Shown here: positions 1 to 64,000 of the stretch, one piece after another
Layout: each line of letters begins with the position of its first letter
How positions within the stretch are numbered: the first letter of the stretch is position 1
Assembly (NCBI GenBank): GCA_027013145.1
Contig: JALUXX010000011.1
Span: 256,556 to 320,555 of the forward strand
Length of the DNA stretch: 64,000 bases
Direction: 5' to 3'
From: Gammaproteobacteria bacterium
Lineage (GTDB): Bacteria; Pseudomonadota; Gammaproteobacteria; 21-64-14
Notes under the pieces: generated by a model
The model's database searches: none
What the model saw: the letters and a program-made list of their open reading frames with translations, nothing else
Told to the model about the DNA's origin: nothing
Position numbers and translations under genes: made by a program

Positions 1-1
1 G

Positions 2-2377
2 TGGGCGCATATCGCCGTATCGTTCGATCTGCGAAGCAAGAAAATAAAGGCGCGTGGCCGCGGCAGAAACGGGCGGGGAGGGAACAACCAGGGCGGAAAC
101 GGGCAAGGCGGCGCCGGTTACTACGGGACCGTCAAGATTTACGTAAACGGAACCAGCCAAGCACTTTACCTGTATGATTTTAACAATCAAACCTATTACT
201 CCCCCAACCGCTTTCCGAATTCCGGCACCTTCGCGCCACCGACCTCAAAACTGTTTATTGGCGATTTGAATTCGTCCTGGCAGTCTTCGTCATTCGAGGC
301 GGCTTCCGGAGAGATCGACGAGTTCCGAATCTACAGCCGGTCGATCAGCGGCAAGCAGGTCCGAAAGGACATGAACGCGACCCATCCGTGCACGGCGCTC
401 GATCACTTTGCGATCGGCGTGGGCGCGGGGACCGCGAGCACCTGCGCGCCGCTCGCGGTGACGATCACCGCCGAGGACGCGGCCAACAACGTCCTGACGG
501 GCTACGGCGGGCTGGTGGACCTGAGCGATTCGGCCGGGCACGGGGACTGGTCGGTGAACACCGCCGGCGGGACGCTGACGCCGGGTCCGGCCGATAGCGG
601 CACCGCGACCTATCAGTTCGTGCCGGCCGACAACGGCAGCGTGGTCCTGAACCTCGCCGACGCCCACGCCGACGACCTCACGATCACGGTGCGCGATCCC
701 GCCGCCGCGGTGACGACGACCTCGAGCGCGGTCTCCTTCCGCGACAACGCCTTCGTCATCACGCCCACGGATGCGCTCGGCACGCAGGTGGTCGCCGGGC
801 GCCCGCACGGCTTCAACGTGGCCTTGTGGCGCAAGGACCCGACCACCGGGGTCTGCGCCATCGCCACGCAGTACGCCGGCGCCAAGGCCCTCAAGGCCTG
901 GTACACGCCGGACCCGTCCGACCCGGCCGGGGCGTTGGCACCGGCGATCGGGGCCACGACGCTGCCGGCGGCGGCGCCGGCGGCGAACGACCTCACGCTC
1001 ACCTTCACCTCCGGGCAGGCGCCCTTCACCCTCGACACCCGCGACGTGGGCAAGTACACGCTCGACCTGCGCGACGACACCAGCGCCTTCGCCAAGACCC
1101 TCACCGGGAGCGCGCGCGCGATCGACGGCGCGAGCGCGACGCTGACGGCGCGCCCCTTCGCCCTCGCCGTCGTCAACGTGCGGGCGGGTTCCGTTTCCAA
1201 CCCGGGCGCGACGACGCCCGGCGGCGCGGTCTTCACCGGGGCGGGCGATCCGTTCCAGGCGACCGTGCGCGGGGTGTTGTGGCAGGCGGCCGACGACCCC
1301 GGGAACACCGGCAGCCCGGCGCCGGGTGCGAACCTCGCCGACAACCCGGTGACCCCGTCGTTCGCGTGGCCGACGACGCTCGCCGCCGTCGCGCCCTACC
1401 AGCCGTCGGGGGGCGTCCTGGGGACGCTGACACTCGGGGGTGCGTCCCCGGCGACACTCACGGCGGGCGCGTACGCCAACGGCAGCGCGACCGCGAGTCC
1501 GCTCGCCTATTCCGAGGTCGGGGCCTTCACCCTGCAGGCGCTGGCCGGCAACTACCTCAATACGCCGGGAGTGAACGCCTCCGGGACGGCGGTGGTCGGA
1601 CGCTTCACCCCCGCGTGGTTCACGACCGCGGTCACGCCCGGATGCGGGAGCGCCTTCACCTACTCGGGCCAGCCGTTCACCGTGACCGCGACCGCCTACA
1701 ACGCCTTCGGCGCGGTCACCCGCAACTACGACGGCGCACTCGGTTTCGCCAAGACCACGACCTTCACCGACGCCGGCGGCGGGAGCGGCGGGAGCTTCGC
1801 CAACAACCTGCTCTCGGGCCTGGATTACGTGCAGGGCGTGGGGACGGACAAGACGATCACCTACACCTTCAACAAGGCCGACACGCCGCCCTACGCACTC
1901 GTCCTGCGCGCGACCGACGGCGACGGAGTGTCCTCGGCCGGGCACACCGAGGGCAACACCGAGGTGCGCAGCGGGCGCGTGTTCCTGCAGAACGCCTTCG
2001 GCTCGGAGCTGTTCGCACTGCAGATGCCGCTGGCGCTGCAATACTACCGCGACGCGACCGCGGGCTGGGTGGCGAACACGGCCGACGCCTGCACGAGCCT
2101 GACGGCCGGGGATTTCACGCTCGGAAACTGGACCGGCGCGCTGCGCCCCGGCGACACCGGCGTCACGTCGGTCACGCTCACGTCCGGCAGCGGGAGCCTG
2201 ACGCTCTCCGCGCCCGGCGCCGGGCGCGTGGGCTCGGTCGACGTGACCGGAAACGTCCCCGCCTGGCTGCGCTACGACTGGAACCCGACCGGCGGGGCGA
2301 GCGATCCGGTCGGACAGGCCTCCTTCGGGGTGTTCAAGGGTCCCGACGGCGTCATCTACCAGCGCGAGCTGTATTAG
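2..2377 (+). CDS. MshQ-like surface protein (LamG + DUF6701), 5' truncated
   Basis: The reading frame is open from the window edge to a TAG stop, so about 791 C-terminal residues are seen and the start lies outside. Residues 1-125 resemble the end of a LamG/concanavalin-type domain (HIAVSFDL, VKIYVNG, GEIDEFRIYSRSIS), interrupted by a Gly/Asn/Arg-rich stretch at about residues 15-40. The rest matches the DUF6701 region of MSHA biogenesis protein MshQ: repeated beta-rich Thr/Ala/Gly segments, few Cys, and the typical end (PVGQASFGVFKG...GVIYQREL). In MSHA-pilus clusters mshQ is usually the last gene, so pilus genes probably lie just upstream, outside the window. It is presumably exported; no signal peptide can be seen because the N-terminus is missing. 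Family assignment is from recognition, not a search. Confidence 0.75.
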   Translation, partial: WAHIAVSFDLRSKKIKARGRGRNGRGGNNQGGNGQGGAGYYGTVKIYVNGTSQALYLYDFNNQTYYSPNRFPNSGTFAPPTSKLFIGDLNSSWQSSSFEAASGEIDEFRIYSRSISGKQVRKDMNATHPCTALDHFAIGVGAGTASTCAPLAVTITAEDAANNVLTGYGGLVDLSDSAGHGDWSVNTAGGTLTPGPADSGTATYQFVPADNGSVVLNLADAHADDLTITVRDPAAAVTTTSSAVSFRDNAFVITPTDALGTQVVAGRPHGFNVALWRKDPTTGVCAIATQYAGAKALKAWYTPDPSDPAGALAPAIGATTLPAAAPAANDLTLTFTSGQAPFTLDTRDVGKYTLDLRDDTSAFAKTLTGSARAIDGASATLTARPFALAVVNVRAGSVSNPGATTPGGAVFTGAGDPFQATVRGVLWQAADDPGNTGSPAPGANLADNPVTPSFAWPTTLAAVAPYQPSGGVLGTLTLGGASPATLTAGAYANGSATASPLAYSEVGAFTLQALAGNYLNTPGVNASGTAVVGRFTPAWFTTAVTPGCGSAFTYSGQPFTVTATAYNAFGAVTRNYDGALGFAKTTTFTDAGGGSGGSFANNLLSGLDYVQGVGTDKTITYTFNKADTPPYALVLRATDGDGVSSAGHTEGNTEVRSGRVFLQNAFGSELFALQMPLALQYYRDATAGWVANTADACTSLTAGDFTLGNWTGALRPGDTGVTSVTLTSGSGSLTLSAPGAGRVGSVDVTGNVPAWLRYDWNPTGGASDPVGQASFGVFKGPDGVIYQRELY

Positions 2378-2462
2378 CCGCCGCCGGGACCGCTGCGCCG
2401 CCGGGACCGGATCCCGTGGGCCCTCTGCGGGAGAACGGTTCTGGGGACCAGGGCCCCAAGAC

Positions 2463-2603
2463 GGTTCTCGGGGTCGCGGTTCCCGGGATCGGAGTCACCG
2501 CGGTTCTCGGGGTCGCGCGGTTCTCGGGGTCGCGCGGTTCTCGGGGTCGCGCGGTTCTCGGGGTCGCGCGGTTCTCGGGGTCGCGCGGTTCTCGGGGTCG
2601 GAG
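2463..2603. repeat. 17-bp tandem repeat array A
   Basis: Five perfect consecutive copies of GGTTCTCGGGGTCGCGC occupy 2502-2586, followed by a sixth copy diverging at its 3' end (2587-2603). A degenerate leading copy starts at 2463 and is separated by a variant containing GGAGTCACCGC (2491-2501). The array lies in the 364-bp non-coding gap between the mshQ-like gene and ntrC. The copies are contiguous without spacers, so this is not a CRISPR. Confidence 0.9.
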
Positions 2604-2666
2604 TCACCGCCCGTAGGAAATAGTGGACAGGCTCAGCCGATGCTGCGGGGCGGTGACTCCGACCCC
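2594..2666. repeat. Perfect 16-bp inverted repeat joining two repeat arrays
   Basis: GGGGTCGGAGTCACCG (2594-2609) is exactly complementary to CGGTGACTCCGACCCC (2651-2666), with 41 bases between. It sits at the junction of array A and array B. Such arms around short repeats resemble REP/RAYT-type palindromic elements or a miniature mobile element. No transposase is nearby. Confidence 0.85.
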
Positions 2667-2728
2667 TGTCTTGCGCCGACCCCTGTCTTGCGCCGACCCC
2701 TGTCTTGCGCCGACCCCTGTCTTGCGCC
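2661..2728. repeat. 17-bp tandem repeat array B
   Basis: Four perfect consecutive copies of GACCCCTGTCTTGCGCC, at 2661-2677, 2678-2694, 2695-2711 and 2712-2728. The unit length equals that of array A. In one orientation both units begin GACCCC, so the arrays may be diverged relatives facing each other across the inverted repeat. The array ends 13 bases from the ntrC stop codon side. Confidence 0.9.
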
Positions 2729-2741
2729 CACGACGGGCGTG

Positions 2742-4166
2742 CTAACCCGCTTCGCGGCCGACGCTCCCCTCCATGCCGAGTTCGCGGATCTTGCGCGTGA
2801 GTGTGTTCCGGCCCCAGCCGAGCAGGCGCGCGGCGTCCTGGCGCCGGCCGCCGGTGCGGCGCATCGCCGCCTCGATGAGGATGCGTTCGACGCGCGGGAC
2901 GGCGTCGTCGAGCAGCTCCCTCCGTCCTTCCGCCAGGCTGCGGTCGGCCCAGCGGCGCAGGCCCGCCTCCCAGTCCTCCGCCGCCCCGGCGGGCGCTGCG
3001 GCGGTGTGCAGCTCCGGCGGCAGGTCATCGAGCTGGATCTCGCGCGAGGGCGCCATGACGGTGAGCCAGCGGCAGGTGTTCTCGAGCTGGCGGACGTTGC
3101 CGGGCCAGTCGAAACCCTGCAGGTAGGCAGCCACGTCCGCGCGCAGCGTCTTCGGCTCCACCCCGAGTTCGCGCGCGGCGCGCTCGAGGAAGGAGCGCGC
3201 CAGTACCGGGATGTCGGGGCGCCGATCGCGCAGCGGCGGGATGTGGATGCGGATCACGTTCAGGCGGTGAAACAGGTCTTCGCGGAACAACCCCTGATCG
3301 ACGCGCTGTTCGAGGTCCTGGTGCGTGGCGGCGATGATGCGCACGTCGACCTGGATCGCGGTGTGCCCGCCGACGCGGTAGAACTCGCCGTCGGCGAGCA
3401 CACGCAGCAGGCGCGTCTGCAGCTCGGCGGGCATGTCGCCGATCTCGTCCAGGAACAGCGTGCCGCCGTCGGCCTGCTCGAAGCGCCCGCGCCGCTGCGT
3501 CGTCGCGCCGGTGAAGGCGCCGCGCTCGTGCCCGAACAGCTCCGACTCCAGCAGGTCGCGCGGGATCGCCGCGGTGTTGAGGGCGATGAAGGGGCCCGCG
3601 GCGCGTGGGCTGTGGCGGTGCAGGGCGCGCGCGACGAGTTCCTTGCCGGTGCCGGACTCGCCGTTGATCAGCACGGTGATGTTGGAACGCGACAGGCGCC
3701 CGATCGCCCGGAATACCTCCTGCATGGCCGGAGCCTCGCCGATGATCTCGGCGTCCGGCGCCCCCGCGGCGGGAGCGCCCGTGCGCTTCGCCCCGCGATG
3801 CTGATCGACCGCGCGGCGCACGACCGCCACCGCCTCGTCGATGTCGAACGGTTTCGGGAGATACTCGAAGGCCCCGCCCTGATACGCCGACACCGCGCTG
3901 TCCAGGTCGGAGTGTGCGGTCATGATAATGACGGGGAGTTCGGGGTCGCGCTCGTGGATGCGGTCGAGCAGCTCCATGCCGTTCATGCCGGGCATGCGCA
4001 CGTCGGTGACGATCGCGTCCGGCGGGTTGCGCCCGAGCGCCTCGAGGACGCCGGCGGCGCTCTCGAAACTCTCCACGTCCATCTCGGCGCGGCGCAAGGC
4101 GCGTTCGAGCACCCAGCGGATGGAGCGGTCGTCGTCGATGATCCAGATACGTTCGGGGCTACTCAT
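2742..4166 (-). CDS. ntrC: Nitrogen regulation response regulator NtrC (GlnG)
   Basis: A 474-residue sigma-54-dependent activator of the nitrogen-starvation response. Residues 1-120 form a receiver domain with acidic pocket D11-D13, phosphoacceptor D55 and K105. The AAA+ domain carries Walker A GESGTGKE (169-176), the sigma-54 contact loop GAFTGA (216-221) and Walker B LFLDE (237-241). The C-terminus is a Fis-type helix-turn-helix (RRQDAARLLGWGRNTLTRKI). Length and order match E. coli NtrC (469 aa). Its ATG overlaps the ntrB stop by 8 bases (ATGAGTAG), so the two are translationally coupled. The targets expected here are glnA and possibly ntrB itself, both preceded by NtrC-like boxes. Confidence 0.97.
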   Translation of the reverse strand: MSSPERIWIIDDDRSIRWVLERALRRAEMDVESFESAAGVLEALGRNPPDAIVTDVRMPGMNGMELLDRIHERDPELPVIIMTAHSDLDSAVSAYQGGAFEYLPKPFDIDEAVAVVRRAVDQHRGAKRTGAPAAGAPDAEIIGEAPAMQEVFRAIGRLSRSNITVLINGESGTGKELVARALHRHSPRAAGPFIALNTAAIPRDLLESELFGHERGAFTGATTQRRGRFEQADGGTLFLDEIGDMPAELQTRLLRVLADGEFYRVGGHTAIQVDVRIIAATHQDLEQRVDQGLFREDLFHRLNVIRIHIPPLRDRRPDIPVLARSFLERAARELGVEPKTLRADVAAYLQGFDWPGNVRQLENTCRWLTVMAPSREIQLDDLPPELHTAAAPAGAAEDWEAGLRRWADRSLAEGRRELLDDAVPRVERILIEAAMRRTGGRRQDAARLLGWGRNTLTRKIRELGMEGSVGREAG

Positions 4167-5250
4167 CGGGGGACTCCGTGGCCGTTGGCAGCGACGCCGG
4201 ATCCAGCGGCAGCAGCAGGGTGAATTCGGTGTGCCCCGGGCGGCTCGTGCATTCGATCAGACCACCGTGGCGCCCGACCAGTGACTGCGCGATCGACAGC
4301 CCCAGCCCGGTGCCGCCCTCGCGGCCGGTGATCAGGGGATAGAAGATCCGCTCCTGCAGGTCCGGCGGAATCCCCGGTCCGTCGTCGATCACGTCGATGC
4401 GCGCGACCAGCTTGTGGCGCCGCGCGGCGATGGTGTACTGGCGCTCCGTGCGCGTGCGCAAATGGATGGTCCCGCGCTTGCCGACGGCCTGCAAGGCGTT
4501 ACGCACGAGATTCAGCAGCGCCTGGATGAGTTGGTCGCGATCTCCCTGCAGCGTCGGGATACTCGGGTCGTAGTCACGAACGATGTGCACGCCCGGCGGC
4601 GACTCCGCCTCGATCAGGCCGCGCACGTGTTCGACGACCTCGTGCAGGTTCACCGGCCCCGTGATCGGGAGCCCGTTGGGGCCGAGCATCCGGTCCACCA
4701 GCGCCTGCAGGCGGTCGGCCTCGCCGATGATGATGCGGGTGTAGTCGCGCAGCGCCGGATCGGGCAGTTCGCGCTCGAGCAGTTGCGCGGCGCCGCGCAG
4801 CCCGCCGAGCGGATTCTTGATCTCGTGCGCGAGCCCGCGCGTCAGGATGCGCGTGGCGTGGCTCTGCGCAAGCAGGCTCTCCTCGCGCGCGATGCGCAAC
4901 GGGCGGTCGACCTGGACCAGCTCCAGCAGGAGATAGGACGCGCGTACCGATTCGGCGAAGGGCGTGACCGTGCAGTCCACGGTGATGGTCCGGTCCGGCG
5001 GCAGCCGGATCTCGACGCCGCGCTCGGTATAGGCCCGGGAGTCGGCGTCGGCCTGCCGCACGATGGGCGCGAGGTGGTCGGCCCCGGGCAGGGCCGCAGC
5101 GAGCGCCAGACCCTTGGCCTGGCGCGCGCTGACCTGGAACAGGGCTTCGGCGGCCGGGTTCAGATACTGCACGCGCTGTCCTCTCCCGAGCAGCACCACC
5201 GCGGCGCCCAGGTTCTCCAGAATTCGTTGTGCCTGCACGCTGACCCGCAT
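4159..5250 (-). CDS. ntrB: Nitrogen regulation sensor histidine kinase NtrB (GlnL)
   Basis: A 363-residue soluble kinase/phosphatase that sets NtrC phosphorylation, normally under PII control. A PAS domain (about 10-110) is followed by the HisKA motif LAHEIKNPLGG with H142, then N, G1 and G2 ATP-binding boxes (LNLVRNALQA, DDGPGIPPD, GGTGLGLSIA). There is no membrane segment, as expected. The frame extends upstream to a GTG at 5322, but ATG 5250 was chosen: it has a GGAG 11 bases upstream and gives the normal NtrB N-terminus (MRVSVQAQRILENLG). The gene overlaps ntrC by 8 bases. A possible sigma-54 promoter and NtrC box lie upstream at 5327-5343 and 5507-5523. Confidence 0.95.
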   Translation of the reverse strand: MRVSVQAQRILENLGAAVVLLGRGQRVQYLNPAAEALFQVSARQAKGLALAAALPGADHLAPIVRQADADSRAYTERGVEIRLPPDRTITVDCTVTPFAESVRASYLLLELVQVDRPLRIAREESLLAQSHATRILTRGLAHEIKNPLGGLRGAAQLLERELPDPALRDYTRIIIGEADRLQALVDRMLGPNGLPITGPVNLHEVVEHVRGLIEAESPPGVHIVRDYDPSIPTLQGDRDQLIQALLNLVRNALQAVGKRGTIHLRTRTERQYTIAARRHKLVARIDVIDDGPGIPPDLQERIFYPLITGREGGTGLGLSIAQSLVGRHGGLIECTSRPGHTEFTLLLPLDPASLPTATESPDE

Positions 5251-5326
5251 GCCCTTACCGTCTCCTGCCGCACCTTCGGCACGCACGGCGGGGGGCGGCC
5301 CGGATGCACTGTGATGCCCCACGCGC

Positions 5327-5343
5327 TTGCAAGATCCAAACCA
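5327..5343 (-). promoter_or_regulatory. Possible sigma-54 promoter of ntrBC
   Basis: On the minus strand TGGTTT-GGATC-TTGCA keeps the invariant GG-N10-GC spacing and a perfect TTGCA at -12, but only TGG of the TGGCAC at -24. It ends about 77 bases before the ntrB start. An NtrC-like box lies about 180 bases further upstream, a normal enhancer distance. The match is partial. Confidence 0.4.
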
Positions 5344-5506
5344 GCGGCCGCGGACGCCGCCGCGACCCGGGCACGTCTCACATGAAGCCCCCGGGGATAC
5401 AATCGCTTACAGTTACCAGTCGGGGCGTGCCCGGAGGCGCCACCACGCGGTGACGGCCACCCGCGCGTACGGCGAAGGCCCGGTCTGCGCTCCGGCGGCC
5501 CCATTA

Positions 5507-5523
5507 TGCACCATAACGGTGCG
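5507..5523. promoter_or_regulatory. NtrC-binding box upstream of ntrB
   Basis: TGCACCA-TAA-CGGTGCG matches the NtrC consensus TGCACCA-N3-TGGTGCA at 12 of 14 positions. It lies between the DUF4124 gene and ntrB, where an autoregulatory site is expected. Confidence 0.7.
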
Positions 5524-5543
5524 GGGCGAGTGCGAGGCAGGCG

Positions 5544-6236
5544 TCAGCGGGGCGCGGTGATGACGTTCGGGTGCGGGCTGAGGACGTTCGGATGGGGACT
5601 GAGGACGTTCGGGTTCGGGCTGCGGACGTTGGGGTTCTGCGTGCGGACGTTGGGATTGTTGCGGTCGAGGACGTTGGGATTCGGGTTCGCCGCATTCTGC
5701 CCGGCCGCGGCCGCGGGTGCCGATAGGCGCGAGTAGCGCATCAGGTGGAAGGTGACCGCGGCGGTGCTCATCAGGACTTTACCGCCGGGCGCCAGCACCA
5801 GACCCGTCAGTGTGTGGGTCCCCCGATCCACGTTCGGCAGGACCATGTGGTCGCTGCGATAACGTCCGGGCAGGCGCTTGCCGTCGAGCACCAGCGCGAT
5901 CCGCTGTCCCTGCGCCGCACGCAGCGTGGGCTTGATCTCGATCCGCACCGCCACATCGCCGTTGTTCTGCCGCACCGTGGCGTCTGGGCCCGGGTCCGCG
6001 ATCCGGAAGACACGATAGGGCTTGGCGGCGGCACCCCCGTCCGGCGCGGCGGGGCCCGGCGCGGGGAGCTTCTGCGGTCGATATACGTTCGCCGGCGGGA
6101 TGACGATCTTCTCCGCGCCCTGGTGCGGCTGATCGGAGAAGACGACGGTGCCGTCCGGCGCCACCCAGCGGTAGACGGCCGCCGGGGCGAGGGCGGGAAC
6201 GGCCGCGAGCACGAAGACCAGGACGAGCCGGCGCAT
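5544..6236 (-). CDS. Secreted DUF4124 protein with Asn-Pro-Asn-Val repeat tail
   Basis: A 230-residue protein of unknown function. Residues 1-19 form a signal peptide (RRLVLVFVLAAVPALAPA), so it should be periplasmic or outer-membrane associated. Residues 20-45 are the DUF4124 motif (VYRWVAPDGTVVFSDQPHQGAE). A beta-rich region follows (about 70-170), and the last 45 residues are an array of NPNV units separated by Arg/Ser/Leu. DUF4124 proteins commonly sit between glnA and ntrB in gammaproteobacteria, so the location is conserved although no role in nitrogen control is known. The repeat DNA (5547-5700) is a GACGTTCGG/GACGTTGGG series that could expand or contract. Confidence 0.85.
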   Translation of the reverse strand: MRRLVLVFVLAAVPALAPAAVYRWVAPDGTVVFSDQPHQGAEKIVIPPANVYRPQKLPAPGPAAPDGGAAAKPYRVFRIADPGPDATVRQNNGDVAVRIEIKPTLRAAQGQRIALVLDGKRLPGRYRSDHMVLPNVDRGTHTLTGLVLAPGGKVLMSTAAVTFHLMRYSRLSAPAAAAGQNAANPNPNVLDRNNPNVRTQNPNVRSPNPNVLSPHPNVLSPHPNVITAPR

Positions 6237-6330
6237 GGGCCTACGATAGTGGAGCGGCGCCGGGGAGGCAACCGGCGGCGGGCCGGAGCGTGACCGGCGT
6301 CACCGAACGCCTCCTCCGCGGGCGGGGGAC

Positions 6331-6360
6331 CGCCCCGCACCCGGATCCGGGTGCGGGGCG
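6331..6360 (-). terminator. Perfect 30-bp palindrome downstream of glnA
   Basis: A GC-only hairpin with perfectly complementary 15-base halves (centre GGATCC) lies 29 bases after the glnA stop. There is no clear U-tract, so it may act as a transcript end-protector or a weak terminator separating glnA from the DUF4124 gene. Confidence 0.6.
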
Positions 6361-6388
6361 CCCGCGCAGCCTTCGTCCGCAGGCCGGA

Positions 6389-7795
<1,407 letters not shown>

Positions 7796-7961
7796 GAAAG
7801 GGCCTCCTGGGCAATGACTCGTTCGGCGGGACCGGCGGCGGTGCCGGACGCCCCCATCGGCGGCACCGGCGCGCGCGCCGGTGCCGGGGTACGCCGGCCG
7901 CGCCGCTGGCGTGGGCCGGGATCGCTCGGGTCCCCGAACCGCCGGGACCGATTCTCAGTTT

Positions 7962-7980
7962 GGAGCATGATTTGTGCCAT
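7962..7980 (-). promoter_or_regulatory. Sigma-54 promoter of glnA
   Basis: On the minus strand TGGCAC-AAATC-ATGCT has a perfect -24 element and the obligatory GG-N10-GC spacing. The predicted start is near 7953, leaving a leader of about 155 bases before glnA. Confidence 0.88.
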
Positions 7981-8042
7981 TCACGTAAGCAGTTGTTAAT
8001 AAGGTAAGTTTTAAAATTCGCATGGGGCCGCACGCACAACAA

Positions 8043-8059
8043 TGCACCAATATGGGGCA
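8043..8059. promoter_or_regulatory. NtrC-binding site 1 of glnA
   Basis: TGCACCA-ATA-TGGGGCA matches TGCACCA-N3-TGGTGCA at 13 of 14 positions. It is centred about 98 bases upstream of the predicted sigma-54 start, close to the E. coli glnAp2 arrangement. Confidence 0.88.
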
Positions 8060-8072
8060 TGCGCTGCCGCCA

Positions 8073-8089
8073 CGCACCAAAACTATGCG
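8073..8089. promoter_or_regulatory. NtrC-binding site 2 of glnA (one good half)
   Basis: CGCACCA-AAA-CTATGCG has one near-perfect half and a degenerate second half. Its centre is 30 bases from site 1, about three helical turns, as for the paired E. coli sites 32 bases apart. It overlaps the last codons of the CDF transporter gene. Confidence 0.55.
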
Positions 8090-9267
8090 CGTGCTCCCTC
8101 AAAGTGCACCCGAACCTCCCCCACCTCGTCAAGCGCCCCGGCACGCCGCGCCAGCGCCTGGGCCAGCGCACGGGCGCCCGCGAGATCGGCGACCGCATCC
8201 AGGGGCACGACCACTTCCACGTCCACCTTTCCCTCGAGGTAGTGCAGGGTCACGCGCTCGATCCGGCGCGCCTCGTCGATCCCCCGCCAGGCCCGGTCCA
8301 GCCGCCGGAGGATCTCCTCGCGCAGCGGGAGCCCGGAAGAGGGCGAGGCCGTCTCGTCGTCCTCCGGATCGATGTGCACGAGCACGTCATTGATCTCGTC
8401 GAACTGTCGCATCAGGCGGGCGCGAACCGTCTCGCTGATCTGGTGGCCTTCCGATACGCTCACCCTGGGATCGACGAGGATGTGGACATCGACGAGCGCG
8501 TCGGGCCCCATCCGCCGGCTGCGCAGCATGTGCAGGGCCTGGACGCCGTCCACCGCGAGAATGGCGCGCTTCACCGCCGCCACCCGCTCCGCATCCAGGC
8601 CGGTATCGATGAGTTCGCGCAGACTCTGCCAGCTCAGATCCCAACCGATCTTCGCGATCATCAACGCGACGATCACCGCGGCAACGGCATCGAGGTAGGG
8701 CAGCCCGACCATCGTGCCGCCGATGCCCACGGCGACCACCACCGAGGAGACCGCGTCGCTGCGGTGATGCCAGGCGTTCGCCCGCAGCAGGTTGGAACGC
8801 GAGCGGCGCGCCGCCCGGACCGTGTAGTGATACAGCGCCTCCTTGGCGACGATCGACAGCAGCGCCACGGCAAGCGCAAGGACATCGGGGCGCAGGAGTT
8901 CGGACGGCGCGAACAGGCGACTGCCGGCGTCATAGCCGATGCCCGCAGCGACGGCGATGAGGAACACCCCGAGCCCGACCGTGAAGGCCGTCTCCACACG
9001 CGCGTGTCCATACGGGTGCTCGGCGTCCGCGTCACGGCTGCCGTGACGCGCCGCCACCAGGACCACCGCGTCGGAGGCGAGATCGGAGAGCGAGTGGATG
9101 CCGTCGGCGATCAGGGCCTGCGAGCGGCCGACGATGCCGAAGGCGATCTTGGCCGCGGCGAGCGCGACGTTCACCGCGGCGCCCACCACGGTGACGCGAT
9201 GCGCAATGCGATAGCGGGTCCCGCCATCCAAAGCGGCGGAGGCGTTGTGGGTGATTCCGTCGGCCAT
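8083..9267 (-). CDS. Cation diffusion facilitator (CDF) metal transporter
   Basis: An inner-membrane divalent-cation/proton antiporter of about 394 residues. Six membrane segments can be traced. The metal-site motifs HSLSD (ADGIHSLSDLASD) in helix 2 and HHRSD (ANAWHHRSDAVSS) in helix 5 are intact, and HPYGHARVE follows helix 2. A cytoplasmic ferredoxin-like domain follows from about residue 205, and a further C-terminal segment makes it longer than E. coli FieF (300 aa). The frame extends to 9351, but ATG 9267 (MADGITHNASAA) was chosen because the upstream residues are Arg/Pro-rich and unlike the family. The metal (Fe, Zn, Mn or Co) cannot be told from sequence alone. The 3' end overlaps a glnA NtrC site. 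Confidence 0.9.
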   Translation of the reverse strand: MADGITHNASAALDGGTRYRIAHRVTVVGAAVNVALAAAKIAFGIVGRSQALIADGIHSLSDLASDAVVLVAARHGSRDADAEHPYGHARVETAFTVGLGVFLIAVAAGIGYDAGSRLFAPSELLRPDVLALAVALLSIVAKEALYHYTVRAARRSRSNLLRANAWHHRSDAVSSVVVAVGIGGTMVGLPYLDAVAAVIVALMIAKIGWDLSWQSLRELIDTGLDAERVAAVKRAILAVDGVQALHMLRSRRMGPDALVDVHILVDPRVSVSEGHQISETVRARLMRQFDEINDVLVHIDPEDDETASPSSGLPLREEILRRLDRAWRGIDEARRIERVTLHYLEGKVDVEVVVPLDAVADLAGARALAQALARRAGALDEVGEVRVHFEGARA

Positions 9268-9378
9268 CGGTCCGGGGCGCGGGCGCCCCGTCACGCCGCG
9301 GCCCCGTGCGGGGCCGCGCGGGGGTGCGTCCGGCCGGCGGCCATTATCCACCAGCGTCCGGCCGGCGGCCAGTGCGGG

Positions 9379-9636
9379 CTAGCCGGGGCCGGGCGCCCCG
9401 TCGCCGACGATTTCGATGGTGATGGCGATCTCGCCGTCCGACTCGCGCACCTCCAGCACCCGGTGCCCGTAGAGGCGGCACCAGGCCGGGATGTCGTGGG
9501 TCGCGCCGGGATCCGTGCAGCGGATCTCCAGTTGCTGTCCCGGCACCATCTGGCGCACGCGGTTCTGGGTCCGGATCACCGGCAGCGGGCACAGCAGGCG
9601 CCGGGCGTCGAGCACCGCGCGGCTCACAGGTACCAC
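9379..9636 (-). CDS. TusA/SirA-family sulfur carrier
   Basis: An 85-residue two-layer alpha/beta protein with the hallmark LCPLPVIR motif (active Cys 16), which carries a persulfide and hands sulfur to acceptor proteins. Its start lies inside the 3' end of the upstream PP-loop thiolase gene (13-base overlap), so the two are translationally coupled. This context suggests it is the dedicated sulfur donor for that enzyme rather than general TusA. A second TusA-type gene at 29165-29395 differs clearly in sequence. Confidence 0.88.
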   Translation of the reverse strand: MVPVSRAVLDARRLLCPLPVIRTQNRVRQMVPGQQLEIRCTDPGATHDIPAWCRLYGHRVLEVRESDGEIAITIEIVGDGAPGPG

Positions 9637-10667
9637 TCCTTCGGGATCTCGGCCGCGGGCAGCGGGACCACCTCCAGGACCCGCGGCTCGCCGTCGCCGC
9701 GTGCCACGGCGACCCGCACCCGCGGGGCCTCGCGGCCCTGGCTGAAGCGCGCCGTCAGCCGCGCCGCCAGCACCAGGTCCTCCTCGGAGGCCTCGCCGTC
9801 GACCAGCGCCAGCGGGCCCGCGTGGCTCACCGTCGTGAGGTTCGTGAACTGCTTGCGGTAGCCCTCGAGAAAGCGGGTCTCTCCCTCCTCGCGCGCGACG
9901 ATGAGCTTGAAGTTGCGGCGCGGGCGCAGGTGCCGCCCGACCTTGAGGAGCAGGATGTCGTCGAGCTCATAGTCGCGCCGGCCGCGCGAGCGCCACAGAT
10001 CCGCGAGCTTGGCCGAGTAGCGCTCGTCGGTGAGGAAGCAGCAGCCGCCGGCCGGCTGGGCGTAGTCGTGCAGGCCGTAGCGCGCCGCGAGGGCCATCTG
10101 CGGCTTGCGGCTGCGGCCGCTGAAGTCGAACAGCCGCTCGCGATCGACCCAGCCCTCGCGCTCGGGCAGGGTCGGCGGCAGCAGCTTGGCGCACAACGGG
10201 CGCAGGAGCCGGTCGCCCGCCCCCGACTCGCGCGCAACCACGGGCATCGTGTCCCGACGCTGCGACATCGGGCGCTGGCCGACGACCTCCCCCGTGACGA
10301 GAAAGTCGTAACCCTGCTCGAGCATCCACTCATGCGCGCGGGCGACCATGAAGCCCTTGCAGTCGAGACAGGGATTGAGGTTGTGCCCGTAGCCGTGGCG
10401 CGGATTGAGCACCACGTCCTTGTACGGCTCGGAGACGTCGACGATGTGCAGTCGGATCCCGAGCTGTTCGGCCACCCACAGCGCGTTGTTGCGCTTGGGA
10501 CGCCCGCGGTCGCGGCTGCGGATCGCGTGGGTATGGCCCTCGACGCAGAAGCCGGTGAAGAAGTTGATGCCCTCGACACGGATGCCCTGCTCGAGCATCG
10601 CCCGCGCGGCGAGCATCGAGTCCAGGCCGCCGGAGATGAGCGCTACCGCGGTGCGCGTCTGAGTCAT
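9624..10667 (-). CDS. ThiI/MnmA-like PP-loop tRNA thiolase
   Basis: A 347-residue predicted ATP-pyrophosphatase that thiolates tRNA. The PP-loop SGGLDS is at residues 12-17. NPCLDCK (C100, C103) resembles the MnmA catalytic-Cys region, and GGCC (C209-C210) could be the second active-Cys or a metal site. The C-terminal part (from about 225, DDILLLKVGRHLRP...FKLIVAREEGE) resembles the RNA-binding NFACT-R-like domain fused to some thiouridylases. ATG 10667 was chosen; it has AGGAA 8-10 bases upstream, and the longer frame to 11366 runs through the neighbouring gene. It is coupled to a TusA-like carrier. The tRNA position modified is unknown, and it is distinct from canonical MnmA. Confidence 0.82.
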   Translation of the reverse strand: MTQTRTAVALISGGLDSMLAARAMLEQGIRVEGINFFTGFCVEGHTHAIRSRDRGRPKRNNALWVAEQLGIRLHIVDVSEPYKDVVLNPRHGYGHNLNPCLDCKGFMVARAHEWMLEQGYDFLVTGEVVGQRPMSQRRDTMPVVARESGAGDRLLRPLCAKLLPPTLPEREGWVDRERLFDFSGRSRKPQMALAARYGLHDYAQPAGGCCFLTDERYSAKLADLWRSRGRRDYELDDILLLKVGRHLRPRRNFKLIVAREEGETRFLEGYRKQFTNLTTVSHAGPLALVDGEASEEDLVLAARLTARFSQGREAPRVRVAVARGDGEPRVLEVVPLPAAEIPKEWYL

Positions 10668-10777
10668 GGGGAGTTCCTGAAGGAGTCGGCGAGGGGGGGC
10701 GAAGTCCGCGACCGCCCCGTTCACAGGCGAAGTGTAGAAGATCGGCCCCGCCCGAGCCAGCCCGGCGGGCGGCCGGC

Positions 10778-11344
10778 TCAGTGGGTGCGGTCGGCCGGGC
10801 CCGGCGGTGCGGGGAGGGCCCCGGTCGCCGCGGCGAGGCGTTCGAAGGCGCGGCGGCTGCCGGTCTCCCACCAGCGCTCGGCGGCCCCGAGCAGGTCCTC
10901 GTCCGGGGCGGCCGCGCGGGTCGCCTGCAGCACGTCCGTCAGGACCACGAACGCCGCGGACAACCGCTCGAAGAGGCGGCGCTGGCTGCGCGCGCGGGCG
11001 GCGGCCGCCTCCCGGTAGGCGCTGCGCCCGAGGCCGACGAAATAGCCCGGCGAGACCCGGCGGCGCGCGCCGAGTCCGGGAAACAGTCCGCAAAAGAGGA
11101 GGCAGCGGTCGCCTACGTCGCGCAGTCGGGCGCCGCGCTGCGACCCGTGCGTATCCAGGGCGCGCAGGTAGTCGAGCGCCATCACCCGCGCGGTGAGTCC
11201 CGCCTCGCCGGCGAAACGCATCAGCAGAAAGACCAGGTAGCTCTCCAGGTCTTCGTCCAGGGTGCGCCGGCAGCGGCGCGCGGCCTCGCCCACCAGGGCG
11301 TGCCACTGTGCCGCGGCGCTCGGTTGCAGGACCAGTCCGTTCAT
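10778..11344 (-). CDS. Conserved hypothetical protein (188 aa)
   Basis: Not recognised as a named family. It is predicted soluble and mostly helical, without signal peptide or membrane segment. The N-terminal half (ALVGEAARRC...LDEDLESYLVFLLMRFAGEAG) looks conserved and contains an ESYLVFLLMRF segment that I have seen in gammaproteobacterial hypotheticals. The C-terminus is Ala/Pro-rich and probably disordered. It lies upstream of the thiolase-TusA pair on the same strand with a 110-base gap, and diverges from glyQ. ATG 11344 has GGGGA upstream; a longer frame to 11539 is not favoured. Confidence 0.65.
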   Translation of the reverse strand: MNGLVLQPSAAAQWHALVGEAARRCRRTLDEDLESYLVFLLMRFAGEAGLTARVMALDYLRALDTHGSQRGARLRDVGDRCLLFCGLFPGLGARRRVSPGYFVGLGRSAYREAAAARARSQRRLFERLSAAFVVLTDVLQATRAAAPDEDLLGAAERWWETGSRRAFERLAAATGALPAPPGPADRTH

Positions 11345-11540
11345 CGCCCAATCCCCGCCCCTGCACAGTGGAGCGGCCGCGCCCGCCGGGTTCTTTAGCG
11401 TACCGGCGCCGGCTCGATCGTTACCGGGCCGCGGCTGCGCCGCGCGCCTTCGTTCGGGGTCCGCGGCACGGTATACTTGCGCGTCGTTTGCCCACGCCGC
11501 CCATCGCCCGCGGCCGCCTTGAGATCGTGCAGGAGCCACC

Positions 11541-12467
11541 GTGGCCGAGCCAGCGCCCGCCCCGCCCGCGACCTTCCAGGACCTGATCCTCGCCCTGCAG
11601 GGCTACTGGGCGGCGCGCGGCTGCGTCCTCCTGCAACCGTACGACCTCGAGGTGGGCGCTGGAACGTTTCACCCGGCCACTTTTTTGCGTGCGGTGGGAC
11701 CCGAGCCCTGGAACGCGGCCTACGTCCAGCCGTCGCGGCGTCCCACCGACGGGCGCTATGGGGAGAACCCCAACCGCCTCCAGCACTATTACCAGTTCCA
11801 GGTGGTGCTCAAACCCTCGCCCGACGCGATCCAGGAACTCTACCTCGACTCCCTGCGCGCGCTCGGGATCGATCCCCTGGTCCACGACGTCCGCTTCGTC
11901 GAGGACAACTGGGAGTCGCCGACGCTCGGCGCCTGGGGTCTCGGCTGGGAGGTCTGGCTCAACGGGATGGAGGTCACGCAGTTCACCTATTTCCAGCAGG
12001 TCGGCGGCCTCGACTGCCTCCCCGTCATGGGGGAGATCACCTACGGGCTCGAGCGCATCGCCATGTACCTGCAGGGCGTCGACAGCCTGTTCGACCTGAC
12101 CTGGACGCACGGCCCGCAGGGGCGCGTCTCCTATGGCGATGTCTTCCGCCAGAACGAGGTGGAGATGTCGGCCTACAACTTCGAACACGCGGACGTGGAG
12201 TCGCTGTTCCGCGGCTTCGAGGTCTGCGAGTCCGAGGCGCAGCGGCTGCTCGAGCTGGACCTGCCGCTTCCGGCCTACGAACTCACCCTCAAGGCCTCGC
12301 ACACGTTCAACCTGCTCGATGCGCGCCGCGCGATCTCGGTCACCGAGCGTCAGCGCTACATGCTGCGGGTGCGCACCCTGGCGCGCGGGGTCGCCGCGCG
12401 CTACCTCGCGCGGCGCGAGGCGCTCGGCTTCCCGTTGCTGCGCAAGGACCCGGAGGCGCGCGGATGA
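11541..12467 (+). CDS. glyQ: Glycyl-tRNA synthetase alpha subunit
   Basis: The 308-residue catalytic subunit of the bacterial alpha2beta2 glycyl-tRNA synthetase. The class II core is intact: [12 protein letters not shown], the [13 protein letters not shown] region, [23 protein letters not shown] (motif 2) and [15 protein letters not shown] (motif 3). The start is GTG with AGGAG five bases upstream. Its stop overlaps the glyS start (ATGA), ensuring equal synthesis. A TATACT -10-like element is at 11472-11477. Confidence 0.98.
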
Positions 12468-14536
12468 ACCGCGCCGACGTCCTCGTCGAGATCGGTACCG
12501 AGGAACTCCCGCCGCGGGCGCTGCCCGCGCTGGCGCAGGCCTTCGAGGCCGGAGTCTGCGCCGGCCTGGACGCCGCCGCACTCGCGCACGGCGCCTCCCA
12601 CCGCTATGCCACGCCACGCCGGCTGGCGGTCTGCGTCGAGGGCGTCGCGGCGGCGCAGCCGGACCGCCTGGAGACCCGCCGCGGCCCGGCGCTGGCGGCG
12701 GCCTTCGACACCGCCGGGCAGCCGACCGCGGCGGCGCGCGGCTTCGCACGCGGCTGCGGGGTTGCGGTGGAGGCGCTGGAGCGCCTCGAGACCGACAAGG
12801 GTGCGTGGCTCGCCTACCGGCATACGGTCGCGGGCCGCTCCGCGGGGGAACTGCTACCCGACATCGTCCGTGCGGCGCTGGCCGATCTGCCGATCGCGCG
12901 GCGGATGCGCTGGGGCGAGGGGCGGGTGGAGTTCGTGCGGCCGGTGCACTGGGTGTTGCTGCTCGTCGGCGACCGCGCCGTGGACGCCGAGATCCTCGGC
13001 ATACGCGCCGCGGCCACCACCCGCGGGCACCGCTTCCACCACCCGGATCCGCTGCCGATCGCCGCACCGCGGGACTACGCCCGGATCTTGCGCGCGCCCG
13101 GCCGCGTGATCGCGGACCTCGTGCAACGACGGGAGGCGGTGCGCAGCGGGGTCGAGACGGCCGCGGCCGGCTGCGGCGGTCGGGCGCTGATCGATCCCGC
13201 GCTGCTCGATGAGGTCACGGCGCTCGTGGAGTGGCCGGTGGCGCTCGCCGGCTCGTTCGACGCGGAGTTCCTGCGCCTGCCGCGCGAGGCGCTCATTGCC
13301 ACACTCACCGGGCATCAGCGCTACTTCCCCGTCGAGGGCGCCGACGGCGCGCTGCTGCCGGCCTTCGTGACCGTGAGCAACATCGAGAGCCGGGACCCCG
13401 CACAGGTCGTCGCCGGGAACGAACGGGTGACGCGCCCGCGCCTGGCCGACGCGGCCTTCTTCTGGGACCAGGACCGGCGCACGCCGCTCGCGGCTCGGCG
13501 CGAGGGATTGCGCACCATCGTCTTCCAGGAGGGACTCGGCTCCCTCTACGACAAGAGCGAGCGCGTCGCCGCGTTGGCGACGGAGCTCGCCCCGGGACTC
13601 GGGGCGGATACGGGCGCGGTGCGGCGCGCGGCGCAACTGGGAAAGTGCGACCTGCTCACCGAGATGGTCGGCGAGTTCCCCGAGCTTCAGGGCGTGATGG
13701 GGCGCCACTATGCGCTGCACGACGGCGAACCGGAGGCGGCGGCGCTCGCGATCGACGAGCAGTATCGCCCGCGCCACGCGGGCGATACCCTGCCGGAGCA
13801 TCCGGAGGGAACGGCCCTGGCGCTGGCGGAGCGGCTCGACACCCTGGTGGGGATCTTCGCCGCGGGCCTGCGCCCGAGCGGCGACAAGGACCCGTTCGCG
13901 CTGCGCCGGGCGGCCATCGGCGTGCTGCGGATCCTCATCGAGGGCGGGCACGACCTCGACGTGGAGGCCTTGCTCGCACGCGCGGCCGCCGGTTACGCGG
14001 ATTTTCCAGGCGCGAGCGCCTGCGTCCCGGAGGTGGTCGACTTCATCCTCGAGCGACTGCGCGCGTATTATTCGGAACGGGGCGTGGCCCCGGACGTCTT
14101 CGAGGCGGTACGCGCCTGCCGCCCGACCCGACCGGCCGACTTCGATCGGCGGGTGCGCGCGGTGACAGTGTTCCGGGCCCTGCCGGAGGCGGCCAGTCTC
14201 AGTGCGGCGAACAAGCGGCTGCGCAACCTCCTGCGGCAGGCGGAGCATGCGGGGGGCGGCGCGGTGGATGAGGCGCGGCTGGAGACGGAGGAGGAGCGCG
14301 CGCTGTACGAGGCCCGCGGGCGCGTCGAGGCGGAGGTCGAGCCGCTGTTGGCGACCGGAGACTACGAGCGAGCCCTGCGCGTGCTGGCGACGCTGCGGAC
14401 ACCGGTGGACGCGTTCTTCGAGGCGGTGATGGTGATGGTCCCCGACACGGCGCTGCGCGCGAACCGGCTCGCGCTCCTCGAATCCGTCGGCGCGCTGTTC
14501 CTTCGCATCGCCGACATCTCGCGCCTGCAGGGTTGA
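12464..14536 (+). CDS. glyS: Glycyl-tRNA synthetase beta subunit
   Basis: The 690-residue subunit for tRNA binding and recognition. It starts with the family signature [18 protein letters not shown], contains the HD-like region ([24 protein letters not shown]) and ends in the DALR-type anticodon-binding part ([18 protein letters not shown]). Length matches E. coli GlyS (689). It overlaps glyQ by four bases and heads a co-directional run with the MazG-like, gmhB and plsC genes. Confidence 0.97.
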
Positions 14537-14560
14537 ACGCGATGCCGGGCGGAGGTGGCC

Positions 14561-14905
14561 ATGGTTGACGACGACGAGCGCGATTCCTACGCCGCGATGC
14601 TCGCGGCCGTGCAGGCCTTTCACGACAAGCACCGTTTTCGCGAGACCGGCGGTGAGGAGTTGAGCTATCGGGTCGCCCTGATGGCCGAGGAGCTGGGCGA
14701 GATCTCGGCGTGCGTGACGAAGGGCCGGCCGGTCGAGGCGCTGGCCGAGGAATGCGCGGACCTCATGATCCTCGTGCTGGGCACGGCGATCGCGGCGGAT
14801 TTCGATCTGCGGGCGGCGTTCTGGGCGAAGATGGAGCGCCTGATGCAGCGCGATGCGCGCATGATCAACGGGCGGATCCGCGTCTCTGAATTCCGCGAAC
14901 CCTGA
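14561..14905 (+). CDS. MazG-like nucleotide pyrophosphohydrolase
   Basis: A 114-residue all-alpha NTP pyrophosphatase-like protein. The metal-binding pattern is present as EELGEISACV in one helix and EECADLMILVLGTA in the next (Ex3E / Ex3D type), as in MazG and dUTPase-related enzymes. Such proteins hydrolyse non-canonical or excess nucleoside triphosphates to monophosphates; the substrate is unknown. ATG 14561 is used with GGAGG five bases upstream, rather than the GTG at 14555 that overlaps the ribosome site. It sits between glyS and gmhB. Confidence 0.8.
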   Translation: MVDDDERDSYAAMLAAVQAFHDKHRFRETGGEELSYRVALMAEELGEISACVTKGRPVEALAEECADLMILVLGTAIAADFDLRAAFWAKMERLMQRDARMINGRIRVSEFREP

Positions 14906-14923
14906 GGGCGCACCGGGGGCGGC

Positions 14924-15475
14924 ATGCGGCTGGTGATTCTCGATCGCGACGGCGTCATCAACGAGGATTCCGACGCCTATATCAAGGGTCCGGAGGAATG
15001 GCGCGCGATCCCCGGCAGCCTCGAGGCGATCGCACGCCTGAATCGGGCGGGCCGGCGCGTGGTGGTGGTGTCCAATCAGTCGGGGCTCGCGCGCGGACTG
15101 TTCGACATCGGGCGCCTCACCGAGATTCACGTCCGCATGCAACGGGAGCTGGCGGAGGTCGGCGGCACGATCGAGGCCGCACTGTTCTGCCCGCACGGGC
15201 CGGACGAGGCCTGCGGCTGCCGCAAGCCGGCGCCCGGCCTGTTGCTCGATCTCGCGCGCCGGCTGGGCATCCCGCTCGCGGGGGTCCCGATGGTGGGGGA
15301 CTCGGCGCGGGACCTCGCCGCCGCCGCGGCGGTCGGGGCGCGGCCGGTACTCGTGCGCACCGGAAACGGGGCCGCGACCGCGGCGGCCGGGGCGCTGCCG
15401 GCGGGCGTGGAGATCCACGCGGATCTCGCCGCTTTCGTCGACGCCCACCTGCAGGCGGCGGACGCCGAGGCGTGA
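14924..15475 (+). CDS. gmhB: D-glycero-beta-D-manno-heptose-1,7-bisphosphate 7-phosphatase
   Basis: A 183-residue HAD phosphatase of ADP-heptose synthesis for the LPS inner core. The nucleophile motif is DRDGVIN (D7, D9), motif II is SNQSG, and the structural zinc loop C89-x-H91-x5-C97-x-C99 is complete, which distinguishes GmhB from histidinol phosphatases. Motif IV is MVGDSARDL. Length matches E. coli GmhB. The stop overlaps the plsC GTG start. Confidence 0.95.
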   Translation: MRLVILDRDGVINEDSDAYIKGPEEWRAIPGSLEAIARLNRAGRRVVVVSNQSGLARGLFDIGRLTEIHVRMQRELAEVGGTIEAALFCPHGPDEACGCRKPAPGLLLDLARRLGIPLAGVPMVGDSARDLAAAAAVGARPVLVRTGNGAATAAAGALPAGVEIHADLAAFVDAHLQAADAEA

Positions 15476-16230
15476 GGGCCGCGCCCCGCGACCCCGGCGG
15501 ATCCGCGGTATGGATCCGTTCGGCACTCTATGCCGGCGGATCCGCCGTGAGCATCGTCGTCTGGGCGCTGCTGAGCCTGTTGACGGCGCCGCTGCCGCTG
15601 CGGCTGCGCTACCGGTTCATCACGCTGTGGACGCGATTCAACCTCCGTTGGCTGCGCTGGACCTGCGGGCTGCGCCACGAGGTCCGCGGGGTCGAAAACA
15701 TCCCGCCCGGTCCGGCCATTGTCATGTCGAAACACCAGTCGGCGTGGGAAACCATGGGCCTGCAGCTCATCTTCCCGCCGCAGACCTGGGTCCTGAAGCG
15801 CGGCCTCCTGTGGGTCCCGTTCTTCGGCTGGGCGCTGGCGCTGCTGCGTCCGGTCGCCATCGACCGCAAGGCCGGTCGGCGAGCGGTCGAGCAGCTCGTC
15901 GAGCAGGGGACACGGCGGTTGCGCGCGGGGTTGTGGCTGGTGATCTTCCCGGAGGGAACGCGCGTCGCACCGGGTCGCACGGGGCGCTATCGCATCGGCG
16001 GTGCGGTGCTGGCACAACGCAGCGGGTATCCGATCGTGCCGGTGGCCCACAACGCCGGCGATTATTGGCCGCGACGCGGCTTCCTGAAGCGACCGGGAGT
16101 GATTCAGGTGGTGATCGGCCCGCCGGTCGACCCGCACGACAAGGGGGTCGAGGAGATCATCGCGGAGGTGCGCGACCGGATCGAGGGCGAGATGCCGGCG
16201 ATCAGCCCGGCATATCACAGGAATACTTAA
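15472..16230 (+). CDS. plsC: 1-acyl-sn-glycerol-3-phosphate acyltransferase
   Basis: A 252-residue inner-membrane enzyme that makes phosphatidic acid from lysophosphatidic acid. One or two N-terminal hydrophobic helices are seen (LYAGGSAVSIVVWALLSLLTAP). Motif I is SKHQSAWET, the H-x4-E variant common in gammaproteobacteria instead of H-x4-D. Motif III is FPEGTR. The start is taken as GTG 15472 overlapping the gmhB stop (GTGA); there is no ATG in frame before the conserved region. It ends 11 bases from the gyrB stop (convergent). Confidence 0.92.
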   Translation: MRAAPRDPGGSAVWIRSALYAGGSAVSIVVWALLSLLTAPLPLRLRYRFITLWTRFNLRWLRWTCGLRHEVRGVENIPPGPAIVMSKHQSAWETMGLQLIFPPQTWVLKRGLLWVPFFGWALALLRPVAIDRKAGRRAVEQLVEQGTRRLRAGLWLVIFPEGTRVAPGRTGRYRIGGAVLAQRSGYPIVPVAHNAGDYWPRRGFLKRPGVIQVVIGPPVDPHDKGVEEIIAEVRDRIEGEMPAISPAYHRNT

Positions 16231-16241
16231 AAAACAATAAG

Positions 16242-18674
<2,433 letters not shown>

Positions 18675-18785
18675 TCAGGACTGCGGGAGTATACCACCTC
18701 CGCCTTGCAGGGGGGGTCGGTGGCGGGAGGGGCGGGCACCGGAGAAGGGAACGCGCGGAACGAAGGAACGTGGACCCGGAGCGGA

Positions 18786-18801
18786 TGTTCCACGTGGAAC
18801 C
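18786..18801. promoter_or_regulatory. parS site 1 (ParB-binding)
   Basis: TGTTCCACGTGGAACC differs from the parS palindrome TGTTCCACGTGGAACA by its last base. It lies between dnaN and gyrB, in the origin-proximal zone where chromosomal parS sites cluster. Confidence 0.9.
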
Positions 18802-18821
18802 ATCGACGGAACCTCGCCCGA

Positions 18822-18837
18822 TGTTTCACGTGGAACA
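18822..18837. promoter_or_regulatory. parS site 2 (ParB-binding)
   Basis: TGTTTCACGTGGAACA is a canonical parS sequence, centred 36 bases from site 1. ParB loading here would organise the origin for segregation by ParA and SMC. parA and parB are outside this window. Confidence 0.93.
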
Positions 18838-18868
18838 GCAGCGGGTAGAAGATGCCCGGCGCGCGCCC

Positions 18869-19969
18869 CTACAGCCGCATCGGCATCACGACATACCGAT
18901 AGCCCGCTTTGTCGTCGGCCTGGATCAACGCACTGCTGTTCCCGTCGGTCAGTACCAGATCGACCGACGCGGTGGGTATGGCCGCAAGGGCATCGAGCAG
19001 ATAGGTCACGTTGAACCCGATCTCGAGCTCGGAGCCGGTGTAGGCGACCTCCAACTCCTCCTCCGCCTCTTCCTGATCCGGATTGTGCGCCTGAAGCTTC
19101 ATCGTGCCCTTGCTGAGCAACATCCGTACGCCCCGATATTTCTCGTTGGACAGGATCGAGGTTCGTGTGAGGGCCTGGCGCAAGCCCTCTCGATCCGCTG
19201 TGACGCGCTTGTCCCCGCCGCGGGGTATGACGCGCTGGTATTCGGGAAAGCGCCCATCCACCAGCTTGGAGGTGAGTTGAACGTCCGCGAGCCGCAACTG
19301 GATGTGATTCCCGCCGACGGCGATCTCCACCGGCCCTTCCTGATCCTCCAGCATCCGCAGGAGTTCCTGGATCCCCTTTCGTGGGACGATCACCTGGACC
19401 CGTTGCGGCACCTCGACCGGGGCCGGCAGCTCACCCAACGCCAGCCTGTGCCCATCCGTCGCAACGGCGCGCACGAGCCCCGCCTCCAGCTCCAGGAGGA
19501 GTCCGTTCAGGTAGTAGCGCACATCCTGCAGCGCCATCGCGAAATGCGTTCGCGTGACCAGCTCGCGCAGCTCCCGTTGCGGCATCGCAAAGCCTACCGC
19601 ATCGGGGCCCACCGCGACCTCCGGAAACTCGTCCGGCGGCAGGGTCGCGAGGGTGAACCGGCTGCGCCCGGAGCGAAGCGCGGCACGATCACCGCTGATC
19701 TGGATCTGCAGGTCCGCGCCATCGGGCAGGGTCCGGCAGATATCGAGAAACTTTCGCGCCGGCAACGTGGCCGACCCGGGCTCGGAAACCGTCGCTGGAA
19801 ACCGCCCCCGTAGTTGAACCTCCAGGTCCGTGGCCGTCAGGGTTACCGCGCCCTCCGTGGCCTGAATCAGGACGTTCGAAAGGATCGGCAGCGTCTGCCT
19901 CCGCTCCACGACACCGCTCACCAACTGGAGCGGCCTCAACACATCTTCGCGTCGGGCGGTGAATTGCAT
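18869..19969 (-). CDS. dnaN: DNA polymerase III beta subunit (sliding clamp)
   Basis: A 366-residue ring-forming processivity factor made of three clamp domains. The start MQFTARREDVLRPLQLVSGVVERRQTLPILSNVL and the end AGYRYVVMPMRL (the C-terminal M-P-M-R/K-L) are diagnostic. Length equals E. coli DnaN. It lies downstream of dnaA across the putative origin and upstream of gyrB without recF between them. Confidence 0.98.
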   Translation of the reverse strand: MQFTARREDVLRPLQLVSGVVERRQTLPILSNVLIQATEGAVTLTATDLEVQLRGRFPATVSEPGSATLPARKFLDICRTLPDGADLQIQISGDRAALRSGRSRFTLATLPPDEFPEVAVGPDAVGFAMPQRELRELVTRTHFAMALQDVRYYLNGLLLELEAGLVRAVATDGHRLALGELPAPVEVPQRVQVIVPRKGIQELLRMLEDQEGPVEIAVGGNHIQLRLADVQLTSKLVDGRFPEYQRVIPRGGDKRVTADREGLRQALTRTSILSNEKYRGVRMLLSKGTMKLQAHNPDQEEAEEELEVAYTGSELEIGFNVTYLLDALAAIPTASVDLVLTDGNSSALIQADDKAGYRYVVMPMRL

Positions 19970-20203
19970 GATCCGGTTCTCGCAGCGCCGTGTTTCCGGG
20001 ATTGATTACTAAATCTTCTTTAATTTAGAGACAACAATAATATTAAAGGCCGATCTCTTTGCTGGATAAGGTGTTTTTCGATTTGTTTATCAATAACATA
20101 CGAAGAGTATAACGTCCCGTGAGGACGGTGGATGGACTGGGGAAGGGGTGTGGACAAACCTCGATGGCTGGCGGCCAGGTAATTTGTCCACAGTCTTCCC
20201 ACA
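19970..20203. other. oriC: Putative chromosomal replication origin (oriC)
   Basis: The 234-bp dnaA-dnaN intergenic region is strongly AT-rich (about 20003-20110) in otherwise GC-rich DNA, as expected for an unwinding element. DnaA-box-like sequences are TTGTCCACA at 20184-20192 and its inverse TGTGGACAA at 20149-20157. Weaker variants are at 20061-20069 (TTATCCAGC on the minus strand) and 20085-20093. Flanking dnaA, dnaN, gyrB, rpmH and two parS sites support the call. Box number is low compared with E. coli, and more boxes may lie near rpmH. Confidence 0.7.
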
Positions 20204-21535
20204 TCATCTGCTCAGGGTTCTGTACAGGTTTTGATAGTCCTCCTGGATGCGCTCGTCGTGCTCGGAGAGTTCGCGGATCTTTCGACACGCATGGAGCACG
20301 GTGGTATGATCCCGGCCGCCGAAACGGTCCCCGATCTCGGGGAGACTGTGGTTGGTCAATTCCTTGGCCAGCGCCATCGCCAGTTGTCGGGGCCGGGCGA
20401 TGGAGCGGCTGCGGCGCTTCGACAGCAGGTCCGAGACGCGGATCTTATAGTACTCCGCGACCGTCTTCTGGATGTTGTCGATCGAGACCAGCTTGTCCTG
20501 CAGGGAGATCAGGTCGCGCAGGGCCTCCTTCGCGAGATCCAGGGTAATCGGACAGCCGACGAAACGGGCGTTCGCCACTACGCGCCTCAGTGCGCCTTCC
20601 AGTTCGCGCACATTGGAGCGGATGCGCTTGGCGATGAAAAACGCCACCTCGTTCGGCAACTCGACCTGGAACTGCTGGGCCTTGCTGATGAGGATCGCCA
20701 CGCGCGTCTCCAGTTCCGGCGGCTCGATGGCCACCGTCAGGCCCCAGCCGAAACGGGATTTCAGCCGTTCCTCGAGGCCCTTGACCTCCTTCGGGTAGCG
20801 GTCGCAGGTGACGATGACCTGCTGCTGGCTTTCAAGCAGAGCGTTGAAGGTATGGAAGAATTCCTCCTGCGAACGCTCCTTGCCGGCGAAGAACTGGATG
20901 TCGTCGATCAGCAGGGCATCCACGGATCGGTAGAAGCGCTTGAACTCGTTGATCGTGTTGTGTTGGAGCGCCTTGATCATGTCGCCGACGAAGCGCTCCG
21001 AATGCAGATAGACGACCCGCGCGGCCGGGTTCGCGAGGAGCATCTGGTTGCCGACCGCCTGCATGAGGTGCGTCTTGCCAAGGCCCACCCCGCCGTAGAT
21101 GAAAAGGGGGTTGTAGGCGCGGCCGGGATTGTCCGCGACCTGCTGCGAGGCCGCGCGGGCCAGCTGGTTCGATTTGCCTTCGACGAAACTGTCGAAGACG
21201 AACTGCGGGCTGAGGTAGCTGCTGCGTACCACCTCGGCCCCGGCCTGGAAGCGCGGACCGGACGGCGGGCGGGCGGCCGGGGTTTGGCGCTGCGTGCTGC
21301 CGATCTCGAGCAACACGCGAGCCGTACGCCCGGGAGTCTGCCCGGAGACCGCCTCGGTGATCTGGCGGTAGAAGTGCTCGCGCACCCAGTCGAGGACGAA
21401 GCGGTTGGGGGCGAGCAGATGCAGCGCATCGCCCTCCTCGACGGCGTGGAGCGGACGGATCCAGGTGTTGAACTGCTGCTCGGACAACTCGCCTTCGAGG
21501 CGGTGCAGACAACTTTGCCACAGGGAACCAACCAC
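20204..21535 (-). CDS. dnaA: Chromosomal replication initiator DnaA
   Basis: A 443-residue AAA+ initiator that binds DnaA boxes at oriC. Domain I is [25 protein letters not shown]. Domain III has Walker [10 protein letters not shown] and Walker [15 protein letters not shown]. Domain IV ends with the DNA-binding signature [18 protein letters not shown] 21535 was chosen as start (GAGG ten bases upstream; [10 protein letters not shown] matches the family). The frame continues to 21685, but that extension is Arg-rich and not DnaA-like. Confidence 0.97.
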
Positions 21536-21642
21536 GGAGCGAGATCCTCTCTTATCGTTGTAGGTGGTTACCGGGTGCCGTCGCGGAAGGCCACACAGTC
21601 TACCGCGCCGCGTCGCGCCGATCCACACCCCACGCAATCTTG

Positions 21643-21672
21643 TTGACAGTGACACGATGAACGGAATAGTCT
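21643..21672 (+). promoter_or_regulatory. Sigma-70 promoter of rpmH-rnpA
   Basis: A perfect TTGACA (21643-21648) is followed after 18 bases by TAGTCT (21667-21672), a weaker -10. It is correctly placed 58 bases before rpmH. Confidence 0.6.
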
Positions 21673-21730
21673 GCTGTTTTTCCAATGAAACCTACTTTTG
21701 CGACCCCGTACGGGCACACAGGCCGCAGCC

Positions 21731-21865
21731 ATGAAGAGAACATTCCAACCGAGCAACCTCCGCCGCAAGCGTACGCACGGTTTTCGCGCGCGCATGCGCA
21801 CGAAGAACGGACGCCGGGTCCTGAAGGCGCGCCGCGCGAAGGGGCGTGCCCGTCTCTCGGTCTGA
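21731..21865 (+). CDS. rpmH: 50S ribosomal protein L34
   Basis: A 44-residue ribosomal protein, too short for most gene finders. It reads [18 protein letters not shown]..., the canonical L34 sequence, with basic residues throughout and the end KGRARLSV. It lies between the divergent dnaA and the downstream rnpA, the universal bacterial arrangement. Confidence 0.98.
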
Positions 21866-21906
21866 GTCCGCGCGCGGGGCGGCACGGCGTAGCAGCGGCG
21901 GGCGAC

Positions 21907-22269
21907 TTGCGGGTTCGTGATTGCCGGTTCACGCGCCGCGACCGACTTCTTCGCCGGGAAGATTTCGCCCGCGTCTTCGAACGCCAGCGCTCCTTGAGGC
22001 ACGAGGGCTGGGTCACCCTGGTGTGCGCGAACGACCTGGGTCACCCGCGATTGGGCATCGCGGTTCCCCGCCGCGCCGTACCCGGCGCGGTCGCCCGCAA
22101 CCGCTTCAAGCGGTTGGTGCGGGAATACTTTCGTCTCAACCGCCGGCGCCTGGGCGGCCGCGACATCGTGGTCCTCGCCCGGCGCGACGCCGCGAGACTG
22201 TCCGCGCGCGCGTTGCGCAACGGACTGGAGAAGGACTGGACGGCAATCGAACGATGCAAGGACTGTTGA
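21907..22269 (+). CDS. rnpA: Ribonuclease P protein component
   Basis: A 120-residue basic protein that assists the RNase P RNA in 5' tRNA processing. The RNR signature is [16 protein letters not shown], preceded by [13 protein letters not shown]. The TTG at 21907 gives a normal N-terminus ([19 protein letters not shown]). No ATG or GTG is available in frame after rpmH, and the ribosome site is poor, so the exact start is uncertain. It overlaps yidD by 16 bases. Confidence 0.92.
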
Positions 22270-22487
22270 TTTTCCTCTTGCGCGCGTATCGCTACCTGCT
22301 CAGCCCCTACCTCGGGGCGCACTGCCGGTACACGCCCACCTGTTCCGAATACGCCCTCGTGGCGGTACGTCGCTACGGCGCGTGGACCGGCTCGCGGCTG
22401 GCGCTGCGCCGCCTGCTGCGCTGCCATCCCTGGCACCCCGGCGGCTACGATCCGGTCCCCGAGCGCTGCGAAACACACCATGGATAA
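22254..22487 (+). CDS. yidD: Membrane protein insertion efficiency factor YidD
   Basis: A 77-residue peripheral membrane protein that aids YidC-dependent insertion. The signature [27 protein letters not shown] with both Cys pairs and the [12 protein letters not shown] motif is complete. It overlaps rnpA at its start and yidC at its end (ATGGATAA). Confidence 0.95.
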
Positions 22488-24138
22488 CCAGCGTCTGTTC
22501 CTGTTCATCGCCCTCTCGTTCGTCCTGCTTTTGATCTGGCAGGCATGGATGAAGGACTACGGGCCCCAGCCGGCCGCACCCGAACGGGCCCAGACCGCCG
22601 CAAAGGCGCCGTCGACGCCGGCCGCGCGCGCGCCGGTCCCCGAACTTCCCGGCCCGTCGACCACCGCCACCCCAGCGGCGACCGCTCCCGCCGCCGCAAC
22701 GGCCGCGACCGGGCGCCTGGTGCACGTACGTACCGATGTCCTCGACGTGCAGATCAACACCACCGGCGGGGAACTGTTGCGCGCCGCGCTGCCCAGGTTC
22801 GCGGTCTCGGCTGAGCCGCCGCGCAAGCCGGTCGTCCTCCTCGACGACCGCGGCGACAAGCTCTTCGTCGCCCAGTCGGGCCTTGTCGGCGACGGCGATG
22901 CGGCACCCACACACCACGCCCCGTTCACCGTCGCACACTACAACTACCGCCTCGCCCCGGGAGAGAACCAGCTCCAGGTCCGCCTGCAGTGGTCCGCCCC
23001 GGACGGCGTTCACGTCGAAAAGGTCTACACCTTTCATCGCAACAGCTACGTGGTGCGACTGCAGCAGATCGTGCGCAACGCCGGCACCAAGCCGTGGCGC
23101 GCACGACCCTACGAGCAGCTTCTGCGCCACCCGCCGAAGGAAGGCAGTTCCCTGTTCCTGCACACCTACGTGGGCGGGGCCATCTACACGCCCGCGGACA
23201 AGTTCCGCAAGGTGAGCTTCAAGGACATGTCCAAGAAGGAGTTGGACGTCAAGGCGGTCGGGGGCTGGGTGGCCATGGACCAGCACTACTTCCTCGCGGC
23301 CTGGATACCGCCCGCGAAGGCGCCGGAGCAGTTCTATACCAAGGCGCTGCCCGACGACCGCTACGTGATCGGCACCGCGGGCGACCTGTTCGAAGTGGGG
23401 CCGGGACAGACCCGAACCGTCACCGCCCGGCTCTATCTCGGGCCGAAGCTTCAGGACATTCTCAGCGGCGTCGCCCCCGGCCTCGCCCTCACGATCGACT
23501 ACGGTTATCTGACGGTGCTCGCCAAGCCGATCTTTTCGCTTTTGCGATGGATCGAGGGTCTGGTTGGAAACTGGGGCTGGGCGATCGTGATCCTGACCGT
23601 GCTCATCAAGCTCGCCTTCTACAAACTCTCCGAGACGAGCTATCGATCGATGGCCAACATGCGCCGTCTCGCGCCCCGCCTCAAGGCCCTGAAGGAACGT
23701 TACGGCGACGATCGCCAGCGCCTCAACCAGGCGATGATGGATCTATACAAGAAGGAGAAGATCAACCCGCTCGGCGGTTGTCTGCCCATCCTCGTTCAGA
23801 TCCCGGTGTTCATCGCCCTCTACTGGGTGCTGCTGGAGAGCATGGAATTGCGCCAGGCGCCCTTCATCCTCTGGATCCACGACCTCTCGGCGCCGGACCC
23901 CTATTTCGTCCTTCCGATTCTCAACGGCATCACGATGCTGGTGCAGCAGCGCCTGAATCCCTCGCCGCTGGACCCGATGCAGCAGAAGATCATGATGATC
24001 ATGCCGCTGATGTTCGCGGTATTCTTCGCCTTCTTCCCCGCCGGGCTGGTGCTCTACTGGCTGGTGAACAATATCCTGTCCATCTCCCAGCAGTGGGTCA
24101 TCACGCGGCGCGTGGAGCAGGGCGCGAAGACGGCCTGA
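22480..24138 (+). CDS. yidC: Membrane protein insertase YidC
   Basis: A 552-residue YidC/Oxa1 insertase of the inner membrane. An N-terminal anchor ([18 protein letters not shown]) is followed by an Ala/Pro-rich linker and the large periplasmic beta-supersandwich domain (about 80-330). The five-helix core has the hydrophilic-groove region ([37 protein letters not shown]) and ends [22 protein letters not shown]. Length is the gammaproteobacterial type. Confidence 0.97.
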
Positions 24139-24146
24139 GCGCCGTC

Positions 24147-25511
24147 ATGGATGCCGCGGAACGCGATTCCGGCGAGACCATCGCCGCGGTCGCGACCCCG
24201 CCCGGCCGCGGCGGCATCGGCGTCCTGCGCGTCTCAGGGCCGCGGGTTCCGCATATCGCCACCTGCCTCCTGGGGCGATGCCCGCGGCCCCGCCATGCCC
24301 GGTTCGCGCGCTTCCGCGCCGCCGACGGCACCGCGATCGACCATGGCCTTGCGCTGTATTTTCCGCAGCCGGCCTCCTTCACCGGCGAGCATGTGCTCGA
24401 ACTCCAGGGCCACGGCGGACCGGTCGTCATGGACCTGCTGCTCGCACGCGTGTGCGCGCTCGGGGCGCGGCCCGCGCGCCCCGGCGAGTTCTCCCAGCGG
24501 GCGTTCCTCAACGGCAAGCTCGACCTGGCGCAGGCCGAGGCCGTCGCCGACCTCATCGCCGCCGGAACCGCCGCCGCGGCCCGCGCCGCGGCCCGCTCGC
24601 TGGAAGGGGAATTCTCGCGGCGCGTCGACGAACTGGCGCAGCGGCTGGTGGCGTTGCGCATGCACCTCGAGGCCGCGATCGACTTCGCCGAAGAGGATAT
24701 CGACCGGCTGGGGGAGGACGCCGTCGACCGGCGCCTGCGGGATATCCTCGCGGCGCTCACGCAGGTCGAGCAGGGGGCGGCTCGGGGCTGTCTCCTGCAG
24801 GAAGGTGTCCACGCGGCGATCGTAGGGCGCCCGAACGTCGGCAAGTCGAGCCTCCTCAATCGGCTCGCCGGCCGTGAGGCGGCCATCGTCACGCCGGAGC
24901 CGGGCACGACCCGTGACCTGCTGCGCGAGACCGTGGACCTCGACGGGGTGCCGCTGCGGCTGGTCGATACCGCAGGTATGCGCGAGGCCGCCGACGCCGC
25001 CGAACGCGAGGGCGTCCGTCGCGCCCGCGCGGCACTGGCCGAGGCGGACCACGTCCTCCTCGTGGTGGACGATCGTACCGGTCCCGACCCGGACGATGAG
25101 GCGCTGCTCGCGCAAGTTCCGGAGGGCGTGACCGTGACCGTGGTGCACAACAAGATCGATCTCACCGGCGCCGCGCCGGGCCCGTTCACCACGGGCGACG
25201 GCAGGGTGGCATTGCGGGTGTCCGCCCTGACCGGGGACGGGATCGAGGCGCTGCGCGCCCGTCTGCGCGGCGGCCCGCCGAGCGAGGCCGGCGCCGGCGA
25301 ATTCGGCGCGCGCCGGCGCCACCTCCTCGCCCTGCAGCGGGCCCGCGAGGACCTCGAGGAGGCCGCCCGACAGTGGGGGGCGCTACGGGCCCCGGAACTG
25401 CTCGCCGAGGACCTGCGCGCCGCCCATCGGGTCCTGGGAGAGATCACCGGGGAGTTCACCGGCGAGGATCTGCTCGACCGCATCTTCGCGAACTTCTGCA
25501 TCGGAAAGTGA
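24147..25511 (+). CDS. mnmE: tRNA modification GTPase MnmE
   Basis: A 454-residue GTPase that with MnmG adds the carboxymethylaminomethyl group to U34 of certain tRNAs. The N-terminal formyl-THF-binding domain contains the [12 protein letters not shown] motif. The G domain starts GRPNVGKS (227-234), with DTAGMRE as G3 and NKID as G4. The obligatory C-terminus FCIGK carries the catalytic Cys. ATG 24147, eight bases after yidC, was chosen over a much longer frame that runs through yidC. Confidence 0.97.
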
Positions 25512-25557
25512 CCGCCCCGGCTCCCCGCGCCGCGGGCGTTCGGCTATTCTTCGCGCC

Positions 25558-26082
25558 ATGGGCGCGCACCTCGTCGAATTGAAGAGTCTGTTCATCGATC
25601 TCCTGCCGCGCCTGGCGCTCGCCGCCGGCGTGTTCGCGGCGCTGTGGGCGGGCGCCGCGCTCGCGGGCCGCCTCGCCGTTCGCGCCGCCGGCGCCGCCGC
25701 CGACCGCGACCGCGCACAGGCCATCGAGCTGCTGGGCCAGACCCTGAAGCTCGCGCTCCTCGCGTTCGGCGCGGTCAGCGCGCTGGGAACGATCGGCGTG
25801 AACGTCAGCGCCCTCGTCGCCGGCCTCGGCCTGACGGGGTTCGCGCTCGGCTTCGCCCTCAAGGACGCGCTGTCCAACCTGCTGTCGGGGATCCTCATCG
25901 TGCTGTATCGTCCCTTCCACCGGGGCGATCACATTCAGGTCGCCGGATTCGAGGGCCGCGTGGTCGATATCGATCTGCGCTACACGACGCTGGAGGGCGA
26001 GGCGCGCCGCGTGCTGATCCCCAATTCCATGCTGTTCACCAATACAGTCGTCGTCGTCCCGCAGGAGACCCCCACGGCGTGA
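25558..26082 (+). CDS. Short MscS-family mechanosensitive channel
   Basis: A 174-residue inner-membrane protein. It has the MscS pore signature (GVNVSALVAGLGLTGFALGFALKDALSNLLSGILIVLYRPFHRGDHI) followed by the beta domain (GRVVDIDLRYTTL...VLIPNSMLFTN). It ends soon after the beta domain, so the C-terminal alpha/beta cage vestibule of E. coli MscS (286 aa) is missing and only about two helices precede the pore helix. It may be a minimal channel releasing solutes on hypo-osmotic shock. Its stop overlaps the GTG start of the next, large MscS gene (GTGA). Confidence 0.85.
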   Translation: MGAHLVELKSLFIDLLPRLALAAGVFAALWAGAALAGRLAVRAAGAAADRDRAQAIELLGQTLKLALLAFGAVSALGTIGVNVSALVAGLGLTGFALGFALKDALSNLLSGILIVLYRPFHRGDHIQVAGFEGRVVDIDLRYTTLEGEARRVLIPNSMLFTNTVVVVPQETPTA

Positions 26083-28412
26083 ACGACTTTCGCCAGATCG
26101 CCCGTCCGCTGTTCGTCCTGCTGCTGTTGCTCCTGGCCCTCGGTGCACCGCCGACGGGGCGCGCGGCTGCGCCGGGTGCCGGCGGCGTGGACATCGTCCG
26201 GCAACAGCGCGTGCTCGACGAAGTGCAACGCAGCCTGAGCCGGGGCGTACGCTCGACCCGTGCGCTGGGCGAGTTGCAGGCACGCACCGATGCGGTCCGC
26301 AAGGCGGTCCAGGACTGTGTCCGCTCCACCGCCGCGCAGGCGCAGGCGGCGCAGCAGGCGCTCGACACCCTCGGACCGCACACGCCGGGGGAACCGTTGC
26401 AGGTGACCCGCAAGCGTGCGGAGCTGGGCCGGGAGAAGGTGGACGCCGAACAGCGGGGCGCGACCTGTCGCCTGATGCTCCTCAACGCGCAGCAACTCCT
26501 GCAGGCGATCGCACAGGCGCAGCAGACGCTCCTCACCCGGCGACTGACGGCGCGCGGCCCGTCCGTGATCACGCTGCTGATCGAGAACTGGCACCGGCCC
26601 ACCGCCTGGTGGCCGGCGACGGCTGCGTTCATGGCCGAACACAGCGGGCTCGGCCTGCTCGACACCGCCGACTGGGCCGGCTTCGGGATCGCGGTGGCGA
26701 TCGCGGCCCTGCTCGGGCTGCTGTTGCGCCGTCACCTCCGGGTCCGGACCTGCGACGGGCCCGCTTCTGCACGCTTTGGTGCACGTTTCAGCTGCGCCGT
26801 GCTGGCGACTCTGGCCCGCTATGCACCCGCGTTGGCGGCGAGCGGCGCCGCCGCGGCCTACATGTGGTCGGCAATGGGGGACGTCGACCCGGATCCGGTC
26901 GTGGCGGTGCTGTCCTACGGTGTGTTCCTCTATCTCGTTCTCAACGCAGGCATCCGGCTGTTCTTTGCACCGTGCCGGCCCGCCGAGCCGTTTCTGCCAT
27001 TGGCGCCCGAGCTGGGGCGCGCCCTGGCGCGCCGCCTGCGGGTGCTGGCGATGCTGCTGGTCGTCGGCCTGCTCCTGTTCGCCACCGTCCTCTCCCGCAG
27101 CCTCCCCCCGCCCGCGCTGCAACTCGCCCGCGCGGGTTACGCCGGGGTCCTGGTGTTGAACGTGATCTGGATCGTCTGGCTGCTCGGGCGCCTGCCCTAC
27201 CTCGCCGAGCACGTCCTGCGCCGCGTGGCGGTCACCACCGTCCTGCTCGCGGCCCTCGCTGCGGAGTGGGCCGGGTACCGCAACCTCTCCGTACTCATGC
27301 TCCGCGGGCTGCTCGGGACGCTTGCGGCCTTCGGCGCCCTGCTGCTGGGTCGCCGGCTGTCGCAGGATCTCTTCGAGGGTCTCGAGCAGGGCCGGCACGC
27401 TTGGCAGCGCCGGGTGCGCGCCCTGCTCGGGCTCAAGGACGCGGAGCCGGTCCCGGGCCTCGGTTGGCTGCGGGTGCTGTTCGCCATCGTCCTGTGGCTG
27501 GGCTTCCTCGCGGCGGTGGTGCGCATCTGGACCTTCTCGGATACCGCGTTCTTCAACCTGATGGGTTATCTGAACACCTCGATACCGATCGGGTCGGTCC
27601 ACATCGTGCCGCTGCGCCTCCTGCTCGCGGGCGTGGTGTTCGCCGTGTTCCTGGGTTTCACGCGCTGGCTGCGCCGGCGCATGGAAGAGCGTTGGCTGCA
27701 CGGCTGGCGCATGGAGCGCGGCGCGCGCGAGGCGCTGGTCACGATCACCGGCTACGTGAGCCTGGTGGTGGGGCTGCTGGTGGCGCTGTCGGTCGCCGGC
27801 GTGAACCTGACCAACCTCGCGATCATCGCCGGCGCCCTCTCCGTCGGTATCGGCTTCGGCCTGCAGAACATCGTCAACAACTTCGTCTCCGGGATCATTC
27901 TCCTGTTCGAACGGCCCATCAAGACCGGCGACTGGATCGTCGTCGGCGACGTCGAGGGCCATGTCAAGCGCATCAGCATCCGCTCCACCATCATCCAGAC
28001 CTTCGACTGGGCCGATGTGATCGTACCCAACTCGGAGCTGATCTCCGGCAAGGTCACCAACTGGATGCTGCGCGATCCCTGGGGGCGGGTCCGCGTACCG
28101 GTGGGGGTGGCCTACGGCAGCGACACCGGCCTGGTGAAGACGCTGCTGCTAGAGGTGGCGAAGGACCACCCGGACGTGATCCGTGCCGGCCGCGTCCCGG
28201 ACCCGGTCGTGCTGTTCATGGGCTTCGGCGACAGCTCCCTGAACTTCGAGCTGCGCTGCTTCATCCGCGACATCGACCGCAGACTGACGGTGATGAGCGA
28301 CCTGAACTTCGCCATCGATGCGGCCTTCCGCGCCCATGGCGTGGAGATCCCGTTTCCGCAGCGCGATCTGCACGTGCGCGACTGGGTACCGCCGCCCCGG
28401 GGGGGCGAGTAG
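26079..28412 (+). CDS. Large MscS-family mechanosensitive channel with periplasmic domain
   Basis: A 777-residue protein. The N-terminus is a signal peptide (PLFVLLLLLLALGAPPTGRAAA), then a helical periplasmic region (about 30-180) rich in Gln/Arg/Ala. About ten membrane segments follow, ending in an MscS pore helix (LTNLAIIAGALSVGIGFGLQNIVNNFVSGIILLFERPIKTGDWI), beta domain and full C-terminal alpha/beta domain. The layout resembles MscK/MscM-type channels but is shorter than E. coli MscK (1120 aa). It starts at a GTG overlapping the short channel gene, so the two are probably co-expressed. Confidence 0.85.
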   Translation: MNDFRQIARPLFVLLLLLLALGAPPTGRAAAPGAGGVDIVRQQRVLDEVQRSLSRGVRSTRALGELQARTDAVRKAVQDCVRSTAAQAQAAQQALDTLGPHTPGEPLQVTRKRAELGREKVDAEQRGATCRLMLLNAQQLLQAIAQAQQTLLTRRLTARGPSVITLLIENWHRPTAWWPATAAFMAEHSGLGLLDTADWAGFGIAVAIAALLGLLLRRHLRVRTCDGPASARFGARFSCAVLATLARYAPALAASGAAAAYMWSAMGDVDPDPVVAVLSYGVFLYLVLNAGIRLFFAPCRPAEPFLPLAPELGRALARRLRVLAMLLVVGLLLFATVLSRSLPPPALQLARAGYAGVLVLNVIWIVWLLGRLPYLAEHVLRRVAVTTVLLAALAAEWAGYRNLSVLMLRGLLGTLAAFGALLLGRRLSQDLFEGLEQGRHAWQRRVRALLGLKDAEPVPGLGWLRVLFAIVLWLGFLAAVVRIWTFSDTAFFNLMGYLNTSIPIGSVHIVPLRLLLAGVVFAVFLGFTRWLRRRMEERWLHGWRMERGAREALVTITGYVSLVVGLLVALSVAGVNLTNLAIIAGALSVGIGFGLQNIVNNFVSGIILLFERPIKTGDWIVVGDVEGHVKRISIRSTIIQTFDWADVIVPNSELISGKVTNWMLRDPWGRVRVPVGVAYGSDTGLVKTLLLEVAKDHPDVIRAGRVPDPVVLFMGFGDSSLNFELRCFIRDIDRRLTVMSDLNFAIDAAFRAHGVEIPFPQRDLHVRDWVPPPRGGE

Positions 28413-28450
28413 GAGATGCCGTGTCGGCGTTCGGACCGCAGCCGTGCGGG

Positions 28451-29077
28451 CTACGCGGCGCCTTCCAGACGCCGCTCGCGGTAGCCGATGGCGCGCAGAA
28501 AGAGGTCGATGCAGCGGTCCACCAGCCGGTGGAGCGGGATGTCGCGGTACTGTTCGGACTGATAGACGCACTTCGCGTACAGCGCCTCGCGCAACATGCC
28601 CTGGAACAGGAGCGTGGCGCTGGGGACGTCGACCGTGGCGGCCTGACCCAGCGGCGCGAGTTCGCGGATCCCCATCTCGATGTAATCGGCGAAGTGCTTC
28701 CAGCGGTTCTCGAAGAAACGACCGGCGAACGGATTGCCCTCGAGGACCGCGTGCATCTCCATGCGCAGGAAGTCGGGGTCGGCCGCAACGCTGTCGACGA
28801 AGGTGCGCGCAATGCGCCGCAGTACGCTCGCGAAGTCCGACGGCCCGCGCAGCACCGCGTCGACGTAGCTCTCGCGGTTGCAGGCGGTGGCGTTGATCAC
28901 CGCCTCGTAGAGCGCCTCCTTGGAGGCGAAGTGCTTGTAGAGGGTGGCCGGGCTCACGTTGAGGCGTTCGGCGATGGCGTCGACCGACACCCCGTGCAGC
29001 CCGTTTTCGGCGAACAGCGCCTTGGCCGCCTGGAGTATCGCCGCTCTGCGTTGTCCCGCCGACAAACGCTTGCTCAC
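28451..29077 (-). CDS. TetR/AcrR-family transcriptional regulator
   Basis: A 208-residue one-component regulator. The N-terminal helix-turn-helix is typical: AILQAAKALFAENGLHGVSVDAIAERLNVSPATLYKHFASKEALYEAV. The ligand-binding C-terminal domain (about 70-208) resembles AcrR C-terminal families and gives no clue to ligand. It lies downstream of a tusA-type gene on the same strand across a strong hairpin. A near-palindrome at 29539-29558 upstream of that gene is a candidate operator. Confidence 0.88.
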   Translation of the reverse strand: MSKRLSAGQRRAAILQAAKALFAENGLHGVSVDAIAERLNVSPATLYKHFASKEALYEAVINATACNRESYVDAVLRGPSDFASVLRRIARTFVDSVAADPDFLRMEMHAVLEGNPFAGRFFENRWKHFADYIEMGIRELAPLGQAATVDVPSATLLFQGMLREALYAKCVYQSEQYRDIPLHRLVDRCIDLFLRAIGYRERRLEGAA

Positions 29078-29127
29078 GAGGCCTCCCTCCGCGATGGGTC
29101 GAACGTGGACCGCGTCATCCGCGAAAC

Positions 29128-29157
29128 GGCCGGCGGGGCCGTTGCGCCCCGCCGGCC
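29128..29157 (-). terminator. 12-bp-stem hairpin between tusA-type gene and tetR
   Basis: GGCCGGCGGGGC (29128-29139) pairs perfectly with GCCCCGCCGGCC (29146-29157) across a six-base loop. No U-tract follows, so it could be a terminator, attenuator or RNA-stabilising hairpin that lowers tetR expression. Confidence 0.6.
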
Positions 29158-29164
29158 GGCTCGG

Positions 29165-29395
29165 TCACTGCTTGCGGATCATGAAGACGAACTCGCTGCC
29201 CTGCTCCTTGGAGCTGACCAGCTCATTACCGGTCTGTTTGCAGAAGGCCTCGAAGTCCTTCACCGCGCCGGGATCGGTGGCGACGATCTTGAGCACCTGG
29301 CCGGACGAGAGTTCGTTGATGGACTTCTTGGCCCGCAGGATGGGCAGCGGGCAGTTCAGGCCCCGGGCATCCAGTTCCGCGTCGAATTCCGCCAT
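29165..29395 (-). CDS. TusA-family sulfurtransferase
   Basis: A 76-residue sulfur carrier with the core motif LNCPLPILRAKKSI (active Cys 15) and the usual alpha/beta fold end (GSEFVFMIRK). A good ribosome site (GAGGAG, eight bases from ATG) suggests high expression. TusA homologues relay persulfide sulfur to tRNA modification, molybdenum cofactor synthesis or, in sulfur oxidisers, to the Dsr/Hdr route. No dsr, rhd or dsrE gene is adjacent, so the role here is open. The next gene on the strand is a TetR regulator. Confidence 0.9.
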   Translation of the reverse strand: MAEFDAELDARGLNCPLPILRAKKSINELSSGQVLKIVATDPGAVKDFEAFCKQTGNELVSSKEQGSEFVFMIRKQ

Positions 29396-29423
29396 GGGAG
29401 TGTCTCCTCGTAGCTGTTGTGAT

Positions 29424-29441
29424 CGTATCGGTGACGATACG
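29424..29441. promoter_or_regulatory. Inverted repeat in the tusA-type leader
   Basis: CGTATCG-GTGA-CGATACG has perfect 7-base arms and a 4-base loop, 29 bases upstream of the tusA-type start codon. It could be an operator or a leader hairpin. Confidence 0.5.
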
Positions 29442-29538
29442 TAGTGACCTGCCTCGGGCAGGGGGACCGTCGGCCCGAATTCCCGTCGGGCATCCGCCGT
29501 ACCACCGCCGGACGCCCGGGCGCAATCCGGGCCAACAA

Positions 29539-29558
29539 GTAAGTGAACGTTTACTAAC
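29539..29558. promoter_or_regulatory. Candidate TetR operator
   Basis: GTAAGTGAACGTTTACTAAC is a near-palindrome (8 of 10 base pairs symmetric) centred on AACGTT, about 145 bases upstream of the tusA-type gene. The form matches operators of TetR/AcrR regulators, and one is encoded in the same transcription unit. Confidence 0.55.
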
Positions 29559-29604
29559 CTACTCCGGAGCGAGCCTCCCTGTCAAGGCACCGTGGGGGGC
29601 CGTC

Positions 29605-30072
29605 TCAGCCCCCGAACAGGCGCCGCCACCACCTGCGACGCCCGCCGGGCGGCGGCAGGGCGCCCAGGTCCGCGGGCGGGATCCGGGACAGGATCCAGCC
29701 CGGGAGCGGCGGGTTGTCGCTGTAGCCGCAGGAGACCCCGAGATTGTTCGGGTCGAAGATCTTGACGAAGGTGGGGGCGTCGAGATCGTCCGCGTAGACG
29801 ATCCCGCAGTAATCCTCGTCGTGCTCCCGGCGCAGGAGCGGGTCGAGTTCGTCGATGAACGCCAGCAGCCGCGCGGCCGCGACCGGCGCCGTCGGCGGGG
29901 CCTCGCCGACGGCATAGACGTACCAGCCGTCGTCGACGCCTGCGCGCAGGCGCTCCCAGAAACGGTCGAGCTGATCCCACCGCAGCACGCCCGAGAAGGA
30001 TCCCCGAAACCGGGAGAGAAACTCGGCGCCCGCTCCGGGCGCCCCGACCTCAGACGCTACACGCCGTTCCAT
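29605..30072 (-). CDS. Hypothetical protein (155 aa)
   Basis: Family not recognised. It is predicted soluble, with an acidic central part (LLAFIDELDPLLRREHDEDYCGIVYADDLDAPTFVKIFDPNNLGVSCGYSDN), Trp-rich segments (LRWDQLDRFWERL) and a basic Arg/Trp C-terminus (RRRWWRRLFGG). Two Cys residues are seen in the middle. The composed, non-repetitive sequence and codon use like its neighbours support a real gene. It lies upstream of the tusA-tetR pair and downstream of the Slp-like lipoprotein gene on the same strand. Confidence 0.65.
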   Translation of the reverse strand: MERRVASEVGAPGAGAEFLSRFRGSFSGVLRWDQLDRFWERLRAGVDDGWYVYAVGEAPPTAPVAAARLLAFIDELDPLLRREHDEDYCGIVYADDLDAPTFVKIFDPNNLGVSCGYSDNPPLPGWILSRIPPADLGALPPPGGRRRWWRRLFGG

Positions 30073-30183
30073 GCCGCGATCACCCTCCGCAACTGCAGAC
30101 GCCCGCGCCCTTACGGTCGGCCGCCGGGACGCGCTTCTTACAGCGGCGCCGCGCCGTCGGGCGGCGCCCCCGCCACGGCTCCC

Positions 30184-30732
30184 TCACGGATAGTCCCACC
30201 CGCCCCACGGACCCCACGGACCCCACGGATACCAGCCCGGCACATAGTAGCCGGGCGGCGGACAGGCCCGGCGCACCTTCGGTGCACGCGGCCACAGGTA
30301 ATAGGTCCGAACCCGGACCACCGGAAAGCGGTAAGGGAACGAACCGATCGGCTGCACGACCACCCCGTCGACCGTGCCGACCACGGTGATCCGGCGGCCC
30401 CGCCGGACGATCTCCGGGTCCAGGAAGCCCGCCACGCGCGCGATGAAGCGCCCGGCGCTGGCGCCGGAGCGTCGCGGACGCCCGTCCGCGCCCAGCGGTC
30501 GCGAGACGACCTGGACCCAGGTGCTCCGACGCCGGTTCTCCACCCGGGCGACGGTCCCACCCCACCGCACCGCCGCGCCGCGGAACGCAGCGGGATCCGC
30601 ACGCACCTGGGCCACGGCCGGCCCGTGCGGCGGGCCCGTGCGGATCGCCGGCGGCACCGCACTGGCGCAGGCGGCGAGCGTACACGCAACGGCGGCCGCG
30701 AGCGCCGCGCGGCGACGGATCGTATCGGCCAT
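30184..30732 (-). CDS. Slp-family outer-membrane lipoprotein
   Basis: A 182-residue predicted lipoprotein. The signal peptide ends in a lipobox (LAAAVACTLAACAS). The mature part has the Slp pattern: AVAQVRADPAAFRGAAVRWGGTVARVENRR...TWVQVVSRPLG...ASAGRFIARVAGFLDPEIVRRGRRITVVGTVDG. Slp proteins are starvation- or acid-induced lipoproteins of unclear function. The C-terminus is Trp/Pro/Gly/Tyr-rich (PGWYPWGPWGPWGGWDYP), encoded by a 9-base repeat (GGACCCCAC) near 30200-30225. Start ATG 30732. Confidence 0.85.
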   Translation of the reverse strand: MADTIRRRAALAAAVACTLAACASAVPPAIRTGPPHGPAVAQVRADPAAFRGAAVRWGGTVARVENRRRSTWVQVVSRPLGADGRPRRSGASAGRFIARVAGFLDPEIVRRGRRITVVGTVDGVVVQPIGSFPYRFPVVRVRTYYLWPRAPKVRRACPPPGYYVPGWYPWGPWGPWGGWDYP

Positions 30733-30876
30733 TCCGACTCCCGGCGCGCGCGACCGGGAAGGCGCGCCCGCCCAAGAGATTACCACGCGTCGCCCGCCGC
30801 GGGTGTTGCAATCCCCGCGCGGATGTCGCAGTGTTGACCGGCGAACCTCGCCGCATCGGCGAACCGGCCCCCCCCC

Positions 30877-31311
30877 ATGGACGACGTCGACTTCGAACCC
30901 CGCAACGACCTCGAGTCGGTCCTGCTCGCCGCCCAGGCGGGCCGGGTCGCGGGCGAACTGTTCGTGGACACCCTGCTCGCCGCCCAGGTCTTCGTTCCCG
31001 TACGCGACCCCGCAGAGCCCGGATCCCCGTCCCGGCCCGAACGGGCCCGCCCGTTGACGGTCGTCGGCGAGGACGGTCGCGAGGCCCTCGCGGTGTTCAC
31101 CAGCCCGGAGCGTGCGCGCCCCTTCGTTGCGCAGGCCGAGGGTTGCAGCGGCGGGCTGTTGATGGACCTCCGCGCACTGCTCGGGCACGCGGACACCGAC
31201 CTGGGGGTGGTGATCAACCCGGGCTGGCCGGTCGGGCTGGAGATGGCGCCCGATGCCCTGCGAGACCTGGTCGCCGGCGGCGCCGACCGATTGCGTGACG
31301 CGCCGGGGTGA
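30877..31311 (+). CDS. SseB-family protein
   Basis: A 144-residue protein resembling the SseB N-terminal domain: an N-terminal helix (NDLESVLLAAQAGRVAGELFVDTLLAAQVFVPV), then a strand-rich region (LAVFTSPERARPF...LLMDLRALLG...GVVINPGWPVGLEMAPDALRDLV). SseB proteins enhance serine sensitivity in E. coli by an unknown route and occur widely outside pathogenicity islands. No type III genes are present here. It diverges from the Slp-like gene and precedes the bactofilin gene. Confidence 0.8.
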   Translation: MDDVDFEPRNDLESVLLAAQAGRVAGELFVDTLLAAQVFVPVRDPAEPGSPSRPERARPLTVVGEDGREALAVFTSPERARPFVAQAEGCSGGLLMDLRALLGHADTDLGVVINPGWPVGLEMAPDALRDLVAGGADRLRDAPG

Positions 31312-31497
31312 GACCTGCGTCGCATCCCGGTAACGAACGGATTTTATATTCTTGGTAGCCGTCCCCGGGACGGCGGTGAAGCGGGGCGCCGGCGGCGCCC
31401 GTGCGGCGGAGCCGCGAGCGCCCGGGAAGACTGCAATGCGGCGGAAGCCGACCGACCGCCGGGGCGGCGGTGCACGGTCACCAACGGAGGGTATGAC
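31312..31497 (+). promoter_or_regulatory. Structured GC-rich leader before the bactofilin gene
   Basis: A 186-base non-coding interval. A TATATT (31345-31350) could be a -10 box, with no convincing -35. Several inverted repeats follow, including CCGTCCC/GGGACGG around 31360-31374. I compared it with the consensus of cobalamin, glycine, SAM, SAH and c-di-GMP riboswitches and found no match. AACGGAGGG forms the ribosome site. Function unknown. Confidence 0.4.
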
Positions 31498-32052
31498 ATG
31501 TTCGAGATGAATCCCATGAAGCGCAATTCCGGCAAGGGCGGCCGCGACGAGTCGCGCCTGGACGAGCCGTTCCCGATCGAGGAGCCGGTGGCGAGCGCGC
31601 CGCGCGGCACCGGCCGCGGGAGCGGGCCGGCGACCATCGGGCCCTCGATCCACATCAAAGGCGACCTCACCGGGGAAGAGGATCTCGTCATCCAGGGCCA
31701 TGTCGAGGGCACCATCAATCTGAAGCAGAACAACCTGACCATCGGCGGCAACGGCAAGATCCACGCCAATATCTTCGCCAATACGATCACCGTCGAGGGC
31801 GAGCTCCAGGGCGACCTCTACGGGACCGAGAAGGTCGTGATCCGCCGCACCGGAAACGTCCGCGGGAACATCGTCGCCCCACGCGTCAACCTCGAGGACG
31901 GGGCCAAGTTCAAGGGGAGTATCGAGATGGATCCCAAGGCGGTGGAATCCGTGGTTGCGCAGACCCGCCCGGCCGCCGCACCCCACAGCCTCGAGAGCCG
32001 GCCGGGGGGCGAGGGCCCGGGCAAGGACAAGCCGGGCCTGAAACAGGCATGA
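31498..32052 (+). CDS. Bactofilin (polymer-forming cytoskeletal protein)
   Basis: A 184-residue protein. The central bactofilin domain (about 50-150) shows the repeating beta-helix pattern IxGDLTGEEDLVIQGHVEGTI...GNGKIHANIFANTITVEGELQGDLYGTEKVVIRRTGNVRGNI. It is flanked by disordered tails rich in Pro/Gly/Arg and Lys. Bactofilins form non-polar filaments at the membrane that recruit cell-wall enzymes or position organelles and pili. No M23 peptidase partner is next to it; the adjacent gene is methyltransferase-like. Confidence 0.92.
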   Translation: MFEMNPMKRNSGKGGRDESRLDEPFPIEEPVASAPRGTGRGSGPATIGPSIHIKGDLTGEEDLVIQGHVEGTINLKQNNLTIGGNGKIHANIFANTITVEGELQGDLYGTEKVVIRRTGNVRGNIVAPRVNLEDGAKFKGSIEMDPKAVESVVAQTRPAAAPHSLESRPGGEGPGKDKPGLKQA

Positions 32053-32083
32053 CCGGCGGCCACAACGGGCGGTGAGCGTGCCG

Positions 32084-32707
32084 ATGTCGGCACGTGCCGA
32101 GGCGGCCGCGGACGCCGACGGCGGCGCGACCAGCAGCCCGCTGTTCGCCGCGCTCGCGGCCGAATTGGAGGCGGCGGGCGACCGCGTCTCCATTCTCGAC
32201 CTCGGTGCGGCCAACGGCACCAACATCGAGTACTTCGGGCGCATGCCGTGCGCGCTGCATATCGCCGACGCGGTCGGCACGCTCGCCGCGCTGCGCCCGG
32301 AGACCGACCCGGAAACGGGCGCCGTACGAACGGAACCACTCGAGGCCGCGGTACGCGACGAGCTGCCCGCGCCCGCGGGCGGTGCATTCGATCTGGTCCT
32401 GTGCTGGGACCTCCTCAACTACCTCGAAGGCCCGGTGTTCGCCGCCTTCGCGGCGCACCTGGCGCCACTGCTGCGCAAGGGCACGCGCGTGCACGCGCTG
32501 ATCTGGTCGCAGCCGCGGATGCCCCTCGCGCCGGCCCGCTTCCGCATCCTGGAGCCGGGGCGCATGGCCGTCGAGGCGGGGCCCGCGGTGCGCGAGTGTC
32601 CGCGCTACACCCAGCGGGATCTGGAGCGGCAACTGCCCGGATTGCGCGTCCAGCGCTCGATGCTCCTGCGCAGCGGGGTACAGGAGTACCTGTTCCAGGC
32701 CCGGTAA
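32084..32707 (+). CDS. Class I SAM methyltransferase-like protein
   Basis: A 207-residue protein with a Rossmann-type methyltransferase pattern: motif I ILDLGAANGTNIEYF, an acidic position in the next strand (ALHIADAV), and LVLCWDLLNYLEGPVFAAFAAHLAPLLRKG as motif IV/V. The C-terminal part ends in LLRSGVQEYLFQAR. The substrate is unknown. ATG 32084 was preferred (GGTGAG seven bases upstream) over GTG 32072. It follows the bactofilin gene by 31 bases and is probably co-transcribed. Confidence 0.75.
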   Translation: MSARAEAAADADGGATSSPLFAALAAELEAAGDRVSILDLGAANGTNIEYFGRMPCALHIADAVGTLAALRPETDPETGAVRTEPLEAAVRDELPAPAGGAFDLVLCWDLLNYLEGPVFAAFAAHLAPLLRKGTRVHALIWSQPRMPLAPARFRILEPGRMAVEAGPAVRECPRYTQRDLERQLPGLRVQRSMLLRSGVQEYLFQAR

Positions 32708-32819
32708 TCCGCGCCCATGCCGGATGCGCGCCCCGCACGCCCGATTTGACGCCTCCGGCCGAATCCGCTTTACTGCGGCCTTCGGCGCCGCCGGTGCGGG
32801 GCCACGGATCGGGGCGGCG

Positions 32820-33401
32820 GTGCAACTCGAAGCGTTGATCGGGACCTACGGCTACGCCGCGATCGTGGCGGGTACGCTGCTGGAGGGGGAGCTGGTGGTG
32901 TTGGTCGCCGGTTTCCTTGCGCACCAGGGCTACCTGGCACCCGGCGGCGTGGTGCTGTCGGCCTTCGCCGGGACGCTCTGTGCCGACCAGTTCGCCTATT
33001 TCGTCGGGCGCAGCCGCGCAGCCGCGGCATTCTTCCGCCGTCGCCGCTGGAACGGCGCGGCGGAGCGCGTATTCGACCTGTTGCGCCGCCGGCGCATCCC
33101 GCTCATTCTCGGCTTCCGGTTTCTCTACGGGTTGCGCACGGTGACGCCGTTCGCGATCGGGGCGAGCGGCGTGCGGCCGCGGGAGTTCGCGCCCTTGAAC
33201 GCGGCGGGGGCGGCGGTCTGGAGCGCCGCGCTCACCGCCCTCGGCTATACCCTCGGCGGCGCCGCCGCCGCGGCAAGTGTCCGCTACCCCATGTGGATGG
33301 CCGGTGCGGCCGGCTGCACCGCGCTGCTCGCCCTGTTCACGGGGTACCGTATGCGCGCCCGCGCCGCCGCCCGCGCCGATGGCGCAGACACGGGGCGCTG
33401 A
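32820..33401 (+). CDS. DedA-family membrane protein
   Basis: A 193-residue integral membrane protein of the DedA/VTT (SNARE-associated) family. Diagnostic segments are GTLLEGELVVLVAGFLAHQGYL, DQFAYFVGRSRA and FRFLYGLRTVTPFAIGASGV, including the conserved F/Y-x-R-x3-R type region. DedA proteins are proton-dependent transporters implicated in lipid-carrier flipping. GTG 32820 gives the family N-terminus (VQLEALIGTYGYAAIVAG); a longer frame from 32724 is not DedA-like. Confidence 0.88.
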   Translation: MQLEALIGTYGYAAIVAGTLLEGELVVLVAGFLAHQGYLAPGGVVLSAFAGTLCADQFAYFVGRSRAAAAFFRRRRWNGAAERVFDLLRRRRIPLILGFRFLYGLRTVTPFAIGASGVRPREFAPLNAAGAAVWSAALTALGYTLGGAAAAASVRYPMWMAGAAGCTALLALFTGYRMRARAAARADGADTGR

Positions 33402-33435
33402 GGCGCGTCCCGTCCCCTCGGGCCCGGCCGGGCGG

Positions 33436-33452
33436 CCCCGGCACCGCCGGGG
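33436..33452. terminator. Hairpin between convergent dedA and antitoxin-like gene
   Basis: CCCCGGC-ACC-GCCGGGG is a perfect 7-bp stem in the 61-base gap between convergent genes, with no U-tract on either side. It may act in both directions. Confidence 0.45.
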
Positions 33453-33462
33453 GGCGTCCGGG

Positions 33463-33864
33463 TCAGGCTCCGGGTTCCGTGCGGCTCCAGGCGTAGGTGC
33501 AGTCGAGTTCGGCGCGAACGGCGGTGATCCCGCGCAGGCCGTCCTCGATCATGGTCGCGAGCGGTGTGCGCTGATCGAAGCGCCGGTGCGGCTTGTTCAT
33601 CCACGGTGACCCCTGGGCGGGATCGCGCGGATAGGTGGTGCGCAGAGCGTCGGCGATGTTCACCAAGTGCTCGACCCGCTCCCAGACTTCCGGGGCGTCG
33701 GGAAACGGCGTGTCGTCGTGGAAGCGTCGCAGGTGCCGCGTGCGGGTCTCCGCAGGAAGGCCGAGGATGGTCAACTGGTCCTCGGGGCCGACTCCCCACC
33801 TCTCCAGCAACCGCATGATCCCGCGGGCTAATCTGACCCGTTCTTCGTAGCTGAGGGAATCCAT
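33463..33864 (-). CDS. MbcA/ParS/Xre-type (DUF2384) antitoxin-like protein
   Basis: A 133-residue protein. An N-terminal helical part (MDSLSYEERVRLARGIMRLLERWGV) is followed by LTILGLPAETRTRHLRRFHDD, then the DUF2384 toxin-binding pattern (ERVEHLVNIADALRTTYP...SPWMNKPHRRFDQRTPLATMIEDGLRGI). Relatives pair with RES-domain toxins that deplete NAD+. No RES gene is adjacent: the flanking genes are dedA and tiny ORFs. It may be an orphan regulator. ATG 33864 was chosen (GAGG eight bases upstream); an upstream in-frame start at 33948 would add 28 residues. Confidence 0.75.
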   Translation of the reverse strand: MDSLSYEERVRLARGIMRLLERWGVGPEDQLTILGLPAETRTRHLRRFHDDTPFPDAPEVWERVEHLVNIADALRTTYPRDPAQGSPWMNKPHRRFDQRTPLATMIEDGLRGITAVRAELDCTYAWSRTEPGA

Positions 33865-34010
33865 CGCTCCGGCCTCGAGGCGGGTGATCGCAGGAGGCCA
33901 TTTTAGCATGCCCGCCCGGATCCGGCGAAGCGGGTCGGCGTCCGGCATTAAAGGTCCGCGACTCCGCGCCCGATACCGATTCCCGGGGACGCGGCACGAG
34001 GCGGGGGGCG

Positions 34011-34208
34011 ATGGGCGTGATCGATCTGGGAGACGAGCGCAGGGGACGTCGCGCGCGCGCGCTCGCCCGCGCGCTGCGGCGGCTGGCGGGAAACCTACCG
34101 GCCGGGAGCATCCACCGCGACCTGGTCTCGTGGCTGGCGGAGGCCCACCTCCGGGGCTGCTCCGACTCCGCGCGCGGAGTCGGCGCGCCGCCCGGCGCCC
34201 TCAGGTGA
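34011..34208 (+). CDS. Possible small protein (65 aa)
   Basis: A short reading frame (VIDLGDERRGRRARALARALRRLAGNLPAGSIHRDLVSWLAEAHL...) with a purine-rich GCGGGGGGCG just before its ATG. It looks like an amphipathic basic helix followed by a leucine-rich helix. No family is recognised. Its 3' end overlaps the stop of the opposite-strand small membrane protein by 8 bases. It could be a chance ORF. Confidence 0.35.
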   Translation: MGVIDLGDERRGRRARALARALRRLAGNLPAGSIHRDLVSWLAEAHLRGCSDSARGVGAPPGALR

Positions 34209-34383
34209 ACCGGATCAGCAGCACCACGAAGACCACTACGAGGAGCAGCGGGATCAGCACCGCGCGCCAGTCCCGTTCCTTGGCTTGGCGGCTCTGTTCG
34301 AATGCCGCCTTGATGCCCGGCCGGAACCAGAGAATCAGCAGCAACGCCCCCACCCCCAGCAGGACCTTCTCCAGCGTCCCCAT
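34201..34383 (-). CDS. Small membrane protein (60 aa)
   Basis: The sequence has an N-terminal hydrophobic helix (VLLGVGALLLILWF), a charged cytoplasmic-like middle (RPGIKAAFEQSRQAKERDWRA) and a second helix (VLIPLLLVVVFVVLLIRF). This two-helix hairpin looks like a real protein rather than a shadow. ATG 34383 was preferred to 34482 because the extension is Pro/Gly-rich and unlike the rest. The function is unknown; rnd is divergent. Confidence 0.6.
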   Translation of the reverse strand: MGTLEKVLLGVGALLLILWFRPGIKAAFEQSRQAKERDWRAVLIPLLLVVVFVVLLIRFT

Positions 34384-34524
34384 CGGCTCCACGACCGCCT
34401 CCGCTCCTTGCGCCGGACCGGCAGGATCATCATAGCAAAGCCGGACCGGTCCGGGTGTGCGCTGCCCGCGGCTCGAGCGCACGCGGTTCCTCAGCCCCGT
34501 CCGCCCCTGCTATGCTCCCGGCCC

Positions 34525-35715
34525 ATGATCGATTCCGCAACGATGCAGTTCGTGGACAGCCCCGGCGATCTCGAAGCGCTCTGCGTGCGACTGCGCGGGG
34601 AGCCATGGATCGCGCTCGACACCGAGTTCCATCGTGAGGATACCTACCGGCCGCGGTTGTGCCTGCTCCAGGTCGCGGTGCCGGGGCTGACCGCGTGCAT
34701 CGATCCGCTGGCATGGGAGCAGGCGCCGGGTGGGACGGCCGCGGGGCTCGCCCCGCTGCTCGAGCGACTCTACGACCCGGGCGTCGTCAAGGTGCTGCAC
34801 GCGGCCCACCAGGACCTCGAGATCTTCCACGACCTCTGCGGACGCCCGTTCCGGCCGGTCTTCGACACGCAACTGGCCGCTCCCCTGCTCGGTCACCCCG
34901 ATCAGGTCGGTTTCGCGTCTCTGGTCGATGCCGTGCTCGGCGTGCGTCTGGCCAAGGCCCATACGCGCGCGGATTGGGCCCGCCGCCCCCTGCCGGCCGC
35001 CCAGCTTCGCTATGCCGCCGACGACGTGCACTACCTCGTCCCCCTCTACCAGCGCCTGCGCGCCGCCCTCGAGGAACTCGGGCGACTCGACTGGCTCGAC
35101 GCCGATTTCGAGGCGCTCAGCGACCCCGCCCGCTACACGACGCCCCCCGCTGCGGCCTGGCGGCGCCTGCGGGGTGCCGAGCGGCTGCGCGGCGGGAGCC
35201 TCGCCGTGCTCCAGGCGCTGGCGGGATGGCGCGAACGCACCGCCGAAGCGCAGAACCGGCCGCGCGGCTGGGTGCTCAAGGACGAGGTCCTGCTCGATAT
35301 CGCACGGCTGCTGCCCGCACGCGAGCAGGACCTGCGCCACCTGCGGGGCGTCAGTGAAGGGACCGCCCGCCGGCACGGGGCCGCGATCCTCGCGTGCGTG
35401 CGCGACGCGCGCGACCGTACGCCCGAACCGCCGGCGCCGCGGCGCGGCGGCCGCCGCCTCGCGCCGGCCGAGGATGCGCTCGTCGATCTGCTGATGGCGG
35501 TCGTGCGCCTGCGCGCACCCCAGCAGCGCCTGAGTCCGTCGATACTCGCGCCTCGCGGCGAACTCGAGCGCCTGGTGGCCGGTGACCCGGACTCCGGCGT
35601 GCTCAAGGGCTGGCGCCGCAGGCTGATCGGCGAGGAACTCCAGCGCGTGCTCCGTGGGGAAGACGCGCTGCGCGTGCGCGACGGGACGCTGCTCGTGGGG
35701 CCGGAACCGCCCTGA
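34525..35715 (+). CDS. rnd: Ribonuclease D
   Basis: A 396-residue 3'-5' exoribonuclease that trims tRNA precursors. The DEDDy exonuclease domain has Exo I LDTEF (D32, E34), Exo II HAAHQDLEIF and Exo III LRYAADDVHYLVPLY with the Tyr. Two HRDC-like regions follow (about 210-290, ERTAEAQNRPRGWVLKDEVLLDIARLLP; and the C-terminal part). Slightly longer than E. coli RNase D (375). ATG 34525 was chosen from the conserved beginning. It is convergent with the ABC permease gene. Confidence 0.96.
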   Translation: MIDSATMQFVDSPGDLEALCVRLRGEPWIALDTEFHREDTYRPRLCLLQVAVPGLTACIDPLAWEQAPGGTAAGLAPLLERLYDPGVVKVLHAAHQDLEIFHDLCGRPFRPVFDTQLAAPLLGHPDQVGFASLVDAVLGVRLAKAHTRADWARRPLPAAQLRYAADDVHYLVPLYQRLRAALEELGRLDWLDADFEALSDPARYTTPPAAAWRRLRGAERLRGGSLAVLQALAGWRERTAEAQNRPRGWVLKDEVLLDIARLLPAREQDLRHLRGVSEGTARRHGAAILACVRDARDRTPEPPAPRRGGRRLAPAEDALVDLLMAVVRLRAPQQRLSPSILAPRGELERLVAGDPDSGVLKGWRRRLIGEELQRVLRGEDALRVRDGTLLVGPEPP

Positions 35716-35742
35716 GGCGCACCCGGCGCCGTCGGACCGGGG

Positions 35743-36519
35743 TCAGCTGCGGACCCCCACCCCCCGACGAAGCAGCGCCAGGCTCACGGCAAACAGCACC
35801 GCGATGAAACCCAGAACGATTCCGTAGGAGGCCGCCAGGCCGATGTCGGAGACGCCGAGAAAGCCGTAGCGGAAGGCGTTGACCATGTAGAGGATCGGAT
35901 TGGCCAGCGAGGCGCGCTGCCAGAAGGGCGGCAGCATCTTGATCGAGTAGAACACGCCGCCGAGATAGGTGAGCGGGGTCAGCACGAAGGTCGGGACGAT
36001 GGAGATGTCGTCGAAGCTCTTGGCGAAGACCGCGTTGATGAAGCCCGCGAGCGAGAAGAGCACCGAAGTGAGAATGATCGTCGTGATCGCCACGAGCGGA
36101 TGGCTGACCTCCAGGTGGCTGAAGAACAGCGCCACCACGGTGACCGCGGCGCCTACGGCCATCCCGCGCGCCAGCCCGCCGGCCACGAAACCGAGAACGA
36201 TGAGATAGTTCGGCATCGGCGATACCAGCAGCTCCTCCACGCTGCGCTGGAACTTCGCGCCGTAGAACGAGGAGACGACGTTCGAGTACGAGTTGGTGAT
36301 CACCGCCATCATGATCAGCCCGGGCACGATGAATTCCATGTAGCCGACGCCGTCCATCGGACCGATCCGGGCCCCGATCAGATGACCGAAGATGATGAAG
36401 TACAGCGAGGTGGTGATCACCGGCGGCAGGATGGTCTGCACCCAGATCCGTGAAAACCGCAGGACCTCCTTGATGACCACCGTCTCGAAGGCGACGTACT
36501 TCTGCCGCAGGGTCATCAT
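35743..36519 (-). CDS. yadH: ABC-2 exporter permease, YadH/NodJ-like
   Basis: A 258-residue inner-membrane permease with six hydrophobic segments. It aligns closely by eye with E. coli YadH (RIWVQTILPPVITTSLYFIIFGHLIGARIG; FIVPGLIMMAVITNSYSNV; FDDISIVPTFVLTPLTYLGGVFYSI). Its ATG overlaps the stop of the ATPase gene (ATGA), so the two form one exporter. YadGH-type transporters are related to rhizobial NodIJ. Substrate unknown. A carbamoyltransferase gene lies directly upstream of the pair. Confidence 0.93.
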   Translation of the reverse strand: MMTLRQKYVAFETVVIKEVLRFSRIWVQTILPPVITTSLYFIIFGHLIGARIGPMDGVGYMEFIVPGLIMMAVITNSYSNVVSSFYGAKFQRSVEELLVSPMPNYLIVLGFVAGGLARGMAVGAAVTVVALFFSHLEVSHPLVAITTIILTSVLFSLAGFINAVFAKSFDDISIVPTFVLTPLTYLGGVFYSIKMLPPFWQRASLANPILYMVNAFRYGFLGVSDIGLAASYGIVLGFIAVLFAVSLALLRRGVGVRS

Positions 36520-37451
36520 CGCACGTCCCTCGCCCGCCCGCCGCCATTGACCAGATCCACGAAGAGCTGCTCGAGCCGGTTGGCCTTGTTGCGCATACTC
36601 ACGACCTCGATCCCGAGTTCCGTTAGTCTGCAGAACACGCCGTTGATACCCTCGCGCTTGTGGATCTCGACCTCGAGCGTGGTCTCGTCGATCAGGCGCA
36701 CCGTGTGCCCGCCGATCGGGGGCGGTGCGTCGAGCGGCCGCGCCAGGTCGAGCACGAAGGTCTCGGTATCGAGACGGTTGAGCAGCTGTTTCATGCCGGT
36801 ATTCTCCACGAGCACGCCCTCATCGATGATCGCGATGTTGCGGCACAGGCTTTCGGCCTCCTCCAGGTAGTGTGTGGTGAGGATGATGGTCGTCCCGTCG
36901 GCGTTGATCCGGCGCAGGAAGTCCCACATCGACCGGCGCAGCTCGATGTCCACGCCGGCGGTCGGTTCGTCCAGGATCAGGAGGTCGGGTTCGTGCATGA
37001 GCGCGCGGGCGATCATCAGCCGCCGCTTCATCCCGCCCGAAAGATTGCGCGAGGTCGTACGGCGCTTCGCCCACAGCCCGAGCTGCTGCAGCACGGTCTC
37101 CGCACGGGCGAACGCGCGCCGCCGGTCCATGCCGTAGTAGCCCGCCTGGTTGACGACCACCTCGATCACCGGCTCGAAGACCGGGAAATTGAACTCCTGG
37201 GGGACGAGGCCGATGTGAGTGCGCGCGTCGGCGAACTCCGTATCGATGTCCTTGCCGAAAATCCAGACCTTGCCCGAGGTCTTGTTGACCAGGGAACTGA
37301 TGATGCCGATCAGCGTCGTCTTGCCCGCGCCGTTCGGCCCGAGGAGCGCGAAGAAGTCGCCTTGCGCAACGTCGAGGTCCACGCCCTTGAGGGCGCGGTG
37401 ACCGTTGGCATAGGTCTTGGTCAGGCCGCGGACGGACAGCGCCATTGACAT
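36516..37451 (-). CDS. yadG: ABC-2 exporter ATPase, YadG/NodI-like
   Basis: A 311-residue ATP-binding subunit with Walker A GPNGAGKT (38-45), the Q-loop, ABC signature LSGGMKRRL, Walker B LLILDEPTAGVD and the H-loop (ILTTHYLEEAE). The C-terminal 90 residues (IGGHTVRLIDETTLEVEIHKREG...) match the YadG/NodI extension. ATG 37451 (MSMALSVRGLTKTY) was preferred to a start seven codons upstream. It follows the NodU-type gene by 96 bases on the same strand and overlaps yadH by four bases. Confidence 0.93.
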   Translation of the reverse strand: MSMALSVRGLTKTYANGHRALKGVDLDVAQGDFFALLGPNGAGKTTLIGIISSLVNKTSGKVWIFGKDIDTEFADARTHIGLVPQEFNFPVFEPVIEVVVNQAGYYGMDRRRAFARAETVLQQLGLWAKRRTTSRNLSGGMKRRLMIARALMHEPDLLILDEPTAGVDIELRRSMWDFLRRINADGTTIILTTHYLEEAESLCRNIAIIDEGVLVENTGMKQLLNRLDTETFVLDLARPLDAPPPIGGHTVRLIDETTLEVEIHKREGINGVFCRLTELGIEVVSMRNKANRLEQLFVDLVNGGGRARDVR

Positions 37452-37547
37452 GGTCGGAACACCCCGCCCCACCGCCGGTGGGGCCCCACAGGGCGTGCCA
37501 TTCTAGCACGCCCGCGGCGCGACGCCCGGCCGCGCCCGCGGCCGGCC

Positions 37548-39350
37548 TCAGTAGCGGTGAACGATCCCGCGCCGGTTCATGGCCGCATCGTGGCGCGAGG
37601 TGTCGGCGTTGCGCGGCTGGGGTTCGGGATTGGCGGCGATAAAGCTGCCGATCGCGAGATAGTCGAGGTGGCCGAGCTGAAAGGCGCGTATGGCGTCCGC
37701 GGGCGTACACACGATCGGCTCCTCGTGCATGTTGAAGCTCGTGTTGATGAGGCAGGGCAGGCCGGTGATCTCGTGGTAGCGCGCCAGGATCCGATACATG
37801 CTCGGATTGTCCCTTTCGTCGACGAGCTGCGGCCGCGCGGTGCCGTCTACGTGTACGACGCCCGGACAGTTCCGCGTCATCCAATCGGTACAGTTGAACG
37901 TGATGGTCATGAATCGCGCGGCGTCCTCCGCGCCGTCGATATCCGTGAAACAGCGTCGCGCGTGCTCCCTCATGACGACCGGCGCGAAGGGCATGAACTC
38001 GGTACGCTGCAGTCCCTCGTTGAGCCAGAAGTGAACCGAGGGATCCGTCGTCGGGTAGAGGATGCTGCGATTGCCCAATGCCCGCGGTCCGTATTCCATG
38101 CGCCCGTTGAAGCGGGCGACGACCTTGTCGTCGGCCAGCAGCCGTGCGACCTCGCCTTCGACGTCATCGTACCGCTGCGCCGCGACGCCGGCGCGCTCGA
38201 GTTCGCGCCCGATCTGCGCATCGTCATACCCCGGACCCAGATAGACGTGCGGCATCGTCGGAAACAGCGGGTCATAGGGGCGGCCAGCGAGCCGGTGATA
38301 GAGGCCCAAGGCGGCGCCGACCGGCATGCCCTCGTCGGACATGCCCGGGTGGATGAACACCGAGTCCACTTCGGGCATCTCATGGACCCGCTGATTGATC
38401 TTGACATTGGCGCAGACCCCGCCCGCGAGCGCAACGTTGCGCCGACCGGTTCGGGCGAGCCAGTGGCGCACGAGCCCGACGACGAGTTCCTCCGAATAGT
38501 CCTGGATGCTGGCCGCCAGGTCCTTGTGGCTGAAGTCGTCGGGAAGCCGGCGCTGCAGCTCGCGCAGCGCGGAGAGGAAGAAGACGTTGGCGACGTTGCG
38601 AAACCGGCCGTCTTCGAGCGTCAGTATTTCGCGCAGGATGGGGACATAACGCGGGGTCCCGTTCGCCGCGAGCCCGGTGATCTTGCCTTCGTGGCGCCCG
38701 GCCTTGAAGCCGCAGATCTGCGTGACGTAGGAGTAGAACGTGCCCAGGGAATCGAAGCTCGGGATGGCGCACAGCTCCGTGAAGCGCCCGTCGACGACGT
38801 CGTAGACCTTGCCGCAGTTCCCATCGCCGCCCCCGTCGATCGAAAACACCGCTGCATCCCGATAGCCGCTGGTGTAATAGGCCGAAGTGATGTGGCAGAA
38901 GTGGTGGTCGAGGAAATGCACGGGGCAGGAGAGGCCGAACTCCTCGCGCAGGATACGCCGGAGTCCGCGACGTCGGGCGGCGAAGGCCGGGCGGCGCAGC
39001 GCATAGTAGGCCGCATCCAGCCCGGGCACGTGCCTTCGCAGGCGGCTGACATTCGAGGCGACCTCGAACAGGTACTGTTTGAAGCGGCTGCGTCTGAGCC
39101 CGAACCAGCCGTCCTTGAAGTCGACGTAGCCGTCGATGAGGTGCTGGTTGCGCGTCGCCACGGCGATGGCGTCGATATCGCCGGGCTCCAGACCGTGTAG
39201 TTCCAGCAGCGCACGGATGGACTCGCGCGGCACGCCGAACACCATCTTCTCGCGCACCAGGCGCTCGTCGGTAATCGCCCCGATGAGGGCCCCGTCCTCC
39301 ACCAGCGCGGAGCCGCAACTGATATGGTCGCCGATCCCCAGTACCCGCAT
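37548..39350 (-). CDS. NodU/CmcH-type O-carbamoyltransferase
   Basis: A 600-residue enzyme that transfers carbamoyl from carbamoyl phosphate, through a carbamoyl-AMP step, to a hydroxyl of a sugar or natural product. The N-terminal Kae1-like domain has LGIGDHISCGSALVEDGAL, HHFCHITSAYYTSGY (metal-binding His) and SIDGGGDGNCGK. The second part has LAGGVCANVKINQRV. The C-terminal YrdC-like domain has FNGRMEYGPRALGNRSIL. ATG 39350 has a strong AAGGGGGGG site. No glycosyltransferase is adjacent; an ABC-2 exporter pair lies just downstream and metH upstream. The acceptor is unknown. Confidence 0.92.
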   Translation of the reverse strand: MRVLGIGDHISCGSALVEDGALIGAITDERLVREKMVFGVPRESIRALLELHGLEPGDIDAIAVATRNQHLIDGYVDFKDGWFGLRRSRFKQYLFEVASNVSRLRRHVPGLDAAYYALRRPAFAARRRGLRRILREEFGLSCPVHFLDHHFCHITSAYYTSGYRDAAVFSIDGGGDGNCGKVYDVVDGRFTELCAIPSFDSLGTFYSYVTQICGFKAGRHEGKITGLAANGTPRYVPILREILTLEDGRFRNVANVFFLSALRELQRRLPDDFSHKDLAASIQDYSEELVVGLVRHWLARTGRRNVALAGGVCANVKINQRVHEMPEVDSVFIHPGMSDEGMPVGAALGLYHRLAGRPYDPLFPTMPHVYLGPGYDDAQIGRELERAGVAAQRYDDVEGEVARLLADDKVVARFNGRMEYGPRALGNRSILYPTTDPSVHFWLNEGLQRTEFMPFAPVVMREHARRCFTDIDGAEDAARFMTITFNCTDWMTRNCPGVVHVDGTARPQLVDERDNPSMYRILARYHEITGLPCLINTSFNMHEEPIVCTPADAIRAFQLGHLDYLAIGSFIAANPEPQPRNADTSRHDAAMNRRGIVHRY

Positions 39351-39444
39351 TTCGCCCCCCCCTTCGTCGCCCGGCCCCGCACACGCCGCCCCTGTTATCG
39401 GCCGTGCGCGCGCTTCCTGTCGTCGCCCCCGGGCCGGCGGTCCC

Positions 39445-42400
39445 TCATTCCTCGGGATCGTAACCCAGCACCGGCGCAAGCCAGCGCTCTGCTTCGGCGA
39501 GGCGCATCCCCTTGCGCCGCGCATAGTCTTCGACCTGGTCGCGGCCGATGCGTCCCACCCCGAAATAATGTGCATCCGGATGCGCGAAATACCACCCGCT
39601 CACCGCCGCCGTCGGCAGCATGGCGAAATGCTCGGTTACGGTGATGCCGGCATTGCCCGCCGGATCGATCAGCCTCCAGAGCAGCGCCTTCTCGGTGTGA
39701 TCGGGGCAGGCGGGGTAGCCGGGCGCCGGCCGGATCCCGCGATAGGTCTCCCCGATGAGGGCATCGTTGTCCAGCGACTCCTGCGGCGCGTAGCCCCAGT
39801 ACTCCCGCCGCACCCGTTCGTGCAGCCGCTCGGCGAAGGCCTCGGCCAGACGGTCGGCGATCGCCTTGAGCAGGATCGCGCCGTAATCGTCGTGCCGCGC
39901 CTCGTACTCGGCGACCTTCGCGTCGAGTCCGATCCCGGCGGTGACGGCGAAGGCACCGATGTAGTCCGTCAGCCCCGATTGGGGCGGCGCGATGAAATCG
40001 GCCAGGCAGCGGTTCGGCCGCCCCGGGGGCTTCTCGTCCTGCTGGCGCAGATGGTGCAGGACCATGAAGGGCTCCGGCCGGCCCGGAGCCTCGTAGAGCG
40101 CGATATCGTCGTCGCCGTGGCGGTTCGCGGCATAGAAGCCGACGACCCCGCGCGCCTGCAGCCAGCGCCCGCGCACGACCGTTTCCAGCATTTCCCGCGC
40201 ATCGTCGAGCAGTTTCCGCGCCTCCGCGCCCTTCTCCGGGTCTTCGAGGATGCGGGGATAGCTGCCGGCCATCTCCCAGGCGTGGAAAAACGGGGTCCAG
40301 TCGATGTACGGAACCAGTTCCTCCAGCGGATAGTCGTCGACGGCGCGCGCGCCGAGGAACGACGGCTCCGGCGGCGTGTAGCGCGACCAGTCGATCGGCA
40401 CGCGGTTCGCCCGCGCCTGCCCGATGGGGAGCAGGCGCGCGCGGGCGCGGCGGCCGCGGTGCTGCTCGCGCACGCGCGCGTACTCCTCCTGGACTCCGGC
40501 CACATAGGCCTCGCGCCGGTCGCGGCTGACGAGGTTCTGCGCCACCCCGACCGCGCGCGATGCGTCCTTGACGTAAATAGTCGGCGCGCTGTATTTCGGC
40601 GCAATCTTGACCGCGGTGTGCACCCGCGAGGTGGTCGCACCGCCGATCAGCAGCGGGACCTTGAAGCCCATGCGCTCCATTTCCTTCGCCACATGGGACA
40701 TTTCTTCGAGCGAAGGGGTGATCAGCCCCGAGAGGCCGATGATGTCTGCGTTTTCGGCGCGAGCGGTTTCGAGGATCCGGTTCGCCGGCACCATCACCCC
40801 GAGATCGACGACATCGAAGTTGTTACACTGCAACACCACGCCGACGATGTTCTTTCCGATGTCGTGGACATCGCCTTTGACGGTGGCGATGACGATCTTG
40901 CCGTTGCTTCCGTGTCCACCTTCCTTGCGCGCCTCGATGAACGGCAGCAGGTAGGCCACCGCCTTCTTCATCACCCGTGCGCTCTTGACGACCTGCGGCA
41001 GGAACATCTTGCCCGCACCGAAGAGATCGCCCACCACGTTCATTCCGTCCATGAGCGGGCCTTCGATCACCTCGATCGGGTGGTCGAAGGAATGACGCGC
41101 TTCTTCGGTGTCCTCCTCGACGAAGTCGGCGATCCCCTTGACCAGGGCGTGCTCGAGGCGTTTGGCAACCGGCCAGGACCGCCATTCGAGGTCTTCCGCG
41201 CGCGTCTCGGCACTGCCGCCGCGATAGCGTTCGGCGATCTCCAGCAGGCGCTCCGTGGCGTCCGGCCGGCGGGCGAGAATGACGTCCTCGACGCGCTCAC
41301 GCAGATCCGAGGGGATCTCCTCGTAGACGGCGAGCTGCCCCGCGTTGACGATACCCATGTCCATGCCGGCACCGATCGCGTGGTAGAGAAACACCGCGTG
41401 GATCGCCTCGCGTACCGTGTGGTTGCCGCGGAAGGAAAAGGACACGTTGCTGACACCGCCGGAGACGAGCGCGTGCGGCAGGGTCCGCTTGATCTCGCGT
41501 ACGGCCTCGATGAAGTCGAGGGCGTAGCGGTTGTGCTCCTCGATCCCCGTAGCGACGGCGAAGATGTTGGGATCGAAGATGATGTCCTCGGGGGGGAAGC
41601 CGATGCGTTCGGTGAGGAGGCGGTAGCTGCGCGCACAGATTTCGATCTTGCGCGCACGCGTGTCGGCCTGCCCCTGCTCGTCGAACGCCATGACGACGAC
41701 GGCCGCCCCGTAGCGGCGCACCAGGGCCGCGCTGCGCAGGAAGGCCCCCTCGCCTTCCTTCAGGCTGATCGAGTTTACGATGCCCTTGCCCTGCAGGCAC
41801 TTGAGCCCCGCCTCGATGATCCGCCAGTTCGAGGAGTCGACCATGACCGGAACGCGCGAGATGTCGGGTTCGGCGGCGACGAGATTCAGGAAGGTCACCA
41901 TCGCCTGCTCGCCGTCGAGCATGCCTTCGTCCATGTTGACGTCGATGACCTGGGCGCCGTTGTCGACCTGCTGTCGCGCGACCTCCAGCGCGGCATCGAA
42001 ATCGCCCGCCAGCACGAGCTTTTTGAAGCGCGCCGAACCGGTGACGTTGGTGCGTTCTCCGACGTTGACGAACAGGGAGTCGGGGCCGATGTTGAGCGGC
42101 TCCAGTCCGCTGAGGCGGCACTGCACCGGGATCCGCGGCAAGCGCCGCGGGGCGTGGCGCGCGACCGCCCCGGCGATCGCCCGGATGTGCGCCGGCGTGG
42201 TCCCGCAACAGCCGCCGACGATGTTCAGAAAGCCCGCGGCGGCCCATTCCCCGATCTCCGCCGCCATCGCTTCGGGCGTGTCGTCGTATTCGCCGAACTC
42301 GTTCGGCAGCCCGGCATTGGGGTGCGCGCTGACGAAGGCGTCCGCAACGCGGGCGAGCTCCTCCACGTACTGGCGAAGCTCGCGCGCACCGAGCGCGCAG

Positions 42401-43119
42401 TTGAGACCGATCGACAGCGGGCGCGCATGGCGCACCGAATTCCAGAACGCCTCGGTCACCTGGCCGGACAGGGTGCGGCCGCTGGCATCGGTGATCGTGC
42501 CCGAGATCATGATCGGAACGCGGCTGCCGCGCGTCTCGAACAGCGCATCGACGGCGAACAGCGCCGCCTTCGCGTTGAGGGTGTCGAACACCGTCTCGAC
42601 CAGGAGCAGGTCGCAGCCGCCGTCGAGGAGGCCGCGCGCGGCCTCCCCGTAGGCCTCGACGAGCTGGTCGAAGGTCACATTGCGGAAGCCGGGATTGTTG
42701 ACGTCCGGAGAGAGTGACGCCGTGCGGTTGGTCGGGCCGAGCACCCCGGCGACGAAGCGCGGCCGCTCCGGCCGGGCCGCCGCGTCGGCCGCCTCCCGGG
42801 CGATGCGCGCGGCCGCCACGTTCAATTCGTAGACGACGCCCTCGAGCCGGTAATCGGCCTGTGAGATCGAGTTGGCGTTGAAGGTGTTGGTCTCGAGGAT
42901 ATCGGCCCCGGCCGCCAGATAGGCGGAATGGATGTCGCGAATGATCTCCGGACGGGTCAGCGCGAGCAGGTCGTTGTTTCCCTTGAGGTCGACAGGGTGA
43001 TCGGCGAAGCGCTCGCCGCGGTAGTCGGCCTCCCCGAGCCGATAGCCCTGGATCATCGTCCCCATGGCGCCGTCGAGGACGAGAATGCGCTCCTTGAGCA
43101 GTGTGGCAAGCGTATCCAT
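39445..43119 (-). CDS. metH: Cobalamin-dependent methionine synthase
   Basis: A 1224-residue enzyme converting homocysteine and methyl-tetrahydrofolate to methionine. All four modules are present: homocysteine domain ([15 protein letters not shown]; zinc Cys in GLNCALG and GGCCGTT), pterin domain ([17 protein letters not shown]), B12-binding cap and Rossmann domains ([11 protein letters not shown] with His 752 coordinating cobalt), and the SAM-dependent reactivation domain (about 900-1224, [27 protein letters not shown]). Length matches E. coli MetH (1227). No cobalamin riboswitch precedes it, unlike the nearby btuB operon. It is divergent from ccmA. Confidence 0.98.
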
Positions 43120-43266
43120 AGCGATTCCAGATGCCCCGCACCCCGGCGCGCCACTATAACATGGCCGCTTCGGCCGCCCGTGCCACCGCCGGCGCGCGGC
43201 GACGTGTTATGCTTCGCCACCCGGCCCGCAGGCCCCGCGGCCGGCCCGCAACGGACTGATCCGACG

Positions 43267-43914
43267 GTGGATGAAGCCAGCGAACCCGCGCCGCCCAGGC
43301 GCCTCGAGGCGCGCGGACTGGAATGTGTGCGCAACGACCGGGTCCTGTTCCGGGACCTCGACGCGGCCGTCGGGCCGGGGTACGTGCTGCAGGTGGAGGG
43401 GCCGAACGGCAGCGGCAAGACGAGCCTGTTGCGCATCCTCTGCGGCCTGAGTCTGCCCGGCGCGGGCGAGGTGCGGTGGAACGGGCAGCCGCTGGAACGG
43501 GTGCGAGCGGAGTACTGCGAATCGCTCGCCTACGTCGGACACCGCCACGGCGTGAAGGGCGAGCTGACCCCGATCGAGAACCTGCGGTTCCAGCGTGCGG
43601 TCGCCGGCGGCGCGTCGGGGGTGTCCCCGGGCGAGGCCCTCACGCGCCTGGGCCTGGCGGGCTTCGAGGACGTCCCCTGCCGTACCCTCTCCGAGGGTCA
43701 GCGTCGTCGCGTCGCCCTCGCGCGGCTCCTCACCGCGGCCCGGCCGCTGTGGATCCTCGACGAGCCCCTCACCGCCCTCGACCGTACCGGCGTGGCCGTT
43801 GTCGAAGACCTTATATGTACGCACGCGCGCCAGGGAGGCATGGTCCTGATCACCACTCACCAGCCGATCCGGCTCGAGGGCAGCGCGTTGGTGCGGCTGC
43901 GGCTCGGCGCGTGA
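43267..43914 (+). CDS. ccmA: Heme exporter ATPase CcmA
   Basis: The 215-residue ATPase of the CcmABCD complex, which releases holo-CcmE during cytochrome c maturation. Walker A is GPNGSGKTS, the signature LSEGQRRRVALARLL, and Walker B LWILDEPLTALD. The GTG 43267 start gives a normal length; its ribosome site is weak. The frame open further upstream overlaps metH and is not CcmA-like. First gene of ccmABCDEFGHI; overlaps ccmB (GTGA). Confidence 0.95.
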   Translation: MDEASEPAPPRRLEARGLECVRNDRVLFRDLDAAVGPGYVLQVEGPNGSGKTSLLRILCGLSLPGAGEVRWNGQPLERVRAEYCESLAYVGHRHGVKGELTPIENLRFQRAVAGGASGVSPGEALTRLGLAGFEDVPCRTLSEGQRRRVALARLLTAARPLWILDEPLTALDRTGVAVVEDLICTHARQGGMVLITTHQPIRLEGSALVRLRLGA

Positions 43915-44603
43915 GCGCGGGTGCCCCGCCCGGGCCGCTGGCCGCGGCCGCGGCGCTCGTCCGCCGCGACCTCACGCTGTTTTTCAGGCGCCGGGCCGAG
44001 GTGCTCAACCCATTGTTATTTTTCGTGATTGTGGTCACGCTCGTGCCCCTTGGGGTGGGCCCGGAGGCGGCGACCCTGCGCGCCATGGCCCCCGGGGTGG
44101 TGTGGGTCGCGGCGCTGCTGGCGGCGATGCTCTCGCTGGAGGGGATCTTCCGCTCCGACTACGACGACGGCGCGCTGGAGCAACTGGCGATCAGTCCGCA
44201 GCCGCTCGCCGTGCTGGTGCTCGCGAAGGTGCTGGCGCACTGGCTGGTGAGCGGGCTGCCGCTGGTGTTGCTCGGCCCGGTCCTGGGCGCCTCGCTGTTC
44301 CTGCCAGGGCGCGCGATGGGCGCGCTCGTACTGGGGTTGCTGCTCGGCACCCCCGTGCTGAGCCTGATCGGCGCCATCGGCGTGGCGTTGACGGTGGGCG
44401 TGCGGCGCGGAGGGGTCCTGCTTTCGCTGCTCGTCCTCCCCCTCTACGTGCCGGTGCTCATCTTCGGTGCGAGCGCCGCGAGCAACGCCGCGGCCGGCCT
44501 CGACGTCTCCGGCCCCCTGGCCTTGCTCGGGGCCCTGCTGGCGCTGGCCCTGAGCCTGGCCCCGCCGGCGGCGGCGGCGGCGCTGCGGATCAGCCTGGGT
44601 TGA
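43911..44603 (+). CDS. ccmB: Heme exporter permease CcmB
   Basis: A 230-residue protein with six membrane segments, starting RRDLTLFFRRRAEVLNPLLFFVIVVTLVPLGVGP as typical of CcmB. Cytoplasmic motif SLEGIFRSDYDDGALEQLAISP is conserved. The GTG start overlaps the ccmA stop. A 122-base gap before ccmC is the only break in the operon and could hold an internal promoter. Confidence 0.95.
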   Translation: MSAGAPPGPLAAAAALVRRDLTLFFRRRAEVLNPLLFFVIVVTLVPLGVGPEAATLRAMAPGVVWVAALLAAMLSLEGIFRSDYDDGALEQLAISPQPLAVLVLAKVLAHWLVSGLPLVLLGPVLGASLFLPGRAMGALVLGLLLGTPVLSLIGAIGVALTVGVRRGGVLLSLLVLPLYVPVLIFGASAASNAAAGLDVSGPLALLGALLALALSLAPPAAAAALRISLG

Positions 44604-44725
44604 GTGCCCCTGCGCGCGGCGGTTAATCTGGGTCAACGAACTTCTTCAATCGCTGTGAGACAATTTCGCCGATCAGCGGTCACAGGGTATGGTCCGCCCC
44701 GTAACAGGGCCCGGATTGGGAAACG

Positions 44726-45508
44726 ATGGCGCAACGCGAGGCGGTGATCCCGGCAACAACCACACGACGGCTGTGGACTTGGTTCCACCGGCTCGCCTCG
44801 CCACGCTATTTCTACGAGTTGGCCGGGCGACTGATCCCGTGGTTCGGATGGGCCGCGGCGGTGTTGCTGGCCGCCGGACTCTACGGCGGCCTCTGGCTCG
44901 CGCCGCCGGACTACCAGCAGGGCGATGCCTACCGCATCATCTTCATCCACGTGCCCGCCGCCTGGATGTCGTTGTTCGCCTACGTCGCCATGGCCGGTGC
45001 CGGATTCATCGGCCTGGTGTGGCGGATCAAGCTGGCCGAGGTCGTCGCCAGGGCCTGCGCGCCGCTCGGTGCCTCGTTCACCCTCCTCGCGCTGTGCACC
45101 GGCTCGCTGTGGGGCAAGCCGATGTGGGGTGCCTACTGGGTATGGGACGCGCGGCTGACCTCCGAGCTGGTCCTGCTGTTCCTGTATCTGGGCTATATCG
45201 CCCTGGATGCGGCCATCGAGGATCGCCGCAAGGCGGCGCGCGCCACCTCGGTGCTGGCGCTGGTCGGCGTGGTGGATATCCCCATCATCCACTACTCGGT
45301 GGAGTGGTGGCATACACTTCACCAGGGGCCGACGGTGTTCAAGCTGGGCGGGCCGTCGATCAGCCTCGATATGCTCGTGCCGCTGCTGCTCATGGTGGTG
45401 GCCTTCAAGCTCTTCTTCTTTGCCATGATGCTGGTGCGCGCCCGCACCGAGGTACTCGAGCGGGAAGTCAACAGCGCCTGGGTGCGCGAGGTGGTGGGGG
45501 AGCCGTGA
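44726..45508 (+). CDS. ccmC: Heme export/handling protein CcmC
   Basis: A 260-residue inner-membrane protein that delivers heme to CcmE. It carries the periplasmic WWD-type motif ([22 protein letters not shown]), conserved His residues ([25 protein letters not shown]) and six membrane helices. The ATG follows a GGGAAACG site. It overlaps the GTG of ccmD. Confidence 0.96.
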
Positions 45509-45672
45509 AGTCATTCCACGAGTTCATCACCATGGGCGGGTTCGCGTTCTACGTGTGGACCTCCTATGCGATCTTCGCGGCCATCTTCGCCTGGAACGTC
45601 ATCCAGCCCCTGGTCCACCGACGCCGGGTGCGCGAGCGCCTCGCGCGTCGCCTTCGGAGAATGCAGCCATGA
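45505..45672 (+). CDS. ccmD: Heme exporter protein CcmD
   Basis: A 55-residue protein with one membrane helix ([21 protein letters not shown]) and a basic cytoplasmic tail ([17 protein letters not shown]). It is needed to release holo-CcmE from CcmABC. It starts with GTG overlapping ccmC and overlaps ccmE (ATGA). Confidence 0.93.
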
Positions 45673-46160
45673 CACCCAAGCGGCGTCGCCGCCTGATCTT
45701 CGCGGTACTCCTGGTCTCGGGCATCGGTACCGCGGTCGCCCTCGGGGCCTATGCCTTTCGCCAGAATCTCTTCTACTTCTACAGCCCGACGCAGGTGGCC
45801 GAGGGCGACGCGCCGCGCAACCACGTCTTCCGCGTCGGCGGGCTGGTCGAGAAGGGCAGCGTGAAACGCGACGGCATGACGGTCCACTTCGTGGTCACGG
45901 ATACCGAGAAGAGCGTCCCCATCGTCTATACGGGGATCCTTCCCGACCTGTTCCGCGAGGGCCAGGGGATCGTCGCCGAGGGCAGGCTGAACCGCTCGGG
46001 CGAGTTCGTCGCCACGCAGGTGCTGGCCAAGCACGACTCGACCTACATGCCGCCTGAGGTCGCACGCGCGCTCAAGCGCGCGCACGAGCGCGAGGCGGCG
46101 GCGGCACGCGCGAAGCTCGCACAGGAGGCGGCCAGGGCCGCAGGGGCGGGCGGCCGATGA
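45669..46160 (+). CDS. ccmE: Periplasmic heme chaperone CcmE
   Basis: A 163-residue membrane-anchored chaperone. It has an N-terminal helix ([22 protein letters not shown]), an OB-fold domain and the heme-attachment motif [10 protein letters not shown] with covalent-heme His 122 and Tyr 126. An Ala/Arg-rich tail follows. Overlaps ccmD and ccmF by four bases each. Confidence 0.97.
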
Positions 46161-48166
46161 TCCCCGAGATCGGCCACTTCGCACTGGTACTGGCGCTGTG
46201 CCTGGCGCTGGTGCAGGCCGTGCTCCCGTTGCTCGGCGCGTGGCGCGGGGTCCCCGAGTGGATCGCGGTCGCGCGCCCCGCGGCGCGCGCGCAGTCGCTG
46301 TTCGTGCTGCTTGCCTTCCTCTGCCTGACCTACGCCTTCCTCACCAACGATTTCTCGGTCGCCTATGTCGCCGAGAATTCGAACACGGCCCTGCCGTGGT
46401 TCTATCGGATCGGCGCGGTCTGGGGGGCTCACTCGGGGTCGCTGCTGCTGTGGGTCAGCATCCTCTCGGTCTGGACCCTGGCGGTCACCTTCGGCAGCCG
46501 CAGCCTCCCGGAGGACATCGCCGCGCGCGTCCTCGGCGTCATGGGCCTGGTGAGCATCGGCTTTCTGCTGTTCATGCTGATGACCTCCGATCCGTTCACG
46601 CGCCTGTTCCCGGCCCCGCTCAACGGCCGCGACCTCAACCCCCTGCTCCAGGATCCCGGGCTCGTGATGCATCCCCCGATGCTCTACATGGGCTACGTGG
46701 GGTTCGCCGTTCCGTTCGCCTTCGCTATCGCCGCGCTGCTCGACGGGCACCTCGACGCCGCGTGGGCGCGCTGGTCGCGACCCTGGACCACCGCGGCGTG
46801 GCTGTTCCTGACGCTGGGGATCACCCTCGGGAGCTGGTGGTCGTACTCGGTGCTGGGCTGGGGCGGCTGGTGGTTCTGGGACCCGGTGGAGAACGCGTCC
46901 TTCATGCCCTGGCTGGTGGGCACGGCCTTGATCCACTCGCTGGCGGTGACCGACAAGCGCGGCGCCTTCAAGACCTGGACGGTGCTCCTTGCGATCTTCG
47001 CCTTCTCGCTGAGTCTCCTCGGCACCTTCCTGGTGCGCTCTGGCGTCCTGGTCTCGGTGCACGCCTTCGCCACCGACCCGCGGCGCGGCATCTTCATCCT
47101 GATCTTCCTGGCGCTCGTGGTCGGGTTGTCGCTGCTGCTGTATGCGTGGCGTGCGCCTGCGGTGAAGGGCGGGGGCAACTTCCACGTGCTGTCCCGCGAG
47201 ACGCTGCTGTTGGTGAACAACGTCCTGCTGGTCTCCGCAGCCTTCGCGGTGCTCCTCGGCACGCTCTACCCGCTGATCCTGGAGGGCATGGCCGTCGGCA
47301 AGATCTCGGTCGGGCCGCCGTATTTCGACACCGTTTTCATTCCCCTCACGCTGCCGCTGGTGTTCCTCGCCGCACTCGGCTCCCTGGTGCGCTGGAAACG
47401 CCAGCCGTTTCGGGCCCTGATCGGGTACGTATGGTTGCCGCTCGTGTTCTGTACCGCGGCCGGTATGCTGTTTTCGTTCTGGTATCTGGGTCGCGTGCAC
47501 GCGCTCCTCGTGGTTTCGGTCATCGCGGCCTTCTGGGTCATGCTGCTTTCGGCGCGCGATATCTGGTGGCGCGTGCGACGCAACCTGGCCGGGGGGACGC
47601 GCTGGTATCGCGTTCCGCGCCACGTGCTGGGGATGGCGCTCGCCCATTTCGGGATCGGGGTCTTCGTGCTCGGGGTCGCGCTCGCCGGGACCGGCAGCCT
47701 CGAGAAGGACGTGAACATGCATCCCGGCGACGCGGTCCAGCTCGCCGGCTATACCTATCGCTTCGATGGCGTGACCGAGACGCGCGGGCCGACCTATACC
47801 GCGACCCAGGCCCGGGTGACCGTCTCGCGCGACGGACAGGTGCTGGCGACCCTGTATCCGCAGAAGCGGATCTATATCGTGCAGAACATGCCGATCACGA
47901 AGGCCGGAATCCGGCCCGGACTGCTGCATGACTTCTACGTCTCGATGGGCGAGCCGACGAGCGATGGCGGTTGGGCGATGAGACTCTACTTCAAGCCGAT
48001 GGTGCGCTGGATCTGGCTCGGTCCGTTGTTCATGGCGCTCGGCGGGCTGCTGGCGGCGGGCGACCGGCGCTACCGCCTGGCGGTGGTGCGCCAGACCCAG
48101 CCGAAGGAGCGCGCGGCGGTGCGGCCGGCCACGCAGCCGCTGCCGGCATCCCCCGGCGGTTCCTGA
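46157..48166 (+). CDS. ccmF: Cytochrome c heme lyase subunit CcmF
   Basis: A 669-residue polytopic protein that with CcmH attaches heme to apocytochrome c. The WWD domain is [19 protein letters not shown], and the conserved His-containing segments [13 protein letters not shown] and ALIHSLAV are present. About 15 membrane helices fit the family. Start overlaps ccmE (ATGA), stop overlaps ccmG (TGATG). Confidence 0.97.
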
Positions 48167-48705
48167 TGGTCCGCTATCTCGTCCCCCTCGGCGTCTTCGC
48201 GATGCTGGTGGCGCTGCTCGCCGTGGGCCTGCGGCACGATCCGCGCAAGATTCCCTCACCGCTGATCGGCAAGCCCGCCCCCGAATTCAGCCTGCCGGCG
48301 CTCACCGATCCCGCGCGGCGCATCACCCGGGCCGATCTGTTGGGCAAGGTGACCCTGTTCAACGTCTGGGCCTCCTGGTGCGTGTCCTGCCGCGACGAGG
48401 CCAAGGTCCTCGACGGGCTGGCCAAAAGCCGTGTCGTGCCGATCTACGGGCTCAATTACAAGGACCGGCGCGCCGCGGCCCTGGAGTGGCTCAAGGTCTT
48501 CGGCGATCCCTATGTCGCCAACGCGTTCGACCGCGAAGGCCAGGTCGCCATCAACTGGGGGGTGTACGGCGTACCCGAGACCTTCGTGGTCGACGCCAAG
48601 GGCATCATCCGCTACAAGCAGATCGGGCCGATCACGCCGCAGGTGCTCAAGGACACGATCCTGCCGCTCGTGCGCCGTTTGCAACAGGAGGCGCGCCGCC
48701 GATGA
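48166..48705 (+). CDS. ccmG: Thiol:disulfide interchange protein CcmG (DsbE)
   Basis: A 179-residue membrane-anchored thioredoxin-like reductant for the apocytochrome CXXCH thiols. The active site is W71-C72-V73-S74-C75 in NVWASWCVSCRDEA, and the cis-Pro is in YGVPETFVVD. The N-terminal anchor is LVPLGVFAMLVALLAVGL. Overlaps ccmF and ccmH. Confidence 0.96.
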   Translation: MVRYLVPLGVFAMLVALLAVGLRHDPRKIPSPLIGKPAPEFSLPALTDPARRITRADLLGKVTLFNVWASWCVSCRDEAKVLDGLAKSRVVPIYGLNYKDRRAAALEWLKVFGDPYVANAFDREGQVAINWGVYGVPETFVVDAKGIIRYKQIGPITPQVLKDTILPLVRRLQQEARRR

Positions 48706-49202
48706 AGGCACCGTCCGCATGGCTGCTGGCACTGTTGCTGGTCGCTCCCGCCGCGCACGCGGCCACAGGCGGCGGCCCGCCGCCGCCGACGCCAACCTCC
48801 GGGTTCACGAATCCGAAGGAGGACGCGCGCTACCATGCCCTGCTGAAGAACCTGCGCTGCCTGGTTTGTCAGAACGAGTCCCTCCAGGACTCCCAGGCCG
48901 GTCTGGCGCAGGACCTGCGCCGCGAGGTGCGCGAGCAGATGCGTGCGGGCAAGAGCAACCCCGATATCGTCAAGTACCTCGTGTCGCGCTACGGGGATTT
49001 CGTCCTCTACCGTCCGCCGCTGATGGGCACGACCTATCTCCTATGGTTCGGGCCCTTCCTCGTTCTGATCGCGGGCATCGTGGCGCTGTTCGTCCTGCTG
49101 CGCCGGCGCACGCGCCGGCCCGACCCCGACCCGCTGCCCGCCCCCGAGCGGCGCCGGCTCGCCGCGTTGCTGCGCGAGCGTGAGGAGGGGTCGAAGCGAT
49201 GA
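48702..49202 (+). CDS. ccmH: Cytochrome c biogenesis protein CcmH
   Basis: A 166-residue protein with signal peptide (AWLLALLLVAPAAHA), the periplasmic redox motif LRCLVCQNESLQDS (C53, C56) and a single C-terminal membrane helix (LLWFGPFLVLIAGIVALFVLL). It is the short (CcmL-type) form; the TPR part is the separate ccmI gene. A Pro/Gly-rich insert after the signal peptide is unusual but harmless-looking. Confidence 0.95.
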   Translation: MKAPSAWLLALLLVAPAAHAATGGGPPPPTPTSGFTNPKEDARYHALLKNLRCLVCQNESLQDSQAGLAQDLRREVREQMRAGKSNPDIVKYLVSRYGDFVLYRPPLMGTTYLLWFGPFLVLIAGIVALFVLLRRRTRRPDPDPLPAPERRRLAALLREREEGSKR

Positions 49203-50470
49203 TGCTCTTCTGGGCGATCCTGGTCCTCATGGTTCTCGCGGCGCTCGCGGCCGTGCTGCCGGCGCTGCTCGGGCGCGGCGGCGGCGGCGGGCCCGCACGC
49301 GCCGGGATCCATCGGGCGCTGTTTCGCAAACGGCTCGGGGAACTGGAGGCCGACCTCGCCGACGGCACACTGAGTCCGGAGCAGTTCGAGCAGGCGCGCG
49401 CGGACCTGGAGCGGGACACGCTCGATGCGCTGGAGCACGCGGGCTCCGAGGCGCCGCCCCCGCCGCGCCGCCCGCGCTGGGTGACGGCGCTGGTGGTGGT
49501 CGTGGCGGTGCCGCTGGTCGCGGGCACCCTCTACCGGATCTACGGCGGCTGGGCGCTGCTCTCGCCCGAGACGCGCGCGCGCCTCGCGGCCGAGGCCGTG
49601 GCGCAGGGGGACAACGACCCGGCCCTGATCCGCGACATGGCCGTCGGCCTGGCCGAGCACCTCAAGGCCCATCCCGGGGACCTGCAGGGATGGGTGCGCC
49701 TCGGGGCCGCCTACCGGGCGCTGAAGGAGTTCGCCCCGGCGGCGCGGGCCTACGCGCACGCCTACCGCCTCACCAAGGGCCGCGACGCGGCGGTGATCGC
49801 CGACTATGCCGAGGTGCTGGCGCTCGATCGCGGCAACCGCCTCGCCGGGCGCCCCGCCGAGCTGGTCCACCAGGCGCTCCAGGTCGACCCGGACCAACCC
49901 AAGGCCCTGTGGCTCGCCGGCTGGGCCGCGTTCCAGGCGCACGAGTATGGCGCGGCGGCGGCGGCGTGGAAACGGCTGGAGGCCCGCGCGCCGCGCGGGA
50001 GTGACGTGGCCCGGATCCTGCAACGTGAGGTGGTGCGCGCCCAGGCCCTGGCGCGCGGCGCGACGCCCGCCGAGGCGGCGGCGGCGGCGCGCGCGGTATC
50101 CGCGCCGCACGCGGCGGCGGGAGGCAAGGCCGTCACCGTGCGCGTGAGCCTGGACCCGCGTCTGGCCGCGCGCACGCACCCCGACGAGACTGTTTTCATC
50201 TTCGCGCGGGCGGTGCGCGGACCGCCGTTGCCGCTGGCGGTGGTCCGGCGGCGGGTCAAGGACCTGCCGCTGACCGTCACCCTCGACGACCGTCAGGCGA
50301 TGGTCCCCGGCCGGACGCTCTCGACGCAGCACGAGGTGATCGTCGGCGCGCGCATCTCGCCCAGCGGCAATCCGCTTCCGGCGAAAGGGGATCTGCAGGC
50401 GCTTAGCGCGCCGGTGACGCCGGGGCGCAAGGCGGCGGTGCAGTTGACGATCGATCAGGTCGTGCCTTGA
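49199..50470 (+). CDS. ccmI: Cytochrome c biogenesis protein CcmI
   Basis: A 423-residue apocytochrome chaperone. It begins with a membrane helix (FWAILVLMVLAALAAVLPALL), then a cytoplasmic coiled region (RKRLGELEADLADGTLSPEQFEQARADLERD), a second helix (VTALVVVVAVPLVAGTLYRIYGG), TPR repeats (about 150-270, DLQGWVRLGAAYRALKEFAPAARAYAHAYRL) and a beta-rich C-terminal domain. It ends the ccm operon. Its stop codon lies inside the -35 box of the next promoter. Confidence 0.93.
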   Translation: MMLFWAILVLMVLAALAAVLPALLGRGGGGGPARAGIHRALFRKRLGELEADLADGTLSPEQFEQARADLERDTLDALEHAGSEAPPPPRRPRWVTALVVVVAVPLVAGTLYRIYGGWALLSPETRARLAAEAVAQGDNDPALIRDMAVGLAEHLKAHPGDLQGWVRLGAAYRALKEFAPAARAYAHAYRLTKGRDAAVIADYAEVLALDRGNRLAGRPAELVHQALQVDPDQPKALWLAGWAAFQAHEYGAAAAAWKRLEARAPRGSDVARILQREVVRAQALARGATPAEAAAAARAVSAPHAAAGGKAVTVRVSLDPRLAARTHPDETVFIFARAVRGPPLPLAVVRRRVKDLPLTVTLDDRQAMVPGRTLSTQHEVIVGARISPSGNPLPAKGDLQALSAPVTPGRKAAVQLTIDQVVP

Positions 50471-50495
50471 CACCCCGGAGTCGCGCCGATAGAGT
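50467..50495 (+). promoter_or_regulatory. Sigma-70 promoter of the B12 operon
   Basis: TTGACA (50467-50472, overlapping the ccmI TGA), a 17-base spacer and TAGAGT (50490-50495). The predicted start near 50502 lies immediately before the riboswitch. Confidence 0.75.
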
Positions 50496-50504
50496 CGTCG
50501 CCGC

Positions 50505-50775
50505 ACGCTTCAGGTGACCCGAGGGTTTCCGGGAAGCCGTCCGAGCGGCCCTGCCGGCGCACTGCGCGCCGCGCGGCCCGCTGCGGGCGCGCCCGACCCG
50601 AGGGATGAAACGGGAAGCCGGTGCGCCGCGTCGCTCCCGCGCGCGGTCATTCCGGCGCTGCCCCCGCAACGGTAGGCGAGTCAAGGTCCGGCATCACGCC
50701 ACTGTGCGTCCGCACGGGAAGGCGCCGGGCCCGGGTCCGACGACCCGCTCGCGAGCCCGGAGACCGGCCTGAAGC
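50505..50775 (+). ncRNA. Cobalamin riboswitch
   Basis: The conserved blocks appear in order: GGTGACC (50513-50519), GGGATGAAACGGGAAGCCGG (50602-50621), the B12-box GCTGCCCCCGCAACGGTA (50657-50674), GCCACTG (50698-50704), ACGGGAAGGCGC (50714-50725) and the closing GAGCCCGGAGACCGGCCTG (50753-50771). Adenosylcobalamin binding should reduce expression of the downstream btuB operon. The 5' part is longer than usual because a second, imperfect GACCCGAGGG...CGGGAAGCCG copy sits at 50516-50539. Confidence 0.95.
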
Positions 50776-50844
50776 GATCGGTCGGTGCTGCGTGGGGCGG
50801 CACACGGCGGGAGTGACCACCACCTCTCCCCGCGGTTACCCGCC

Positions 50845-50896
50845 CCCTTCGCACCCGGATCCATCCGCCGCCCGCGCGGGTGCGCGCGGGGAAGGG
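50845..50896 (+). promoter_or_regulatory. Possible Shine-Dalgarno-sequestering hairpin before btuB
   Basis: CCCTTC-GCACCCG (50845-50857) can pair with CGGGTGC (50877-50883) and GAAGGG (50891-50896), leaving a 7-base bulge. GAAGGG is part of the btuB ribosome site, so this would be the expression platform of the riboswitch by translational control. Confidence 0.55.
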
Positions 50897-50903
50897 AGCC
50901 TTC

Positions 50904-52772
50904 GTGAACCGCCGTCTCCGGGCCGTATCGGTCCTGTTCAGCCTTTGCGCCGCCGGTGCCGCCCGCGCCGCGGAACCGATCACGACCGCGCCGATCGTGG
51001 TGACCGCCACCCGCACCGCGGAGACCGCGGACCAGACGCTGTCCTCGGTCACGGTCATCACCCGCGCGGACATCCGCCGCAGCGGGGCGGTGACCCTGCC
51101 CCAGCTCCTGCGCCAGGTCAACGGACTCAACGTCGCCGGCAACGGGCCGTTCGGCAAGCTCACCTCGGTGTTCCTGCGCGGGACCAACTCCAACGACGTG
51201 CTGGTGATGATCGACGGAGTCCGCGTCGGGTCGGTCACCACGGGGGGCGTTTCCTGGGAGCTGCTGCCGCTGTCGCAGATCCAGCGCATCGAAATCGTGC
51301 GCGGCCCGCATTCGAGCCTCTACGGCTCGAGCGCGGTCGGCGGCGTGATCCAGATCTTCACCCGCCGCGGGCGCGGACCGCTGCACGCCGACGCGAGCGC
51401 GGGCTACGGCAGCGAGGAGACCTATCGCGCCTTCGGCGGGGTATCGGGGGCGCTCGGTCGCGGCTGGCTGTCGTTGCGCGGCGGCGGACTCGGGACCGAG
51501 GGGATCAACGTCAGCCGGCCCGTCCTGGGCTTCAACGAGCCCGATGCCGACGGCTATCACAACGACTCCTTCAGCGCCGGCGCCGGCTACGACTGGGCGA
51601 ACGGTACCGCGGTTCGCATCAATGCGCTGCGTGCCACCGGGACCACGCGCTACGATAACTTCCCGCCCTCGTCGTTCTCCACGCCGCCGAATGCCGACCG
51701 CTTCCTCCAGGAGGTGGTGGGCGGCGTCGTCCGGCTGCAGCCCACGGACGCCTGGACGGTGCACCTGCGCGCCGGGCGCAGCCTGGATGACCGCACCAGC
51801 TTCCGCGAGGGATCGAGTGCGGCGCCGACGCGCTTCGACAGCGAGCGCATCAGCGCCGGCTGGCAGAACGATGTCGCGGTCGGTTCGCACCAGCTCGTCA
51901 CCGCGGGCGTCGATTACCTGGACGACCGTGTCGAGAGCACGACGCGCTATGATCGGACCTCGCGCTACGACGTCGGCGCCTATGCGCAGTATCAACTGCG
52001 CGTTGCGCTCGTGGACCTGCTCGGCGCGGTGCGCCTCGATCACGACGAGCAGTTCGGCAACCACACCACCGGCAACGTGGCCCTCGGTTATCGGCTCACC
52101 AAGGCCCTGCGCCTGACCGCCTCCTACGGCACGGCCTTCCGCGCGCCCACCTTCAACGACCTCTACTTCCCGGGCTACAGCAACCCGAACCTCCAGCCGG
52201 AGACCTCCGACACCGTCGAGGTCGGGGTGCGCGGCCGCCACGCCTGGGGGCACTGGCACGTGGATGCCTATCGCACCGGTATCCGCGACCTCATCCAGCT
52301 CGATGCGCGTTTTATTCCGCAAAACATCGGCCGCGCGAGTATCCGCGGCCTGGAGGCGGGCCTGACGACCCGTGTGCTCGGCTGGCGGCTCGATCTCGGC
52401 GTGGACTTCATGCGCCCGCACGACGAGGTCAGCGGGTTGACGTTGACCCGCAGGCCGGAGCGCTCCTTCAAGCTCGCGCTGGACCGCGGCTTCGGGCGCG
52501 CCCATCTCCATGCGGAATGGATCGCCGAGGGGCGGCGGTTCGACCAGTTCTTCGATCCCACGACCTTCCAGTCCGAGCGTGTGCGGCTCGCGGGCTACGG
52601 TACCCTGGGGTTAGATCTGCGCTATGACCTGACGCCGCACTGGACTCTGAACGCCGCCCTGAACAATGCCTTCGACCGGCGTTACGAGACCGTCTTCGGC
52701 TACAATCAACTCGGTCGCACGGTGTTCGTCTCCGTGCGCTACAGCGGGATCCCCTGGGGCGGGAGCACGTGA
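50904..52772 (+). CDS. btuB: TonB-dependent vitamin B12 receptor BtuB
   Basis: A 622-residue outer-membrane receptor importing cobalamins with TonB energy. The signal peptide is LRAVSVLFSLCAAGAARA, the TonB box APIVVTATRT, then the plug domain (LPQLLRQVNGLNVAGNG...VFLRGTNSNDVLVMIDGVRVG; IEIVRGPHSSLYGSSAVGGVIQIFTRR) and a 22-strand barrel ending in aromatic residues near ...VFVSVRYSGIPWG. GTG 50904 was chosen (GGGA seven bases upstream). Assignment to B12 rests on the riboswitch and the close fit to BtuB. Confidence 0.95.
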   Translation: MNRRLRAVSVLFSLCAAGAARAAEPITTAPIVVTATRTAETADQTLSSVTVITRADIRRSGAVTLPQLLRQVNGLNVAGNGPFGKLTSVFLRGTNSNDVLVMIDGVRVGSVTTGGVSWELLPLSQIQRIEIVRGPHSSLYGSSAVGGVIQIFTRRGRGPLHADASAGYGSEETYRAFGGVSGALGRGWLSLRGGGLGTEGINVSRPVLGFNEPDADGYHNDSFSAGAGYDWANGTAVRINALRATGTTRYDNFPPSSFSTPPNADRFLQEVVGGVVRLQPTDAWTVHLRAGRSLDDRTSFREGSSAAPTRFDSERISAGWQNDVAVGSHQLVTAGVDYLDDRVESTTRYDRTSRYDVGAYAQYQLRVALVDLLGAVRLDHDEQFGNHTTGNVALGYRLTKALRLTASYGTAFRAPTFNDLYFPGYSNPNLQPETSDTVEVGVRGRHAWGHWHVDAYRTGIRDLIQLDARFIPQNIGRASIRGLEAGLTTRVLGWRLDLGVDFMRPHDEVSGLTLTRRPERSFKLALDRGFGRAHLHAEWIAEGRRFDQFFDPTTFQSERVRLAGYGTLGLDLRYDLTPHWTLNAALNNAFDRRYETVFGYNQLGRTVFVSVRYSGIPWGGST

Positions 52773-53509
52773 ACGCAAATCTGGCGCGGGCCCTGGTCGC
52801 CTCGGCGGCGCTGCATCTGGCGCTGTTCGCCGCCTGGGGGGGCCTGGGGCCGCGCCCGACCCTCGGTGCGGCGCCCGCGGGACCGGAACTGCGGGTCCGC
52901 CTCGGGGCCGCCGCCGGCGGCGCGGCGGCCGCGGCCGATCTTACCCCCGCCGTGCGCGCCCCGCGCCCGGGCCCCAGCGCCGTCGACCCGCCGTTGCGTG
53001 CCGAGCGGACGGCGCGGCGGCGGCCGCGGTCGCACCCGCGCCGCCGGCGCGAACCGCAACCTGCCGTCGCGGCGGCGGTGCACGTGCCCCTCCCCGCCGC
53101 CTTGCAAGCGGGGCGTTCCCCCCGCCGCCGTCCCTCGCAAAACCCCGTCGTCGTCGCACGACGCGGCGGGAGATCGGGCGCCCCCGCCGCCGCAGCGGGC
53201 GGCGGGGGAAGTTCCGCCGTGCAGTTCGTGCGCGCGGCGCTTCTGCGCCTGCTCGGCGAACACTTCGACTACCCGTGGATCGCGCGCCGTGAGGGCTGGG
53301 AGGGCGAGGTGCGCCTGGCGCTGCGGGTCGGGGCCGGAGGACGGGTTTCGGCGCTGCGGGTGGTGCATACTTCCGGCTATCCGGTGCTCGACCGCGCCGC
53401 GCTGCGCAGCGCGCGGCGCATCCGTGCCGTCCCCGATGCCGCCGCGCGGCTGCACGGTCGCGCCGTCGAGGTCGTGGTGCCGGTCGAATACCGGCTGGTG
53501 AACGGGTAG
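52769..53509 (+). CDS. TonB-like energy transducer
   Basis: A 246-residue protein with an N-terminal membrane anchor (LVASAALHLALFAAW), a long Pro/Arg/Ala-rich linker (about 45-150) and a C-terminal TonB domain (YPWIARREGWEGEVRLALRVGAGGRVSALRVVHTSGYPVLDRAALRSARRI). The linker is unusually Arg-rich. No exbB or exbD gene accompanies it. Its GTG overlaps the btuB stop, so it is probably the dedicated TonB for BtuB under the same riboswitch. Confidence 0.88.
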   Translation: MNANLARALVASAALHLALFAAWGGLGPRPTLGAAPAGPELRVRLGAAAGGAAAAADLTPAVRAPRPGPSAVDPPLRAERTARRRPRSHPRRRREPQPAVAAAVHVPLPAALQAGRSPRRRPSQNPVVVARRGGRSGAPAAAAGGGGSSAVQFVRAALLRLLGEHFDYPWIARREGWEGEVRLALRVGAGGRVSALRVVHTSGYPVLDRAALRSARRIRAVPDAAARLHGRAVEVVVPVEYRLVNG

Positions 53510-53515
53510 GCGCCG

Positions 53516-54076
53516 ATGGGCCATCGATTGTCGAAGATCTACACGCGCACCGGGGACGGCGGCGAGACCGGGCTCGGCGACGGCGCGCGCGTGCCCAAGG
53601 ACGACGCGCGCGTGGAGGCCTATGGGACGGTCGACGAACTCAACAGCGCCGTGGCCATGGTCCTGGCCGAGGGTCCGCCCGCGGCCGTCGCCGCGTGCCT
53701 GCGCGAGGTGCAGCACGAACTGTTCGACCTCGGCGGCGAACTGTGCCTGCCGGGGCACGCGGCGATCAGTGCCGAACAGGTCGCGCGCCTCGAGCGGGAG
53801 CTGGACGGCTTCAACGCCGACCTGCCGCCGCTGCGGGAGTTCGTCCTGCCGGGCGGCGGGCGGGCGGCGGCGGCCTGTCACCTCGCGCGCACCGTATGCC
53901 GGCGCGCCGAGCGCCGCCTGGTGGCTCTGCGCCGCAGCCGGCCGGTTCGTGACGAGGCGCTGGCCTATCTGAACCGTCTCTCAGACCTGCTGTTCGTGCT
54001 CGCCCGCGTGCTCGCGCGTGCCGGCGGCGCGGGCGAGACCTTGTGGCGCAAGGGCGGGGCGCGCCGCGAGCCCTGA
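53516..54076 (+). CDS. PduO-type cob(I)alamin adenosyltransferase
   Basis: A 186-residue enzyme converting cob(I)alamin and ATP to adenosylcobalamin. The ATP-binding N-terminus KIYTRTGDGGETGLGDGARVPKDD, the VEAYGTVDELNSA motif and the helix with RAERRLVAL and LNRLSDLLFVLAR are all PduO/MMAB signatures. It starts six bases after the TonB gene and completes the uptake-plus-activation operon. Product adenosylcobalamin is also the likely riboswitch ligand. Confidence 0.95.
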   Translation: MGHRLSKIYTRTGDGGETGLGDGARVPKDDARVEAYGTVDELNSAVAMVLAEGPPAAVAACLREVQHELFDLGGELCLPGHAAISAEQVARLERELDGFNADLPPLREFVLPGGGRAAAACHLARTVCRRAERRLVALRRSRPVRDEALAYLNRLSDLLFVLARVLARAGGAGETLWRKGGARREP

Positions 54077-54321
54077 GGAAGTCCTTCCGCGGGGCGGCGG
54101 CGGGCGCGGGGCGGGATAAAAGGGCGTTGACGAGGCGCCGTGGGTGCCCCGTCAAGGTCGTAACTTGGCGGCGTTTCTGACAAATCCTGAGACCTGCGGC
54201 GGATCTGCAGGCCGCGGCCGCTCACATCGTAGTGCGGCCGGCCGGCGCGGGCCGGTCGCGCCGACGCACGGACTGAAGCCGTCTCCGGCTTCGGCGGCGC
54301 CTCCGGCGCGAGAGGTCGCGG
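54077..54321. other. Intergenic region after the B12 operon
   Basis: No gene is seen in this interval. A 7-bp hairpin (GAAGCCG-TCTC-CGGCTTC, about 54275-54292) may end transcripts from the B12 operon, though without a U-tract. Its 3' edge abuts the Pho box of pstS. Confidence 0.5.
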
Positions 54322-54355
54322 TTGTCATCAAACGTTCACGCTGACCGCGTAATCT
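54322..54355 (+). promoter_or_regulatory. Pho-box promoter of pstS
   Basis: TTGTCATCAAACGTTCACG (54322-54340) fits the PhoB box of two CTGTCAT-like repeats 11 bases apart. It replaces a -35, with TAATCT (54350-54355) as -10. It lies 80 bases before the pstS start, so induction by PhoB in phosphate starvation is expected. phoB and phoR are outside this window. Confidence 0.78.
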
Positions 54356-54436
54356 ACGGCCACGCGCGGGTGTGCGCCCGTGCGGATCCGTTAACTCCTT
54401 CGTGCACGCATTCGACCACTTGTTTAGGAGAAACCC

Positions 54437-55495
54437 ATGAGTGTTTCCAGATTATGGAGCGCCGTCGCCGGAGCGGGCCTGGCGCTGATGATCGCAGCGC
54501 CGGCCGGCGCCGCCCCGGTGAAGCAGATCACCGGCGCCGGTTCGACCTTCGCCTATCCGCTGTATTCCGCCTGGGCGGACCATTACGCCAAGCGGACCGG
54601 CATCGAACTGAACTACCAGTCGATCGGCTCGGGCGGCGGTATTCGACAGATCGAAGCCCGCACGGTGGATTTCGGGGCGACCGACGCCCCGCTGACGGCC
54701 AAGCAGTTGAAGCAGCACGGCTTGGTGCAGTTTCCGACCGCCATGGGCGGCGTCATCCCCACGATCAACGTCCCCGGAATCAAGCCCGGCCAACTGGCCC
54801 TGAACGGCCGCGTGCTCGCAGACATCTTTTTGGGCAAGATCACCAAGTGGGACGCCCCTGCGATCAAGAAGCTCAACCCGGGGCTGCATCTTCCGGATCT
54901 GCGCATCACGGTCGTCCATCGTTCCGACGGATCCGGGACCACCTTCATCTTCACCGACTATCTGGCCAAGGTCAGTCCGGAGTGGAAATCGACGGTCGGC
55001 TTCGGCAAGGCCGTCAACTGGCCCTCTTCCGGGAACGTCGGCGGGAAAGGGAACGAGGGCGTCGCCGCCTATGTGCAGCGTATCCGGGGCGCGATCGGCT
55101 ATAACGAATACGCCTATGTGCTTCAGAACCACATGAACTATGCCGACATGATCAACCGCGACGGCCGTCGCGTGGCTCCCACCGCCGGCAACTTTGCGGC
55201 CGCTGCCGCCAACGCCGACTGGAAGCATGCGCCGGGGTACTACCTGCTGCTCACCGATCAGCCGGGCGCCAAGAGCTGGCCGATCACGGGCGCGACCTTC
55301 GTGCTGGTTCCCGCACGACCGGCGCATCCCGATAACATCAAGACCGTGCTGAAGTTCTTCCATTGGGGGTTCACGAAAGGCAAGCGGATCGCCGAAAGCC
55401 TCGACTACATCCCGATGCCGCACAGCGTGGTTCGTATGATCGAGAACACCTGGCACCAGGAAATCAAGTATCACGGCCATTCGCTCTGGAAATGA
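54437..55495 (+). CDS. pstS: Phosphate-binding protein PstS
   Basis: A 352-residue periplasmic phosphate receptor of the Pst ABC importer. The signal peptide runs to about residue 25 (ALMIAAPAGAA). Phosphate-binding motifs are ITGAGSTFAYPLY, QSIGSGGGIRQI, VDFGATDAPL and VHRSDGSGTTFIFTDYL. A good AGGAGAAACCC site precedes the ATG. A terminator follows before pstC, so pstS is expected to be made in excess. Confidence 0.97.
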   Translation: MSVSRLWSAVAGAGLALMIAAPAGAAPVKQITGAGSTFAYPLYSAWADHYAKRTGIELNYQSIGSGGGIRQIEARTVDFGATDAPLTAKQLKQHGLVQFPTAMGGVIPTINVPGIKPGQLALNGRVLADIFLGKITKWDAPAIKKLNPGLHLPDLRITVVHRSDGSGTTFIFTDYLAKVSPEWKSTVGFGKAVNWPSSGNVGGKGNEGVAAYVQRIRGAIGYNEYAYVLQNHMNYADMINRDGRRVAPTAGNFAAAAANADWKHAPGYYLLLTDQPGAKSWPITGATFVLVPARPAHPDNIKTVLKFFHWGFTKGKRIAESLDYIPMPHSVVRMIENTWHQEIKYHGHSLWK

Positions 55496-55527
55496 GCTGA
55501 AAGCGGCCTGGAGCGGTCTGTAACGGC

Positions 55528-55557
55528 GGCGGAGGGTGGTTTCCCTCCGCCTTTTTT
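55528..55557 (+). terminator. Rho-independent terminator between pstS and pstC
   Basis: GGCGGAGGG (55528-55536) pairs perfectly with CCCTCCGCC (55543-55551) across a six-base loop, followed by T6. It lies 32 bases after pstS and only 20 bases before pstC, so it is probably a partial terminator that sets the receptor-to-permease ratio. Confidence 0.93.
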
Positions 55558-55577
55558 GCTTTTACACTGAGGCGCGT

Positions 55578-56561
55578 ATGAGTGGGAGTGAGCGGCTCAC
55601 CTTGGCCCTGACCGGCATCGCCAAGCTTCGGCGCGGCAGACGGATCGATGTCCTTTTCCGCTGGATGACGGAGGTCTTCGCCTGGGCGGTTCTACTGGTG
55701 CTCGGCGCCATCGTCATCGAACTGTTACGCGACTCCTGGCCGGCCTTCAGCCGCTTCGGCTTCGGTTTCTTCACCTCCTCGGCCTGGAATCCCGTCACGG
55801 ACGACTACGGCGCGGCCTCCTCTATTTTGGGTACGCTCGTCACTTCCTTCATCGCGATCCTGCTGGCCGTCCCGATCAGCTTCGGTATCGCCCTGTTCCT
55901 CACCGAACTGGCGCCGCTCTGGTTGCGCCGGCCGGTCGGTATCGCCGTCGAGTTGCTCGCGGGGATCCCGTCGATCATCTACGGGATCTGGGGACTGTTC
56001 ATCTTCGCTCCCTGGTTCGCCGATAACGTCCAAATCAAGCTGACCGATTACCTGGGGGGACTGCCCGTGGTCGGAACCCTGTTCCAGGGCCCGCCCATCG
56101 GGCTGGGATGGGCGGTTGCGGGTCTCGTTCTGACGATCATGATCATCCCTTTCATCGCCGCGGTCATGCGCGACGTATTCGAACTGGTGCCGACAACCCT
56201 CAAGGAGTCGGCCTACGCCCTCGGCTCGACCCGGTGGGAAGTCATTCGCCATATCGTACTTCCGTACACCAGCGTCGGCGTGATCGGAGGTATCATGCTC
56301 GGTCTCGGACGGGCGTTGGGCGAAACGATGGCGGTTACCTTCGTGGTCGGCAACGCCCACGACGTGCATGCTTCGTTGTTCATGCCCGGCAACACCATCG
56401 CCTCGACCATCGCCAATGAATTCACCGAGGCCACGTCGCTGCCGCATCGCTCCGCGTTGATCGCGCTCGGGTTGATCCTGTTCGTAATCACCTTCATCGT
56501 ACTGGCTTTGGCCAAGCTCCTGCTGATGCGTCTCGAACGAGCACAAGGGCAAAAGGCGTGA
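55578..56561 (+). CDS. pstC: Phosphate ABC transporter permease PstC
   Basis: A 327-residue permease with about six membrane helices. The EAA-type loop is LVPTTLKESAYALGSTRWEVIRHIVLPYTSVGVIGGIMLGLGRALGETMAVTFVVGN, typical of PstC. ATG 55578 has GAGG five bases upstream; a frame open from 55536 runs back through the terminator. The stop overlaps the pstA GTG. Confidence 0.96.
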   Translation: MSGSERLTLALTGIAKLRRGRRIDVLFRWMTEVFAWAVLLVLGAIVIELLRDSWPAFSRFGFGFFTSSAWNPVTDDYGAASSILGTLVTSFIAILLAVPISFGIALFLTELAPLWLRRPVGIAVELLAGIPSIIYGIWGLFIFAPWFADNVQIKLTDYLGGLPVVGTLFQGPPIGLGWAVAGLVLTIMIIPFIAAVMRDVFELVPTTLKESAYALGSTRWEVIRHIVLPYTSVGVIGGIMLGLGRALGETMAVTFVVGNAHDVHASLFMPGNTIASTIANEFTEATSLPHRSALIALGLILFVITFIVLALAKLLLMRLERAQGQKA

Positions 56562-57424
56562 ACAACGCGCGTTACCTGCGCAGGCGACTGACGAACGTCG
56601 TCAACATGGGGGTCGCCGTCCTGCTGACCGGGTTGGCCCTGTTTTTCCTGGCCTGGATCCTGTTCGTGCTCGCCGCCAAGGGAATCGGCTACGTACATCC
56701 CGCCCTGTTCGTCGAGAGCACGCCGGGCGCAGGTATCCCGGGCGGTGGCCTCGAAAACGCCTTTATCGGCAGCCTCATCATGACAGGACTCGGACTCCTG
56801 ATGGGCGCGCCGGTCGGTATCCTCGCCGCCACCTATCTGGCCGAGTTCGGTCATCACACCCGGCTGGCGATGACTGTGCGATTCATCAACGATGTACTGC
56901 TATCGGCACCCTCTATCGTGATCGGGGTATTCGTCTACGGCGTCGTCGTCGAACCCATGGGGCACTTCTCGGGTTGGGCAGGCGCCATCGCGCTCGCCAT
57001 CATCGCGCTGCCAGTCACCGTGCGAACGACCGACAGCATGCTGCAGCTGGTCCCCGATCAGATGCGGGAGGCGGCCATCGCCCTCGGCACGCCGCGTTGG
57101 AAGGTCACGGTGTGGATCGTCTATCGCGCCTCCCTGCCGGGAATCGTCACCGGCGTCCTGTTGGCGACCGCGCGCATCATCGGCGAGGCCGCGCCGCTGC
57201 TGTTCACCTCGCTCGGCAACCAGTTCCTCACCCTCAATCCCAATCGGCCGATGGCCGCCGTGCCCCAGGTGTTGTTCAACTTCGCCATGGGCCCTTACGA
57301 AAACTGGCACCGGATCGCCTGGGCCGGCGCCCTCACGACCACCCTTCTGGTGCTCCTGCTGATGATCGCCGCGCGTCTGCCTTCGGGGCGTGGTCGATCG
57401 GCGAAATCCGGCCAGGGTCGTTGA
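56558..57424 (+). CDS. pstA: Phosphate ABC transporter permease PstA
   Basis: A 288-residue permease. The EAA loop is LVPDQMREAAIALGTPRWKVTVWIVYRASLPGIVTGVLLATARIIGEAAPLLFTSLGN. It starts with GTG overlapping pstC. The usual next genes pstB (ATPase) and phoU are not found: 413 non-coding bases and then the opposite-strand engB follow. The ATPase must be supplied from elsewhere. Confidence 0.96.
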   Translation: MNNARYLRRRLTNVVNMGVAVLLTGLALFFLAWILFVLAAKGIGYVHPALFVESTPGAGIPGGGLENAFIGSLIMTGLGLLMGAPVGILAATYLAEFGHHTRLAMTVRFINDVLLSAPSIVIGVFVYGVVVEPMGHFSGWAGAIALAIIALPVTVRTTDSMLQLVPDQMREAAIALGTPRWKVTVWIVYRASLPGIVTGVLLATARIIGEAAPLLFTSLGNQFLTLNPNRPMAAVPQVLFNFAMGPYENWHRIAWAGALTTTLLVLLLMIAARLPSGRGRSAKSGQGR

Positions 57425-57700
57425 GCCGCTGCGTGCCGCCCGCCGAGCCGCGTCGGCGGGGGGCGGGCGCGGGCGTCGCGGGAGGTCGGTCGCTGCGGTC
57501 ACGGGGGGCGATCTGCGGGAGCGAACGACTCGCTCTACGGTAGTGGCGCGTGCGACACCGGGCCGGCGGCCCATCGACGGGAGCGGCGGGGTGCGGGCGA
57601 AGCGCGCGGCCGCGGCACCGGACTTGGCGCACCGCGACCACGGACCCGCACCGGCTCGGGTCAGGGCGTGAACTTTCCGCAACCGCCCCGGTCATACCTC
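57425..57700. other. Non-coding interval between pstA and the hairpin cluster
   Basis: No supported gene and no similarity to PstB is seen in any frame. A weak promoter-like pair, GTGAAC (57668-57673) and TCATAC (57692-57697, 18-base spacing), lies just before the hairpin cluster on the + strand. Confidence 0.5.
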
Positions 57701-57826
57701 GTGGGCGCTAGGATTGGCGCCCACCCGCTTTTCCTCCCTGAGCGGGTACATACACCCGGTTTTCCCCAGACCGGGTGGAAGCGTTGCCCCGGTTTTCTCC
57801 CCCCCTTGAAAACCGGGGTTTTTTTT
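57701..57826 (+). ncRNA. Candidate small RNA: four hairpins with C-rich loops
   Basis: Four consecutive stem-loops. H1: GTGGGCGC (57701-57708) with GCGCCCAC (57717-57724). H2: CCCGCT (57724-57729) with AGCGGG (57741-57746), loop TTTCCTCCCTG. H3: CACCCGGT (57753-57760) with ACCGGGTG (57770-57777), loop TTTCCCCAG. H4: CCCCGGTTTTC (57787-57797) with GAAAACCGGGG (57808-57818), loop TCCCCCCCTT, then T8. Three successive pyrimidine loops complementary to Shine-Dalgarno sequences suggest a translation-repressing sRNA. Alternatively it is only an elaborate pst 3' UTR. Bounds and promoter are inferred. Confidence 0.5.
57787..57826 (+). terminator. Strong Rho-independent terminator
   Basis: A perfect 11-bp stem (57787-57797 with 57808-57818) followed directly by eight T. 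It ends + strand transcription from pstA or from the candidate sRNA, and lies 12 bases beyond the end of the opposite engB gene. Confidence 0.95.
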
Positions 57827-57837
57827 GGCCGCGTCGT

Positions 57838-58443
57838 TCAGGCGTCGGCATCCCCCAGCCAGCGGTCGAGCACCGCTTCCAGTTCATCGAGCCCGGTTCC
57901 CTGTAGGGACGAGAATACCTGCACGCCGACATCCGGACCGCGTCCATTCATTTCGCGAAGTACCTGCATGCGCGCGATGTTTACCCGGTTGCGGGACAAC
58001 TTGTCCGCCTTGGTGAGCAGGGCGTGTACCGGCAGCGAGGCGGCCGCGCACCAGCGAAGCAGGTTTTCGTCACCCGCGCCGAGGGGGTGGCGGATGTCCA
58101 TGACCAGGATGATCCCGCACAGCGAGCGTCGCCGCTCGAGGTAGTCGGTGACGCTGCGTTCCCAGCGCGCCTTCAGTGCGCGCGGGACCTTCGCATAGCC
58201 GTAACCCGGCAGGTCGACGAGGCGCCGCGTCGGCCCGACCTCGAAGAAATTGAGCAACTGCGTGCGCCCCGGCGAACGGCTCACCCGCGCGAGACCGCGA
58301 CGGCCGGCGAGGGCGTTCAGTACACTCGACTTGCCGGCGTTGGAGCGCCCCGCGAAGGCCACTTCGCGCCCGACATCGGGCGGCGCACCGGTCCGGTCCG
58401 GCGCGCCGGTGAGAAAGCGCGCATTCCGATAGCGTCGACTCAT
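57838..58443 (-). CDS. engB: Ribosome biogenesis GTP-binding protein EngB (YihA)
   Basis: A 201-residue essential GTPase needed for large-subunit assembly. G1 is GRSNAGKSS (32-40), G2 RTQLLNFF, G3 DLPGYGYAKVP and G4 TKADKLS, all canonical. ATG 58443 gives the normal length (E. coli 210); the longer frame to 58722 runs into the cytochrome gene on the other strand. The ribosome site is weak. It diverges from cytochrome c4, its usual neighbour in gammaproteobacteria. Confidence 0.96.
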   Translation of the reverse strand: MSRRYRNARFLTGAPDRTGAPPDVGREVAFAGRSNAGKSSVLNALAGRRGLARVSRSPGRTQLLNFFEVGPTRRLVDLPGYGYAKVPRALKARWERSVTDYLERRRSLCGIILVMDIRHPLGAGDENLLRWCAAASLPVHALLTKADKLSRNRVNIARMQVLREMNGRGPDVGVQVFSSLQGTGLDELEAVLDRWLGDADA

Positions 58444-58472
58444 GGCCCCAGTCGTGTCCAGCGTCGCGACGC

Positions 58473-58503
58473 AGTTGACCGCCGGGCGGTCAACTGATAT
58501 ATA
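58473..58503 (+). promoter_or_regulatory. Cytochrome c4 promoter with 23-bp palindromic operator
   Basis: A palindrome with perfect 11-base arms (AGTTGACCGCC / GGCGGTCAACT) around G58484 spans 58473-58495. It contains the -35 TTGACC (58475-58480). After 17 bases follows TATATA (58498-58503), so a near-consensus sigma-70 promoter is overlapped by an operator-like site. The cognate regulator is unknown. Confidence 0.75.
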
Positions 58504-58618
58504 GTGCAACGCATTTTCCGCCCTCCTCTCTTCGGTGCGGTGCCCGACCCGCTCCCGCGTCGCGGCGCAGTGGCGGGCGAAACGGCTACGCGCCCAGGCC
58601 CTAGGGAGCCAGTACACC

Positions 58619-59230
58619 ATGAAAAGGTGGTTACCCGCACTGCTCGTCTGCACGCCTCTCGTATTGGGGGCCGCCCCTGCGCTGGCGGCCGGAAACGCGA
58701 AGGCCGGCGAGGCCATTTCCACGACCTGTCGTGGTTGCCACGGCCAGAAGGGGATCAGTCCGAATCCACAGTGGCCGAATCTCGCCGGCCAGAACGCCTC
58801 CTACATCGTCAAGGAGCTGGGTGACTTCAAGGCCGGCCGGCGCACCAACCCGATTATGGGCCCGCAGGCGGCGCATCTCACCCCCGTGCAGATGGAAAAC
58901 CTCGCGGCATTCTTCTCCTCCCTGAAGCCCGCCGTCGGCGCCGCCGACCCCAAGCTCGTCGCCGAGGGGGAGAGCATCTATCGCGGCGGCGACCGCGCGA
59001 CCGGCGTCCCCGCGTGCATGGCGTGTCACGGACCCGAGGGCAAGGGCAACCCCGCGGCCCGTTACCCGGCCCTGCGCGGGCAGCACGCGGCCTACGTCGT
59101 CGCCCAACTCGAGGCCTTTCGCTCAGGCAAGCGCCACAACGATCCCGACAAGATGATGCGCGACATCGCCGCCCGGCTGACGCCGCAGCAGATCCAGGCG
59201 GTCGCCTCCTACGTCCAGGGCTTGTACTGA
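58619..59230 (+). CDS. Di-heme cytochrome c4
   Basis: A 203-residue periplasmic electron carrier. The signal peptide ends at about A24 (LGAAPALAA). Two class I cytochrome domains have heme sites C37-RG-C40-H41 and C133-MA-C136-H137, with Met ligands likely in TNPIMGPQAAHLTP and DPDKMMRDIAARLTP. The tandem-domain symmetry is the cytochrome c4 hallmark; c4 usually donates to cbb3-type oxidases. The related FccA subunit of sulfide dehydrogenase is less likely. Maturation needs the ccm operon found at 43-50 kb. ATG 58619 was chosen because it begins the signal peptide. Confidence 0.93.
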   Translation: MKRWLPALLVCTPLVLGAAPALAAGNAKAGEAISTTCRGCHGQKGISPNPQWPNLAGQNASYIVKELGDFKAGRRTNPIMGPQAAHLTPVQMENLAAFFSSLKPAVGAADPKLVAEGESIYRGGDRATGVPACMACHGPEGKGNPAARYPALRGQHAAYVVAQLEAFRSGKRHNDPDKMMRDIAARLTPQQIQAVASYVQGLY

Positions 59231-59240
59231 GCGCAGTCGC

Positions 59241-59261
59241 GGCGCACCCGGGCGGTGCGCC
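59241..59261 (+). terminator. Hairpin after cytochrome c4
   Basis: GGCGCACC (59241-59248) pairs with GGTGCGCC (59254-59261), loop CGGGC, followed by a pyrimidine-rich but not U-only tract. A probable terminator 10 bases after the stop. Confidence 0.6.
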
Positions 59262-59335
59262 CTCTCCTCCTTGTCCCGCGGGCCGCAGCGGTGACTGCGG
59301 TCCGCCGCCGCCTCCCCGCCACGTCGCTGCACACC

Positions 59336-59363
59336 TTGCTTTTGTTTCGGGAAGTGCTACGCT
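59336..59363 (+). promoter_or_regulatory. Probable sigma-70 promoter of dsbA
   Basis: TTGCTT (59336-59341), a 16-base spacer and TACGCT (59358-59363), 38 bases before the dsbA start. Confidence 0.5.
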
Positions 59364-59401
59364 GAGTGTCCGTGCGGACCGACTCGGTTGAGGTCAACCC
59401 C

Positions 59402-60151
59402 ATGAAATCCCGACGAAACGGACGCACCCGCCGGCTGCGTCCGCGGTGCGTGCTGTGGCTGTTGCCGTGTCTGCTGCTGGTGGCGGGCGCGAGCCACGTG
59501 GGTGCGTATGCCGCTTCCACGGCCGAGTACGACGCGGGATTCGACTATAAGCTGATCGATCCCCCGGCCACGGTCCCGGGCGCCGAGCCGGGGAAGGTCA
59601 CGGTCGTCGAATTTTTCTGGTACGGCTGCCCCCACTGCTACCGCTTCGAGCCGTATCTGGACAAGTGGCTCGAGCACAAGCCCGACTACGTCCAGTTCAT
59701 CCGTATCCCCGCGCCGTTGAATCCGACCTGGACGGTCCATGCGCGCGCCTACTATGCGGCACAGGAACTCGGCGTGCTCCCGCGCCTGTTCCAGCCGTTG
59801 TTCGATGCCATCCAGCGCCAGGGTCCCGCGCTGGCGACCGAGGATGCGCTCGCCGGCTTCTTCACCCGTCACGGGGTGAAGCCGGCAGCCTTCCGCGCCG
59901 CCTACGGCTCGTTCTCGGTCGACGCCAAGGTGCGCCGCGCCCGGGCGCTGGCCCAGCGCGTCGGCGTGACCGGGGTGCCGACTCTGATGGTGGCGGGGCA
60001 GTACCGGACCAGCCTCGAGCGGGCCGGCAGCGACCAGCGCCTCATCGACATCGTCGCCTATCTCGCGCGCAAGGCGGCCGCCGAGCGCCGCGGCGCGGCG
60101 CGGCTCAAGTCGGCGGGGCCGGCCGCCGCCAACCAGTCGGGCGCGCACTAG
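59402..60151 (+). CDS. dsbA: Thiol:disulfide interchange protein DsbA
   Basis: A 249-residue periplasmic oxidase that forms disulfide bonds in exported proteins. A basic N-terminus and signal helix (CVLWLLPCLLLVAGASHVGA) lead into a thioredoxin fold with helical insert. The active site is C76-P77-H78-C79 in FFWYGCPHCYRFEP; the cis-Pro is in GVTGVPTLMV. The C-terminus has an extra Ala/Arg-rich tail. ATG 59402 was preferred to the in-frame start 12 codons upstream. A cytochrome c4-dsbA order is common in this class. Confidence 0.95.
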   Translation: MKSRRNGRTRRLRPRCVLWLLPCLLLVAGASHVGAYAASTAEYDAGFDYKLIDPPATVPGAEPGKVTVVEFFWYGCPHCYRFEPYLDKWLEHKPDYVQFIRIPAPLNPTWTVHARAYYAAQELGVLPRLFQPLFDAIQRQGPALATEDALAGFFTRHGVKPAAFRAAYGSFSVDAKVRRARALAQRVGVTGVPTLMVAGQYRTSLERAGSDQRLIDIVAYLARKAAAERRGAARLKSAGPAAANQSGAH

Positions 60152-60252
60152 CGCGGCCGACAGCGTACGCCGGGGCCCGCCGTAGCGGACCCCGGGCGGG
60201 CCGCCCCCCCTTCCGCGGGCGGGCGGCGCTGCAGCCAAGGACCGAGCGGCCG

Positions 60253-61887
60253 ATGAATGCAGCGGAACTCTTCGTCAAGTGCCTCGAGAACGAAGCCGTC
60301 GAGTACGTGTTCGGCCTGCCCGGCGAAGAGAACCTGGACGTCCTCGACGCGCTCATCGATTCGTCGATCCGCTTCGTCACGACGCGCCACGAGCAGGGCG
60401 CCGCGTTCATGGCCGACGTCTACGGGCGCCTTACGGGCCATGCCGGCGTATGCCTGTCGACCCTCGGCCCCGGGGCGACCAACCTCGTCACCGGCGTCGC
60501 GGACGCGAACATGGACCATGCGCCCCTGGTCGCCGTCTCCGGGCAGGCGGGCACCAACCGGCTGCACAAGGAGTCGCACCAGACGCTCGATCTGGAACTC
60601 ATGTTCGCGCCCGTCACCAAGTATTCCTCGCGCCTCCTTACACCGAATATCATCACCGAAGTCGTACGCAAGGCGTTCAAGCTGGCACAGACCGAGAAGA
60701 TGGGCGCCTGCTTCATCGAGTTCCCCGAGAACATTGCGCGTATGGCCATCGACGATGCGCCGCTGCCGGTGCGCCAGCCCACGCCGCCGGAGCCTTCCAC
60801 CGACCGCCTGAACTACGCCGCAGAGCTGATTTCCGAGGCCCGTGACCCGATTATTCTCGCGGGCAACGGCGTGATCCGAAGCCGGGCCTGGCGGCAGCTC
60901 GCCGAGTTCTCGCGCCGCCTCAACATCCCCGTGGCCAATACCTTCATGGCCAAGGGCGTCGTCCCCTTCTTCAAGAATCCGCTGGCGCTCGGCAGCGTGG
61001 GCCTCCAGTCCAACGACTATGTCAACTGCGGGTTCAGCCGCGCCGACGTCATCATCTGCGTCGGCTACGACCTCGCCGAGTATCACCCCAAGCTGTGGCA
61101 TCCGACCCGCGACCGCAAGTTGATCCATATCGACGCCAACCCCGCGGAGGTCGACGCCCACTACAACATCGAGTGCGGGGTCGTGGGCGACATCAAGCAC
61201 AGCCTGACGCGGATCGCCGAGCTGGCCACCCCGCACGAAGACCACAAGATGCGCGTGCTGCGCACCATGCTGATGGAGGAGATGCAGGCGCTCAGCGAAG
61301 ATCAGGGCTATCCGATCAAGCCGCAGAAGATCATCTGGGATCTGCGCACCGCGATGGAACTCGAGGACATCGTCGTCTGCGACGTGGGTGCGCACAAGAT
61401 GTGGATGGCGCGGATGTTCCGCTGCGAGTATCCGAACACCTGCATCATCTCCAACGGTTTCGCGAGCATGGGCATCGCCGTTCCGGGGGCGATCGCCGCC
61501 AAGATGGTGTATCCGGATCGCTCCGTCGTGGCCGTGACCGGCGACGCGGGTTTTCTCATGAACTGCCAGGAGATCGAGACCGCGGTGCGTCTCGATATCC
61601 CCATCGTCGTTTTGATCTGGAACGACGGGGGATACGGCCTGATCGAGTGGAAGCAGATGAATCATTTCCAGCGTTCCGCCTACGTCAGGTTCGGCAATCC
61701 CGACTTCGTGAAGCTGGCGGAGGCCTTCGGCGCCAAGGGGTATCGCGTGCGCAGCACGGCCGAACTGCTGCCCACCCTGAACGAGGCGCTGGCCGCCCGG
61801 AGTGTCTGCATCGTGGACTGCCCGGTCGACTACTCCGAGAACCTCAAGCTCACCTCGAAGCTGGGCGAGATGGTCTGCCCGATATGA
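60253..61887 (+). CDS. Acetolactate-synthase-like thiamine-diphosphate enzyme
   Basis: A 544-residue enzyme of the ThDP family. The N-terminal PYR domain has the catalytic Glu in VFGLPGEENLDVLDALI, and LSTLGPGATNLVTGVADANMDHAPLVAVSGQ. The PP domain has the ThDP/Mg motif VTGDAGFLMNCQEIETAVRLDIPIVVLIWNDGGYG. It resembles stand-alone catabolic AlsS-type synthases more than IlvB: no small regulatory subunit is adjacent and there is little sign of a FAD site. The likely product is acetolactate from pyruvate, but related carboligases cannot be excluded. The stop overlaps the next gene (ATGA). Confidence 0.85.
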   Translation: MNAAELFVKCLENEAVEYVFGLPGEENLDVLDALIDSSIRFVTTRHEQGAAFMADVYGRLTGHAGVCLSTLGPGATNLVTGVADANMDHAPLVAVSGQAGTNRLHKESHQTLDLELMFAPVTKYSSRLLTPNIITEVVRKAFKLAQTEKMGACFIEFPENIARMAIDDAPLPVRQPTPPEPSTDRLNYAAELISEARDPIILAGNGVIRSRAWRQLAEFSRRLNIPVANTFMAKGVVPFFKNPLALGSVGLQSNDYVNCGFSRADVIICVGYDLAEYHPKLWHPTRDRKLIHIDANPAEVDAHYNIECGVVGDIKHSLTRIAELATPHEDHKMRVLRTMLMEEMQALSEDQGYPIKPQKIIWDLRTAMELEDIVVCDVGAHKMWMARMFRCEYPNTCIISNGFASMGIAVPGAIAAKMVYPDRSVVAVTGDAGFLMNCQEIETAVRLDIPIVVLIWNDGGYGLIEWKQMNHFQRSAYVRFGNPDFVKLAEAFGAKGYRVRSTAELLPTLNEALAARSVCIVDCPVDYSENLKLTSKLGEMVCPI

Positions 61888-62741
61888 CGCTCAGCTATCC
61901 CGCCGACGGGGTCGTTGCCCGACCTCGCACCCGCTATCCGGGCGCCGCGGAGGGAGAGCCGCGCCGCGTCGGACGTGAGATCGGGCAGCGCCTGCGGCTG
62001 CTGAGCTATAACATCCAGGCGGGCATCTCGACCGCTCACTTCCATCAGTACCTGACCCGGAGCTGGAAGCACGTGCTGCCGGATTCCGAGCGTTTCGTGA
62101 ACCTGGACAGCATCTCGCGCCTCGTCAGCACCTTCGATATCGTCGGCCTCCAGGAGGTGGACCCCGGCAGCCTGCGCAGCGGTTTCGTCAACCAGACCGA
62201 GTACCTCGCCCTCAAGGCGGGGTTCCCCTACTGGCATCACCAGACCAACCGCCGTATCGGAAAGTTCGCGCGCCAGAGCATCGGAATCCTGAGCCGCTTC
62301 CGTCCCGTCCAACTGACCGAGCACAAGCTCCCCGGCCGGATACCGGGCCGCGGCGCGCTGCGCGCGGAGTTCGCGGGCGGCGGCGCACGCCTGGTACTGT
62401 TGATCATCCATCTCGCGCTGGGACGCCGCGCGCGCCTGCAACAGCTCAAGTTCATCGGCGAGTTGATCAGCGGCGACCCCAACGTGATCGTGATGGGCGA
62501 CCTGAACTGCCGCTCGCGCAGCCCCGAAATGGACCAGTTGCTCGAGGATACCGGGCTGTGCGAGCCGGTCCACAACCTGCTCACCTTCCCGAGCTGGCGC
62601 CCGAGCCGGAACATCGACCACATCCTCGTCAGCCCGTCCCTCAAGGTGGAGCGGGTTTCCGTGCTCAACTACCCGTTTTCCGATCATCTCCCGGTCGCAA
62701 TGGATGTGACCCTGCCCGGCGGGCTGCGGCTGGGGGCATGA
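61884..62741 (+). CDS. Endonuclease/exonuclease/phosphatase-family hydrolase
   Basis: A 285-residue EEP-fold metallohydrolase. Motifs are LRLLSYNIQAG (metal-binding Asn), DIVGLQEVD (catalytic Glu), IIHLALGRRARLQQLKFI, VIVMGDLNCRS (Asp/Asn pair), NIDHILVS and FSDHLPV (Asp-His). No signal peptide. Relatives cleave DNA, nucleotides, phospholipids or inositol phosphates, so the substrate is open. It overlaps both the upstream synthase-like gene and the downstream DUF3634 gene by four bases. Confidence 0.88.
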   Translation: MTLSYPADGVVARPRTRYPGAAEGEPRRVGREIGQRLRLLSYNIQAGISTAHFHQYLTRSWKHVLPDSERFVNLDSISRLVSTFDIVGLQEVDPGSLRSGFVNQTEYLALKAGFPYWHHQTNRRIGKFARQSIGILSRFRPVQLTEHKLPGRIPGRGALRAEFAGGGARLVLLIIHLALGRRARLQQLKFIGELISGDPNVIVMGDLNCRSRSPEMDQLLEDTGLCEPVHNLLTFPSWRPSRNIDHILVSPSLKVERVSVLNYPFSDHLPVAMDVTLPGGLRLGA

Positions 62742-63091
62742 CGGCCGCCCTGATCGGCCTGGCAGCGGCGGCGGTCGTCCTGGCGGTGCTGGCGCGGCGG
62801 CGGGCGGGCCGCCCGGACTTCGAACTCCGCCTGTATCCCCACGGCGCCACGGTGAGGCGCGGCGAGGTCCCCGACGCCTTCCTCGCGTCGTGCACCGAAG
62901 TGGCGCGCATCGCCGGCATCGATAAGGGCTGGATCCGCGGCTACGGGACGGCTGCGGCCGTGCAGCTTCGGTTTTCCGCCTCGATCCCGGAGCCGGTGCG
63001 CCAGCGATTCCGCAACGTGTGGCCCCACGGTGCGCCTCCGGCGCCGCGGCCACCGCGGCCCGGCATCCCCCGGCGCCGTGCACGCGGCTGA
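62738..63091 (+). CDS. DUF3634-like membrane-anchored protein
   Basis: A 117-residue protein with an N-terminal membrane helix (LIGLAAAAVVLAVLA), then a small soluble domain (FELRLYPHGATVRRGEVPDAFLASCTEVARIAGIDKGWIRGYG...VQLRFSASIPEPVRQRFRNVWP) that resembles DUF3634, and a basic Pro/Arg tail. The function is unknown. It overlaps the EEP hydrolase gene (ATGA) and precedes a diguanylate cyclase by 52 bases. Confidence 0.75.
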   Translation: MTAALIGLAAAAVVLAVLARRRAGRPDFELRLYPHGATVRRGEVPDAFLASCTEVARIAGIDKGWIRGYGTAAAVQLRFSASIPEPVRQRFRNVWPHGAPPAPRPPRPGIPRRRARG

Positions 63092-63143
63092 TGCCCCCGC
63101 GGGCGGGTATACTGGCGGCCCCGCAGCGACGGAGATCCACGCC

Positions 63144-64000
63144 GTGAACCCTGGGGTGACGGTCGGTACGGATGCGGCCGCGACGTCCGCCGCCGAGCAT
63201 GCGCCGGCATCGGCGCCCGGCGAGCCGGCGGGCGGCGGCCGCGCCGGGTCCTTCGACCCGGAGCCCGGGCACACGGCCGGCTTCGACGCGCTGCGCCGCT
63301 ACCTGCGTCGCGTCGGGGTCGCGGGCGGAACCGCGCTGATCACGGCCTTATCGGTGGTGCTCTCGGTTGTGCTTACGCTGGGCGTATCGCGCCTGGCGGG
63401 CGCGCCGGCCGGCCCGGTTGCGCTCGGCATCTCGGTGCTCGCACCGGCACTGATCGCGCCGCCGTTCACGCTGATGCTGCTGGCGCTCGTGGCCCGGCTC
63501 GACGCCGCCGAACGTACGCTGAGTCGCCTATCCGCCGTCGATTCCCTCACCAAGGTCTACAATCGCAGGGGGATCCTGCAACTCGCCCACAGCGAGTACG
63601 CCCGCGCGCGACGTACCGGCGAGGCGCTGTCGGTCGCGATCCTCGATGTCGACCGATTCAAGCAAATCAACGATACCTACGGCCACCCGGGCGGGGACGC
63701 GGTGCTGCGTGCCCTCGCCGGTCAGTGCGCGGCCCACAGCCGGGAGGTCGATCATTTCGGCCGTTACGGCGGGGAGGAATTCATGTACGTCCTCCCGTCG
63801 TCTTCACCCGGGCGCGCGGCGGAGTTCGCGGAGCGTATCCGCACCCTGTTGGCGTCGGATGCCGTTCGCTACCGTGACCGGCGGATCGTCTTCACGGTCA
63901 GCATCGGTGTGACCTCGCTGGGGGAGCGCGAGGACCTCGATGCGCTGTTGCTGCGCGCCGACGAAGCGCTCTACTCCGCCAAGCGCAGCGGGCGCAACCG
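63144..64000 (+). CDS. GGDEF diguanylate cyclase, 3' truncated by the window
   Basis: 285 residues are seen before the window ends. The GTG start has GGAG eight bases upstream. After a disordered Ala/Gly/Pro N-terminus come two membrane helices (about residues 60-80 and 95-115), then a GGDEF domain: VDSLTKVYNRRG, LSVAILDVDRFKQINDTYGHPGGDAVLRALA, active-site RYGGEEF and the late TVSIGVTSL and RADEALYSAKRSGRN. The catalytic loop GGEEF is intact, so c-di-GMP synthesis is expected. The I-site RxxD four residues before GGEEF is not seen (the preceding segment is SREVDHFGRY). The domain is nearly complete at the edge. Confidence 0.93.
   Translation, partial: MNPGVTVGTDAAATSAAEHAPASAPGEPAGGGRAGSFDPEPGHTAGFDALRRYLRRVGVAGGTALITALSVVLSVVLTLGVSRLAGAPAGPVALGISVLAPALIAPPFTLMLLALVARLDAAERTLSRLSAVDSLTKVYNRRGILQLAHSEYARARRTGEALSVAILDVDRFKQINDTYGHPGGDAVLRALAGQCAAHSREVDHFGRYGGEEFMYVLPSSSPGRAAEFAERIRTLLASDAVRYRDRRIVFTVSIGVTSLGEREDLDALLLRADEALYSAKRSGRN

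Follow-up and report, generated by a model that had tools for sequence, protein, structure and literature searches.

A predicted variant of the anti-hemB small RNA, with three exposed C-rich loops and a sigma-E-type promoter, beside engB in a gammaproteobacterium

Introduction

The gap between polA and engB holds the Pseudomonas small RNA (sRNA) ErsA (PMC8575079), whose synthesis depends on sigma-22 (PMC7565897), and Spot 42 of Escherichia coli (RF00021) occupies the same slot. In Xanthomonas, the polA locus encodes sX13, an RNA of three stem-loops that uses its C-rich loops, independently of Hfq, to repress mRNAs carrying G-rich motifs (PMC3771888). The anti-hemB family (RF02837) includes ncS04 of Burkholderia cenocepacia, which is 105 nt long, is expressed and binds Hfq (PMC5688073, PMC4603805). 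Expression as a small RNA has been shown within this family for ncS04 only (PMC5688073), and no condition-dependent change in its expression was seen (PMC5688073, PMC4603805). The alphaproteobacterial alpha-r14 or cuckoo RNAs, among them NfeR1 and CcsR, have repeated hairpins with anti-Shine-Dalgarno (anti-SD) loops, sometimes in tandem, and are defined by one CCUCCUCCC motif repeated unchanged in all three hairpins (PMC10746234).

Here we analyze a 64,000-nt stretch of a gammaproteobacterial genome (contig JALUXX010000011.1), referred to as the window. An earlier note on this DNA had described four hairpins after pstA as a candidate anti-SD sRNA of cuckoo-like design, possibly tied to phosphate starvation. 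The element is a real, free-standing sRNA gene, and its genomic position corresponds to that of ErsA, sX13 and Spot 42.

Results

The predicted transcript spans 57702-57826 on the + strand (about 125 nt), its start placed by promoter spacing and its end by the terminator. It contains four + strand stem-loops (SL) with essentially perfect stems. SL1 (57703-57722), which has a G-U-type closing pair, encloses GGAU between GGGCGCUA and UGGCGCCC in a purine-rich loop (AGGAU). SL2 (57723-57747) presents an anti-SD-like loop, UUCCUCCCU, between ACCCGCUU and GAGCGGGU, and SL3 (57753-57777) a C-rich UCCCC loop between CACCCGGUUU and AGACCGGGUG. SL4, the intrinsic terminator (57786-57826), carries the C-rich loop UCCCCCCCUU between GCCCCGGUUUUC and GAAAACCGGGGU, its hairpin (57786-57819) running into U8 (57819-57826). 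These four hairpins dominated the fold of 57660-57830, whose minimum free energy of -80.2 kcal/mol was far more stable than that of dinucleotide shuffles (-59.6 +/- 4.3; z = -4.83, 0 of 200), and each of the four loops was more than 99% unpaired in the folding ensemble. The hairpins were thus found where the earlier note had drawn them, and its description of loops 2-4 as pyrimidine-only or nearly so was accurate; the purine loop of SL1 lay outside that description. In this genus, AGGA in the SL1 loop (57711-57714) is complementary to UCCU in the SL2 loop (57731-57739), a possible internal kissing contact or decoy. Most relatives have different SL1 loops, often containing CCC.

An Rfam search, which the earlier note had proposed as a check, matched 57721-57826 to anti-hemB over the full model (1-81) with 51.7 bits, just 2.2 bits over the cut-off of 49.5; the copy of the genus-mate scored 44.9 bits, under the cut-off. 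The models of ErsA (RF01719; 30.3 bits, E = 6e-4) and sX13 (RF02232; 25.9 bits) scored the window RNA below their cut-offs of 50 bits. A second, weak Rfam match of the genus-mate (L010, 29 bits) and the weak ones elsewhere in the genome of the window itself (L002-L008) resemble common terminators or hairpins of no relation to the sRNA.

The distribution of the RNA was examined in 369 genomes of Gammaproteobacteria as defined by GTDB, betaproteobacteria included. RF02837 matched 118 of these genomes and 87 of 272 genera at E <= 1e-5, and a covariance model of our own, R1, built from 38 RF02837 matches, detected copies in 185 of the 369 genomes (141 genera). Roughly one in two of the Gammaproteobacteria sampled, in this broad sense, therefore carries the sRNA. 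The window copy, the only one in its genome, scored 100.9 bits with R1, whose seed included it. Eight genomes of a separate 200-genome sample of the phylum had R1 matches, one of them from another class; that match (G446:C5:79754-79917; 32.7 bits, borderline E of 8e-6) may be a distant relative or a chance hit. No earlier account of the class-wide reach or of the promoter was found in the literature searched, most subscription journals lying outside it.

Some loci carry the sRNA in tandem, with 2 to 5 copies about 120-340 nt apart and often a GAACTT promoter for each copy (L053, L059, L070, L075, L076, L080, L098, L100-L103, L185, L320, L325-L327). Comamonadaceae-type copies are a separate sub-type: engB is absent from their vicinity, the promoter is sigma-70-like, and a conserved GTGTGACAGCAAA segment takes the middle place of the C-rich SL3 (L126, L130, L137, L140, L141, L143, L145, L148, L154, L155, L158, L160, L161, L166, L171, L177-L179, L181, L189, L194, L198, L201, L203).

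Alignments of these copies revealed both covariation of the stems and conservation of the loops, the evidence on which the earlier note had staked its proposal. Among 117 copies (alignment A2), 96.2% of cells paired and all 16 modelled pairs had double changes, with a covariation score of 0.428 compared to 0.173 for shuffled alignments (0 of 500 shuffles) and at most 0.076 for slid controls. The 45 copies from outside the seed (alignment A3) gave a similar picture: 94.6% of cells paired, 14 of 16 pairs had double changes, and the score was 0.479 vs. 0.193 when shuffled. Helix 1 covaried at 3 of 3 modelled pairs; the helices of SL2 and of the terminator also covaried, the latter with 97% of cells paired. 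SL3 was missing from the RNAalifold consensus because MAFFT misaligned its arms, and it rests on single-sequence folds, not on the covariation count. The SL2 loop CCUCCCU was near-invariant across the class, although the conservation of SL2 and terminator sequences is partly ascertainment since all copies were found by models containing them; the -35 element and the neighboring genes were absent from the search models. CUCC lay inside a hairpin loop in 152 of 162 copies (12% of shuffles), and at least three C-rich loops were present in 88 of 162 (0.06% of shuffles). Loops of the types CCUCCCU, CCCC and CCCCC were kept among relatives. Between the two species of the genus, conservation spanned 57652-57825, from promoter through terminator, and was at background level outside.

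A sigma-E/AlgU-type promoter, GAACTT-N16-TCATA (57670-57696, + strand), ends 6 nt before SL1; its -35 element GAACTT is at 57670-57675 and its -10 element TCATA, after a 16-nt spacer, at 57692-57696. The -35 element (PFM TGAACTTTT) recurred at the same position in other copies: in 69 of 118 copies (2.4 expected), GAACTT preceded the Rfam match by 46-65 nt, in most cases by 50-55, and it was also found upstream of 25 of the 45 out-of-sample copies (0.65 expected). Likewise, GAACT was at the right position in 120 of 162 distinct copies, 99 of which had TC exactly 16 nt past the hexamer. The profile across copies, TGAACTTTT-N16-GTCTTA, is at the sequence level the published AlgU consensus GAACTT-N16/17-TCtgA (PMC3819740, PMC10651043). 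Both genomes of the genus (G000 and G001) encode RpoE (321 bits), and GAACTA-N16-TCTAC, which has the same layout, lies upstream of each rpoE gene. In members from Burkholderiaceae and Comamonadaceae the sigma-E element has been lost and, as read by eye, sigma-70-like boxes are present instead, consistent with an ncS04 level that stays the same from one condition to another. On both grounds, stress control is not universal among members.

The conserved neighbor that defines the locus is engB (yihA/ysxC; 57838-58443, - strand; TIGR03598, 217 bits), which is convergent with the sRNA and lies outside it. It is also convergent in Burkholderia ambifaria (L150) and Burkholderia sp. TSV86 (L174), with Rfam scores of 84-86 bits. 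The surroundings of the RNA, a few kb around each match, were fetched for 106 genomes. The usual order was polA and sRNA in one direction, engB convergent with them, then a cytochrome gene and dsbA, both pointing the same way as polA. In 92 of the 106 genomes, one or more of four genes stood beside the sRNA: engB, polA, the gene of a c-type (cytochrome c4-like) cytochrome, and dsbA. The engB gene was present in 70 (median distance 45 nt from the RNA match) and polA in 65. Of 81 sites with the exact SL2 pattern in named genomes, 48 were near engB, in genera that include Burkholderia, Cupriavidus, Aromatoleum, Nitrosospira and Ectothiorhodospira.

In the window, engB, the cytochrome gene and dsbA are present. 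The polA gene, which adjoins the RNA in most relatives, is on the same contig but at a distance of about 169 kb, and its side of the locus has therefore been replaced by pstSCA; the pstA stop codon is 278 nt 5' of the element on the same strand. The pst genes neighbored the sRNA in the window genome only (1 of 106), and the genus-mate, which kept the sRNA and engB, has an ORF without a family match in place of pstA; on this comparison the pst adjacency is a rearrangement in this species. The operon itself is split, with pstS-pstC-pstA at 54437-57424 and pstB (G000:C65:28006-28746) on another contig, as pstB also is in the genus-mate. The "pstB slot" in which the earlier note had placed the element is thus a coincidence of rearrangement, and the phosphate link that it had drawn finds no support in synteny: the adjacency is unique to this genome, a sigma-E-type promoter belonging to the RNA lies 3' of pstA, and the neighbors conserved with the RNA are engB and polA. 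Elsewhere in the window, an ordinary cobalamin riboswitch (RF00174, 69.9 bits, 50568-50786) lies directly upstream of a BtuB-like TonB receptor gene (50880-52772).

Computed pairing of the SL2 loop with AGGGAGGAA reached -14.8 kcal/mol, compared to -11.0 for the standard 16S anti-SD tail at the same site. Extended SL2 complements just before start codons numbered 12 in the two genomes of the genus, not clearly above the reversed-pattern control (8 vs. 2 in G000, 4 vs. 7 in G001), and this pattern search found no target common to both species. The genome contains hfq (Hfq, 102 bits).

Discussion

By score, narrowly, and by locus, the window RNA is a predicted member of the anti-hemB family, a variant set apart by its sigma-E-type promoter and by having three loops that are C-rich; by descent, it is best read as a gammaproteobacterial form of the anti-hemB RNA. 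The two share the SL2 and terminator sequences, mostly the same engB-linked locus and the character of an independent sRNA. They differ in that the window RNA also has C-rich SL3 and SL4 loops, whereas only the SL2 loop is C-rich in Burkholderia copies, whose promoters are sigma-70-like (TTGAGA...TATGAT). ErsA resembles it in locus (by way of the engB side), in the sigma-E-type promoter (GAACTT-N16-TC in the window), in a C-rich terminator loop and in the weak Rfam match, but its Rfam consensus lacks the CCUCCCU SL2. With sX13 the window RNA shares the polA locus and the stem-loop design, although the sX13 loops are 4C/5C. sX13 is the closest functional model and best experimental parallel, and the window RNA is best read as working in the same way. 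The likeness to cuckoo RNAs that the earlier note had seen is confined to loop design: Rfam family, locus and hairpin order point instead to anti-hemB, ErsA and sX13. The window RNA has no CCUCCUCCC array, its loops differing from one another (UUCCUCCCU, UCCCC, UCCCCCCCUU), and CcsR, an RNA of alphaproteobacteria, shares its operon with a DUF1127 gene. Spot 42 shares the slot but is not based on C-rich loops, and a test for homology with R1 gave no match at the E. coli locus.

The combination of its own promoter, covarying stems and kept loops argues for the discrete sRNA with repeated anti-SD-like loops that the earlier note had put forward. We consider it likely that the gene encodes an autonomous, sigma-E-promoted sRNA of the anti-hemB form whose C-rich loops lower translation of selected mRNAs with G-rich sites under envelope stress. 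The RNA (57702-57826) would be transcribed from the RpoE/AlgU-type promoter and ended by its own terminator, and its exposed loops (CCUCCCU, CCCC and CCCCCCC) would pair with G-rich sites in selected mRNAs, either Shine-Dalgarno sequences or enhancers, lowering translation of these mRNAs when the envelope is stressed. It thus probably reduces synthesis from selected genes in response to envelope stress rather than phosphate starvation. From these features we infer that the RNA is transcribed, that sigma-E controls it and that it represses targets, as well as any part that Hfq may play.

Could the element be nothing more than the elaborate 3' UTR and terminator of the pstSCA mRNA, either functionless in itself or with a Pho-linked role? 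Its place 278 nt 3' of pstA on the same strand, with no other convincing terminator found in between, would allow this, but we regard it as very improbable given that pst is a neighbor in 1 of 106 genomes, that the genus-mate has an unrelated ORF there, that a conserved sigma-E-type promoter stands between, and that stems covary and loops are kept across the class. It is distinctly unlikely that the RNA is a true sRNA with C-rich loops directed chiefly at a protein, or at sponging another RNA, and not at ribosome-binding sites. The pattern search yielded no conserved mRNA target, the C4-C7 loops of SL3 and SL4 exceed the C length needed by an anti-SD, and the SL1 loop, with its purines (AGGA), might pair with a further RNA; against these stand the near-invariant CCUCCCU loop with its strong pairing to AGGGAGGAA and the reporter tests in which C-rich loops of sX13 and of the alpha-r14 RNA NfeR1 acted on mRNAs (PMC3771888, PMC10746234).

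The envelope-stress link itself would be wrong if the promoter were constitutive or served a different ECF sigma factor. AAC-type -35 boxes are recognized by several ECF groups, the genome has four RpoE-like ECF matches, and beta-proteobacterial members have switched promoters. We nevertheless judge such an error unlikely, as the promoter matches the AlgU consensus in full, spacing included, and shares it with the rpoE upstream regions of the genus, and as sigma-22 is required for ErsA at this locus.

The likely reading, a sigma-E-promoted sRNA with translation-blocking loops, turns a Rfam family named for Burkholderia into a class-wide regulator with envelope stress as its predicted inducer and SD-blocking loops as its predicted mechanism. 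More tentatively, and at somewhat less than even chance, an ancestral sigma-E-driven anti-SD sRNA at polA-engB in the Gammaproteobacteria, betaproteobacteria included, may have given rise to anti-hemB, sX13, ErsA and perhaps even Spot 42, which would then have diverged from it while promoters were switched and tandem duplications arose. The authors of the sX13 study asked whether the polA locus encodes sRNAs elsewhere (PMC3771888), and the present locus offers a concrete answer. It also makes testable the idea that, outside the enterics, the core sigma-E regulon may include an sRNA that uses C-rich loops rather than MicA/RybB-type seeds.
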